Below are positions 1-43,905 of a stretch of 43,905 nucleotides of DNA, piece after piece. Location: NCBI GenBank assembly GCA_018058545.1, contig JAGOZU010000018.1, positions 1 to 43,905 on the forward strand, written 5' to 3'. The notes under the pieces were generated by a model. It searched no databases and had not been told where the DNA came from. It worked only from the letters and a program-made list of their open reading frames with translations. Every line of letters starts with the position of its first letter. Position 1 is the stretch's first letter. The translations under genes and the position numbers were made by a program. Source of the DNA: Promineifilum sp. GTDB lineage: Bacteria > Chloroflexota > Anaerolineae > Promineifilales > Promineifilaceae.

Positions 1-43
1 CCCCTGCACCCCTGCTTCCCCGCATTGACAGGAGAGACTACCT

Positions 44-1615
44 ATGAACAACAACTACGATGCAATCATCATCGGCGGCGGCCATAACGGCCTGGTGGCC
101 GCGGCGACACTGGCCGGGGCCGGCAAGCGCGTGCTGGTGCTGGAGCGACGCGACAATCTGGGCGGCGCGGCGGCGACGGAAGAACTGTTCCCCGGCTATC
201 GCATGGACACCGGCGGCAACGACGCGGCCCTCTTCCTGGACGAGATCACCCGCAAGCTCGATCTGCCCCACCACGGCCTGAAATTTCACGAAAACCCCGC
301 TCTGCTCTTCGCCCCCCAGCCCGACGGCCGCGGGTTGACCATCTGGCGCGACGAAGCCCGAACCGTCGCCGAGATCGCCCGCTTCAGCGAGCGCGACGCC
401 GCCCGCTGGCCCGATTTCCGGCGGCAGGTCGAGCGCATGGGCGGCCTGTTGCGGGGTATGCTGGCGCTGACCCCGCCGGACCTCGGCCGGCTGCGCGGGG
501 ACGCGATGGCTTGGGCCCCGCTGGCCCTTCGCCTGCGGCAGCTGGGCGGCGCGGACATGATGGAGCTGTTTCGCGTGCTACCGATGGCCTTTCAGGGTTA
601 CATTGACGAATGGTTCGAGAGCGATGCCCTGAAGGGCGCGTTGGGCGGATCGGCCGTCATCGGCTCCACGCTGGGGCCGCGCAGTGGGGGCACAACCCTG
701 ATGTTTCTCTATCAGAACCTGGGCGGGTTGTTGAATCATCGCTTCGTCGGGGGCGGTATCGGCCGTCTGTCGGAGGCGCTGGCGGCCGCGGCCCGGGCCG
801 GTGGCGCGGCCGTTCGCGTCGGGGCCGACGTCGAGCGAATCCTGATCGAGGGCGATCTGGAGCCGGCGGCCGTTGGCGTCAGGCTGACTACTGGCGAAGA
901 GATACGCGCCGCGGCCGTGCTCTCCAATGCCGACCCGCGACGGACGCTGTTTGATCTGGCCGGGCCGCAACAGCTCGAGCCGGAAGTAATGCGCCACGTC
1001 CGCAACATTATCTATCGCGGCAGTGTCGCCCGCCTTAATCTGGCGCTCGACGGCTTGCCGGCCTTCGCCGGACTGACGGACGAGACCCAACTGGGCGGTC
1101 GCATCCGCTTCAGCCCCAGCCTCAACTATCTGGAACGAGCCTATGACGCGGCGAAATACGGCCAAATATCGGAGCATCCCTACCTTGAGATGTTCATCCC
1201 CACCGTTCACGATCCGGCGTTGGCCCCCAAAGGACATCACATCCTGAACATCACCGCCCAATACGCGCCCTACGGGCTGCGGGATGGCGATTGGGCGGAA
1301 AAGCGGGAGATGCTGGTGGAAACCGTCATGGATACACTGGAGAGTGTCGCGCCGGGCATCGGCCGGCAAGTCGTCCACTGCCACGTCGCCACGCCGCTCG
1401 ATCTGGAACAGACCTATCATCTGACCGAGGGCAGCATCTACCACGGCCAGATGGGGCTGGAGCAGATGCTCGTCATGCGGCCGATCTCCGGCTGGAGCCG
1501 CTACGAAACCCCGATCAGGAATCTCTATCTATGCGGCGCGGGCGCTCACCCCGGCGGCGGGGTCACCGGCGCGCCCGGCTACAACGCCGCACGAACAGTT
1601 CTGCACTCACGATAG
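44..1615 (+). CDS. FAD-dependent oxidoreductase, phytoene desaturase/PYROXD2-like
   Basis: A 523-residue flavoprotein of the amine-oxidase/phytoene-desaturase superfamily. The N-terminus has a dinucleotide-binding fold with GGGHNGLVAAATLAGAGK (about residues 11-28), followed by the acidic strand end VLVLERRDNLGGAAATEE that contacts the FAD ribose. The C-terminus has LYLCGAGAHPGGGVTGAPG, the second FAD contact typical of the family. Length fits bacterial PYROXD2-like proteins, slightly longer than carotenoid CrtI enzymes. No carotenoid genes lie nearby, so the substrate is unknown. The ATG is preceded by AGGAGA about eight bases upstream. The upstream neighbour is outside the window. The fold and cofactor are secure; the reaction is not. 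Confidence 0.85.
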   Translation: MNNNYDAIIIGGGHNGLVAAATLAGAGKRVLVLERRDNLGGAAATEELFPGYRMDTGGNDAALFLDEITRKLDLPHHGLKFHENPALLFAPQPDGRGLTIWRDEARTVAEIARFSERDAARWPDFRRQVERMGGLLRGMLALTPPDLGRLRGDAMAWAPLALRLRQLGGADMMELFRVLPMAFQGYIDEWFESDALKGALGGSAVIGSTLGPRSGGTTLMFLYQNLGGLLNHRFVGGGIGRLSEALAAAARAGGAAVRVGADVERILIEGDLEPAAVGVRLTTGEEIRAAAVLSNADPRRTLFDLAGPQQLEPEVMRHVRNIIYRGSVARLNLALDGLPAFAGLTDETQLGGRIRFSPSLNYLERAYDAAKYGQISEHPYLEMFIPTVHDPALAPKGHHILNITAQYAPYGLRDGDWAEKREMLVETVMDTLESVAPGIGRQVVHCHVATPLDLEQTYHLTEGSIYHGQMGLEQMLVMRPISGWSRYETPIRNLYLCGAGAHPGGGVTGAPGYNAARTVLHSR

Positions 1616-1739
1616 TCCGCCTATGGCGACGGGTTGTGTGCCTTGCCCCGGCCCGTCGCCTCCCCATCCCTGCGCAACCGATACCTCATTCAATCGTAAA
1701 GGATTATGAGTTGAAATGAAGGTAACATGGAGGTTATCG

Positions 1740-3425
1740 ATGACCAGAAAATTGTTTTTCGGTCTTTTGTGTTGCGCTTTATTCTTCACAATGGGCGCCC
1801 AACTGGGCAAAAGCTACCGCGCTGAACGGTTCGACGTCGAAGTCGCCGTACAGCCGGACGGATCACTTAATATCGAGGAAACGGTCGCTTTTCGTTTCAG
1901 CGGCGGACCGTTCTCCTTCGTCTTTCGCGAATTGCCCACCGACCACACCGACGGCATCACCGGCATCACGGCCGGGGTGGATGGCGTGACCTGGCCCCAG
2001 GGCACGGGACCGGGCGAGGTGGAAATCAGCGGCCGCGACCCCATCAGGGTCGAATGGCATCTGCCCCCCACCGCCGACACGACCCAAACATTCACCCTGG
2101 CCTACACCCAGCTCGGCGTCGTCGAACGTGGGACCGAGGCCGACGTCCTCAACTGGCAGGCCTTGCCCGATGAGTATGAGTACGAGATCGACAGCAGTCG
2201 CCTGACCGTCAACTTTCCCCCGTCGGGACAGCTGATTGGCGAGCCTGAAATCACAGCCGGCAGCGCCGTCATCACCACCGAACCCGGCCGCGCCGTCTTT
2301 GACATGCAAAATTTGTCGTCGGGCGACCCCCTCGTCGTGCGCCTGTCGTTCGCGCCAGGGGCCTTCACCGGCGCTCCTCCGGACTGGCAAGCGCAACAGG
2401 CAAGCCAGGGCAGCCGGGCCTGGATATGGATCACTGCCGCCGTAGCCACTCTGGCCGCCGGGTTCATCGCGCTGATACGGGCCGCGCGCAACAACTTGCG
2501 CTCCGTGCCCAAGGCGAAATCCTACGCACAGAAGCCACCGCTCGACCTGCCCCCGGCGCTGGCCGCTTACCTGGCCAACCAGTCGGTATCCTGGCAACAC
2601 GCGCTGGCGACCCTGTTCGATTTGGCAGGGCGCGGCCATATCGAGATCGAGCAAACCCGCGAGAAGTCGTTACTACGCTCGGCTGAATTCACCCTGACCC
2701 TGCTCAATCATCCCGAAGGGCTACGGCCGCATGAAATTGCATTGCTCGACCTGCTCTTCACCGACAAGTCCGGTAAGCCCCATGACATCACCACCATGGG
2801 CGAAATGAGCCGCCTCATCACATCGTCACGCTGGAAGGGATACACGCGCACGCTTGAAGACGAAGCCGAGCAGGAAGGGTTAACAAACCCTCTCGTTAAA
2901 GGCAAACAGAAAAAAGCCATCGGCTGGGGAGTGGCGCTCCTGATCCTGGCCCCGGTGCTGCTCATTGCCGGTGCCCTGTTTGATTCCCTCTTTGGGTTGT
3001 GGCCGCTGCTGCTGATGGGGGCCGTTGCCCTCATCGGTTTTCTGGCGGTGATCTTTGGCACCTCATATAACAAGCTATCGGATAAAGGTTTCCAATACGC
3101 TACCGCTTTCGAGCCTTTCCGGCGATTCCTGGAGGATGTGTCCAAGGACAAGACCAGCCTGTCGGATGACGCCTACTACGAAGCCTATCTGCCCTACGCG
3201 ACCGGCTACGGCTTGGCCGAAAAGTGGGTCAAACGGATGGCCACGTCCGAGGACCCGCGAGTTCCGGCCTACTTCCGCGCTGCCGAGGCGGATGAAGCGA
3301 TCAACATGGCCGCGTTCATCGCCGTCATCATAGCCACGACCAATTCGGGCGGAACGGCGGCGGCATCGGCCGCGGGAGCAGCAGGCGCCGCCGCGGCCGG
3401 CGGTGGTGCCAGCGGCGCGGGATAA
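1740..3425 (+). CDS. DUF2207 domain membrane protein
   Basis: A predicted membrane protein of about 561 residues. It opens with a signal-type hydrophobic segment (KLFFGLLCCALFFTMGAQ). Next comes an extracytoplasmic beta-rich domain with the DUF2207 opening YRAERFDVEVAVQPDGSLNI, a transmembrane helix (WIWITAAVATLAAGFIALI), a cytoplasmic region, and two further adjacent helices (IGWGVALLILAPVLLIAGAL and LLLMGAVALIGFLAVIFG). It ends in a low-complexity Ala/Gly tail, a feature common in this family. The start at 1740 is preferred because GGAGG sits six bases upstream; an in-frame ATG at 1716 would add eight residues and has a weaker site. The biochemical function of DUF2207 is unknown. Confidence 0.8.
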   Translation: MTRKLFFGLLCCALFFTMGAQLGKSYRAERFDVEVAVQPDGSLNIEETVAFRFSGGPFSFVFRELPTDHTDGITGITAGVDGVTWPQGTGPGEVEISGRDPIRVEWHLPPTADTTQTFTLAYTQLGVVERGTEADVLNWQALPDEYEYEIDSSRLTVNFPPSGQLIGEPEITAGSAVITTEPGRAVFDMQNLSSGDPLVVRLSFAPGAFTGAPPDWQAQQASQGSRAWIWITAAVATLAAGFIALIRAARNNLRSVPKAKSYAQKPPLDLPPALAAYLANQSVSWQHALATLFDLAGRGHIEIEQTREKSLLRSAEFTLTLLNHPEGLRPHEIALLDLLFTDKSGKPHDITTMGEMSRLITSSRWKGYTRTLEDEAEQEGLTNPLVKGKQKKAIGWGVALLILAPVLLIAGALFDSLFGLWPLLLMGAVALIGFLAVIFGTSYNKLSDKGFQYATAFEPFRRFLEDVSKDKTSLSDDAYYEAYLPYATGYGLAEKWVKRMATSEDPRVPAYFRAAEADEAINMAAFIAVIIATTNSGGTAAASAAGAAGAAAAGGGASGAG

Positions 3426-3470
3426 CGCCGAATTTAGGCCGGTGCAATCCGGCCGCATCGCGAGTACCTG

Positions 3471-3501
3471 CCGGGGCAAGCCGACCAACAGCTTGCCCCG
3501 G
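3471..3501 (+). terminator. stem-loop after the DUF2207 gene
   Basis: CCGGGGCAAGC (3471-3481) pairs perfectly with GCTTGCCCCGG (3491-3501) around a nine-base loop. An outer five-base pairing, ATCGC with GCGAT, may extend it. It lies 46 bases after the stop codon, which suits a terminator, but there is no T-run, so it could instead be an RNA-stabilising hairpin. The rest of the 278-base gap to the next gene shows no other clear feature. Confidence 0.45.
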
Positions 3502-3703
3502 TTGCGATCATGAGAACAATCGGCAATATGTTCCTTTAATATTCCTCTTCCCTTCAACCTGTGATAAGATGCGGCCGCCCTCCGATGTCCTCTTATTAAG
3601 CAGAACCGTCAGTTATCTCGTAAACTTCGTATCCTATGATGACGGGTGAGGCGCTAAAGCAGGAAACCGATCGGCCCGGGCAAACGCGCTCCAAGGATTT
3701 GCG

Positions 3704-4861
3704 ATGAAGGATGAATTTCAGGATAGCGACAAGCTGGAGGTGCCCGCTGATTCCTCCGGGTTACCAACGCCACACCCGGAAGGGGAAGCCGGCACAACAC
3801 AGACCCTCAAGCGCCTGTGGCGGAGCATCTCCTGGCCCAAAATAGGCCTGTTCATCGTCAGTCTCTTCCTGTTTATCCTGGCTCTCACCCTGATGAAGGA
3901 TGGCGCTCGCGGCCTGGCCCCCATCGTCGAAAGTCGTTTCGCATTCGATAATGCCGCCAATACGTTAGGATTCGGCTGGCTGTTTGCCTATGCCGTCATG
4001 AGCGGCTCTCCGGTGGCCGCCTCGGCTCTGGCCTTCCTGGATGCCGGGATCATCAGCCCACTTCAGACCTTCACCATGATCATCGGCAGCCGCATGGGCG
4101 CCAGCTTCATCATCCTGTTCATCGGCTTCATCTACGTGTTGCGCGGCCGAAACCGAGCCACCAGCCTCAGCATGGGGTTGTTGTCGTTCACAGTCACCGG
4201 CTCGCTCCAGGTCGGCTCGCTCATCATCGGTACCTTGCTGTTGAGGTCCGGTTGGCTGAGTCACTTTACCTTTGGACGAGGTGTGTCGGCCATCGCCATC
4301 ATCGACCTGATCTTCGATCCAATCTCCCAATTTTTTCAGAGCATCCTGCCCACCTGGGCGCTGTTCCTCGTTGGTCTGGGCATCATCCTGCTGACCTTCA
4401 ATCTGTTCGATAAATGCTTGCCGGAAATGTCCATCAAGGAAAGCCAGGTCGGCCGCATGTCGCGTCTGGTCTATAACCCGACGATCATGTTTCTGCTGGG
4501 TGCGGGCGTCACCCTGGTCTCCATGTCGGTCAGCGTATCGTTGAGCATTCTGGTGCCCCTCAGCCACCGCGGGTTTGTTCGTCGCGAAAATGTGATCCCT
4601 TACATCATGGGCGCCAACATCACGACTTTCATCGACACCCTGTTTGCCGCGGTTCTTCTTAATAATCACGATGCCGTTTCCGTGGTTCTGGCCCAAATGC
4701 TGGGGGTCACACTGGCCTCCCTGGTCATCATGCTGACGGCATTCAGAACATACGAACGCTCATCTCTGCGCTTCGTCGCCTGGGTGACCGAGAAAAATGT
4801 TAACATGGCCCTGTTTATGATCGCGATCTTCATTCTGCCACTTGTGCTCACCTTTATTTAG
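3704..4861 (+). CDS. Na/Pi cotransporter-like membrane protein
   Basis: A 385-residue integral membrane protein with a charged N-terminal tail of about 40 residues followed by roughly eight to ten hydrophobic segments. Two inverted-repeat-like halves carry small-residue motifs reminiscent of the Na+/Pi-cotransporter family (PF02690): SGSPVAASALAFLDAG with GSRMGASFI in the first half, and MGANITTFIDTLFAAV in the second. In the family such motifs form re-entrant loops that bind sodium and substrate, but the canonical QSSS motif is not seen here, so the substrate may differ. The start has AAGGA six bases upstream. The universal stress protein gene follows on the same strand after 147 bases. A generic multi-pass transporter is the fallback call. 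Confidence 0.6.
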   Translation: MKDEFQDSDKLEVPADSSGLPTPHPEGEAGTTQTLKRLWRSISWPKIGLFIVSLFLFILALTLMKDGARGLAPIVESRFAFDNAANTLGFGWLFAYAVMSGSPVAASALAFLDAGIISPLQTFTMIIGSRMGASFIILFIGFIYVLRGRNRATSLSMGLLSFTVTGSLQVGSLIIGTLLLRSGWLSHFTFGRGVSAIAIIDLIFDPISQFFQSILPTWALFLVGLGIILLTFNLFDKCLPEMSIKESQVGRMSRLVYNPTIMFLLGAGVTLVSMSVSVSLSILVPLSHRGFVRRENVIPYIMGANITTFIDTLFAAVLLNNHDAVSVVLAQMLGVTLASLVIMLTAFRTYERSSLRFVAWVTEKNVNMALFMIAIFILPLVLTFI

Positions 4862-5008
4862 TGCGAGTGGTTTGATCAAGGCCATATATATATGTCTGAC
4901 ACAATAGAGAATCTATCCTGCATCATCAGCAACAAACGAACCATTAACTTGTATCTGGTTGCTTAGCAAGATAATCGCCACAATATGAGGCATCAGGAGT
5001 TTTAGAAA

Positions 5009-5830
5009 ATGCGCGTTTTGCTTACTACTGGGGGACAAGGACAATCCGAGATCGCCATCCGACAGCTCATGCTGCTGGCCGAAACTGTTTCAATCGAGCC
5101 GACCGTGTTGACGGTTGTCAAACGCGCCGAAGATAAAGCTGAGGGAGAAAAGATACTGGCTCATGCGGCGACGATGCTAGATCCCGAATTCAGCTCCGTT
5201 GGGTACAAAATCCGGGTTGGCCAACCCTGGGAAGAGATCGTTCACGAGAGTGAGGCGGGACACTTTGATCTGATCGTGATGGGCCAGCGCCATTCACGCC
5301 CGTTGCTGGCACGCCTTCGCGGAATGGTAACCCAAAAAGTCGTTGCCCACGCCGGATTGCCGGTCCTAATTGCCAAACGAGAGGCGCGACCGTTCAATCG
5401 GATCCTGATTTGCGATAGCGGCGTACAGTCTCCTACCCTGCTGGATCTCTTCCGTTCTCACCTGCCGGAGGTACTGGCCGGAGCAACGGAGATCACGGTC
5501 TTGCACGTTATGTCGCAAATCAGCGCAGCCCCCGGAATCAACGGCGAGGACCTCTACCTGACGGCCGAACAGCTGATCGCCAGCGGCACGCCCGAGGGGG
5601 TCTTCCTTGAGAATAACCTGGCCTATCTGGAGAGGATTGGGCTGAAGTTACAAGCCAAGGTACGGCACGGTCTGGTCCTGGATGAGATCGTGAAAGAAGC
5701 CCGTTCGGACGATTACGATCTGGTCGCCATCGGCGTGCGACGGGATGAGAAACTGCCCCGCTTCCTGCTCAACGACCTGGCGCGCGAACTGGTGCTGGAC
5801 GTGAACAGGGCGATCCTGGTCGTGCGCTAG
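5009..5830 (+). CDS. tandem universal stress protein (UspA family)
   Basis: A 273-residue protein made of two UspA-type alpha/beta domains. The first (about 1-130) starts with RVLLTTGG and ends in FDLIVMGQRHSR, then VVAHAGLPVLIAKR. The second (about 131-273) starts RILICDSG and ends YDLVAIGVRRDE, then LVLDVNRAILVVR. The ends of both domains match the family pattern of a DLIVMG strand followed by a loop and a final PVLVV-type strand. The ATP-binding G-2x-G-9x-G(S/T) signature is incomplete in both halves, so nucleotide binding is uncertain. It follows the Na/Pi-like transporter, and Usp domains next to transporters often act in regulation, though that is inference. AGGAG lies nine bases before the ATG. 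Confidence 0.8.
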   Translation: MRVLLTTGGQGQSEIAIRQLMLLAETVSIEPTVLTVVKRAEDKAEGEKILAHAATMLDPEFSSVGYKIRVGQPWEEIVHESEAGHFDLIVMGQRHSRPLLARLRGMVTQKVVAHAGLPVLIAKREARPFNRILICDSGVQSPTLLDLFRSHLPEVLAGATEITVLHVMSQISAAPGINGEDLYLTAEQLIASGTPEGVFLENNLAYLERIGLKLQAKVRHGLVLDEIVKEARSDDYDLVAIGVRRDEKLPRFLLNDLARELVLDVNRAILVVR

Positions 5831-5845
5831 GTTGCTCGCCGGAGG

Positions 5846-7156
5846 TTAGCGGTCACGCCAGATCGCCAGTCCCGTCAGGAACCGGCAAACGGCCGCGAAC
5901 AACAAGCCGACGACCAGCCCCCACCAGCCCGCCAGCGCCGGGGCGATGAGCGATCCAAAAAGCGCCCCCGCTTGCAGGGAGATATTGTACCAGGCCAAAT
6001 AGGATGGGCGGCTGTCGTCGGGCGTCTTCTCCAGCACATAGTTGCCGACCGCGCCGCCGGCCAGCGCCCAACCTGCGCCGCCCGCTATCGAGGCAACCAG
6101 GTACAGCGTCGCGCCGGTGGCCAGCGATAGAAGTCCCGGATAGAAGCTGATGATGAGGACACCGAGAGCCATCGTCCGGCGATGGCCAAATCGCCTCGTA
6201 ACCCAGTCCAGTTGGGTCGAAGCCAGGAAAAGGGCGACATAGAATATGCTATTGCCCAGGCCGATGACCTGATCGCTCAGCCCCAGCGTATTGACCAGAA
6301 AGAGCGGAAAGAGTGGCGCGCCCAGGAACAGCGTCAGATGCAGGGCGAAGACCAGGATCAACACCTTGCGAAAATCCACGTCGCGCGGCGGGTTGAACCA
6401 GTGACTGCTGAGCGGCTTCTCGCGCATCAGGAAGCGCAAGCCCACCGTCATCCGCAGCCCCTGCCATAGACCCATTGAACCGGGCGTGGCCCAATCGCCG
6501 ATGCTCTTTTGGCCGGTCGCCTGGCGATGCTCATCGTGCGGCCGGATAAACCACAGGTGCAAACTGCTCATGACCGCGCCGACGAAACCGATGGCGAAGA
6601 CGATCTGGTAGCCCAGCGGAAACGGGATGACGTCGAGCAATCGGCCGCAGATGAGCACGACGATGACCGAGGTCAGGGCATAGGCGGCGTTGCGCACGCC
6701 CACAACCTGAGCTCGCCATTCCGGCGGCACGGTCGCCGCGAACAAACCGTTGAAACCGATGGCCAGCGCCGTCCCCGGGATGCTCATCAGCACCGTCAGC
6801 ACGACCAGCGCCCACACCTGCCCCCCCGGGTTAAAGAGGAGCGGCAGGAAGATCCACACCAGATAGAACCAGCGATGCAGGATAGAAGAATAGAAGGTTG
6901 CCCGGCTGATGCGGTGATCCTGAAGAAAGCGACCGGCAGGCAGGGCAAAGATCAGGTTGACCAGGGCCGGGCTGGCATTGAGCAAGCCCAACTGAAAAGC
7001 GTCGGCTCCCAGCCGGGTGGCATAGACGGCGACGAAGGCGATGGCGCTGCCATTCAGCACGCCGAACCAGGCGATATCGAATATCAGATGGTTGAAATTC
7101 TTGCGGTGTTCGGGCGGAACGGGGCGGGATTTTGAGGAAGCGAGGGAAAGGGTCAT
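5846..7156 (-). CDS. MFS transporter
   Basis: A 436-residue membrane protein with about twelve hydrophobic helices in two sixes. The first starts FDIAWFGVLNGSAIAFVAVY with a following loop (FLQDHRISR) in the position of the MFS motif between helices 2 and 3. A longer central cytoplasmic loop (about 205-250) separates the halves. The second half begins VLILVFALHLTLFLGAPLFP and has RRFGHRRTMALGV in the equivalent loop. Substrate is not predictable. It converges on the universal stress gene with only 15 bases between stops. It lies 177 bases after the Hsp70-like gene on the same strand. No convincing ribosome site precedes the ATG. Confidence 0.8.
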   Translation of the reverse strand: MTLSLASSKSRPVPPEHRKNFNHLIFDIAWFGVLNGSAIAFVAVYATRLGADAFQLGLLNASPALVNLIFALPAGRFLQDHRISRATFYSSILHRWFYLVWIFLPLLFNPGGQVWALVVLTVLMSIPGTALAIGFNGLFAATVPPEWRAQVVGVRNAAYALTSVIVVLICGRLLDVIPFPLGYQIVFAIGFVGAVMSSLHLWFIRPHDEHRQATGQKSIGDWATPGSMGLWQGLRMTVGLRFLMREKPLSSHWFNPPRDVDFRKVLILVFALHLTLFLGAPLFPLFLVNTLGLSDQVIGLGNSIFYVALFLASTQLDWVTRRFGHRRTMALGVLIISFYPGLLSLATGATLYLVASIAGGAGWALAGGAVGNYVLEKTPDDSRPSYLAWYNISLQAGALFGSLIAPALAGWWGLVVGLLFAAVCRFLTGLAIWRDR

Positions 7157-7333
7157 CGGTCACACGGGCGATAATCATTTTCAGGATCATCGATGGTCTT
7201 AGATATTCATCTATCTTATCACAAGAACGGCGACAAGGAACGTAGCTTGTACGGGCGAGACAACCGGCCCGAGCGCCTTTGGCCGGGCAAGATACGTGGT
7301 TCGCCGGTTGTCTCCCCCCTCTGGGGCTGCCGA

Positions 7334-9778
7334 TCACCGGTCAGAGGCAACGGCAGTCACCGACTCCCCCTCTTCCATCGCCACCAGTCGAAATGCCTTC
7401 GTCGAATCCTCCAGCGGCAATGTGTCGGCATCGGCCGCCAATGTCCGCCGGTCGGTGATCAGCGTGAGCGGCCCGGCAGGGATTAGGCCCACGACGAGCG
7501 ACTTCCGCGCCACCAGCGCCTTGCCTTTGGCATTGGCCCGCGGCGCGGCCGCCACCCAGTCAACCCGCAACCGGCGAGCGAAGCCGTCGGCCAGGATCAG
7601 CGCGATATCACCCTCAGGCGCGGCCGCCAGCGCGGTCGTCACCCGGTCGAAGGCGGCGTCGCGGCCGGGGTTCATTGCCTGCACGCCCGCCAGGGGGATG
7701 TTCGCCGCCGGCCAGCGAACGGCCCGACCGGCCTCGGTGACAATGACGATGTCCATGCTGCGGTCGATACCCTGAGCCGCCACCGGAACACCGGACGGCG
7801 GATTATCGAAGGTCAGCGGCACGGGAGCCTCGATGGCGGCGCGCAGTGCGTCGAGCGGGTAGGCGCGCGCGTAGCCGGTCGAAGTCACCAGCAGCAATCG
7901 CTCCATCTCGCGCGCGGCCGTCCAGTTGACCAGTGTGGCGACCGTCTCGCGGTTGGCGAAGCGGTAGGTATCCTCGATGCCCAGCCCGGCCCCCCGCAAG
8001 TCGGCCAGCTGCCGCGCGGTGGTAAGCAGAAAGCGGAAGCGAGAGGTGATGAGCAGAAGCTGGTCATCCGCCGGGAGGCGCAGGGCGGCGATGAAAGTGA
8101 CGTCATCGGGGTGAGCGTCACCCGGCAAGCAGACGCGCAGGTCAACCCCAACGCGCGCGCCGGTGCCCGGCCGCCCCAACAAAACCAGGCTATTCCCCTG
8201 ATCGACCGCTCTCTCGCTCCCCTGTTCCTCCAGGATGATTCGCCGCTGCAGCAGTTCCAGATTGGCCGGCGGGATGTTCAGCCTTCCGCCAGTGGTCTCC
8301 GGCAGGTCAGCGAAATCCGCCGGGGTGTGGGCGGGAAGATCGACTTCACCCCGTTCCAGGTGTCGGCCGATGATACCCAGCCCGGCGGTGACGCTGCTGA
8401 ACGGGTCGATGCTACGCACTTTGGCCTCGCCAAAGTGACGGCCCAGCATCTCGTGGAAGACGGGGATGAGCGCCGAGCCGCCGGTGCGGATGACACTGTC
8501 GATCTGGTCCGGCCGCAGGCCCGACCGGCTGACCGTCTCCAGCAGATGATGTTCGATAGCTCGCGTCTCGCCACGGATGATCCCCTCGAACTCGCCGCGG
8601 GTGACGAATTCATGGACCTCGAAGCCGGGGCCATCGAGGGTAATGGCCGCGCCGCGTTTGTCGGAGAGCGCGCGCTTGGCCTCCTCGACAATATCGAACA
8701 TTTTCAGGCCATAGTTGCTGCCGGCCAGAGCGATGAGGGCCTCGATCTGGCTTCGGCGCTGGGCGGTCTGGGCGATCTCGCGCAGGATGGGCTTGTTCTC
8801 GGTTGACTGGAGTTCCATGATTGTCTGCCAGTCGGAAAAGGTGTCGTAGATCCATTGCGGCACGGTTAACGCCTTGTGGCGCGGGCCGTAGAGACTGCCT
8901 TCGCCAAAGTGTCGCGGCAACTTGGCCCGCACGAGCTTGCGGTCGAAGACATCCCCGGCCACGGGGATGCCGCCGGTGGCCAGCACGCGAGGCCGCCCCT
9001 CGCCCAGCCGCATGACGGTGATGTCCAGCGTACCGCCACCGAAGTCGAAAATCAGGGCGTTTTCCGGCCGTGTCAATTCCTGGGCATAGCTCCAGGCAGC
9101 CGCCACCGGCTCGTATTGCAGATAGACCGTCCGGTAGCCGGCGCGAAAGGCGGCGTGGAGCAGCCGCGCCTCGGCCAGGCGATCGCCTTCCTCGTCAGCG
9201 GCGAAGTGGACGGGGCGGCCCATAACCACCTGGTCGATCTCACGCCCCAGCAGCTTCTCGGCGCGGGCTTTGGTCACCGTCAGATAAAGGGCGATGAGGC
9301 TGTCCAGCGAATAGTACGTCCGGCCGATGACCGTGCCGGGGTAGTTGACATCGCGCAAGGCCGTTTTGATGGACAGGAACAGCCGCCCGGGCGAGAGAAT
9401 ATCGGCCCAGGAATAGACGTCTGTGACGTAGAAGACGCGATCGGCGATAACTTCGATCTCGCCCACCCAAACGCGCTGCATCCTGACCGGACGATTGAGG
9501 TTGTGCTGGAAGTAGAGGTCGATAGCCGTCCGGCCGATAGTGACGGCTTGCTCGTTGGTGATGTATAGCGCGGTACGGGCGACGCGCGGGTTGGGAGCCG
9601 AGGGGTCGATCGGCAGGATATCGACAGCGCGATCATCCGCGCCACGGTCGTGGACGACACGGTCGTGGACGACACGGTCGTGGACGACACGGTCGTGGAC
9701 GACACGGTCGTGGACGCCACGATCGTGGACAACCGCCATGCCGCTGTTTGTGGTGCCGAAATCCATGCCGATGATCAT
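7334..9778 (-). CDS. Hsp70-family ATPase with C-terminal GyrA-like beta-pinwheel
   Basis: An 814-residue protein. Residues 1-480 form an Hsp70/actin-fold nucleotide-binding domain. It has phosphate-1 (GMDFGTTNSG), phosphate-2 (IFDFGGGTLDITVM, about 243-256) and the adenosine motif (RTGGSALIPVFHEML, about 431-445). No DnaK substrate-binding domain follows. Residues about 560-812 instead show repeated blocks such as DQLLLITSRFRFLL, ERLLLVTSTGYARAYPL, MDIVIVTEAGRAVRWPA and GDIALILADGFARRL. These resemble the blades of the GyrA/ParC C-terminal beta-pinwheel (family knowledge; the assignment is inference). A pentapeptide repeat lies just after phosphate-1. The ATG at 9778 is preferred; a TTG at 9811 is the alternative, and neither has a strong ribosome site. 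It is divergent from minC. Confidence 0.8.
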   Translation of the reverse strand: MIIGMDFGTTNSGMAVVHDRGVHDRVVHDRVVHDRVVHDRVVHDRGADDRAVDILPIDPSAPNPRVARTALYITNEQAVTIGRTAIDLYFQHNLNRPVRMQRVWVGEIEVIADRVFYVTDVYSWADILSPGRLFLSIKTALRDVNYPGTVIGRTYYSLDSLIALYLTVTKARAEKLLGREIDQVVMGRPVHFAADEEGDRLAEARLLHAAFRAGYRTVYLQYEPVAAAWSYAQELTRPENALIFDFGGGTLDITVMRLGEGRPRVLATGGIPVAGDVFDRKLVRAKLPRHFGEGSLYGPRHKALTVPQWIYDTFSDWQTIMELQSTENKPILREIAQTAQRRSQIEALIALAGSNYGLKMFDIVEEAKRALSDKRGAAITLDGPGFEVHEFVTRGEFEGIIRGETRAIEHHLLETVSRSGLRPDQIDSVIRTGGSALIPVFHEMLGRHFGEAKVRSIDPFSSVTAGLGIIGRHLERGEVDLPAHTPADFADLPETTGGRLNIPPANLELLQRRIILEEQGSERAVDQGNSLVLLGRPGTGARVGVDLRVCLPGDAHPDDVTFIAALRLPADDQLLLITSRFRFLLTTARQLADLRGAGLGIEDTYRFANRETVATLVNWTAAREMERLLLVTSTGYARAYPLDALRAAIEAPVPLTFDNPPSGVPVAAQGIDRSMDIVIVTEAGRAVRWPAANIPLAGVQAMNPGRDAAFDRVTTALAAAPEGDIALILADGFARRLRVDWVAAAPRANAKGKALVARKSLVVGLIPAGPLTLITDRRTLAADADTLPLEDSTKAFRLVAMEEGESVTAVASDR
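9641..9730. repeat. six 15-bp tandem repeats inside the Hsp70-like gene
   Basis: Six head-to-tail 15-base units run from 9641 to 9730. The four central ones are identical (GACACGGTCGTGGAC) and the outer two differ by one or two bases. On the minus strand they encode a VHDRV/VVHDR pentapeptide repeat inserted after the first phosphate loop of the Hsp70-like protein. Identical units in a coding sequence suggest recent slippage expansion and possible copy-number variation. Confidence 0.9.
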
Positions 9779-10003
9779 AAGGATGAATCCACGGTCGTTA
9801 CAGGTTCCCAAAAAATAAGGAGGGGTATTATCCGCGGATTGGGCGAAATGGACAGGTCAAAGGAAAAAATTCCATCATCATTAGATATCACGGCCCCTTC
9901 ACTTGCCATCATGGCGGTCTTGTTGTATCATGTCAACAATTCACCCCGGTTTCGGTGGCGGATATCGCCCACTGCGGGCGCAGGGAGGTCCCATCAACCA
10001 TCT

Positions 10004-10714
10004 GTGGGACATCAAATAGATATCAAGGGAAATCGCGACGGCTTGATCATCCGGGTGACGGACCATCCGGACTTTGCCGTTTATGAAAACCTGCGCCGCG
10101 AACTGGAGAAAAAACGCGACTTTTTGCAGGGCAGCCGCATCGCGCTGGAGATCGGCCGCCGTACTCTGAACAACGAACAATTGACGGGCCTGCGCGAGCT
10201 GTTCGACACCCACAAGCTGTTGCTGTGGGCGATCATCGCCGACGACCGCGAGACGCGCGAGAAGGCCCGTGAGATGGGGCTGGCGACTCGCCTGTCGGGC
10301 AGCGCCACGGACCTGGAAGGCAACGCGCTGAAGATCTCCCCCAACGGCAAGGACAACGGAACAAACGGAACAAAAGAAGCTCCACCGGCCAACGCGCTGC
10401 TCCTGCGCGAGACGTTGCGCTCCGGCCGATCCGTGGTCCACGAAGGGCATGTCGTGATCCTGGGCGACGTCAACCCCGGCGCGGAAGTGATCGCCACGGG
10501 CAACGTGATCGTCTGGGGGCGGCTGCGCGGCATGGTTCACGCCGGGGCGGCGGGCGAGGCTTCGGCGGTGATTTGCGCATTGGAACTGAATCCAACCCAA
10601 TTGCGCATCGCCGACCGGATCGCCGTGGCCCCCGACGACAACCGCGCGGACGCGGTTCCGGAGCAAGCGACGATTCGCGACGGCCAGATCGTGGCCGAGA
10701 ACTGGAAACATTGA
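10004..10714 (+). CDS. minC: septum site-determining protein MinC
   Basis: Inhibitor of FtsZ polymerisation that works with MinD and MinE to keep division at the correct site. The N-terminal domain starts IDIKGNRDGLIIRVTD. A low-complexity linker (NGKDNGTNGTKEAPP) leads to the C-terminal beta-helix (LRSGRSVVHEGHVVILGDVN, then GNVIVWGRLRGMVHAGA), which binds MinD. With the GTG at 10004 the protein is 236 residues, the normal size. The frame stays open far upstream, into the antisense of the Hsp70 repeat. An ATG at 9911 would add 31 residues without family similarity. GGGAGG lies 15 bases before the GTG, which is far, so the start is uncertain. minD follows after 75 bases. Confidence 0.88.
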   Translation: MGHQIDIKGNRDGLIIRVTDHPDFAVYENLRRELEKKRDFLQGSRIALEIGRRTLNNEQLTGLRELFDTHKLLLWAIIADDRETREKAREMGLATRLSGSATDLEGNALKISPNGKDNGTNGTKEAPPANALLLRETLRSGRSVVHEGHVVILGDVNPGAEVIATGNVIVWGRLRGMVHAGAAGEASAVICALELNPTQLRIADRIAVAPDDNRADAVPEQATIRDGQIVAENWKH

Positions 10715-10789
10715 GCAGACGGTGAGCAGCAATCAAGGATGCAATTTGTGACGATGGCGGGACGAGTCTGATCCGAGAGGACGAATATA

Positions 10790-11599
10790 ATGAGTGCACA
10801 AATCCTGACGGTAACCTCCGGTAAAGGGGGTGTGGGCAAGACGACGGTGACGGCCAACCTGGCAGCCGCGTTGGCGATTATGGGCCATCGCGTGACGGCG
10901 ATCGACGCCGACATCGGCCTGCGCAATCTGGACGTGGTCATGGGGCTGGAAAACCGCATCGTCTATGACCTGGTCGATGTGGTCGAGGGTCGCTGCCGCT
11001 TGCGCCAGGCGATGATCAAGGACAAGCGCCAGCCGGAGCTATACCTCATCCCGGCGGCGCAGACCCGCGACAAGAACGCCGTCAGCCCCTCGGACATGGT
11101 GCTGATTTGCGATCAGTTGCGCAAGGAGATGGACTATATCGTCATCGACTCCCCGGCAGGCATCGAGCGCGGTTTCCGCAACGCCGTGGCCCCGGCCGAC
11201 AAGGTGATCATCGTCACCAACCCCGAGGTGTCGGCCGTGCGCGACGCCGACCGCATCATCGGCCTGATTGAGGCCGAGGAGAAAGGGCCGGGCCAACTGA
11301 TCCTTAATCGCGTCAAGCCCGCCATGGTCAGCCGGGGCGACATGCTCTCGGTCGATGATGTCCTCGACATCCTGGCCGTGGACCTGCTGGGCGTCATCCC
11401 GGAGGACGAACGTATCCTCGTGGCCAGCAATCAGGGCTTGCCGCTGGTGATGCATGGCGTGAATGGCGCCGGCGCGGGCGAGGCGTTCCGCAATGTGGCC
11501 CGCCGGCTGGATGGCGAAGATGTGCCGTTTTTGGACCTGACTCCGAAGCAGACGCTGATGGGCCGTCTAAGAGCGCTCATGGGCAGCAACTCGAATTAA
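10790..11599 (+). CDS. minD: septum site-determining ATPase MinD
   Basis: Membrane-associated ParA-family ATPase that recruits MinC and is released by MinE. It is 269 residues, the usual length. The deviant Walker A motif GKGGVGKTT has both the signature and the P-loop lysine. The switch I region reads DADIGLRNLDVVMGL, and Walker B is YIVIDSPAGIE. The C-terminus (LMGRLRALMG) is a short amphipathic helix of the kind that anchors MinD to the membrane. GAGAGGA lies eight bases before the ATG. It sits between minC and minE in the standard order. Confidence 0.95.
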   Translation: MSAQILTVTSGKGGVGKTTVTANLAAALAIMGHRVTAIDADIGLRNLDVVMGLENRIVYDLVDVVEGRCRLRQAMIKDKRQPELYLIPAAQTRDKNAVSPSDMVLICDQLRKEMDYIVIDSPAGIERGFRNAVAPADKVIIVTNPEVSAVRDADRIIGLIEAEEKGPGQLILNRVKPAMVSRGDMLSVDDVLDILAVDLLGVIPEDERILVASNQGLPLVMHGVNGAGAGEAFRNVARRLDGEDVPFLDLTPKQTLMGRLRALMGSNSN

Positions 11600-11679
11600 C
11601 GGCGAATGATGGCGACCACTGTTCTTCATTCGTCACTCGTCATTCGTCGCTCGTCATTTGGAACGAAGAGGGACACGGC

Positions 11680-11961
11680 ATGAACTGGATCGATCGATTG
11701 CTCGGAAAAAATGAATCCAGCGGCCAGGTGGCCAAGCAGCGCTTGCAGATGGTGCTGATCCACGATCGCGCCGACTTGCCCCCCGGTATGCTGGAACTGA
11801 TCAAGGACGACATCATCCAGGTGATCGCCAAACACATGGCGATCGACACGGACAAGGTGATTGTGCATCTGGAGCAAAACACGCAAGAAAACCGGCTAGT
11901 GGCGGAGATTCCCCTGATGACGGTGCGGGCCGGGCGGAATGGAGCAAGGTCCGGCAAATAG
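11680..11961 (+). CDS. minE: cell division topological specificity factor MinE
   Basis: A 93-residue MinE, near the usual 85-90. The N-terminal amphipathic segment MNWIDRLLGKN suits membrane targeting. It is followed by the MinD-contact region KQRLQMVLIHDRADLPPG and the dimeric beta-rich domain ending VAEIPL. MinE stimulates the MinD ATPase and so sets up the oscillation or gradient that positions MinC. GAGGGA precedes the ATG. The 80 bases between minD and minE contain short imperfect ATTCGTC/CTCGTC repeats. Together minC, minD and minE make a complete set. Confidence 0.93.
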   Translation: MNWIDRLLGKNESSGQVAKQRLQMVLIHDRADLPPGMLELIKDDIIQVIAKHMAIDTDKVIVHLEQNTQENRLVAEIPLMTVRAGRNGARSGK

Positions 11962-12060
11962 AGAAAAGCCCGCACCACAGAAATGCCGGATTCGGTAAAG
12001 GTGTGAAAACGCCTAATATCGTTGGTTCCCATGCATCCTCGGGGCTAGAATCAACCGGCA

Positions 12061-13170
12061 ATGATGTCCAGAACCTCGGTATGGCGCTATTTTGATGTGT
12101 GGCTGCTGGCGGCCGTGTTGCTGCTGACCGGCTACGGCATCCTGATGATCCGCAGCGCCATCACCGGCGCGCCCGCCTTCGCCGGCTACCCGCAACAACA
12201 GCTCATCTGGGCCGTCCTGGGACTGGTCATTTTGCTGGTCACGGCGGCCATCGACTACCGCGTGCTGACCTCGGCCCACTGGTGGATCTATGCCGGGCTG
12301 GTCGGCTTGCTGGTGCTGGTGATCATCACCGGCCAGGTAAACAACGACGCTCGCCGCTGGATTCAGATCACCCCCTCGTTCCAGATTCAGCCGTCGGAGT
12401 TCGGCCGCATCTTCATCTCCATCACCTTCGCCCAATTTTTGGCCAACCGGCGGCAACTGATCGCCCGCTTCGACAACACGATCATCACCCTGATCTATTT
12501 CGCCGTCCCCGTCGGGCTGATCTTCATCCAGCCCAATCTGGGCATGACCATCCTGTTCATGTTCCTGTGGTTCATCATGATCTGGGTGGCCGGGCTGCCG
12601 TTGCGCCATTTCGTCATGCTCGGCCTGATCGGGCTGGCCGTGGGGCTGGCCGTCTTCCCCTTCCTGGCCGACTACCAAAAAGGGCGCATCACCACCTTCC
12701 TGAATCCCGAAGAGGCCAGCAGCGACGACGTTTTCAACATCGACCAGGCCGAGATCAGCATCGGCTCCGGCGGGATGCTCGGCAAAGGCTACCTGGAGGG
12801 GACGCAGAGCCAGCTCGGCTTCCTGCGCGCCCAGCACACCGACTTCATCTTCTCGGTCGTGACGGAGGAGATGGGGCTGATATTCGGCTCGCTGGTGGTG
12901 CTGGGGCTGATGGGCATCATCCTCATGCGCATCCTGCGCGCGGCCTCGCTCAGTCCCGACCCGGCCGGCAAGCTCATCTGCGTCGGCATCGCCGCCATCC
13001 TGTTCTTCCAGACGGCCGTCAATGTGGGCATGAACGTGCGCGTGCTGCCCGTGACCGGCCTGACGCTGCCCTTCGTCAGCTACGGCGGCAGCTCGCTCAT
13101 CACGTTGTTCCTGGCCATCGGCGTGGTCGAGTCGGTGCTGATGCGACAGAAGAAGCAGGAGTTTGGATAG
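12061..13170 (+). CDS. rodA: SEDS-family peptidoglycan glycosyltransferase RodA
   Basis: A 369-residue polytopic membrane protein of the RodA/FtsW/SpoVE family, which polymerises peptidoglycan with a class B penicillin-binding protein. About ten hydrophobic helices are visible, starting YFDVWLLAAVLLLTGYGILM. Family landmarks are RRWIQITPSFQIQPSEFGR, the helix IFIQPNLGMTILFMFLWF, and the C-terminal signature PVTGLTLPFVSYGGSSL. The RodA call over FtsW rests on the minCDE neighbourhood and overall resemblance, and is less certain than the family. Two consecutive ATG codons at 12061 and 12064 are possible starts; no strong ribosome site is seen. minE lies 99 bases upstream. Confidence 0.87.
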   Translation: MMSRTSVWRYFDVWLLAAVLLLTGYGILMIRSAITGAPAFAGYPQQQLIWAVLGLVILLVTAAIDYRVLTSAHWWIYAGLVGLLVLVIITGQVNNDARRWIQITPSFQIQPSEFGRIFISITFAQFLANRRQLIARFDNTIITLIYFAVPVGLIFIQPNLGMTILFMFLWFIMIWVAGLPLRHFVMLGLIGLAVGLAVFPFLADYQKGRITTFLNPEEASSDDVFNIDQAEISIGSGGMLGKGYLEGTQSQLGFLRAQHTDFIFSVVTEEMGLIFGSLVVLGLMGIILMRILRAASLSPDPAGKLICVGIAAILFFQTAVNVGMNVRVLPVTGLTLPFVSYGGSSLITLFLAIGVVESVLMRQKKQEFG

Positions 13171-13293
13171 CTTGCGGTTATCGATCACAACACCTACCAA
13201 CTTCTCCCTTTTCTGCTATCCTTACAGTTTGCTAAACACAACCAACAAATTGCGTAGCCTCAAAATCTGCGCAACCTGCGGATAAACCTCTTT

Positions 13294-14784
13294 ATGACCG
13301 TACGCGTACGATTCGCACCCAGCCCCACCGGCTACCTCCACATTGGCGGGGCGCGCACCGCCCTCTATAACTGGATGTTCGCCCGCAAGAACGGCGGCCA
13401 GTTCATCCTGCGCATCGAGGACACCGACCAGAAGCGCTCCGTCAAGGGCGCGACTCAAGCCCTCATCGACGCCCTGCGCTGGATGGGTCTCGACTGGGAT
13501 GAAGGCCCCGGCGTCGGCGGCCCGTTCGGTCCCTACGTCCAGAGCGAGCGCGCCGATCTCTACCGCCAGTGGGCGCAATGGCTACTGGATCATGACCACG
13601 CCTACAAATGCTTCTGCACCGCCGACGAGCTGAAAGAGCGCCGCGCTGCCCAGAAAGCCGCCCGTGGCGATCAGGGCTACGACCGTCGCTGCCGTGTCCT
13701 CTCACCGGCTGAGGTAGCCGCCCGCGAGGCGGCCGGGACACCCTACGCCGTCCGCTTCAAGGCCCCCACCGAGGGCGCGACGGTCATCCCCGACGTCATC
13801 CGCGGCGACATCACCGTGCCCAACGCCCAAATCGCCGACGCCGTGCTGCTGAAGTCCGACGGCCTGCCGACCTACCACCTGGCCAACGTCGTCGACGACC
13901 ACTTTATGGAGATCAGTCATATCCTGCGCGCCGATGAATGGATCAGCAGCGCGCCGCTGCACATCAACCTCTATGCCGCGTTCGGTTGGCAGCATCCCGT
14001 CTACGCCCATCTACCGCTGGTGCTGAACCCCAGCGGCCGCGGCAAGCTGAGCAAGCGAACACAAGCCTTCGACGACGGCGGCCGCGAGGTGCTGGTCAAG
14101 GTCGAGGAGTTCCGCGACGCCGGCTACCTGCCCCAGGTGCTCAACAACTTCCTGGCCAACGTCGGCTGGTCGTTTGGCGACGACCGCGAGAAGTTCCCCA
14201 TCGAGGAAGCCATCCCGCGCTTCCGGCTGGAGGACATCAACCCCGCGCCCACGCGCCTGCCCTACGACAAGCTCGACTGGCTCAACGGCCAGTGGATCCA
14301 GGACATGGAGCCGCTGGAGCTGGCCCAGGCGGTGAAGCCGTTTCTGGAGCGGCAGGGGCACGAAGTCAGCGCCGAGGCCCTGCTGGCCGTGGCCCCGTCG
14401 CTGCGCGTGCGGCTGAAGCGGCTGACCGACGCCGCCGACTTCCTCAAATTCCTGTGGGAGGACGGCGAGGCGACCACGCTCACCGCCGAGCGAATGACTC
14501 ATAATAAATTACCGGGCGATGCCGCGTTGCGCAGCTTCCAGGCGGCCCGCGCCTTCATCGCCGCGGCCCAACCGTTCGATGTGGATTCGCTGGCCGCCGG
14601 GCTGAACGCCATCGGCGAGAGCCACACGACCAACGGCAAGGCCGGTCCGTTCCTCGGCGTCCTGCGCCTGGCCGTCACCCGGCAGGACGTCTCGCCGCCG
14701 GTGTTCGAGTCGATCGTAGCCCTCGGCCGCGAGCGGACGCTGGCTCGTCTCGACAGCGCGATTAAGTTATTGGCAAATGCCTAA
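13294..14784 (+). CDS. gltX: glutamate--tRNA ligase
   Basis: Class I aminoacyl-tRNA synthetase that charges tRNA-Glu. It is 496 residues, normal for bacterial GltX. The HIGH signature appears as PSPTGYLHIGG (residues 9-19) and the KMSKS-equivalent as KLSKR (251-255). FAPSPTGYLHIGG and LRIEDTDQKRS are typical of GltX rather than GlnS. The C-terminal half is the alpha-helical anticodon-binding domain. The leader includes ACCTGCGGATAAA just before the ATG, a motif that recurs before glnS. Whether this enzyme is discriminating for tRNA-Glu cannot be told from motifs alone, but the adjacent glnS makes that likely. Confidence 0.95.
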   Translation: MTVRVRFAPSPTGYLHIGGARTALYNWMFARKNGGQFILRIEDTDQKRSVKGATQALIDALRWMGLDWDEGPGVGGPFGPYVQSERADLYRQWAQWLLDHDHAYKCFCTADELKERRAAQKAARGDQGYDRRCRVLSPAEVAAREAAGTPYAVRFKAPTEGATVIPDVIRGDITVPNAQIADAVLLKSDGLPTYHLANVVDDHFMEISHILRADEWISSAPLHINLYAAFGWQHPVYAHLPLVLNPSGRGKLSKRTQAFDDGGREVLVKVEEFRDAGYLPQVLNNFLANVGWSFGDDREKFPIEEAIPRFRLEDINPAPTRLPYDKLDWLNGQWIQDMEPLELAQAVKPFLERQGHEVSAEALLAVAPSLRVRLKRLTDAADFLKFLWEDGEATTLTAERMTHNKLPGDAALRSFQAARAFIAAAQPFDVDSLAAGLNAIGESHTTNGKAGPFLGVLRLAVTRQDVSPPVFESIVALGRERTLARLDSAIKLLANA

Positions 14785-14830
14785 AGAGATCTCCCGTGAC
14801 CTGCGCGGATAAAACTACCTGAACAATCCT

Positions 14831-16492
14831 ATGACTGACACGACTACTCCGACCACCTCCAACTTCATCCGCACCATCATCGACGAAGACAACGCCATCG
14901 GCAAGCACGCCGGCCGCGTCCACACCCGCTTCCCGCCGGAGCCGAACGGCTACCTCCACATCGGCCACGCTAAGTCGATCAACCTCAACTACGGCCTGGC
15001 CCGCGACTATAACGGGCTGTTCAACCTGCGCTTCGACGACACCAACCCCGAGAAAGAGGAGCAGGAGTACATCGACGCCATCATGGAAGACGTGCGCTGG
15101 CTGGGGGCCGACTGGGACGGCCGCCTGTTCCATGCCTCCGACTACTTCGAGCAGCTCTACCAGTGGGCCGAGCAGCTCATCCGCGACGGCAAGGCCTACG
15201 TCGACGACCTGAGCGCCGAGGAGATCCGCGAACATCGCGGCACCCTGACCGAGGCTGGTCGCAACAGCCCTTACCGCGACCGCGCCGTGGAGGAGAACCT
15301 CGACCTGTTCCGCCGCATGCGCGCCGGGGAATATCCCGAAGGCTCCCGCGTGCTGCGGGCCAAAATCGATATGACCTCGGCCTTCATCGTCCTGCGCGAC
15401 CCGGTCATGTACCGCATCCTTCACGCCCCGCACCCGCGCACCGGCAACGCCTGGCACATCTACCCCACCTACGACTGGGCCCACGGCCAGAGCGACTCTA
15501 TCGAGGGCATCACCCATTCCATCTGCACCCTGGAGTTTGAGAACAACCGCCGCCTCTACGACTGGTTCCAGGAAGCGCTGGGCATCCCCCGCTCGCAGCA
15601 GATCGAATTCGCCCGGCTCAACCTGACCTACACCGTCATGAGCAAGCGCAAGATGATCCGGCTGGTGAAGGAAGGCCACGTCAACGGCTGGGACGACCCG
15701 CGCATGTGGACGATCCGTGGTCTGCGCCGGCGCGGCTACACGGCCGAAGGCATCCGCAATTTCACCGACATGATCGGCGTCAGCAAGGCCAACAGCCTCG
15801 TCGATATGTCCGTGCTGGAGCACGCCGTCCGCGAGGACCTGAACATCCGCACACCGCGGGTCATGGCCGTGCTGGAGCCGCTGAAGGTGGTCATCGAGAA
15901 CTACCCGGCCGGGCAGGAAGAGACATTCGACGTGACCTACTACAAGCAGGACAAGACGCGCACCGAGTCACGGCCCATCCCCTTCTCGCACGAGATCTAC
16001 ATCGAGCGCGACGACTTCATGGAAGAGCCGGTGAAGGGCTACAACCGGCTGGCTCCGGGGGTCGAGGTGCGTCTGATGAACGCCTACTACATCACCTGCA
16101 CCGGCGTGGTCAAGGACAAGGCCGGGCGGATTGTGGAACTGCGCGCCACCTATGACCCGGCGTCGCGCGGCGGCCAGACGGCCGACGGCCGCAAGGTGAA
16201 GGGGACGATCCATTGGGTGTCGGCCGAGCATGCGCTCCCGGCCGAGGCGCGCCTCTTTGAGCCGCTATTCACCCAGGCCAATCCCGAAGAAGGGGTCGAT
16301 GACTTCGTGGAGAATCTGAACCCCGACTCCTTGCGCGTGGCAGACGCGCTGGTGGAGCCGAGCCTGGCCACGGCCGCGCCCGGCGACAAGTTCCAGTTCG
16401 TCCGCAACGGCTACTTCTGCATCGACCCGGACACGACGGGAGACATGCTGGTGATTAATCGGACGGTGGGATTACGAGAGGGGTGGCGATAG
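14831..16492 (+). CDS. glnS: glutamine--tRNA ligase
   Basis: Class I synthetase that charges tRNA-Gln directly. It is 553 residues, the size of bacterial GlnS. The HIGH region reads [20 protein letters not shown], with [14 protein letters not shown] diagnostic for GlnS. The KMSKS-equivalent is VMSKRKM (residues 269-275). [11 protein letters not shown] and the C-terminal beta-barrel anticodon domain are present. Many bacteria lack GlnS and use the GatCAB amidation route, and bacterial GlnS is generally held to come by transfer from eukaryotes. It follows gltX by 46 bases, so the two may be co-transcribed. It converges on the HNH gene with nine bases between stops. Confidence 0.95.
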
Positions 16493-16501
16493 GCCTGGGC
16501 G

Positions 16502-16915
16502 TCACACCGGTGGATGGACGCCGGCAATAATCCAGTTTTGCCTGGCCCTGATGATGCGCGGCCGATTCATCTTCAGGCGTTCAACAGTTGCGCGGCCTTC
16601 CGGCGTCATCCCTTGAATCAGCAAGCCGCCGCCGACCCACTGAAAGTGATCGCCCCAATTGTCCAATCGCGGATTAAACAAACGGGAAGACCCACCGCCG
16701 GCCGGGTCAATCCCTGTAATCGACGCGCCTTTACTCAGGTTACAACTGGGGCAGGCAAGGCACAAATTGTCAGGGTTATTCCCCGCATTTGGATCGATAT
16801 GATCAACATGCATCGCCTGGCCAATACTCGGTTCAAACGTCCGGCAGTATTCACAATAACCGCCAGCACGCTCATACACCAACCGGCGGGTCGATGCCCA
16901 GGACGTTTCACTCAC
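16502..16915 (-). CDS. HNH endonuclease
   Basis: A 137-residue protein with a compact HNH nuclease fold at residues 20-65. It has a zinc pair C21-x2-C24, the catalytic block H36-V-D-H39, NPDNL, and a second zinc pair C55-x2-C58 followed by NLSKG. The pattern matches the McrA-like HNH family, whose members cut DNA using one metal ion. The final third (about 70-137) has no recognised domain. The start overlaps the end of the upstream gene (16908-17333) by eight bases, so the two are probably translated together. The biological target is unknown; stand-alone HNH proteins are found in defence, mobile and unassigned contexts. Confidence 0.85.
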   Translation of the reverse strand: MSETSWASTRRLVYERAGGYCEYCRTFEPSIGQAMHVDHIDPNAGNNPDNLCLACPSCNLSKGASITGIDPAGGGSSRLFNPRLDNWGDHFQWVGGGLLIQGMTPEGRATVERLKMNRPRIIRARQNWIIAGVHPPV

Positions 16916-17333
16916 GAGAATTCAGATCTGTAGGGGAGATAGAATAACCACGTTCAGCCAGAAGGGCCGCAGCCATCGATTTACGCAGCATCAGCCGTTC
17001 ACTCCGCTCCACGAGCTGCGCTAATTCGTCCCGCTCTGCTGTCGCCAAGCCGAGCAAGTGCCTGTCCATTAGAAGCTGTAGCCGCTCCTGGTTCTCCGAA
17101 CTCATCTGTTCCTGGGCTATCGTCCAAAGTGTATCGTCCGTCAGGTGAATGAGGGCGGCCAGTTCAGCTTCTTCGTCCTCGGGCAACGTGGGCAAGACCA
17201 CGGGCAGGGTGCGGAGATGTTCGATCAAGATTCGATCGACCGGCCGCTGCGACTGTTCCGCCAGTTGACGCGCGCGATAAACAACATCATCAGGTACAGT
17301 TAATATGTATTGACTCATCATTTCACCCTGCAT
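16908..17333 (-). CDS. unknown helical protein partnered with an HNH nuclease
   Basis: A 141-residue, mostly helical protein that I do not recognise. Residues 6-35 (YILTVPDDVVYRARQLAEQS) resemble the strand-helix opening of ribbon-helix-helix or antitoxin-like proteins. The rest is charged helix with several Leu/Glu/Arg-rich stretches (QERLQLLMDRHLLGLATAER). The gene precedes and overlaps the HNH gene by eight bases, an antitoxin-before-effector arrangement. The start at 17333 is chosen because GGAG sits six bases upstream; ATG codons at 17321 and 17318 are alternatives. A role as regulator or inhibitor of the nuclease is only inference. Confidence 0.65.
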   Translation of the reverse strand: MQGEMMSQYILTVPDDVVYRARQLAEQSQRPVDRILIEHLRTLPVVLPTLPEDEEAELAALIHLTDDTLWTIAQEQMSSENQERLQLLMDRHLLGLATAERDELAQLVERSERLMLRKSMAAALLAERGYSISPTDLNSRE

Positions 17334-17359
17334 TCCCAGCTCCAGCCACCCTGAATACT

Positions 17360-17387
17360 ATTATAGCCGAAACCGTAATCTTTAAAG
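17360..17387 (-). promoter_or_regulatory. candidate promoter of the HNH gene pair
   Basis: On the minus strand a perfect TATAAT (17360-17365) lies about 27 bases before the start codon at 17333. A weak -35-like element (CTTTAA, 17382-17387) is 16 bases further upstream. Position and spacing suit a sigma-70-type promoter for the two-gene unit. Confidence 0.45.
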
Positions 17388-17395
17388 CGCGTTAG

Positions 17396-17683
17396 TCAAG
17401 CTGACGGGTTCGTCAGAATCTCCAATTGGCTCAGGTAGACCATCGCCTCCTCGGCCGACGCCCCACACATCTCCGCGGTCGGCCGCAAGCCGACACACAC
17501 CGCCGGGCGTTCCGGCAGCCCGAACAGCTTGCACAGGTTGTCGTCGGTCAACTGGACGCAGCGCACTCCGGCCGGCTTCCCGCGGGGCATGCCCGGGATA
17601 GGCGACGAGATCGACGGGGCGATGCAGCACGCCCCACAGCCGGGGCGACATTGAATGGCGGAAGGCTCGCCGGTGGGTATCAT
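17396..17683 (-). CDS. YkgJ-type cysteine-cluster protein
   Basis: A 95-residue protein with eight cysteines: C12, C16, C19, C20, C42, C51, C63 and C73. The opening CRPGCGACC and the later CKLF and AVCVGLRPT blocks match the YkgJ/CxxCxxCC family, which is thought to bind zinc or an iron-sulfur cluster. Length fits the short form of the family. The exact function is unknown. A 14-base palindrome, ATGATCATGATCAT (17684-17697), abuts the start codon upstream and no clear ribosome site is visible. Confidence 0.8.
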
Positions 17684-17756
17684 ATGATCATGATCATCGC
17701 CAATTCGGCCCGCTTCTCGTGGGATGGCTGATGGTGATGGGGGTTACAGGCTCAAT

Positions 17757-18362
17757 TCAGTTGGTCGCCGTCGCGTTCCCATCATAGCTCTGCAACTCGG
17801 CCTTCATTTCCTCCATCTCCGGCTTCGATATGACGCCCTCCTTGAGCAGCAACTCGAAGCGGTTCAGCTCTCGTTGCGTATCTTCGGGATCGATGATCCG
17901 GAAATATTCCCGACGGAGATAACGTTTTCTGGCCTCTTGCATCTCTTTGAAAAAGGCCAGCAACTGTTCCTCGGAAGGGTTATTCTTCAGGAAGTATAAA
18001 TAATTGCCGCTTGCAAGACCGAGTCGCAAGTAATTACGTCGGCGCCACAGGTAAAAACCAAAGAAAATGACCGCCGCAATAGCCCAAAGTGGCGCCCAAC
18101 GCATCAGTTGTTGGTAGCCCAACAGGTTCGCCACGAAGCCGGCAAGAGCAAATAACCCGAAGCTGATGGCGATGTTATAGAGTCGACCATCCCGCTGGGA
18201 TATACGACTCATGTCCGGCGTCAAATCCTCATACCGGACAAAGATCTCCGCATCCCCATTGGAATCCTTGTAATAGACCCGAATGCGATCCTTTTCCAGA
18301 TAGAACTCGCGGCGTTCACTTAAATATCGCTGCTTCAGAAAGGAAAGGGATGATATGCTCAT
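17757..18362 (-). CDS. hypothetical membrane protein with two central helices
   Basis: A 201-residue protein not recognised as a named family. Residues 1-55 are charged and likely cytoplasmic (RREFYLEKDRIRVYYKDSNG). Two hydrophobic helices follow, NIAISFGLFALAGFVANLLG and LWAIAAVIFFGFYLW. A cytoplasmic tail carries a helix-rich segment ending MEEMKAELQS. The tail block (LNRFELLLKEGVISKPEMEEM) looks like a short SHOCT-like helical motif, often found at the C-terminus of small membrane proteins; this is a weak match by eye. The ATG at 18362 is preferred over an upstream in-frame start at 18470 because GGAGAG lies nine bases before it and the longer version would overlap vapC. Confidence 0.6.
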   Translation of the reverse strand: MSISSLSFLKQRYLSERREFYLEKDRIRVYYKDSNGDAEIFVRYEDLTPDMSRISQRDGRLYNIAISFGLFALAGFVANLLGYQQLMRWAPLWAIAAVIFFGFYLWRRRNYLRLGLASGNYLYFLKNNPSEEQLLAFFKEMQEARKRYLRREYFRIIDPEDTQRELNRFELLLKEGVISKPEMEEMKAELQSYDGNATATN

Positions 18363-18450
18363 GCTAAATGACTCTCCGACCCGCAGGTGCCGGACCAAAT
18401 CCACCGGCGACTGTGGCCAAATTGTAGCCAGCGCCAGGGTGAGCCGCAAA

Positions 18451-18831
18451 TCATTCCGTGATCTTTGCAACGTATTTTACATCCTTGAGAATCGAGAAAT
18501 CCTTATCCTGAGTCCAGAGAACCGCATTGTGATGGCGGGCTGTTGCCAGCATGATGCTGTCGGCCATGGGTAACTTGAACTCATCCGACAGCTTGGCCGC
18601 GGCTAGCGCAATGGTTGGGTCCAAGGCTATGGTCGCCCCCTGCATCATGAGGGCTGCCGCTTCCAGTGCTTTTTCCTCGCCCGCCTGTTGCAAGACCCGT
18701 TTGAAGACCTCGTAAAGGCTGATGGTTGGCACGAGAAGGTCAGCCGTATCCTCAATTGCGGGAGCGAAGAAGCCCGCGTTCAGTCCATCAGCGAAATATT
18801 CCAGCCAGCCCGATGAATCTACAACATTCAT
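18451..18831 (-). CDS. vapC: VapC-type PIN-domain toxin
   Basis: A 126-residue PIN-domain ribonuclease. The acidic active-site residues of the family can be placed at D5 (NVVDSSGW), E41 (SLYEVFKR), D91 (LPMADSIMLA) and D109 (LWTQDKDF). VapC toxins cleave tRNA or rRNA in a magnesium-dependent manner and are held inactive by VapB. The gene overlaps vapB by four bases (ATGA), so translation is coupled. Length and residues look intact, so it is probably functional. Confidence 0.9.
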   Translation of the reverse strand: MNVVDSSGWLEYFADGLNAGFFAPAIEDTADLLVPTISLYEVFKRVLQQAGEEKALEAAALMMQGATIALDPTIALAAAKLSDEFKLPMADSIMLATARHHNAVLWTQDKDFSILKDVKYVAKITE

Positions 18832-19034
18832 AGCCGATCCGGCTCACGCTCGATCGTCGTGTCGATACCCTTCAAAAAGCCGCGAGCTTCAGTAATCTCC
18901 CGGACAGGGATTAACTCAATCCGGTTTTGATAGCGGATCATCTGGACTTTTTGTCCCGGACGAATGTCCAACGCCTCGCGGATGGCCTTGGGGATCACAA
19001 TTTGGAACTTGGGTGAAACGAGAACGGTTGTCAT
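18828..19034 (-). CDS. vapB: VapB-type antitoxin, AbrB/SpoVT fold
   Basis: A 68-residue antitoxin with an N-terminal swapped-hairpin AbrB DNA-binding domain (VSPKFQIVIPKAIREALDI, then RPGQKVQMI) and a C-terminal toxin-binding tail. It should neutralise the downstream PIN toxin and repress its own promoter. The ATG has AGAGG about seven bases upstream. A perfect 16-base palindrome and a good promoter lie just upstream, as expected for an autoregulated module. Confidence 0.88.
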   Translation of the reverse strand: MTTVLVSPKFQIVIPKAIREALDIRPGQKVQMIRYQNRIELIPVREITEARGFLKGIDTTIEREPDRL

Positions 19035-19049
19035 ACAAAACCTCTATCG

Positions 19050-19065
19050 ATGACGGATCCGTCAT
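19050..19065 (-). promoter_or_regulatory. palindromic operator of vapBC
   Basis: ATGACGGATCCGTCAT is a perfect 16-base palindrome centred 23-24 bases upstream of the vapB start codon. It begins seven bases after the -10 element, so it covers the expected transcription start. AbrB-fold antitoxins bind such sites; binding here is inferred. Confidence 0.65.
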
Positions 19066-19071
19066 ACGCGG

Positions 19072-19099
19072 ATTATACCCACATAATAGGGAATTTCAA
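19072..19099 (-). promoter_or_regulatory. vapBC promoter
   Basis: TTGAAA (19094-19099, minus strand) and a perfect TATAAT (19072-19077) are separated by 16 bases and point into vapB. It is the strongest sigma-70-like promoter noticed in the window. Confidence 0.65.
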
Positions 19100-19146
19100 C
19101 TCGTCACTGAGGCTTCAATCCGCCGATCATAAATATCTGAGGCCTA

Positions 19147-19221
19147 TCAATCGAGATGGACGCCACGCAGAAGCTGGGCATTAATGGCGACGATGATCGT
19201 GCTCAACGACATGAGCACCGC
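19147..19221 (-). pseudogene. C-terminal relic of a P-type ATPase gene
   Basis: In the minus frame ending with the stop at 19147, 24 codons read [20 protein letters not shown], then VHLD and stop. The C-terminus of the intact CopB-type ATPase at 31276-33585 reads [20 protein letters not shown], then VKLD, about 21 of 24 identical. DNA similarity is equally plain. Upstream of 19221 the similarity stops abruptly. This is therefore the last 75 bases of a second heavy-metal ATPase gene, truncated by recombination. The end of the adjacent NB-ARC gene (19181-19221) is read through it in another frame. Confidence 0.82.
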
Positions 19222-21802
19222 GCTGTACAATATCGCAGATAGCTTCTTGAAGAGTGATCCTGTTTTTTCGGACCTGAGCGAGCCTGGCCTGCTCCGGAGT
19301 CAAAAGGGCTTTCAATTCGGTACATATTTGTTCAGCATGGTTTTTCGATTCATACCGAATGAGTGGGTGGTCAAGGGCAAGCGACACGATGACTTGCGCT
19401 TGTTCAAGCTCCCCTTCCCCCAGAAGGACATAGGCAATCCCAATGAGAGCGTCCAACGCTTCCGGCAGAATCTGCTCGTATCCTGCAATCGAAAGCAACT
19501 CGTCATAGGCGGCACGGGCTTCGGCATTAGCATTCAGGGCAAGATAAACAGCGCCCAGACTATTAAGCGCCTGTAACATACCCCAAAATTCATTGATCTC
19601 CCGAAGTTGAACCAATGCCTCTCGAAACAGACGGGCTGCTTCCTCATACTCCCCTTCGGCCTTGAAAATCAGGCCCAACTGGTTAAGAGATAAACCACTT
19701 ACCCAGCGTTCGCCAATGCTCTTGCTGATAACCAGACTCTCGTTCAGGTAAACCCGCGCCTCCGCATTCCTCTGCAAATTCCTTAACACCTCCCCAAAAA
19801 ACTGAAGCCCAACAGCCAAAATGCGCCGATCTCCGACTTCCCGAAAGATGGTATTACCGGCATAGAGATGGGTATAAGCTTCTTCGTATTCACCAAGAGC
19901 AACTTTTGCCACTCCGATGTTCCCATGCGCAAGAGCTATGTGCCATCGCGCCCCCATCTCTGTTGCGATGTTAAGTAATTCCAGGAAAAGATTCTGCGAG
20001 AGAATGAAGTTACCAACCAGCCGTTCCAGCGCTCCTGCGTGATGGAGGGTATTCAGCAACTCCATGCATGCGCCATAGGAACGAAGATAGGCCAAGCTCT
20101 GGTGTAGCAACTTATGAGATTCATCAAACTTGCCGAGCCTTATGCAAAACCAGGCAAGGTTGGCGCGGATGTGTTCACGAACAACAATCGTTTCTGCATC
20201 CCCTTGTCCATAAATCTCATTTGTTGATTCCAACTCCTTGATTGTCCAACGATAAAGAGTATACGCCTCCTGAAACCATCCACGGATATCGAAGAACCAA
20301 AAACTCATGGCGGGTCTACGAAGTTTAGCGGCTTGGCCATGAATCGCTGCATATTGCCAGGCCGCTCGAATGTTCTCAATCTCGGTGCTGATCTCGGCTA
20401 TAGTTGTAAGTTGCCTCTCGTTTCTGAGATCGCCTTCGCGATCCCCTAAAAAATTCAGGTAATAAGTGCAATGAATATCCTTTGTGTGGTCCAGCTCCTC
20501 CGTTATTTCCTCAAGTTTCATCAGGGCATATTTCCGGAGCAAATCGTGCAAGTCATATCGCTCATTCTTGGTCCGGTGCACGATTGACTTGGCCTGCAAA
20601 GAGGCCAAGGATGAAAGCGTCGCTCCGGCCACTTGCTCGGCCGCGTGGTAAGAGAATCCCCCGTGGAAAACAGATAATCGACGGAAAAGTTGACGATCAT
20701 TTTCGGACAATAACTTCCAGGAATGGTCAATTGTTGCACGCATTGATCGATGGCGCTCTGGAACATCCCGGATCGAAGTAGTCAGAAAATCTATATTGGA
20801 CTCGATCTCCCTGGCAATTTCCGCGCAGGAGAGTAATCCTGTCCAGGCCGCGGCCAGTTCGATCGCCAATGGAATCCCCTCCAATAACTGACAGATTTTT
20901 ATGACAGCTATTCGCTCATCATCTATATTGAAGTCACCCCTCACTCGCTGCGCGCTTTGGATGAACAACGCCACTGCGCCGTATTCCTCCACCTTATCCA
21001 GAAAGGCGGAAGCAGGCACAGAAAGCCCATGCAATTCATAGGTCCATTCCCCGTACAAATTCAACCTCTCGCGAGAGGTAGCAAGAATAGTTATGTTGGG
21101 TAATCGTTGAAGGATTTCAGACACCAACTCAACCATGGCCAAGGATTGTACGGTCAGGTGTTCGAGATTATCGAGAACCAGCAATAATCCTTGTTTCGTC
21201 TGGCCGGCCAGGTAGGTGAATAATTGTTCTTTTGGATCCGTGGAGCCTGAGAACACGAACTTGAGCGTGTCTGCAATGGTAGGGATTACCAATTCGGCTG
21301 AATTGATCGAAGCTAAAGGTATATAAAAAACACCGCCAAGGAACATGGCACGCTGGCGTGTTGCGAATTCTAGCGCCAATCGTGTCTTGCCGATGCCGCC
21401 CATCCCTGTCAATGTCAGCAGGTGGCACTGAGAATTGTCAAATAGCCTGCCCATCGCGGCCAATTCCGCTTCTCGCCCCACCAATGGCATGACCAAAAGC
21501 GGTAGATGGTGTGGAGCAGGATTCACGTCTGCGTCAGAGCGAGAGATGGGCAGGGGAGCGGAAACAAAATACCCGCGCGCGGCGCGAACGAACTCCTGTT
21601 TGCCAGTTGCCGGAATTTCCAGCGCGTCGGCCAGCAAATCTGCCAGTTGATGGGACGGCCGCCTTTCCCCCGATTCGATCTTGCGCAGAGCAAAGATAGA
21701 GCAACCTGCGCGTTGCGCAAGCCCGTCCTGAGTCAAATCAAGCGCCTTGCGGCGCTGTTTGACCCATTCCCCAAACGAAACCGGGAAATCTTCTCTTCCC
21801 AC
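19181..21802 (-). CDS. XRE-family regulator with NB-ARC ATPase and TPR repeats
   Basis: An 873-residue STAND-type protein. Residues 8-62 form an XRE helix-turn-helix (LTQDGLAQRAGCSIFALRKI). An NB-ARC ATPase follows, with Walker A GMGGIGKT (133-140), Walker B LLLVLDNLEHL (207-216) and the sensor ATSRERL. From about residue 560 to 850 there are TPR-like helical repeats rich in alternating A/L/Y and acidic residues. Such proteins are thought to bind a ligand through the repeats and switch a DNA-binding head. It starts with GTG, with GAGGA seven bases upstream. The last 13 codons (IVQRGAHVVEHDH region) are read out of frame through a P-type ATPase relic, so the original C-terminus was probably lost or replaced. 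Confidence 0.87.
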   Translation of the reverse strand: MGREDFPVSFGEWVKQRRKALDLTQDGLAQRAGCSIFALRKIESGERRPSHQLADLLADALEIPATGKQEFVRAARGYFVSAPLPISRSDADVNPAPHHLPLLVMPLVGREAELAAMGRLFDNSQCHLLTLTGMGGIGKTRLALEFATRQRAMFLGGVFYIPLASINSAELVIPTIADTLKFVFSGSTDPKEQLFTYLAGQTKQGLLLVLDNLEHLTVQSLAMVELVSEILQRLPNITILATSRERLNLYGEWTYELHGLSVPASAFLDKVEEYGAVALFIQSAQRVRGDFNIDDERIAVIKICQLLEGIPLAIELAAAWTGLLSCAEIAREIESNIDFLTTSIRDVPERHRSMRATIDHSWKLLSENDRQLFRRLSVFHGGFSYHAAEQVAGATLSSLASLQAKSIVHRTKNERYDLHDLLRKYALMKLEEITEELDHTKDIHCTYYLNFLGDREGDLRNERQLTTIAEISTEIENIRAAWQYAAIHGQAAKLRRPAMSFWFFDIRGWFQEAYTLYRWTIKELESTNEIYGQGDAETIVVREHIRANLAWFCIRLGKFDESHKLLHQSLAYLRSYGACMELLNTLHHAGALERLVGNFILSQNLFLELLNIATEMGARWHIALAHGNIGVAKVALGEYEEAYTHLYAGNTIFREVGDRRILAVGLQFFGEVLRNLQRNAEARVYLNESLVISKSIGERWVSGLSLNQLGLIFKAEGEYEEAARLFREALVQLREINEFWGMLQALNSLGAVYLALNANAEARAAYDELLSIAGYEQILPEALDALIGIAYVLLGEGELEQAQVIVSLALDHPLIRYESKNHAEQICTELKALLTPEQARLAQVRKNRITLQEAICDIVQRGAHVVEHDHRRH

Positions 21803-21879
21803 GCGTCTTCCTCGTAAACACCCGATTTCTTTATGAATTCGAATGTCTAGGGCAACCGCTCCTTAACGACCGCAAAAAC

Positions 21880-21923
21880 ATTGTACCACATTTTGGGTGA
21901 TTTCAAGGGTCACCAAGTGACCC
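21880..21923 (-). promoter_or_regulatory. promoter and palindrome upstream of the XRE/NB-ARC gene
   Basis: On the minus strand TTGAAA (21901-21906) and TACAAT (21880-21885) are separated by 15 bases, slightly short, about 78 bases before the GTG start. Immediately upstream of the -35 is GGGTCAC-CAA-GTGACCC (21907-21923), a perfect seven-base inverted repeat, with a further GGGTGA half-like site at 21895-21900. The position suits an operator for an XRE-type regulator acting on this gene and perhaps on the divergent operon starting at 22013. Confidence 0.45.
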
Positions 21924-22012
21924 CACAACACCTGGAATTTATCGTTAAATGGCAGCAGTGAATTGAAAAACTTCCTGAGAGAAGTTGAACGTCTAGCAAA
22001 AAGGAGTGAACC

Positions 22013-22537
22013 ATGAACATTTATATTTTGAACCTGTTCCGCCTGACACACGTCGTCGCCGGCATATTGTGGGCGGGCGCGGCCATCAGTTACCTGTTTT
22101 TCGTCAAGCCGTCAGTTCAATCCATTGGCGCGGCCGGGCCGCAATTCATGCAAAACCTGATGGGGCGGCGCAAATATCCCATCTTCATGATGGTCACCAG
22201 TTTGCTCACCATCCTGGCTGGCGGCGCGTTGTACTGGTACTCCTCCGGCGGCCTGAAAGGATCATGGATTACGACGGGGCCTGGCCTGGGGTTTACGATT
22301 GGTTCCCTTGCCGGGCTCATCACCTTTTTCCTGGGCATGTTTGGTATTGGTCCTACCGCCGGGCGCATTGCCGCCCTGGGCCAGCAGATAGCGACATCGG
22401 CAACAGGTCCCACGCCGGAACAGATGAATCAGATGCGGCGATTGGAGAAGCGCGTGAACGTTTTGGAGCGGGTGGAATTCGTTTTGATGGTGGTTGCCAT
22501 GGTAACGATGGCTACGGCGCGTTACTGGTCATTTTAA
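22013..22537 (+). CDS. four-helix membrane protein, DUF2269/CopD-like
   Basis: A 174-residue membrane protein with four hydrophobic helices: LFRLTHVVAGILWAGAAISY, IFMMVTSLLTILAGGALYWY, TIGSLAGLITFFLGMFGI and FVLMVVAMVTMATARYWSF. A histidine in the first helix and the overall four-helix layout recall the DUF2269 and CopD-type families, but the family is not certain. AAGGAG lies six bases before the ATG. It is the first gene of a likely three-gene unit with the cupredoxin and the secreted repeat protein; the gap to the next gene is 13 bases. Confidence 0.65.
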   Translation: MNIYILNLFRLTHVVAGILWAGAAISYLFFVKPSVQSIGAAGPQFMQNLMGRRKYPIFMMVTSLLTILAGGALYWYSSGGLKGSWITTGPGLGFTIGSLAGLITFFLGMFGIGPTAGRIAALGQQIATSATGPTPEQMNQMRRLEKRVNVLERVEFVLMVVAMVTMATARYWSF

Positions 22538-22550
22538 GGCACAAAATCTG

Positions 22551-22991
22551 ATGAAGAATCTACAACGCCTCTTATTTCCATTTTTTGTCTTGGTGGCGGT
22601 TTTATCGGCTTTTGGTGTGAGTGGCTGCCGGACACAGCCAATAAATACCCAAACCGACGATGTCGTCTTCACCCTTAAGACTGTGTTGGTGGACGGCCGA
22701 ATGAGTTTCATCGGCGCCGGTGGCGAGATTGACGGAGCTGTGAACCCCGACCTGATCGTGCGCGCTGGAGATGCCGTCCGTCTGGTCATCGTCAACGGCG
22801 ACGACATACCCCATGACATCGCCATACCTGACCTGAATGTACACGTCCCTTTGCTTACCGGCAGAGAACAGGCCGCCGAACTCACCTTCCAGGCCGGTCA
22901 ACCAGACATCTTTACTTATTACTGCACCGTTTCCGGCCACCGTCAGACTGGTATGGAAGGAAAACTGATCGTCAAAGGGAGGGAACAATGA
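22551..22991 (+). CDS. cupredoxin-domain lipoprotein
   Basis: A 146-residue exported copper protein. A hydrophobic signal segment ends in the lipobox-like VSGC with C26 as the probable lipidated residue. The cupredoxin fold follows with the type 1 copper ligands H88 (IPHDI), C125 (FTYYC), H130 (VSGH) and M135 (TGMEGKL). The C-terminal YYCTVSGHRQTGMEGKLIV is the classic pattern, also seen in nitrite reductase and plastocyanin-type proteins. It probably carries electrons or binds copper outside the membrane. Its stop overlaps the next start by four bases (ATGA). Confidence 0.87.
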   Translation: MKNLQRLLFPFFVLVAVLSAFGVSGCRTQPINTQTDDVVFTLKTVLVDGRMSFIGAGGEIDGAVNPDLIVRAGDAVRLVIVNGDDIPHDIAIPDLNVHVPLLTGREQAAELTFQAGQPDIFTYYCTVSGHRQTGMEGKLIVKGREQ

Positions 22992-24712
22992 AACGCTATT
23001 TTCTCTTTCACATGAGTTTATTTGTGGCGCTGGTGACCTTATTATCACCGGCGCAACCCGGTGTAGTTGCCCGGCAGCATGAGCCGGAAACCGGGCAGGG
23101 CGAGACGCTGGTATTCCAGCCCCTGGTTTTGCGTCCGGCGGCCGCCACTGCGCCGGTCATTCATAGCTTTACCGCCAATCCGGCAGCCATCCAGAGCGGC
23201 GCGGCCAGCACACTCTCTTGGCAGGTGACGGGGGCTACCAGCCTGAGCATCAGCCCCGGCGTGGGCGCGGTCAGCGGCACGAGCATCAGCGTCAGCCCGA
23301 CTGCGAAAACCCTGTATACATTGACGGCAAACAATGCCGCCGGCTCGACCAGCGCCCAGGTTACAGTGACGGTGACTGAGACACCGCCGCTTACCGGTGG
23401 CTTCTTTGTCGTGCCAATGCCGGAAATTGAACTGCCGACATCGCACCCCACGGCCAAAGTAGACCCCTCCGGCGGCGTACATATCGTGTTTACGCCACAG
23501 AGCGGGTCGCAGGGCAACTCCGCGCGACCGGCTTATTACGCCTACTGCCCGGCGAACTGCACCAGCGCGGCCGCTTTCACCATTTTGTCGTTGGGCGAGG
23601 GGGTGGATTTTGCGGCGCTGGATTTGGACCCGAACGGTCACCCGCGCTTGCTGTTACGCCTGCCGGTACAGTCGAACACGATTTACCTGTTTCAATACTG
23701 GATGTGTGACAACAACTGTGCCAATCCGGCACAGTGGACGGGCGACAGCATCGGCTATGCCTACCGCCGGCAGGTAGGCTGGGTGGAATCCTTTATCCAC
23801 TCCTTTGCGCTGGATCACCTCGGACGGCCGCGTTTCATTTATTACGATAGTGGCGCGGACAGTGACGATCCCCACTGGGGCGCGTTTTACGCCTACTGCG
23901 ATGCCAACTGCACTGACCCGGCCAACTGGTATGAAACCCGCCTGCTGGATGACAACCAGACCACCGATTTTGCCCTGGCCTTCAGCCCCGCCAACCAGCC
24001 GCGCCTGGCTTTTTATACTTACCTCAACGACGCCTGGGTGGTGGTTTATGCTGAATGCGACCAGAACTGCGGTACGGCGAACAACTGGTACGGCTCAGTG
24101 TTGGCCGATACGGTATCGGCCGGTGTTTCCCATTGGGCTAACTTCTCGCTGGCGGTAGATGGTAACGGCCGCCCACGACTGGCGCTCTATACCGGCACCG
24201 GCAGCGGCGGCAACCTGACACCCAACACCCTGTATTTCCTGGGATGCCGGGAGGGCGATTGCGCCGTAGCCGCGAACTGGTCAGCCATTGACCTCAGCTT
24301 TCCGCAAACGCACGGCGAAGAAGGTGTATCGCTGGCACTGGATGGGCAGAACCGGCCACGTCTGGCCTATCACGCCCCCATGGCCGCCGGCTTTGGCCTC
24401 TATTACGCCTGGTGTGATACCAACTGTGAAGTGAGCGCGGCCGGCTGGCATTCACAAGAGATGGAAACGAGCGAGGAAGTCAACACCGAGCTACCGATTC
24501 CACCCTGGCCGGGCTGTGCCTTTCCCGAATGTAACCCGCCCATTCCGCCCTGTACCGTTTCGACCTGGGATACGGGAGTACGTCCCTCCCTGGCGCTGGA
24601 TAAGCAGGGGCGGCCGCGTATCGCCTACGATGCCAACCACGAACAGGGCGGTGCTTGCGGCACATTTACCGATACAAAATTGACGCGCTTTATTCAGTTT
24701 GAGCAGCCGTAG
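22988..24712 (+). CDS. secreted protein with Ig-like domain and Cys-pair repeat propeller
   Basis: A 574-residue exported protein. An N-terminal hydrophobic segment is followed by an Ig-like domain at about residues 57-135 (HSFTANPAAIQSGAASTLSW and SPTAKTLYTLTANNAAGS). Then come six repeats of about 60 residues, most with a CxxxC pair followed by a tryptophan or phenylalanine: CPANC, CDNNC, CDANC, CDQNC, CREGDC and CDTNC. Between them lie SFALDHLGRPRFIYYD-type segments (LALDGQNRPRLAYH, LALDKQGRPRIAYD). A beta-propeller with one small disulfide per blade is the likely fold. No catalytic motif is recognised. It overlaps the cupredoxin gene by four bases, suggesting a shared role at the cell surface. 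Confidence 0.7.
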   Translation: MKRYFLFHMSLFVALVTLLSPAQPGVVARQHEPETGQGETLVFQPLVLRPAAATAPVIHSFTANPAAIQSGAASTLSWQVTGATSLSISPGVGAVSGTSISVSPTAKTLYTLTANNAAGSTSAQVTVTVTETPPLTGGFFVVPMPEIELPTSHPTAKVDPSGGVHIVFTPQSGSQGNSARPAYYAYCPANCTSAAAFTILSLGEGVDFAALDLDPNGHPRLLLRLPVQSNTIYLFQYWMCDNNCANPAQWTGDSIGYAYRRQVGWVESFIHSFALDHLGRPRFIYYDSGADSDDPHWGAFYAYCDANCTDPANWYETRLLDDNQTTDFALAFSPANQPRLAFYTYLNDAWVVVYAECDQNCGTANNWYGSVLADTVSAGVSHWANFSLAVDGNGRPRLALYTGTGSGGNLTPNTLYFLGCREGDCAVAANWSAIDLSFPQTHGEEGVSLALDGQNRPRLAYHAPMAAGFGLYYAWCDTNCEVSAAGWHSQEMETSEEVNTELPIPPWPGCAFPECNPPIPPCTVSTWDTGVRPSLALDKQGRPRIAYDANHEQGGACGTFTDTKLTRFIQFEQP

Positions 24713-24734
24713 GATCGCTGATGGAAGGTGTGCC

Positions 24735-25571
24735 ATGACACATTTGAAACTCAACGAGGCATTTGTCGACGACCTCCTGGCATTTTTGAAGTTACGCCGG
24801 CAGCAACCCTCGTTTGAATACCTGGACGCTCTGATCGGCGCCTTCATCCGCAAGGTTCCGTGGGAAAGCGTGTTTCGGATCATCAAGCGCAACGCCATGG
24901 CGGCGACGGCCGACTGTCCGCGTTTTCCGCGCGAGGTGTGGAGCGACGCGATGAAGTTCGGCGGCGGCGGGACGTGCTTCGAGATCAATTACGCCTTCTT
25001 CGCCTTGCTGAATGCACTGGGCTATGAAGGCTACATGACCTTGAACGACATGGGCGATGAGCAGGCGTGTCATGCCGCGATTGTGATTTTCTTCAACGAC
25101 CAGAAATACCTGGTGGACGTCTCCGTGCCATTTCCACGCCCATATGCCTTCTTTCCTGAGGCGACAGTTTATCAATACACGCCCTGGCTGAACTTCACCA
25201 TTAAACCCATGGGCGAAAATTGCTACGAAATCACGCGAGCGCCCCATGCCCGTCCAACTATTTTTACGTTCAACGATGTCCCCATCAGCGAAGAAGACTT
25301 CGAAGCAGCAATCGAAGCGGATTACCTGCCGACAGGTTATTTTCTCAACAGGGTTGTGATCAACAAAATGCTCGGCGAGAGGGCATGGCTGTTCAACAGC
25401 GCCACCCAGCCCTACATGCTGGAGTCCTTCAACCATGACGGCAAGCATGAGATTCCTCTGAATCCAGAAACGTTGGTCGAATCGCTGGCGGAACGATACC
25501 GGATGCCTGCTGAAAAAATCTCCGCGGCATTGTCGCTGGTATTGGCAAATGAAGCCCAGGAAACCCGCTAG
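24735..25571 (+). CDS. arylamine N-acetyltransferase family protein
   Basis: A 278-residue member of the NAT family, which transfers acetyl groups from acetyl-CoA to arylamines or hydrazines. The cysteine-protease-like triad is visible: C81 in GGGGTCFEINYAF, H113 in ACHAAIVIFF and D128 in YLVDVSVPF. The WESVF block near residue 43 matches the family's N-terminal region. Length is normal. The ATG at 24735 is chosen because GGAAGG lies just upstream; an in-frame start at 24699 lies inside the previous gene's end. Some relatives work in biosynthesis of amide-containing natural products, but the neighbours here do not point to such a pathway. Confidence 0.8.
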   Translation: MTHLKLNEAFVDDLLAFLKLRRQQPSFEYLDALIGAFIRKVPWESVFRIIKRNAMAATADCPRFPREVWSDAMKFGGGGTCFEINYAFFALLNALGYEGYMTLNDMGDEQACHAAIVIFFNDQKYLVDVSVPFPRPYAFFPEATVYQYTPWLNFTIKPMGENCYEITRAPHARPTIFTFNDVPISEEDFEAAIEADYLPTGYFLNRVVINKMLGERAWLFNSATQPYMLESFNHDGKHEIPLNPETLVESLAERYRMPAEKISAALSLVLANEAQETR

Positions 25572-25632
25572 AAGAATCTTTGTAGTGTCTTTTGGATTGG
25601 ATATTGAAAACCATTAAGACAAGGAGATTCAG

Positions 25633-28455
25633 ATGAAACCCTTTCTCAAACATCACTCTTTGATCGCCGGTCTCGTCCTGATGTTCCTCTATACGTGGAC
25701 GATTGACCTCTCGAACTCAGGAGTCCTGCCGTTTCAGGTTCCTTTCCCGATCTACATCACCCTCGGCTGGGGCTTCATTTTCGTCTCACTGTTGATGACG
25801 TGGTTGACTCTCGGTAAAGATGAAACGGTGAGGTTATTCAAACGCCTTTTTATCTGGCGCGTGGGCTGGAAGTGGTTTCTGGCAGCGCTTGCGATCGAGC
25901 CTTTCTGCATTGTGGCGGGAGTTTACCTCAACGCCGCGCTGACTCGAACTCCGCCCGATTTCAGCGCGGCCATGGTGAATCAGATCTTCGACGCCTCCGC
26001 GTCTCCCCTGCTCTTTTTCCTGGCCTTCTTTCTCTTTGACCTCATCACGAATGGCGAAGAAATGGGCTGGCGAGGTTACGTTCTCCCCCGTTTGCAGGCA
26101 AAACACAGCGCGTTGACAGCCTCTCTAATCCTCGGTGTGATCTGGGCGTTTTGGCATTTACCGAAATACATCGCCCATTTCGACGTTCTCGCCTTCGGCT
26201 GGGCGGTGGTTCATTTCCTGGCATTCGCCGTCATCCTGACCTGGTTATACAACAACACAAAAGGGAGTTTGCTCCTCGTTGCCGTTTGCCATGCCATGTC
26301 AAATTCCGTCGGCGTGTTTATGCCAATGGCCAACACCGCATCGAACGATAACATCGTCTCCTACATCTTCTACGTTCTATTTGAAGTCATTGTCGCCACC
26401 GCCGTGACCTTCGTTGCAGGTTCCGCAAATCTCTCGCGTGCGGAAATGAGGCAGATACAAGGAGTAACCATGAACCCCAATGCTCAGTTTTTACAAAAGC
26501 CGTATGTTCTCGTTTTTTTAATCATGTCATTCCTGTCGCTTGCCCTGCCGGTCTCGGCGCAGACAGGCGGAGAGGCCGCGGGGGAGAAAACATTCGTTTC
26601 CCTGAATAAGGCGCAAGGCCCGACCGACGCGACGGAGATGGAAGCGTTCATGGACGACCTGTTCGCGAAGGACATGGAAGAGCATCACATCGCGGGCGCG
26701 GCTGTCGTCGTCGTCAAGGACGGTCAGTTGTTCTTCTCCAAAGGTTACGGTTATGCCGACCTTGAAAACCGAGTTCCCGTTAACGCCGAACAGACGCTAT
26801 TCAAGCTTGGCTCCATCACCAAACTGTTTACATGGGCGGCGGTGATGCAGCTCGTCGAACAGGGAAAACTGGATCTTGATGAGGATATCAACACTTATCT
26901 TGATTTCCATATTCCACAAACGTACCCACAGCCGATCACCCTCAAGCACCTGATGTCGCATACTTCAGGTTTTGAAGATATTCATGCCGATATGGTGCGA
27001 TTGCATGAGGAAGACCTTGCGCCGCCGCGCGAATGGCTGGCAGCGCACATTCCCGCGCGGGTTCGTTCGCCCGGCGAGGCCGCGGCCTATTCCAACTACA
27101 ACGCCGCGCTGGCGGGATACATCGTGGCGCGCGTATCAGGACAGTCTTACAGCGAGTACGTGCAGGAACACATTCTCGCTCCGTTAGGCATGAACGGCAC
27201 AACCGCCTATCTGCAAACGCCGCCTGAACTGCGCGCGCGCGAGTCGGTGGGCTACATGTACGAAGCGGACGCCTATCAGATATTCCCGCAATTGCTGAGT
27301 CCCGAAGATCTCTTTCCCGCTGGCGTCATGCGATCGACGGCAACCGACATGGCGCGCTTTATGCTTATGCACTTGCAGGGCGGCTTCTATGGCGATGCGT
27401 CTACAGAGATACGCATCCTGAATGAAGACACGGCGCGGCAAATGCAAAGCGTTCTGTTCGCGCCCGACCCGCGCATATTGGGCAACACCTATGGCTTTTT
27501 CGAATTCAACGATAACGGCCGGCGCGTTCTCGGTCACAGCGGCAGCGGCGAGCCGATGGAATCCATGCTGTTGCTCCTGCCCGACGAGAACCTCGGCGTG
27601 TTCGTCGTCTATAACAGTCTCGGCGCAGACGGGCTTAATCGACAGCATTTTGGGTTTCAGCGAGCGTTCTTTGACCACTACTATCCCGCGCCCGCGCTCG
27701 AACCGATTCAACCCCCGCCCGATTTCGCGGAACGGGCTGACCACCTGGTGGGCGCGTACAAATGGACGATGAGTTCTTATACCACGCTTGAAAAATACTT
27801 CGCCCTGATGGGGCCGACCATTAACGTCAAGAACCCCGGCGACGGCACGTTATTGCTTGAATCGCCTTTTGGCAGTTGGCACATCGTCGAAGAAGAACCG
27901 CTGTACTTCCGCTTTGCGGACGCCCCGTATCATATCGCCTTTCGCGAGGACGAACAGGGACGCATCGTCTATCTCTTCACCGACCTGACGCCGATGATGT
28001 CGTTTGAGAAAGTGCCGTGGTATGAGACGCTCGGATTCAATATGCCCTTGCTGGTGGTTAGCTTGTTGTTGTTCCTGTCCACGCTTATCGTAACATTGGC
28101 CCGCTTCATCCGTGACCGACGACTGGCCGCTAATCCTCGACCTTTCTCGCCCCGCGCCCGCACCGCCTTTCAAGTCATTGTCTGGATTAGTGTTCTCAAT
28201 CTGCTGTTCATCGTTGGCAATGTGATGTGGGGCGAGCAGATCGTGTTCGGCGTCCCGTTCGGCTACAAAGTCGTGCTGGGATTAGGCGTCCTCTCCGCAA
28301 TGTTGACGGTCGTCGCGCTGTTCTACGCCGTGCTGGCGTGGAAGGATCGCTATTGGGGCGTTGCCTTCCGCTTCTATTACACGCTCGTAACGGTTGCGGC
28401 AGTCGCGTTTGTTTGGTTTCTGAACCAATGGAACTTATTGGGCTGGCAGTATTAG
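25633..28455 (+). CDS. CPBP membrane protease fused to serine beta-lactamase-like hydrolase
   Basis: A 940-residue open frame with two proteins. Residues 1-279 are a CPBP (CAAX-protease/bacteriocin-processing) membrane glutamic protease, with EEMGWR (142-147), WAFWH (171-175) and H220. Residues 280-940 are a class C beta-lactamase-like serine hydrolase. It has its own signal peptide (VLVFLIMSFLSLALPVSA), SITK with nucleophile S394, YSN and HSGSG, then four C-terminal membrane helices. At 26459-26464 there is AAGGAG followed after five bases by the ATG of residue 280. This looks like a second gene's start, so these may be two ORFs joined by loss of a stop or by an indel. A TAA lies in the +1 frame at 26465. 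Confidence 0.82.
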   Translation: MKPFLKHHSLIAGLVLMFLYTWTIDLSNSGVLPFQVPFPIYITLGWGFIFVSLLMTWLTLGKDETVRLFKRLFIWRVGWKWFLAALAIEPFCIVAGVYLNAALTRTPPDFSAAMVNQIFDASASPLLFFLAFFLFDLITNGEEMGWRGYVLPRLQAKHSALTASLILGVIWAFWHLPKYIAHFDVLAFGWAVVHFLAFAVILTWLYNNTKGSLLLVAVCHAMSNSVGVFMPMANTASNDNIVSYIFYVLFEVIVATAVTFVAGSANLSRAEMRQIQGVTMNPNAQFLQKPYVLVFLIMSFLSLALPVSAQTGGEAAGEKTFVSLNKAQGPTDATEMEAFMDDLFAKDMEEHHIAGAAVVVVKDGQLFFSKGYGYADLENRVPVNAEQTLFKLGSITKLFTWAAVMQLVEQGKLDLDEDINTYLDFHIPQTYPQPITLKHLMSHTSGFEDIHADMVRLHEEDLAPPREWLAAHIPARVRSPGEAAAYSNYNAALAGYIVARVSGQSYSEYVQEHILAPLGMNGTTAYLQTPPELRARESVGYMYEADAYQIFPQLLSPEDLFPAGVMRSTATDMARFMLMHLQGGFYGDASTEIRILNEDTARQMQSVLFAPDPRILGNTYGFFEFNDNGRRVLGHSGSGEPMESMLLLLPDENLGVFVVYNSLGADGLNRQHFGFQRAFFDHYYPAPALEPIQPPPDFAERADHLVGAYKWTMSSYTTLEKYFALMGPTINVKNPGDGTLLLESPFGSWHIVEEEPLYFRFADAPYHIAFREDEQGRIVYLFTDLTPMMSFEKVPWYETLGFNMPLLVVSLLLFLSTLIVTLARFIRDRRLAANPRPFSPRARTAFQVIVWISVLNLLFIVGNVMWGEQIVFGVPFGYKVVLGLGVLSAMLTVVALFYAVLAWKDRYWGVAFRFYYTLVTVAAVAFVWFLNQWNLLGWQY

Positions 28456-28504
28456 GCGCATCACAAAGTTCACTTGTAGCGCGCAACAACGAAAGGAAAC
28501 CCTC

Positions 28505-29311
28505 ATGTCAACACAAGAACTCACTGCAACGAACAAGGCGCAAGAACATTCCACCGCTATGGGGGATCAATACACCCTCTGGCAGATCCTCGGCATCTGG
28601 GCGGTTGCCACACTGCCAATGGGGCTGTTGGCTTGGGTCGTGGCTCCTGCCATCATTCCCTACGTCCCGTTACATCCTGGCGTCACCTATTGGATCTTGA
28701 TCATCATGGGCATGATGTGGCAGTTCATTGTCTCGCTGGTGATCATGTACCACGAACTCGGCACACTTCGCTGGAGCATTATCCGCAAGCGAACCTGGCT
28801 TCAAACCCCACGTGATCCGAAAACCGATCAACCGAATTCAAGATTGTTTTTGTGGGTGATCCCTCCCCTGATCTACAACGCTCTGGTTGGGGTAGCGCTC
28901 GCCGGTTATCTGGATGCGCCCATGAGTTGGCTTTTCCCGGCCCTGAAGCCGCCTTATGAGATGAGTCAATTGATATCGCCCGAATTTCAGGGGCAATGGT
29001 GGTTGTTGGGAGTCTTGCTGGTCAACCATCTCTTCAATTACTTTCTGGGCGAGGAGTTTCTCTGGCACGGCGTACTCCTGCCCAAGATGAGGGGCGTTTT
29101 TGGCAAGTACGACTGGGTAGCAAACGCCGTCCTCTTCGGTTTCTATCATGTCCATAAGCCCTGGGCGTTCCCCAGTATCATCGCGACAAATCTGGCCTAC
29201 AGTTGGCCCGCGAGCCGTTTTCGCAGCAACTGGATGGCGATCATCGTGCATGGCGTGGAAGGGATCCCCGGTTTGGTGATAACCCTGGCCGTCATCCTTG
29301 GTTTGACATGA
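28505..29311 (+). CDS. CPBP family intramembrane glutamic endopeptidase
   Basis: A 268-residue membrane protein with about seven hydrophobic segments. The CPBP/Abi motifs are EEFLWHG (183-189), FGFYHVH (211-217) and a third histidine H249 in IVHGVEG. Compared with canonical EExxxR, the arginine position is taken by histidine, a variation also seen in the family. Relatives process prenylated proteins or peptides, or give bacteriocin self-immunity. It is unlike the N-terminal half of the previous protein in sequence, so it is a second family member, not a recent duplicate. GAAAGGAAA lies before the ATG. Confidence 0.8.
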   Translation: MSTQELTATNKAQEHSTAMGDQYTLWQILGIWAVATLPMGLLAWVVAPAIIPYVPLHPGVTYWILIIMGMMWQFIVSLVIMYHELGTLRWSIIRKRTWLQTPRDPKTDQPNSRLFLWVIPPLIYNALVGVALAGYLDAPMSWLFPALKPPYEMSQLISPEFQGQWWLLGVLLVNHLFNYFLGEEFLWHGVLLPKMRGVFGKYDWVANAVLFGFYHVHKPWAFPSIIATNLAYSWPASRFRSNWMAIIVHGVEGIPGLVITLAVILGLT

Positions 29312-29332
29312 CATAAAAGAAAGGAGAAAACA

Positions 29333-29494
29333 ATGTACAGGAATATCGTCAAGATTGCTTTGAAAGGCGTTGGAGTGGCAATGGGCGTCGCGGTTATCGT
29401 GATGTCCACGCTCGAGACGCTGGAGGCAAGCACGGGTGTTTCCCTGCTCGGCATAGGCTTGGCCGCGCTGGCACTCGCAAATCTGCAGGAATAA
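29333..29494 (+). CDS. 53-residue small membrane protein
   Basis: A short open frame with a strong ribosome site, AAGGAG six bases before the ATG, 21 bases after the CPBP protease gene. The product is MYRNIVKIALKGVGVAMGVA at the start, then a hydrophobic helix, a short acidic loop (ETLEAS) and a second hydrophobic helix ending ALALANLQE. Two membrane helices are likely. I recognise no family. Its position suggests co-expression with the protease, as a possible partner or substrate. Confidence 0.6.
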   Translation: MYRNIVKIALKGVGVAMGVAVIVMSTLETLEASTGVSLLGIGLAALALANLQE

Positions 29495-29500
29495 TTAAAA

Positions 29501-29531
29501 GGGGGCAATCACCTTGAACGTGATTGCCCCC
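29501..29531. terminator. perfect 12-bp hairpin between two small ORFs
   Basis: GGGGGCAATCAC (29501-29512) and GTGATTGCCCCC (29520-29531) pair perfectly around CTTGAAC. On the plus strand it is followed by TGTCAAAAAAA rather than a T-run. On the minus strand it is followed by TTTTAATTATT, closer to an intrinsic terminator, but no minus-strand gene ends here. It could end the upstream operon or attenuate the next small ORF, whose ribosome site (AAGGAG, 29541-29546) starts ten bases later. Confidence 0.6.
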
Positions 29532-29551
29532 TGTCAAAAAAAGGAGCAATC

Positions 29552-29691
29552 ATGAAGCAGCCATCCCCTATAACCATCATCCTGAAAACCGCTGGTTGAA
29601 CTGGCCATTGGGCGTCGTGACCGCGGTCATTGTTCTGCTGTCATTATTAGGAGCGCTTTCTGCCTTTGGTGTATTGCCTTCAACAGGCTGA
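29552..29691 (+). pseudogene. frameshifted small membrane protein ORF
   Basis: An ATG with AAGGAG six bases upstream opens a frame that stops after 15 codons. Adding one base in the CCCC run at 29565-29568 would instead give about 46 residues: MKQPSPYNHHPENRWLNW, then a hydrophobic helix GVVTAVIVLLSLLGALSAFG and a short tail LPSTG. The conserved start signal and the hydrophobic helix in the second frame suggest a single-base deletion, or a sequencing or assembly error in the C-run. Confidence 0.5.
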
Positions 29692-29722
29692 TGAACAGGA
29701 AAGCCCAATACCAATCTTCATT

Positions 29723-29756
29723 TTGTTGACAAATAGTTTGAGCATATTGTCCACAA
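29723..29756. promoter_or_regulatory. pair of TTGTnnACAA palindromes before the SnoaL-like gene
   Basis: TTGTTGACAA (29723-29732) and TTGTCCACAA (29747-29756) share the form TTGT-nn-ACAA and are 24 bases apart, just before the start at 29764. The first includes a TTGACA that could be a -35 element, but no good -10 lies at proper spacing. A repressor site pair is plausible; the regulator is not identified. Confidence 0.35.
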
Positions 29757-29763
29757 CATTTGC

Positions 29764-30156
29764 ATGATGAACGCACTAACACACGAACAGTTCCGGCAGT
29801 GGATGGTAACTTACAGTCGAGCCAGCGTTGAAAATGACCCGTACGCGTCGGCGAACCTTTTTGCAGAGGATGCCGCTTACTATGAAATGCCCTTCGCTGA
29901 CCCCATGATCGGGCGCGATGCTATCTACGAATACTGGAACAATGGCGCGCAAAGATTGAAAGACAAGGAATCTACCTTCGAGGTCCTTGCCGTGAATGGC
30001 AATCTCGGCGTGGCTCGTTGGCGATCGCAATTCACCGTCATTGAATCGGGCAATCGCTTCGCGCTGGACTGCCTGTTCACAGTCGAATTCAATGATGGCG
30101 GCTTGTGCCGGACCTTCCGCGAGTGGTGGCACATTCAGGAAAAATTCACTGAGTAA
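29764..30156 (+). CDS. SnoaL/NTF2-like protein
   Basis: A 130-residue single-domain protein of the NTF2-like cone fold. Typical features are the helical start THEQFRQWMVTYSRASVEND, then ANLFAEDAAYYEMPFADPM with IGRDAIYEYW, and beta strands ending CRTFREWWHIQ. Members include isomerases, polyketide cyclases and proteins of unknown role. No catalytic residue can be assigned with confidence. ATG at 29764 and 29767 are both possible and no ribosome site is obvious. Two palindromes lie directly upstream. Confidence 0.75.
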   Translation: MMNALTHEQFRQWMVTYSRASVENDPYASANLFAEDAAYYEMPFADPMIGRDAIYEYWNNGAQRLKDKESTFEVLAVNGNLGVARWRSQFTVIESGNRFALDCLFTVEFNDGGLCRTFREWWHIQEKFTE

Positions 30157-30190
30157 CGGGCGTTTTTCAACGTCCGCTGAAAAATATGTC

Positions 30191-31126
30191 ATGGAAATTT
30201 TGGAATACAACGACGTTAATCCATTGCAGGTTCTGAATCTCACCCTGCTCGCGCTGGACTTCCCGCTCACGCCCGAACATGCCGCACATATTCGCCGCAC
30301 CGACCCGCGACCATTCCCATGCCTGACTGTGAATGCGGTAGAAAATGATGCGGTTGTGGGCCAAGTTGGCGTCTTCCGTCTGCCGATGATTTCAACAGAG
30401 GGACGCGAGGACGTGGGCGGAGTCTGGGCAGTGTCCACGCATCCTCTTCATTCCGGGCGCGGGATTGCTTCGACTCTACTGGAAGAGGCTCATGTCCGCA
30501 TGCGCAAGGTTGGTTTGCGCTTCTCCACGCTGGGGACGAGTCGTTCTGGGGTTGCTTATCGCCTCTATCAAAAACATGGCTACGTGGACATGAACATCTG
30601 GGCGGCCGCATTGGCAAAATGGGAGGTAGCGCATCAGCCCACTCGGCTGCGCGCCCAGCCTGCGAGCGAGGGCGGATTTGATTTCCTCGAAAAGATATTC
30701 GAAGATCTCGCGGGAGATTATCTCGGCTTTGCATGGCGACATCGCCCGTTTGCTCGTCTACGTGACAAAGTGAATCCAGAAAACATCTGGATCGTGTGGA
30801 AGAACCACGAGCCTGTCGGGTATGTTTTTGCCGGCAATGAAAACCTGATCTTGAAGATGGACATTCAGATATTGCGAAGGGATATCGACGTGCCGGAGGC
30901 TGTTGCTGCGGTCGCATCCAATTTTCAGACGTCTTATGTGCAAGTCACGATGAGCCGCCTATTGGACTTTCCCGGCCTGCAACGGGCTGGCTGGCAGGTT
31001 GCGTATCCCAATTGGAACGCCTTCATGGTCAAACCGCTTCTGCCCAATATGAGCGCTGATGATGCGCGCCACCTCTTCGGCATCGGCACGGATCGGTTCC
31101 TCATTTCGTGGCTGGACGTGACGTGA
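30191..31126 (+). CDS. GNAT-family N-acetyltransferase, tandem-domain
   Basis: A 311-residue acetyltransferase. The first domain (about 1-145) has the acetyl-CoA-binding pattern WAVSTHPLHSGRGIASTLLE and the following strand region LGTSRSGVAYRLYQKHGYVD. The second half (about 150-311) looks like a degenerate GNAT or SCP2-like domain without a clear Q/RxxGxG/A motif. This resembles the Eis-like or tandem-GNAT layout, though Eis proteins are longer. Acceptor unknown. The ATG at 30191 is chosen by homology to the domain start; the frame stays open upstream. It is the last gene of the plus-strand accessory run and converges on the copper locus. Confidence 0.75.
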   Translation: MEILEYNDVNPLQVLNLTLLALDFPLTPEHAAHIRRTDPRPFPCLTVNAVENDAVVGQVGVFRLPMISTEGREDVGGVWAVSTHPLHSGRGIASTLLEEAHVRMRKVGLRFSTLGTSRSGVAYRLYQKHGYVDMNIWAAALAKWEVAHQPTRLRAQPASEGGFDFLEKIFEDLAGDYLGFAWRHRPFARLRDKVNPENIWIVWKNHEPVGYVFAGNENLILKMDIQILRRDIDVPEAVAAVASNFQTSYVQVTMSRLLDFPGLQRAGWQVAYPNWNAFMVKPLLPNMSADDARHLFGIGTDRFLISWLDVT

Positions 31127-31142
31127 GGAGGAGCGAAGGAAG

Positions 31143-31274
31143 TCAATGGAACCATTCAACCTCGCCGCGCTCGTCATCGGCCGACGAGTCGGGCCTCGAC
31201 GAGTCGGGCCATAGCGCCAGGCGCATCCGCAGCCATTCGGCCGCGTCGGCAGGTTCAACAGCTCGTGTCAGCAT
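31143..31274 (-). pseudogene. truncated AAC(6')-like acetyltransferase, N-terminal fragment
   Basis: A 43-codon frame starting one base after the copB stop reads MLTRAVEPADAAEWLRMRLA, LWPDSS and continues to a stop after EVEWFH. The pattern of PADAAEWLRMRLALWPD followed by an acidic segment is how aminoglycoside 6'-N-acetyltransferases of the GNAT fold begin. The acetyl-CoA-binding part is absent, so this is a remnant. Inside it a 15-base unit is duplicated in tandem (31182-31211), giving DSSRPDSS. Resistance activity is not expected. Confidence 0.55.
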
Positions 31275-31275
31275 G

Positions 31276-33585
31276 TCAATCCAGTTTCACTCGTCGCAAC
31301 AGTTGGGCATTAATAGAGACGATGATCGTGCTCAGCGACATGAGCACCGCGCCCGCCGCCGGGGAGAGCAGGATGCCCAGCGGAGCCAGCACCCCGGCCG
31401 CCAGCGGCAAGGCGATGATGTTGTAGCCGGCCGCCCACCACAGGTTCTGGATCATCTTGCGGTAGCTCGCCCGGCTCAGTTCGATGGTCTTCACCACGTC
31501 GAGCGGATCGCTGCGCACCAGCACGATGCCCGCCGATTCCACGGCCACGTCCGTTCCGCCGCCGATAGCCACCCCCACGTCGGCGCGAGTCAGCGCCGGG
31601 GCATCATTGACGCCATCGCCAACCATAACCACGCGCTTGCCCTCCGCCTGCAATTGGGCCACCTGGCGATCCTTCGTTTCCGGCAGCACCCCGGCAAAGT
31701 AACGATCAATGCCCAGTTCGCCGGCCACGGCCGCGGCCACCGCCTCGCTGTCGCCCGTCAGCATCGCCACCTCCACACCCATCTCGCGCAGGCGACGCAC
31801 AGCCTCCCGGCTCTCCGGCCGGATGACATCGGCCAGGGCGAAGGCGGCCACGACCTGCTCGCCACGAACCAGATAGATGACCGACTGTCCCTTGCGGTTT
31901 GTCCCCTCCGTGAAGGCTTCGATGCCGGTCGGCAGTTGCAGGGACAGCATCTCCAACAGGCGCGGCCCGCCGACATAGACTGTCTCGTCGCCTGATTCAG
32001 CGCGCACGCCGCGCCCCTTCAGCGCCTCGAACCCCTGGATTGCGGGAAGCGACAACCCCCGCTCCTCGGCCGCCTTGCGAAACGCGCGGGCGATGAAATG
32101 CTCCGAATCTCTCTCGACGGCCGCGGCCAGCGCCAGCGCCGTCACTTCATCCGTCCCTTCGATGGCAGTCATGCCGACCACGCCGTGGGCCCCCTGCGTC
32201 AGGGTGCCCGTCTTGTCGAAGATGACCACGTTTGCCTCGCGGATGGTCTCCATGGCCGACCGGTCGCGCACGAGGATGCCGTTGCGAGCCGAGAGTGATG
32301 TGGTGATGGCGACGACCAACGGCACGGCCAACCCCAGCGCGTGGGGGCAGGCGATGACCAACACCGTGACGACCCGCGCTATCGTCTCCGAGCCGAAGCC
32401 GATGGCCGCCGTCCAGGCGATCAGGGTGATCGCCGCCACGGCCAGGGCGACGTAGAACAGCCAGCCCGCGGCCCGGTCGGCCAATAGCTGTGTATGTGAC
32501 TTGCTTTGTTGTGCGTCCTGCACCAGGCGCATGATGCCCGCCAGCGCGGTGGCCTCGCCCACGGCCGTCACGCGCGCCCGCAGGCTGCCGTCGCCGCTGT
32601 TGATCGTCCCGGCGATGACCTGACTGCCCGGCTCCTTCTTCACCGGTCGGGATTCGCCGGTGATCATCGCCTCGTTGACGTCGGTTTGACCTTCGATTAC
32701 TTCGCCGTCGGCGGGGACGCCACCACCCGGCCGGACAAGGAACACGTCTCCCGCAACCAACCGGGCCACCGGGACTTGTTCGACGCGGCCGTCGGCCGTC
32801 ACACGCTCGGCCGTGTCCGGGAGCAGCTTGGCCAGTTCATCCAGCGCCCCGCTGGCCTGGCGCACACTGCGCATCTCCAGCCAGTGACCGAGAAGCATGA
32901 TCGTCACCAGCGTCGCCAGTTCCCAGAAGAAATCCGCGCCGATGGGGATGAAAACGGTGACGAGACTGTATACAAAGGCCACGGTGATGGCCAGTGAGAT
33001 GAGCGTCATCATCCCCGGCTTGTGGTTGCGAATCTCCGGGGCGGCCATCTGCAGGAAGGGCAAGCCGCCATAGAAAAAGATGATCACGCTGAGGACGGGG
33101 GCGACCCACTCGCTGCCGGAAAAGCGGGGCGGACTGAAGCCCAGCAACATCTGGACGTGTTCGGAATAGATCAGGACGGGGATGGTCAGAGCCAGGCAGA
33201 CCCAGAAGCGCCGCCGGAACATGGCCTCATGACCGGTATGGTCGGCGTGGCCGCCGTGGTCGGCGTGGCCGCCGTGGTCGGCGTGGCCGCCGTGGTCGGC
33301 GTGGCCGCCGTGGTCGGCGTGGTCGGCGTGGTCGGCGTGGTCGGCGTGGCCGCCGTGGTCGGCGTGGCCGCCGTGGTCGGCGTGGCCGCCGTGGTCGGCG
33401 TGGCCGCCGTGGTCGGCGTGGCCGCCATGATTATCGTGGCCGTCATGGGTTTCATGTGGGGTGGCGTGGTGGGCATGCCCGCCGCCATGGACGGTCTCAT
33501 CAGCTGTAGGCCGCACCAAGTCAGCGGGCCGGGGTTCCGCGTCCGCCGCCGAATGATGTTCGTGATGGTCATGATGGTCATGCAT
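31276..33585 (-). CDS. copB: copper-translocating P-type ATPase, CopB type
   Basis: A 769-residue heavy-metal P-type ATPase that exports copper ions across the membrane. The N-terminal ~120 residues are His-rich, including an HAD/HGG repeat. The transport core has the actuator motif TGES, the membrane metal site CPHALGL (the CPH form of the CopB group), the phosphorylated aspartate in DKTGTLT (about D457) and the hinge GDGVNDAP. Eight membrane helices are expected. The start at 33585 ([11 protein letters not shown]) is preferred over an upstream in-frame start that would overlap the cupredoxin gene's end. It follows a cupredoxin and a cytochrome c gene on the same strand. Its last 24 codons are repeated as a relic at 19147-19221. 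Confidence 0.93.
33241..33429. repeat. 21 nine-bp repeats coding His-Ala-Asp / His-Gly-Gly
   Basis: Twenty-one contiguous nine-base units from 33241 to 33429 code on the minus strand for 12 HAD and nine HGG tripeptides. They mostly alternate, with a run of four HAD in the middle. The block lies before the first membrane helix of CopB and should bind copper or other soft metals. Near-identical units suggest slippage. Confidence 0.9.
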
Positions 33586-33639
33586 CTCGTTCCCCGCTCG
33601 GCCCCCCAATGATCGACGACAGAAATTATCGGATGCTAC

Positions 33640-33667
33640 ATTATCGCCCTCTATGGCTATTGGACAA
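33640..33667 (-). promoter_or_regulatory. candidate promoter of copB
   Basis: On the minus strand TTGTCC (33662-33667), overlapping the end of the cupredoxin gene, and GATAAT (33640-33645) are 16 bases apart and lie about 55 bases before the copB start. It could allow separate transcription of copB. Moderate match only. Confidence 0.4.
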
Positions 33668-34151
33668 CCAGGATACCGCGCATCCCCGCTTCCCGATGTC
33701 CCGGAACAGTACAATAGAACTCATACTCGCCGGGCGTGGCAGGCGTGAACTCGACGCCGGCCTGATCACCGCTAGGGGCAGCCACGTGGACGGCTGGTTG
33801 ATCGGTCATGTGCCCCATGTCATGGGCCATGTCAGAGGCCATGTCATGGGTCATGCCAGCGGCCATGTCATGACCGGCCATCTCGCCGGCTGGATCCACG
33901 GCGGCCGCCTCGCCGGACAGGGGAATCTCGGTGATGCTGAAATCATGTTCCAGCACACCCTGATTGTCCAGCGTGAGACGTATCGCCTGTCCTGCGTCGG
34001 CCTCAATGCGGTCCATGTCATAGGCGATGTCCGTGGCGACGAGCGTGATTGCCTGTGGCGGGGGTGCGGTCCCGGCCGCGTCATCTCCCGAACAGGCTGT
34101 CAAAATCGGCAGCCCCGCGAACAAGATGAATAACAGAGCAATTCGTTTCAT
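33657..34151 (-). CDS. cupredoxin lipoprotein with Met/His-rich loop
   Basis: A 164-residue exported copper protein. The signal segment ends ILTAC, with C20 as the likely lipidated residue. The cupredoxin ligands are H69 (LEHDF), C147 (EFYC), H152 (VPGH) and M157 (AGMRG). Between the first ligand and the rest is an unusual insert at about 90-117, with many Met and His residues ([20 protein letters not shown]). Such M/H-rich stretches bind Cu(I)/Cu(II) in CopA/CopC-like periplasmic proteins. It sits between cytochrome c and CopB, so a copper-storage or delivery role is likely. The ATG at 34151 gives a proper signal peptide; no strong ribosome site is seen. It is related in its C-terminus to the cupredoxin at 22551. 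Confidence 0.85.
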
Positions 34152-34202
34152 TCGTTTATTGTCCGTGTAGAGTTTCTGAATCCAGTGTGCCGGCCGTGAC
34201 AA

Positions 34203-34670
34203 CTATTGCGTCGTTCGCTCCCATTGATAGCGACGTATATCTTCCGGCCAGGTGCTCTTGATGTAGTCCAGCACGGCGGCGATCTCCTCGTCAGTCAGGG
34301 TGTCGTCATAGGCGGGCATGGCGCTCGTCCCGCCGACATCGGGAGAGAGGCGCGCCCCGCCGCGACGAACGGCGTCTATCAGCTGGACGTCGCTGTGGTG
34401 CCAGGTGTGGCCGCTGGCGTCGTGGGGTGGCGCGCGAAACGAGCCGTCGGGGTTCTGCAATTTCCAGTCGGCCTCGCCTTCGAGGTTTGCGCCATGACAT
34501 TCGGCGCAATTTAGGGCGTAGATCTCCGCGCCACGGGTGACCTTCTGCGGGTCGAGGGTGGGTGGGTTGTCGGCCGCCGCCGTGGGCGCGAGGGCGGTGT
34601 CGCTGCTTGCCCGGCAGCCGGCCGCTAACAACAAGGCCGTACAGATAAGGATATAGAGGGTGCGTATCAT
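34203..34670 (-). CDS. cytochrome c lipoprotein
   Basis: A 155-residue exported monohaem cytochrome c. The signal segment ends LLLAAGC, with C19 as the likely lipidated residue. The haem-binding motif is CAECH (55-59) preceded by TRGAEIYALN. A distal methionine is probably the one in GTSAMPAYDD, followed by the C-terminal helix LTDEEIAAVLDYIKSTW. This is the common single-domain fold that passes electrons to a terminal oxidase or copper enzyme. The ATG at 34670 is chosen for the signal peptide; in-frame starts upstream would add 7-15 residues. A -10-like TATACT ends nine bases before the ATG, suggesting a leaderless mRNA. Confidence 0.87.
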   Translation of the reverse strand: MIRTLYILICTALLLAAGCRASSDTALAPTAAADNPPTLDPQKVTRGAEIYALNCAECHGANLEGEADWKLQNPDGSFRAPPHDASGHTWHHSDVQLIDAVRRGGARLSPDVGGTSAMPAYDDTLTDEEIAAVLDYIKSTWPEDIRRYQWERTTQ

Positions 34671-34679
34671 TACGCTATG

Positions 34680-34722
34680 AGTATAGCCCATGATACGCAA
34701 GATCAAATGCGCCAATTGGCGC
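34680..34722 (-). promoter_or_regulatory. promoter and palindrome of the cytochrome c-cupredoxin unit
   Basis: On the minus strand TATACT (34680-34685) is preceded by TTGATC (34701-34706) at 15 bases. Directly upstream is a perfect 14-base palindrome, GCGCCAATTGGCGC (34709-34722), in operator position. The -10 lies so close to the ATG at 34670 that the transcript would have almost no leader. The regulator is unknown. Confidence 0.45.
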
Positions 34723-34757
34723 TATTCCACAACCCAAAATTGTGACCGGACGTTGGC

Positions 34758-34787
34758 CGATTATTCGGTTACCGATTATTCGGTTAC
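34758..34787. repeat. 15-bp tandem duplication across a stop codon
   Basis: CGATTATTCGGTTAC occurs twice in tandem (34758-34772 and 34773-34787). On the minus strand this repeats the last codons and the stop (GTA ACC GAA TAA) of the small barrel protein gene. The 13-base core GATTATTCGGTTA recurs at 42749-42761 beside another stop codon. Confidence 0.85.
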
Positions 34788-35048
34788 ATGGAAGGTCTCG
34801 CTGATCTCGATAATCTCAAACGTCCCGGTCTTGCCCAGCGCCTCGCGAACTTCCGGCAAATTCAGATAGTCTGTATAAGGCTTTCCGTCTTCCCATTCGA
34901 AAATAAGATAGACCTCGTCCGGATCGGCAGCATTGCGGTATGACGTCATGCCTTTCGAGCCATACTTTGCGCGCAACCCATCCTTTTCGGTCACGATCTC
35001 TTTCCAACGGTTGTAGTCATTGAGCCTTCGCTTGATGATGATGTACAT
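34776..35048 (-). CDS. dimeric alpha/beta-barrel (ABM-like) protein
   Basis: A 90-residue protein of the ferredoxin-like dimeric alpha/beta-barrel type. It starts MYIIIKRRLNDYNRWKEIV and contains the helix and strand pattern DEVYLIFEWEDGKPYTDYL. Members include antibiotic-biosynthesis monooxygenases and related small enzymes, many without known substrate. The ATG at 35048 has GAGGAG six bases upstream, which settles the start. The last codons are part of a tandem 15-base duplication, so the C-terminal VTE is duplicated just beyond the stop. Confidence 0.72.
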   Translation of the reverse strand: MYIIIKRRLNDYNRWKEIVTEKDGLRAKYGSKGMTSYRNAADPDEVYLIFEWEDGKPYTDYLNLPEVREALGKTGTFEIIEISETFHVTE

Positions 35049-35155
35049 CTTTTCTCCTCGGATTGAAAGGTGTGATGCAGGACTGGAGAAATCTCGGCAC
35101 AGTCGGGGCTCCGTGGTGATCATGGATCGAATACCCCGATCGTGTATTAAATTAC

Positions 35156-35183
35156 ATTATAAGGATCGCCGTAAGCAGATCAA
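35156..35183 (-). promoter_or_regulatory. candidate promoter of the ABM-like gene
   Basis: On the minus strand TTGATC (35178-35183) and a perfect TATAAT (35156-35161) are separated by 16 bases, about 108 bases before the start codon. The -35 is the same hexamer as before the cytochrome c gene. Confidence 0.5.
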
Positions 35184-35197
35184 TACCCTCTGGTCGT

Positions 35198-35229
35198 TCT
35201 ACCCAAGTGACTTTCTACCCAAGTGACTT
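35198..35229. repeat. 16-bp tandem duplication at the end of a GNAT gene
   Basis: TCTACCCAAGTGACTT occurs twice in tandem, 35198-35213 and 35214-35229. The second copy contains the last codons (minus strand TCA CTT GGG TAG) of the GNAT gene at 35215, the first lies just beyond the stop. This is a second case of a short duplication across a stop codon in this stretch. Confidence 0.85.
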
Positions 35230-36237
35230 GCGGTAAGAAGTCGCGCGGCTCTCGACGGTAAAACCGCAATCCTCATAAATTCGGGTTGCCCCGGTCAGGT
35301 TTTCGGTGTCCACGGTGAGGGCCGATTCGGTCATCCCGTGCGCCCTCTGAACGCGCAGGCTTTCGGCGATGAGCGCCCGAGCCAGACCGCGCCGCCGGTA
35401 GGGTCGCCGCACGCTGATGAACTCGGTATAGCCGCGCCGCCGGTTGTGTTTCTCATTCTCCAGCTCGTCGATAAACGTGCGCACCTGCCCGGCTATCTCG
35501 TCGCGTTCAGTATCCCAGGCGATCTGCCACAACTCCGGTTGGAAGATTACCGGATCTTCCAGCCACTCCTGGTAGTATGCTTCCTCGCTTGGGCTGAATC
35601 CCCAATGATCGCGAAAAGCCTCTTCGGCGGCATCCCAAATGAGCCGGTAGTGTTCCGGCCTCGCTGGACGCACCTCCAGACCGGAAGGCATGGGAAAGTC
35701 GGGCAGGCTTTCTTCCAGCGAACGCACCATCTTGTTGAAGTATCTGGCCGGTCGGTAGCCCTCGCCTTCCAGTAAGGCGGCCAGACTATCTGCTTTGGGT
35801 CCCGTCCACATGGAAAACACTTTGTCCGCCTCAGCCGGATGTCCGGCGGCGACTTGCCGCATCCTCGCTTCGATCCAATGCAGCATGGCCCGGCGAATCC
35901 CTTGCCCGCGCCACACAGGCGACAGCAGAAGAGGAACCGAGGAACGATAAAGGCCCGACACTTCCAGCAGCCACTCGCCGCGGGAAAAACCCACTATCTC
36001 GCCGTTGATTTCGGCGATGATCATATCCCGCAGCGGGTCGCTGTTGACCAGGTGACTGTATTCACGGTCGATGTCGTCAACTGTCAGCACCCATTCCAAC
36101 CCGTCGACCTCGCGCGAAGCGTTGTCCACAGCGGCGATACCGGGGTAGTCACTTTCGCCGCGAAACCCCCGAAAAACCAGGCCAGGGATGTTGGGCAATT
36201 CGGGGAATGCTACGACTTCATCAGGTTGTGCAAACAT
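35215..36237 (-). CDS. tandem GNAT acetyltransferase, MshD-like layout
   Basis: A 340-residue protein with two GNAT domains. The first (about 20-160) has LLSPVWRGQGIRRAMLHW in the acetyl-CoA-binding position. The second (about 175-340) has ISVRRPYRRRGLARALIAES and the terminal strand-helix TENLTGATRIYEDCGFTVE. Two-domain GNATs of this size include mycothiol synthase (MshD); mycothiol is an actinobacterial thiol, so a different acceptor is likely here. The second domain has the complete motif A (RRGLAR), so it is the active one. GGAG lies about nine bases before the ATG. Confidence 0.82.
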   Translation of the reverse strand: MFAQPDEVVAFPELPNIPGLVFRGFRGESDYPGIAAVDNASREVDGLEWVLTVDDIDREYSHLVNSDPLRDMIIAEINGEIVGFSRGEWLLEVSGLYRSSVPLLLSPVWRGQGIRRAMLHWIEARMRQVAAGHPAEADKVFSMWTGPKADSLAALLEGEGYRPARYFNKMVRSLEESLPDFPMPSGLEVRPARPEHYRLIWDAAEEAFRDHWGFSPSEEAYYQEWLEDPVIFQPELWQIAWDTERDEIAGQVRTFIDELENEKHNRRRGYTEFISVRRPYRRRGLARALIAESLRVQRAHGMTESALTVDTENLTGATRIYEDCGFTVESRATSYRKSLG

Positions 36238-36379
36238 GGGTTATTGCTCCGTCGTTGCTTGTTGAACTTGTCGATGTAAGAGCAGAGGAATACAGGATAG
36301 CACGAAAACAAACGCCAAATCAAGGAGATGGCTAATGGTGTTCAGGGACTACGCATCTTCTGAAGCACATTAACCCTGA

Positions 36380-37051
36380 CTATCGGGATGACCGATCGAC
36401 AATCTCCCACGCATGGTCCAGCACGTGCCAGGCGACGCGACGGATAAAATAGCGCGCAGGCCATCTGACGCCGCCACGCGGGCCACGTTCGGCTATCTCG
36501 CCGCGCATTGATGCCGCCAGGCCATCATGGATAGCCTGGCGAATCAGCCGGGCTTCCTCGTTCAGGTCGGTTGCCACATATTTGGGCATTTTCCAGCCGA
36601 ACGATGATAAATAACTTTGTTCAGCGCCGAACACATGGCGAGTGATAGCTTCCAGCTCCCGGCCGCCACCGCGCGGCCCTTTGCGCAGCTCCAGGCCGAC
36701 GGCCGCCGCGGCGATGGTGTTGTAGACCGTCCAGCAGCCTGCCAGCAACGCCCCTTGGCGTGCCAGATCCGTCGAATCGAACGGCCGCCGGTCGCTCGCG
36801 GGAATCAAACCCGGCACGCCATAATCGGTCGTAGCATTCCCCGACAAGCGCTCAGTCACCATGAAGCCGGCTGTTGAATCGGGCGAGACAAACGGTATGC
36901 CTGCGCGCTCGGCTACAGCAGCGTAGCGCGGGGCGTAGTCGAGCAGTGTCTGAAGCGCTGTGCTCTCGTCACGGCCGCTGCGTGCCCAACCCGGCCAATC
37001 AAGTGCTACGGCCAATGTGCGTTTTTGGCCGATCTCCAGATAGATATCCAT
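36380..37051 (-). CDS. hypothetical protein with DinB-like C-terminus
   Basis: A 223-residue protein that I cannot place firmly. The start DIYLEIGQKRTLAVALDWPG with WARSGRDESTALQTLLDYAP is a conserved-looking N-terminal block. The C-terminal ARYFIRRVAWHVLDHAWEIV carries the His-x3-His spacing typical of DinB/YfiT-type metal sites. DinB-like proteins form four-helix bundles with a metal and often act as thiol-dependent transferases. The ATG at 37051 is preferred to an upstream TTG at 37069. No clear ribosome site is seen. The 142 bases between it and the GNAT gene show no other feature. Confidence 0.6.
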   Translation of the reverse strand: MDIYLEIGQKRTLAVALDWPGWARSGRDESTALQTLLDYAPRYAAVAERAGIPFVSPDSTAGFMVTERLSGNATTDYGVPGLIPASDRRPFDSTDLARQGALLAGCWTVYNTIAAAAVGLELRKGPRGGGRELEAITRHVFGAEQSYLSSFGWKMPKYVATDLNEEARLIRQAIHDGLAASMRGEIAERGPRGGVRWPARYFIRRVAWHVLDHAWEIVDRSSR

Positions 37052-37075
37052 ACCATCACTTTCGCGCAAATGCGC

Positions 37076-37186
37076 CTAATGGGCATCCCCCGGTGATTTC
37101 TCCATCCGTCTGTCGGACACGATCCAGATAAGCGCCGTCAGTACATACAGGGCTACCGACAGCCGTCAGTCGGGTTGCTTGGGCAT
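37076..37186 (-). pseudogene. nonsense-interrupted 36-codon membrane mini-ORF
   Basis: GGAGAAGG lies just before an ATG at 37186. The frame reads MPKQPD, an in-frame TGA (37166-37168), then RLSVALYVLTALIWIVSDRR and MEKSPGDAH to a stop at 37076. One hydrophobic helix is visible. A single C-to-T change of a CGA arginine codon would create the TGA. Weak evidence, but a good ribosome site and a membrane helix support a decayed small gene. Confidence 0.35.
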
Positions 37187-37280
37187 GTGCCTTCTCCATG
37201 GCTTATTGGACATTGTCCTGGGAATGCTGCCTTGCGCAACTGGCAGATCCGGTTAATAAGGTCAAAAGTGGGACAAGCCT

Positions 37281-37532
37281 CTAGTCAAGCAAGCGTTCAT
37301 ATTCGTCATGATCCCCGATCCACACCCAGATGAAATCATCGCCATCGGCTACCGCCAAGGCACGATGGCTCAGTCCAATGCGAGCCGACCAAAATCGACC
37401 CACTTTCTTAAAATGGAGTGATGGATGAGACGGATTTGCTTTGAGAAGCTCGAAGTTCTTTTGCGCCAATCCTTGAACGGTCGGAGGCAACCGTTCGAAA
37501 CGAGCCCGGAATTGTGGCGTCGTGCGATGCAT
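37281..37532 (-). CDS. RelE/ParE-type toxin
   Basis: An 83-residue protein with the RelE/ParE toxin fold: RFERLPPTVQGLAQKNFELL, then SLHFKKVGRFWSARIGLSHR and the final strands LAVADGDDFIWVWIGDHDEY. Many relatives cleave mRNA at the ribosome. The arrangement R-x3-S-H-R with terminal HDEY suits the HigB/RelE branch. It starts directly after the antitoxin stop (TAAATG), so expression is coupled. The short size is normal for the family. Confidence 0.75.
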   Translation of the reverse strand: MHRTTPQFRARFERLPPTVQGLAQKNFELLKANPSHPSLHFKKVGRFWSARIGLSHRALAVADGDDFIWVWIGDHDEYERLLD

Positions 37533-37733
37533 TTAGAATGGTAGAAGGCGATTATCTTCTTTGGCTGCAAAAGCCTCTTCGACAAGAAATGCCAGCTTCC
37601 CCGCAGCTTCGTCAGCCTCAAGTTGAGCGTCCCAATTTTTCCACTCTCGTTCCATGAACCAGAGTCTCAAACGCTCATACTCCTTCTCAGGCAACGATTC
37701 GATCTCGATTACCAACTCTTCGATCTTCATCAT
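37533..37733 (-). CDS. antitoxin partner of the RelE-type toxin
   Basis: A 66-residue acidic, helical protein (ELVIEIESLPEKEYERLRLW followed by a WDAQLEADEAAGKLAFLVEE segment). Size, charge and position before the RelE-type toxin suit an antitoxin. No DNA-binding domain is obvious. The gene ends TAA abutting the toxin ATG. Starts at 37733 and 37730 are consecutive ATG codons, with a TTG at 37751 as a further alternative. No clear ribosome site is visible. Confidence 0.65.
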   Translation of the reverse strand: MMKIEELVIEIESLPEKEYERLRLWFMEREWKNWDAQLEADEAAGKLAFLVEEAFAAKEDNRLLPF

Positions 37734-37791
37734 AGGAAAAGTATAACTCAAAACCTGTCTCTAATAAACCTCATGGTTGCCGGAGCCGGGA

Positions 37792-40743
37792 TCATGCCGG
37801 AGCGCCACCGGCGCGGCCCTCTGCCCATGCTTCCCGAATTCGCTCCTCATCCAGATCCCGGCGCAAACGATCCAGGGTTTCCTGATAGAGCGGTTCTTCG
37901 GCCGCGGCCCGTGCCATCCTGATGCGCTCCCGGAGGGCTTCGGCCGCGCCAAGAAGACGGGCGGCTTGTTCAGGCTGTTTGATAGCTGACATGGCCGCGG
38001 CTAACCCTTCGAGTATCGATGGTGCGTTCTCGTTATCATCGATCGTCATTTGCACAGCCCAACCGTCACTGAATTGCTGTTGGGCTTCGACCACTCGATC
38101 CTGGGCCAGCAGAGCCCGGCCAAGCGCGTCCAGACCGGCCGATTCCGTGGCTTTGTCGCCCAGCTTGCGGGCCAATTCAACCGCCTCAGCGGCCAACGAT
38201 TCCGCCATCTGTGGGTCGCCTTGCGCCTGAATAGGCCCGGCAAGAGAAACCAGGGTGATGCCGAGGCAGGTGCGATCTTCCAGTTCGCGGAATATCCCGA
38301 CGCTTTGCTCGCCCGCGCTTCGGGCCTGGTTGAGGTCCCCCAGATTATAGGCGGCCCGACCGAGCGTCCGAAGAGAGGTAGCGATGCCATGGCGATCCCC
38401 GAGGTTCCCGTAGCGGGTCAGGCTATCCTCGGCATAGACGCGAGCTAGGCGATAGTCCCGTCGCGCGAGGGCGACCTCGGCCAGATTCCAAAATGCCCCG
38501 GCCATCTCGCGCTCGTCACCGACCTTGCGAAACAGGGCCAGGCTTTCGCCAAATAGCCGTTCCGCACGGCCATAATCGAAGCGATGGAGCGCGATATTAG
38601 CGGGCATGCCCAGCGCCCGGCCGATCTCAAACGGATCACCCTCTGCCTGGCGCAATGCCAACGCCTCCTCAAAGTATTGCTCGGCGAGATCGTAGTCGCT
38701 GTCGAGATAGGCAGCCAGAACACCTCTGCCACTCAGCACGAGCGCCTTGCCCGGGTCGTCATCCAGTGCGTTGACCAGCGTCCAGCCTTCTTCCTGGAGT
38801 TCTCTCCAGCGGCTAATGTCGCCCTGGCGAGCAGCGAACCATATAGTTCCTATGACCCCTCGCGCTCGGGCCAAGCTTGGCTCGGTTGGCGTGACGGCGA
38901 GGAAAGCCTCCAGCATCCTTCGTCCATCGCCAAACAGCCCCACTATGTCCCAATAGTCGACCAGCGCCACAGCCAGGTTGAGTCCGGCAGCCGGATTACT
39001 CTCCAGCGACCACTCCATCGCCGCGCTCAGGTTGTCATAATCACGGGTGAGGCGATCAAGCCACGTCTTTTGCTGTTGGCCATGCAGTTCCGCTCCCAAA
39101 GCCAACCCCAGGAAGTAGTCCAGATGTCGATCCCGACAACTCTCCACCTCCTCTAAGGCCAGCAACATTTCGCGGGCGTATTGGCGTGTGGTCTCCAGCA
39201 TCCGGTAACGGAACGCGCCCTCCACCTCCTCGGCAACGACCAACGACTTGTCCACGAGATGACCCAGGGCGTCGATGACGTCCAGGTCTTCATCCGGCGC
39301 GACCCCCACCGACTCCGCGGCCTCCAGCGTCCAACCGCCGGCGAACACGGCCAGTCGTCGCAGGAGCATACGCTCCTGCTCGGCCAACAAATTGAAGCTC
39401 CAGTCGAGCAGCGCGCGCAAGGTCTGCTGGCGCGGTAAAGCCGTCCGTCCACCGCCGGTCAAAAGACGAAAGCGGTCATCAAGTCGAGCGGCGACCTGGG
39501 CCACGCCCATTGTGCGCACCCGTGCCGCGGCCATCTCCAGCGCCAATGGGATGCCGTCAAGTCGGGCGCAGATTTGAGCGACGGCGGCGGCGTTGTCGGC
39601 CGACAGAACAAAATGCCGCTGGGCCAGCGTAACCCGATCCACAAAGAGTTGAACCGATTCAAAGCAGGCCAGTTCATCCAGCGGAGGCATTCGCCGGATA
39701 TCGGGCACGGTCAGCGAAGGCACCGGCCAGACGACCTCCCCTCGCATCCCCAACGCCTCCCGGCTGGTCGCCAACAGGGTCAATCCCGGCGCGGCCGCCA
39801 GCAGATTGCCCGCAACCTCAGCGGAGGCCTCGATCAGGTGCTCGCAGTTGTCGAGAATCAGCAGGATTTGCTTTTCGCGCAAATACGCCGACAAGACTTC
39901 CAGAGCAGATTCACCCATCTGTTCGCTGACGCGCAGCACGAGGCGAATCGCCTCCGGGATGCCGGCTGGGTCGGTCAGTGTGGCCAACTCGACCAGCCAG
40001 ACGCCGTCGGCGTACCGCTTGCGGATATCCTCGGCAACACGCAACGACAGGCGGGTCTTGCCCGTGCCGCCGGCGCCGATCAATGTCACCAGCCGGTGGT
40101 TGGCCAGCGCGGCGGCGATCTCGGCGATCTCCCGCTCACGGCCGATGAAGCGGGTCAACTGCGGCGGGAGGTTATGGCGATAGGCGTCCTCGGTCTTGAG
40201 AGGCGGGAAGTCGGTCGGGAGGCCGGGGATAATGGCCTGGTAGATATGCTCCGGTTGAATCAGGTCTTTCAGCCGTCGCCGGCCCATGTCGCGCAGGCTG
40301 ACGCCGGGCGGCAATTGCTCGCGAACCAGGTCCTCGGCGACCTGGGACAATAGCACCTGCCCGCCGTGGGCGGCCGACATCAAACGGGCAACCCGACTAA
40401 GGGCCAGATAACCCCGGTAATCGCCGTCATCCTGGCGTTGGGCGCTGCCGGTGTGGATGCCCATCCGCACGCGAACAGGCGTATCGCCCCACTCCTCATC
40501 GTGCAGCGTCGTTTGGGCGGTGATGGCTGCCCGCAGCGCATCCGGACTATTGGAGAAAGCAACACAGAAGGCATCGCCGACGATGTTGAACACGCGCCCT
40601 CCGTTTAACTCAACGGCCGCGCGCAGGATGGCATGATGGCGTTCCTGGGCGTCGGGCCACGTATCCGGCCGGGTCTGGGCCAGCCGGGTGCTGCCTTCGA
40701 TGTCGGTGAAGAGAAACGTGACGGTATCGGCGGTATCCATCAT
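37792..40743 (-). CDS. class III cyclase-homology/NB-ARC/TPR regulator
   Basis: A 983-residue signalling protein. Residues 8-175 form a class III nucleotide-cyclase homology domain, with metal aspartates D14 (FTDIEGST) and D57 (NIVGDAF). The transition-state asparagine appears replaced (ALSRVARL, S where N is usual) while R120 remains, so cyclase activity is doubtful. An NB-ARC-like ATPase follows with Walker A GAGGTGKT (223-230) and Walker B LLILDNCEHL, then the sensor ATSREAL. From about residue 540 on, TPR-like repeats fill the C-terminus (ARSAGEQSVGIFRELEDRT). This layout is widespread in Chloroflexota and Actinomycetota. Two consecutive ATG codons (40743, 40740) are possible starts. Confidence 0.88.
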   Translation of the reverse strand: MMDTADTVTFLFTDIEGSTRLAQTRPDTWPDAQERHHAILRAAVELNGGRVFNIVGDAFCVAFSNSPDALRAAITAQTTLHDEEWGDTPVRVRMGIHTGSAQRQDDGDYRGYLALSRVARLMSAAHGGQVLLSQVAEDLVREQLPPGVSLRDMGRRRLKDLIQPEHIYQAIIPGLPTDFPPLKTEDAYRHNLPPQLTRFIGREREIAEIAAALANHRLVTLIGAGGTGKTRLSLRVAEDIRKRYADGVWLVELATLTDPAGIPEAIRLVLRVSEQMGESALEVLSAYLREKQILLILDNCEHLIEASAEVAGNLLAAAPGLTLLATSREALGMRGEVVWPVPSLTVPDIRRMPPLDELACFESVQLFVDRVTLAQRHFVLSADNAAAVAQICARLDGIPLALEMAAARVRTMGVAQVAARLDDRFRLLTGGGRTALPRQQTLRALLDWSFNLLAEQERMLLRRLAVFAGGWTLEAAESVGVAPDEDLDVIDALGHLVDKSLVVAEEVEGAFRYRMLETTRQYAREMLLALEEVESCRDRHLDYFLGLALGAELHGQQQKTWLDRLTRDYDNLSAAMEWSLESNPAAGLNLAVALVDYWDIVGLFGDGRRMLEAFLAVTPTEPSLARARGVIGTIWFAARQGDISRWRELQEEGWTLVNALDDDPGKALVLSGRGVLAAYLDSDYDLAEQYFEEALALRQAEGDPFEIGRALGMPANIALHRFDYGRAERLFGESLALFRKVGDEREMAGAFWNLAEVALARRDYRLARVYAEDSLTRYGNLGDRHGIATSLRTLGRAAYNLGDLNQARSAGEQSVGIFRELEDRTCLGITLVSLAGPIQAQGDPQMAESLAAEAVELARKLGDKATESAGLDALGRALLAQDRVVEAQQQFSDGWAVQMTIDDNENAPSILEGLAAAMSAIKQPEQAARLLGAAEALRERIRMARAAAEEPLYQETLDRLRRDLDEERIREAWAEGRAGGAPA

Positions 40744-40799
40744 GTTGCCGCAATTGTGAAAGTTGCGACCTCCGGCGCGGCAATTGGCTGAATCGTCCG

Positions 40800-41198
40800 C
40801 TAGGCGGGCCCGAACCCAGCCAGCCGTCGGCCCATCTCAGCACCGAGCGCTTGCAAGCCGTTAAACGGGCGGATAAAGACCTCGAATTCGACGATTCGCC
40901 CCTCTTCATCGAGGCGGATCAGGTCGATCCCCTTGAGCGACAGGTCGCCGACTCGCGCGCTAAACTCCAGCGCCCAATTGTCCCCGTCGATCAGTTCGCG
41001 GTGATAGGCGAAATCCTGGAAGACATCGATGACGGTGCTCAGGATAAACCACACCGCCTGACGGCCGTGATAAGGCCGCCAAACATAGGGCGAGCGAAAG
41101 ACGACATCCTCAGCCAGCATGGCCTGAAGATCTGTCCTATCGTGATCGAAAACGATATGGTGCCAGCGGTCGAGAGAAGGGTTGATTTGCGATTTCAT
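40800..41198 (-). CDS. SnoaL/NTF2-like protein
   Basis: A 132-residue NTF2-like fold protein. Signature regions are the N-terminal helix and DLQAMLAEDVVFRSPYVW, then GRQAVWFILSTVIDVFQDF and the strand GIDLIRLDEEGRIVEFEVFI, which is the usual C-terminal strand of the family. Substrate unknown. AAGGA lies about nine bases before the ATG. It precedes the cyclase regulator by 56 bases on the same strand. It is only distantly similar to the SnoaL-like protein at 29764. Confidence 0.72.
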   Translation of the reverse strand: MKSQINPSLDRWHHIVFDHDRTDLQAMLAEDVVFRSPYVWRPYHGRQAVWFILSTVIDVFQDFAYHRELIDGDNWALEFSARVGDLSLKGIDLIRLDEEGRIVEFEVFIRPFNGLQALGAEMGRRLAGFGPA

Positions 41199-41232
41199 GG
41201 CTAATTTTCCTTACTGTATTGGGGAGGCCCGC

Positions 41233-41529
41233 TCATCCTCCGGCGATCGCTCCCAGAACAATAAACGGCTGTCGTCCAGCGACCACCTCCTCCGGCAGGA
41301 GCGCATCCGGAGACTCATGCGACAGGTCTTCCTTGCAGGCGAAGAAGCGCAGAAACGGCCGCCGCTGCTGGGTGGCGTGATCGCGGATCGTCCCTCGCAA
41401 CATCGGGTACTGGGCCTCCAGCGCGTCGAGCACGGCGCGTTGCGTCACCGGCCCGACCACCTCGACCGTCACCTCCGCGCCCGTACCCGCCAGATTGCGC
41501 AGATGATGGGGAATGACGATGCGGATCAT
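41233..41529 (-). CDS. MoaD/ThiS-like sulfur carrier
   Basis: A 98-residue beta-grasp protein. It begins [20 protein letters not shown] and ends in a Gly-Gly (GAIAGG), the tail that is adenylated and thiocarboxylated in MoaD and ThiS. The middle helix [20 protein letters not shown] matches the family. It is longer than ThiS (about 66) and close to MoaD-like proteins. No adenylating enzyme (MoeB/ThiF) is visible in the window. The gene overlaps the upstream BNR-repeat gene by four bases (ATGA), so the two are coupled in translation and probably act together. Confidence 0.85.
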
Positions 41530-42641
41530 GGCAGCGTCTGCACTTCGACCGACAGCACAGCCGGCAGGTCGTGGACGATGGCCTTCCAGGTATCGCCGCT
41601 ATCGGCCGAGACGTAGACCTGGCCGCCGGTTGTGCCGAAGTAGATGCCGCACGAATCCAGCTTGTCAACGGCCATCGCGTCACGCAGCACATTGACATAA
41701 CAATTGTTCTGCGGCAGGCCGTTGGTCAGCGCCTCCCACTCGTTGCCGCCGCTCCGGCTGCGATAGACGCGCAGCTTGCCCTCCGGCGGGTAGTGCTCGG
41801 AATCGCTCTTGATGGGCACGACATAGATCGTCTCCGGCTCGTGGGCGTGGATATCGACCACAAAACCGAAGTCGCTGGGCAGGTTGCCGCTGACCTCGTG
41901 CCAGTTGTCGCCGGCGTTGTCGCTGCGCATCACGTCCCAATGCTTCTGCATGAACAGCACGCCCGGTCGCGCCGGGTGCATGGCAACGTGGTGGACGCAA
42001 TGGCCGACCTCAGCGTTGGGATCGGGGATATAGTCGGAGCGCAGGCCCTGATTGATCGCCCTCCAGGTTTGGCCGCCGTCGTCGGTGCGGAACACACCCG
42101 CGGCCGAGATGGCGATGTAGATGCGGTCGGGGTCTGTCGGGTCGAGGATGATCGTGTGCAGGCACAGGCCACCCGCGCCCGGATGCCAGGTGCCGCCCGT
42201 GTCGTGTTGGCGCAAGCCGGGCAGCTCCTGCCAGGTCACGCCGCCATCGGCTGAGCGAAACAGGGCTGCATCCTCCACTCCGGCGTAGACCACATCAGGA
42301 TCGTGGAGCGATGGCTCCAGATGCCAGACGCGCTTGAAATCCCAGGGGTGCTCCGTGCCGTCATACCATTGATGCGTGCCCGTCCGACCATCGTAGGCGA
42401 ACTCGTTGCCCACGGTCTGCCATGTCTTGCCGCCGTCATCCGAACGGTGCATGACCTGGCCGAACCAGTCGCTGGCCTGCGAGGCGTAGATGCGATTTGG
42501 GTCAACCGGGGAACCTTTGAGATGATAGATCTCCAGTCCACCGAACAGGGGGCCTTCGACGTGCCACTTGTCGCGCTTTTCGTCGGCGGTCATGATGAAT
42601 GCGCCCTTGCGCGTGCCAACTAATACTCTTACGCTGCTCAT
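41526..42641 (-). CDS. BNR/Asp-box repeat protein, sialidase-like propeller
   Basis: A 371-residue protein with at least six Asp-box-like turns: [40 protein letters not shown] and SADSGDTW. They mark the blades of a sialidase/photosystem-assembly-type beta-propeller. It lacks an obvious signal peptide, so it is likely cytoplasmic. Conserved histidines and tryptophans ([30 protein letters not shown]) lie between blades. The ATG at 42641 has AGGAG seven bases upstream, which settles the start. It overlaps the MoaD-like gene by four bases. Annotation as a sialidase would be misleading; no glycosidase residues are assigned here. Confidence 0.83.
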
Positions 42642-42758
42642 TGTGTTCTCCTGTGAAAGACATTTAGAGGCATCCTCGGAAGGCAAGTATACACTCACCG
42701 TCAAGTCGATAACACTATAGTAGAACATATATTCTATTTTGTCAAAAAGATTATTCGG

Positions 42759-43905
42759 TTAATTATCGGTCCGTTGCTGTAGCGTGCTCACGGTGATGGC
42801 CAGCAACATGATCAGGATCGCCGCAGCGCTGATGACGAATCCTGAAACCGCGATGAGGCGCACGGCAAGGGCTTCATACTCGCTAACCCGGCCTTCGAGT
42901 GGGGTGAGAAGCACAAGCGACGAACCGATTAGAAGACCGGCGAGCAATACGCTCATAACGATCCGGCGCACACCTTGTCTCACGCTTTGTTGCAGGTTAT
43001 CGGTCAGCTCGCCGATCTCTCTCTGACCGGGCAACAGAGGCGTTCGGCCGCGCTGGAAATCATCCAGCAGGGCAGACGTGGCGATCAACAATTCCGGCAG
43101 TCGATCGGCAACCTCGCGCGCCATCGGCTTTCCCGTGGCAACCAGATCCTGCGACCTGAATTGGGCCAGGAGCCGCTCCTTCATGGTGGTATAGGTGATG
43201 TCGAGAATAGCATCAGGCGATTTATCCCCCATCAGGGCGCGCATGATGGTTTCGCCCTGACCCATCGCCTTGAACGCAAGGGTGAACTCCTTGCGCAGCC
43301 GCAAATCATGTCGCATGAGCAGGCCGACCATGTCGTTGATGATCGCGGTAATTTCGGGTGGCGTGCTTGCCAGCAGCAGATGGCGGTTGATCAATCGCTC
43401 GACATCGTATTCCAGCGCGGCAGCGTCATGCCTGTTGGTCGCCACGCACATGGCGACCATATTTCGTGTGACCATTCGGGCGTCGCGGTCTTGCAAGGCC
43501 CAAATCAGCCTGCCCAGCACAAAGCGGTCGTTTCGGCCCAGGTGACCCATCATACCCATGTCGAGAAAGATGATCTGGCCGGTTTGAAGCTCGACCCACA
43601 CGTTGCCCGGGTGCGGATCGGCGTGGAAGAAGCCGTCGAATAACAATTGCTGGAGCAGCGCCCGGAAGAAGTTGAGCGCCAACTCTTCGCGGTCAATGCC
43701 GGCCGCGTCGATGGCGGCCACGTCTGTTATTTTTACCCCCGCCACGCGCTCCTGCGTCAGGACGCTTGTCGTGCTCCAGTCGTCATAAACCATGGGGATG
43801 TGGATATTGTTGGGCAGCTTTTGCATCTTGTGACGCAACAGGCGAGCGTGATAGGCCTCGTTGGTGTAATCCAGTTCGATCAGGATGTTCTGGGAGAATC
43901 CGTGG
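42759..43905 (-). CDS. ABC1/UbiB-family kinase-like protein, N-terminally cut by window
   Basis: About 382 residues are in the window; the N-terminus lies beyond 43905. The frame at the edge reads FSQNILIELDYTNEAYHARL and continues LPNNIHIPMVYDDWSTTSVL. Catalytic region: FHADPHPGNVWV and the DFG-equivalent IIFLDMGMMGHL, both typical of the UbiB/ABC1/AarF family, which supports quinone or isoprenoid lipid pathways. Two hydrophobic segments close the protein (VLLAGLLIGSSLVLLTPL and VSGFVISAAAILIMLLAITV). The stop is TAA at 42759. A recurring motif, TAACCGAATAATC, overlaps the stop. Confidence 0.9.
   Translation of the reverse strand, partial: HGFSQNILIELDYTNEAYHARLLRHKMQKLPNNIHIPMVYDDWSTTSVLTQERVAGVKITDVAAIDAAGIDREELALNFFRALLQQLLFDGFFHADPHPGNVWVELQTGQIIFLDMGMMGHLGRNDRFVLGRLIWALQDRDARMVTRNMVAMCVATNRHDAAALEYDVERLINRHLLLASTPPEITAIINDMVGLLMRHDLRLRKEFTLAFKAMGQGETIMRALMGDKSPDAILDITYTTMKERLLAQFRSQDLVATGKPMAREVADRLPELLIATSALLDDFQRGRTPLLPGQREIGELTDNLQQSVRQGVRRIVMSVLLAGLLIGSSLVLLTPLEGRVSEYEALAVRLIAVSGFVISAAAILIMLLAITVSTLQQRTDN

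Follow-up and report, generated by a model that had tools for sequence, protein, structure and literature searches.

An Hsp70-type nucleotide-binding domain paired with a predicted gyrase-type beta-pinwheel in Promineifilum sp. and other Anaerolineae

The window analysed here is a stretch of 43,905 nucleotides from Promineifilum sp. (contig JAGOZU010000018.1). On its minus strand it carries a gene for a protein of 814 AA, which very probably consists of an Hsp70-type nucleotide-binding domain (NBD) without a substrate-binding domain (SBD), followed by a beta-pinwheel of the kind found as C-terminal domain (CTD) in GyrA and ParC. The pairing of these two domains is real, old and apparently undescribed. 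The reading frame starts with an ATG at position 9778 and ends with a stop codon at 7334-7336. Its homologues are of equal length and share the position of the start codon with it, and fused full-length homologues of 770-830 residues are present in many Anaerolineae. The full protein was modelled with AlphaFold (mean pLDDT 84.3, pTM 0.79). All results are computational, and the majority of the genomes used are metagenome assemblies. The following features were assigned, with the basis of each assignment given in brackets:

7334..9778, minus strand: whole gene, Hsp70-type NBD fused to a GyrA-type beta-pinwheel, 814 AA plus stop codon (ORF list, homologues, model)
8339..9778, minus strand: Hsp70/actin-fold NBD, residues 1-480 (NF008673, PF00012, fold match, conserved residues)
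9643..9730, minus strand: VHDRV-type insert in the first hairpin of the NBD, 15-bp tandem repeat in 5.9 copies (TRF)
8099..8338, minus strand: linker, residues 481-560, including a helix at 507-518 (model, pLDDT, sequence)
7337..8206, minus strand: GyrA/ParC-type beta-pinwheel, residues 525-814 (profile, NCBIfam models, model strands)
8147..8194, minus strand: degenerate first blade, residues 529-544, at the site of the GyrA-box in GyrA, the box being absent here (model)
8018..8095, minus strand: blade 2, residues 562-587 (model strands)
7856..7942, minus strand: blade 3, residues 613-641 (model strands)
7808..7834, minus strand: IEAPVPLTF loop, residues 649-657, strongly conserved (alignment)
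7709..7786, minus strand: blade 4, residues 665-690, followed by a loop without the 'RPMGRT' pivot segment of GyrA (model strands)
7565..7642, minus strand: blade 5, residues 713-738 (model strands)
7502..7540, minus strand: basic loop RANAKGKALVARK, residues 747-759 (alignment)
7430..7495, minus strand: blade 6, residues 762-783 (model strands)
7343-7360, minus strand: closing strand, residues 807-812 (model strands)

The NBD (residues ~1-480) was matched by PF00012 with an E-value of 1e-24. Its best family match was NF008673 (residues 160-468, E 2.9e-43), which represents the YegD type. YegD (PRK11678) is an NBD-only protein, and an SBD-less form of ~450 residues is found in Chloroflexota as well. 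The window protein differs from YegD in its score, 148.3 bits against a curated equivalog cut-off of 331, and in the pinwheel, which is added in this family either by fusion or within an operon. Residues 1-482 of the model align with the NBDs of DnaK and BiP with Z-scores of 33-37 (VIA-align); Foldseek and VIA-align searches using the full-length model tested the NBD only, because this domain fills the match lists.

The residues D6, T9, E223, D245, G247, T250 and D252 are kept in the window NBD and the phosphate motifs (GGGT) are present. In an alignment of 25 homologues, the equivalents of DnaK D8, T11, P143, E171, D194, G196, T199 and D201 are invariant. The column of the catalytic Lys70 of DnaK, however, holds Ile in the window protein, V or I in 20 of the 25 homologues and K in two. 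An earlier note on this DNA had stated that all nucleotide motifs are kept; this is correct for the D, T, E and GGGT residues, but not for the equivalent of Lys70. Judged from these positions, binding of ATP is likely, while hydrolysis by the chemistry of DnaK is doubtful and may be weak or absent, since most members have another residue in place of the catalytic lysine. The 15-bp repeat at 9643-9730 (97% matches) is in frame and adds ~30 low-complexity residues of the VHDRV type. Residues 22-49, which cover this insert, have a pLDDT < 50 and are disordered in the model; the insert was seen in no aligned relative.

With DnaK and other Hsp70 proteins the family shares the NBD fold and the phosphate motifs, but SBD, lid and the 'VLLLD' linker are missing: neither that linker nor an SBD was found in the window protein, either in the sequence or in the model. 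The match to PF00012 is confined to the NBD positions of this family, and a profile of residues 520-814 retrieved only GyrA and ParC from the PDB. The SBD is thus missing, as had been claimed.

This C-terminal profile, made from 22 homologues, was compared with all PDB sequences. Thirteen sequences were found at E ≤ 1, and all of them are CTDs or subunits of GyrA or topoisomerase IV (best E 3.2e-18). NCBIfam matches within residues 525-814 of the window protein were likewise to GyrA/ParC models only. These models match by their own positions 527-795, i.e., by the C-terminal domain, and the topoisomerase core with the catalytic tyrosine is absent. When homologues were compared with the GyrA models, 16 of 17 matched PRK05560 (best E 1e-10) and 14 of 17 matched TIGR01063 (best E 1e-11). 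The single-blade family PF03989 gave no match in the window protein itself, where it is too weak on its own; among the homologues, 6/17 matched at E ≤ 0.1 (best 3.6e-5).

The model of the full protein has repeated three-stranded blades at residues 525-814. The earlier note had counted about five repeated blocks; five clear three-stranded blades are indeed predicted, but there are six when the degenerate first one is included. Its comparison of the blocks with the blades of the GyrA/ParC CTD agrees with both profile and model, as does its view that the protein is not a standard chaperone. A DnaK-like SBD, a structure without a propeller and a lack of similarity to GyrA_C had been named beforehand as outcomes that speak against it, and none of them was found. 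The strand layout of the window pinwheel was read from the full-protein model; the fold match by structure search was obtained with the model of a separately encoded pinwheel, described below. In profile, six-blade layout and predicted fold the domain thus resembles the GyrA/ParC CTD (PF03989; SCOP b.68.10). It differs from it in that it is not attached to a topoisomerase, has no GyrA-box and has lost most of the arginines which contact DNA.

A second architecture exists in relatives, in which the NBD is encoded as a protein of ~450 residues by itself. At 22 such NBD-only loci, a pinwheel gene on the same strand is located directly upstream, either overlapping or within ~90 bases. This partner gene has ~350-460 codons (~390 residues) and is matched by the profile made from the pinwheels of the fused proteins; a stand-alone partner gene was found at 0/39 fused loci. 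The model of the partner (pLDDT 85.4) comprises an N-terminal coiled coil and the pinwheel. In a Foldseek search against the PDB, its first 20 matches were all GyrA or ParC (E 2e-15 to 1e-7), and the next match had an E-value of 0.11. VIA-align gave Z 27.6 over 286 residues for E. coli gyrase and 27.2 for 1suu, the first unrelated chain following at Z 5. At sequence level, 19 of 20 partners matched GyrA models, the best match to a PDB sequence had an E-value of 8e-26, and an alignment of fused with split pinwheels extended over 286 columns (E 1.5e-18).

Among 249 genomes sampled from the class, an NBD homologue (E ≤ 1e-60) is present in 49 and a stand-alone partner (E ≤ 1e-40) in six, all of which are among the 49. 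The six partners are on the same contig as the NBD gene and adjoin it, except for one genome with a distance of ~1.3 kb. In this genome (L019 / G029:C56), the partner is upstream of the NBD gene and a 409-codon frame without a Pfam match is located between them. The two parts are fused in some genomes and form an operon in others, which is strong evidence that they work together. Since the pinwheel is a separate upstream coiled-coil subunit in related bacteria, it is a dedicated partner and not an accidental tail.

In a tree of the NBDs, the main fused group (29 sequences) and the split group form one clade with a support of 99, outside of which four fused proteins (L021, L092, L099 and L101) are placed. 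In the pinwheel tree, all fused pinwheels including these four group together (100/99), and the fused and split pinwheels fall outside the clade of GyrA and ParC of the same phylum (97/90). The two trees therefore disagree on the four outliers, and because of long branches the number of fusion events is uncertain. A recent origin of the pinwheel by copying from the host's own gyrase seems unlikely. Elsewhere, the genome of the window encodes two ordinary DnaKs, a GyrA and a ParC-type protein, so the Hsp70-pinwheel protein is an addition to these. A scan of a collection of genome contigs with the C-terminal half as a single sequence gave no match, whereas an alignment used as query did find matches. 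Plasmid records contained NBD-type homologues only and no full-length one, and in viral contigs only distant matches to the Hsp70 NBD were found (about 23-38% identity).

Two further groups of proteins were seen in these searches. NBD homologues of ~600-636 residues carry a different C-terminal extension, which is not a pinwheel by profile. In L088, L089, L090, L091, L093-L096 and L102 (600-636 AA), the ~150 AA of this extension are conserved and may form a beta-sandwich; a scan of one member against Pfam gave no match. A stand-alone GyrA CTD of ~350-390 AA is encoded in seven genomes from the family of the window (L190-L196, e.g., L190:5017-6120:+); it matches the GyrA model with an E-value of 1e-41 and has a near-intact box, QRRGGMG. 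No protein of this kind was found in a search of the window's genome.

To wrap DNA, GyrA relies on the GyrA-box together with an arginine in each blade (PMC7210945). The contact columns were taken from an alignment that included 13 GyrA domains from this class, onto which the published residue numbers were mapped approximately. Box positions and loop arginines are present in 13/13 of these GyrAs. None of the 36 fused and 20 split proteins that were inspected contains the box, Q(R/K)RGG(R/K)G, and its R and K, found in 13/13 GyrAs, occur in 0/22 fused proteins. The loop arginines are retained in 4/22 fused proteins in blade 2, in none of the 22 in blades 3 and 4, and in 4/22 in blade 6. The blade-4 loop with the 'RPMGRT' pivot of GyrA is deleted in all fused (22/22) and split (20/20) pinwheels, and the contact positions of the split partners are generally similar to those of the fused proteins or worse. 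A strongly conserved loop of the form IEAPVPLxF replaces the loop which contains the DNA-contacting arginine in blade 3 of GyrA. Blade 5 is the exception, in that its contact position is basic (K/R) in 21/22 fused proteins, though only in 4/20 split partners, and a conserved basic stretch KxNxKGK..ARR belongs to it, of which RANAKGKALVARK is the window version. By these residues, the canonical DNA-wrapping surface is gone from the predicted pinwheel. The suggestion of the earlier note that the propeller binds DNA is hence unsupported, since the GyrA-box is gone and, except for blade 5, so are most of the arginines that all 13 GyrAs possess. Given that the box and most contact loops have been lost, with a conserved IEAPVPL loop in their place, the most likely ligand of the pinwheel is a protein, or else some other molecule that is not wrapped, rather than DNA in wrapped form. 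Because of the basic loop of blade 5, DNA or some other anionic ligand is still conceivable. Net charge was dropped as a test for DNA binding, because the local GyrA domains span -5 to +7 and are not separated by it from the pinwheels studied here.

Hsp70 proteins are known for peptide-binding effectors. We propose that the window protein is an ATP-dependent switch with a repurposed gyrase pinwheel as effector, which would bind a protein more likely than wrap DNA; the probability of this reading is estimated at about 0.5. The six-bladed, GyrA-derived pinwheel would take the place of the SBD. Binding and release of ATP would open and close the two lobes of the NBD, and this motion would alter the way in which the pinwheel is held as well as what is gripped by it. 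The change of grip upon ATP binding is suggested by analogy to the working of the Hsp70 NBD. A wider reading has somewhat better than even odds, namely that these proteins make up a two-part, ATP-driven machine of Chloroflexota that has not been described before. In it, an Hsp70-type ATPase would act via a gyrase-type pinwheel, fused or encoded by two genes, and would grip either a protein or DNA by a new surface.

That the ligand is DNA after all is possible, though rather unlikely. According to this alternative, the pinwheel binds or bends DNA via another surface, the loop of blade 5, and the NBD gates this with ATP, for example to organise or segregate the nucleoid. All beta-pinwheels described so far are DNA-binding modules of type IIA topoisomerases (PMC3797127). 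The basic residue and the conserved stretch of blade 5 in the fused proteins are in line with such a machine, and some members are basic overall with a pI of up to 10. However, besides the absence of the GyrA-box from both forms, the contacts of blades 1, 2, 3, 4 and 6 are mostly non-basic or deleted, and the split partners largely lack the charge in blade 5 and have a mean net charge of -3.5.

It is improbable that the protein acts on topoisomerases themselves, as a helper or decoy whose pinwheel mimics the CTD of GyrA or ParC and contacts these proteins or their partners, the NBD being an ATP-dependent assembly factor or inhibitor. The homology to these CTDs would fit, but the pinwheels branch outside the same-phylum GyrA/ParC clade. 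A protein of GyrA/ParC length which matches the pinwheel profile (L034:16710-19265:- and L054:193-2670:+) is encoded within 10 kb of the fused gene in L034 and of the split pair in L054. This may be chance; two such neighbours in ~40 loci are weak evidence, and most loci have none.

The window gene is adjoined by the divergent genes minC, minD and minE, and on its other side by genes for a Usp and an MFS protein. Homologues of min, Usp and MFS genes were found near the fused gene in 0 of 32 other loci, three of them from the same genus, although some of the flanks are short. When the neighbourhoods were clustered, the fused gene had no partner that is conserved, and no other gene recurs widely, so the neighbourhood says nothing about function. 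The divergent position next to minCDE, to which attention had been drawn, is correct, but that it has a meaning is not supported, as it is not conserved even in the three genomes of the same genus. A role as an accessory of cell division tied to MinCDE was accordingly rejected as very improbable, being largely refuted by the non-conserved neighbourhood; matches of the NBD to MreB- and FtsA-like profiles could be cited for it, but reflect the common actin fold. Least probable of all is an ordinary Hsp70 chaperone with a diverged SBD, which the strong similarity of the NBD to DnaK-type proteins might suggest, but which is contradicted by the C-terminal profile matching GyrA/ParC only, the alignment of fused with split pinwheels, the lack of both SBD match and Hsp70 linker, and the two normal DnaKs already present in the genome.

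Both domains are known, while their pairing appears to be new. A literature search found no paper with both 'Hsp70' and 'beta-pinwheel', most subscription journals being outside its scope. HSP70 proteins without the peptide-binding domain are part of GTPase-centred conflict systems (PMC7159879) and resemble the present family in that an SBD-less HSP70 is combined with another module. In the parts of that article consulted, they accompany GTPases and DnaJ/TPR proteins, and no pinwheel is mentioned. Should the reading as a two-part machine be true, topoisomerases would no longer be the only proteins with a beta-pinwheel. The conserved pairing, present across many Anaerolineae in both fused and operon form, shows that an Hsp70 NBD can couple to a quite different effector and that recruitment of the gyrase pinwheel outside topoisomerases has taken place. 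The family is a compact, testable system for what else the ATP cycle of Hsp70 can drive, and for what a pinwheel binds without the DNA-wrapping residues.

One further arrangement was observed in three loci of the Rhodospirillales type (L107, L108 and L110), in which an NBD-only gene is located directly downstream of a gene for a MYG1-type exonuclease; this neighbour matches PF03690 with an E-value of 1e-76 in L107 and L110.
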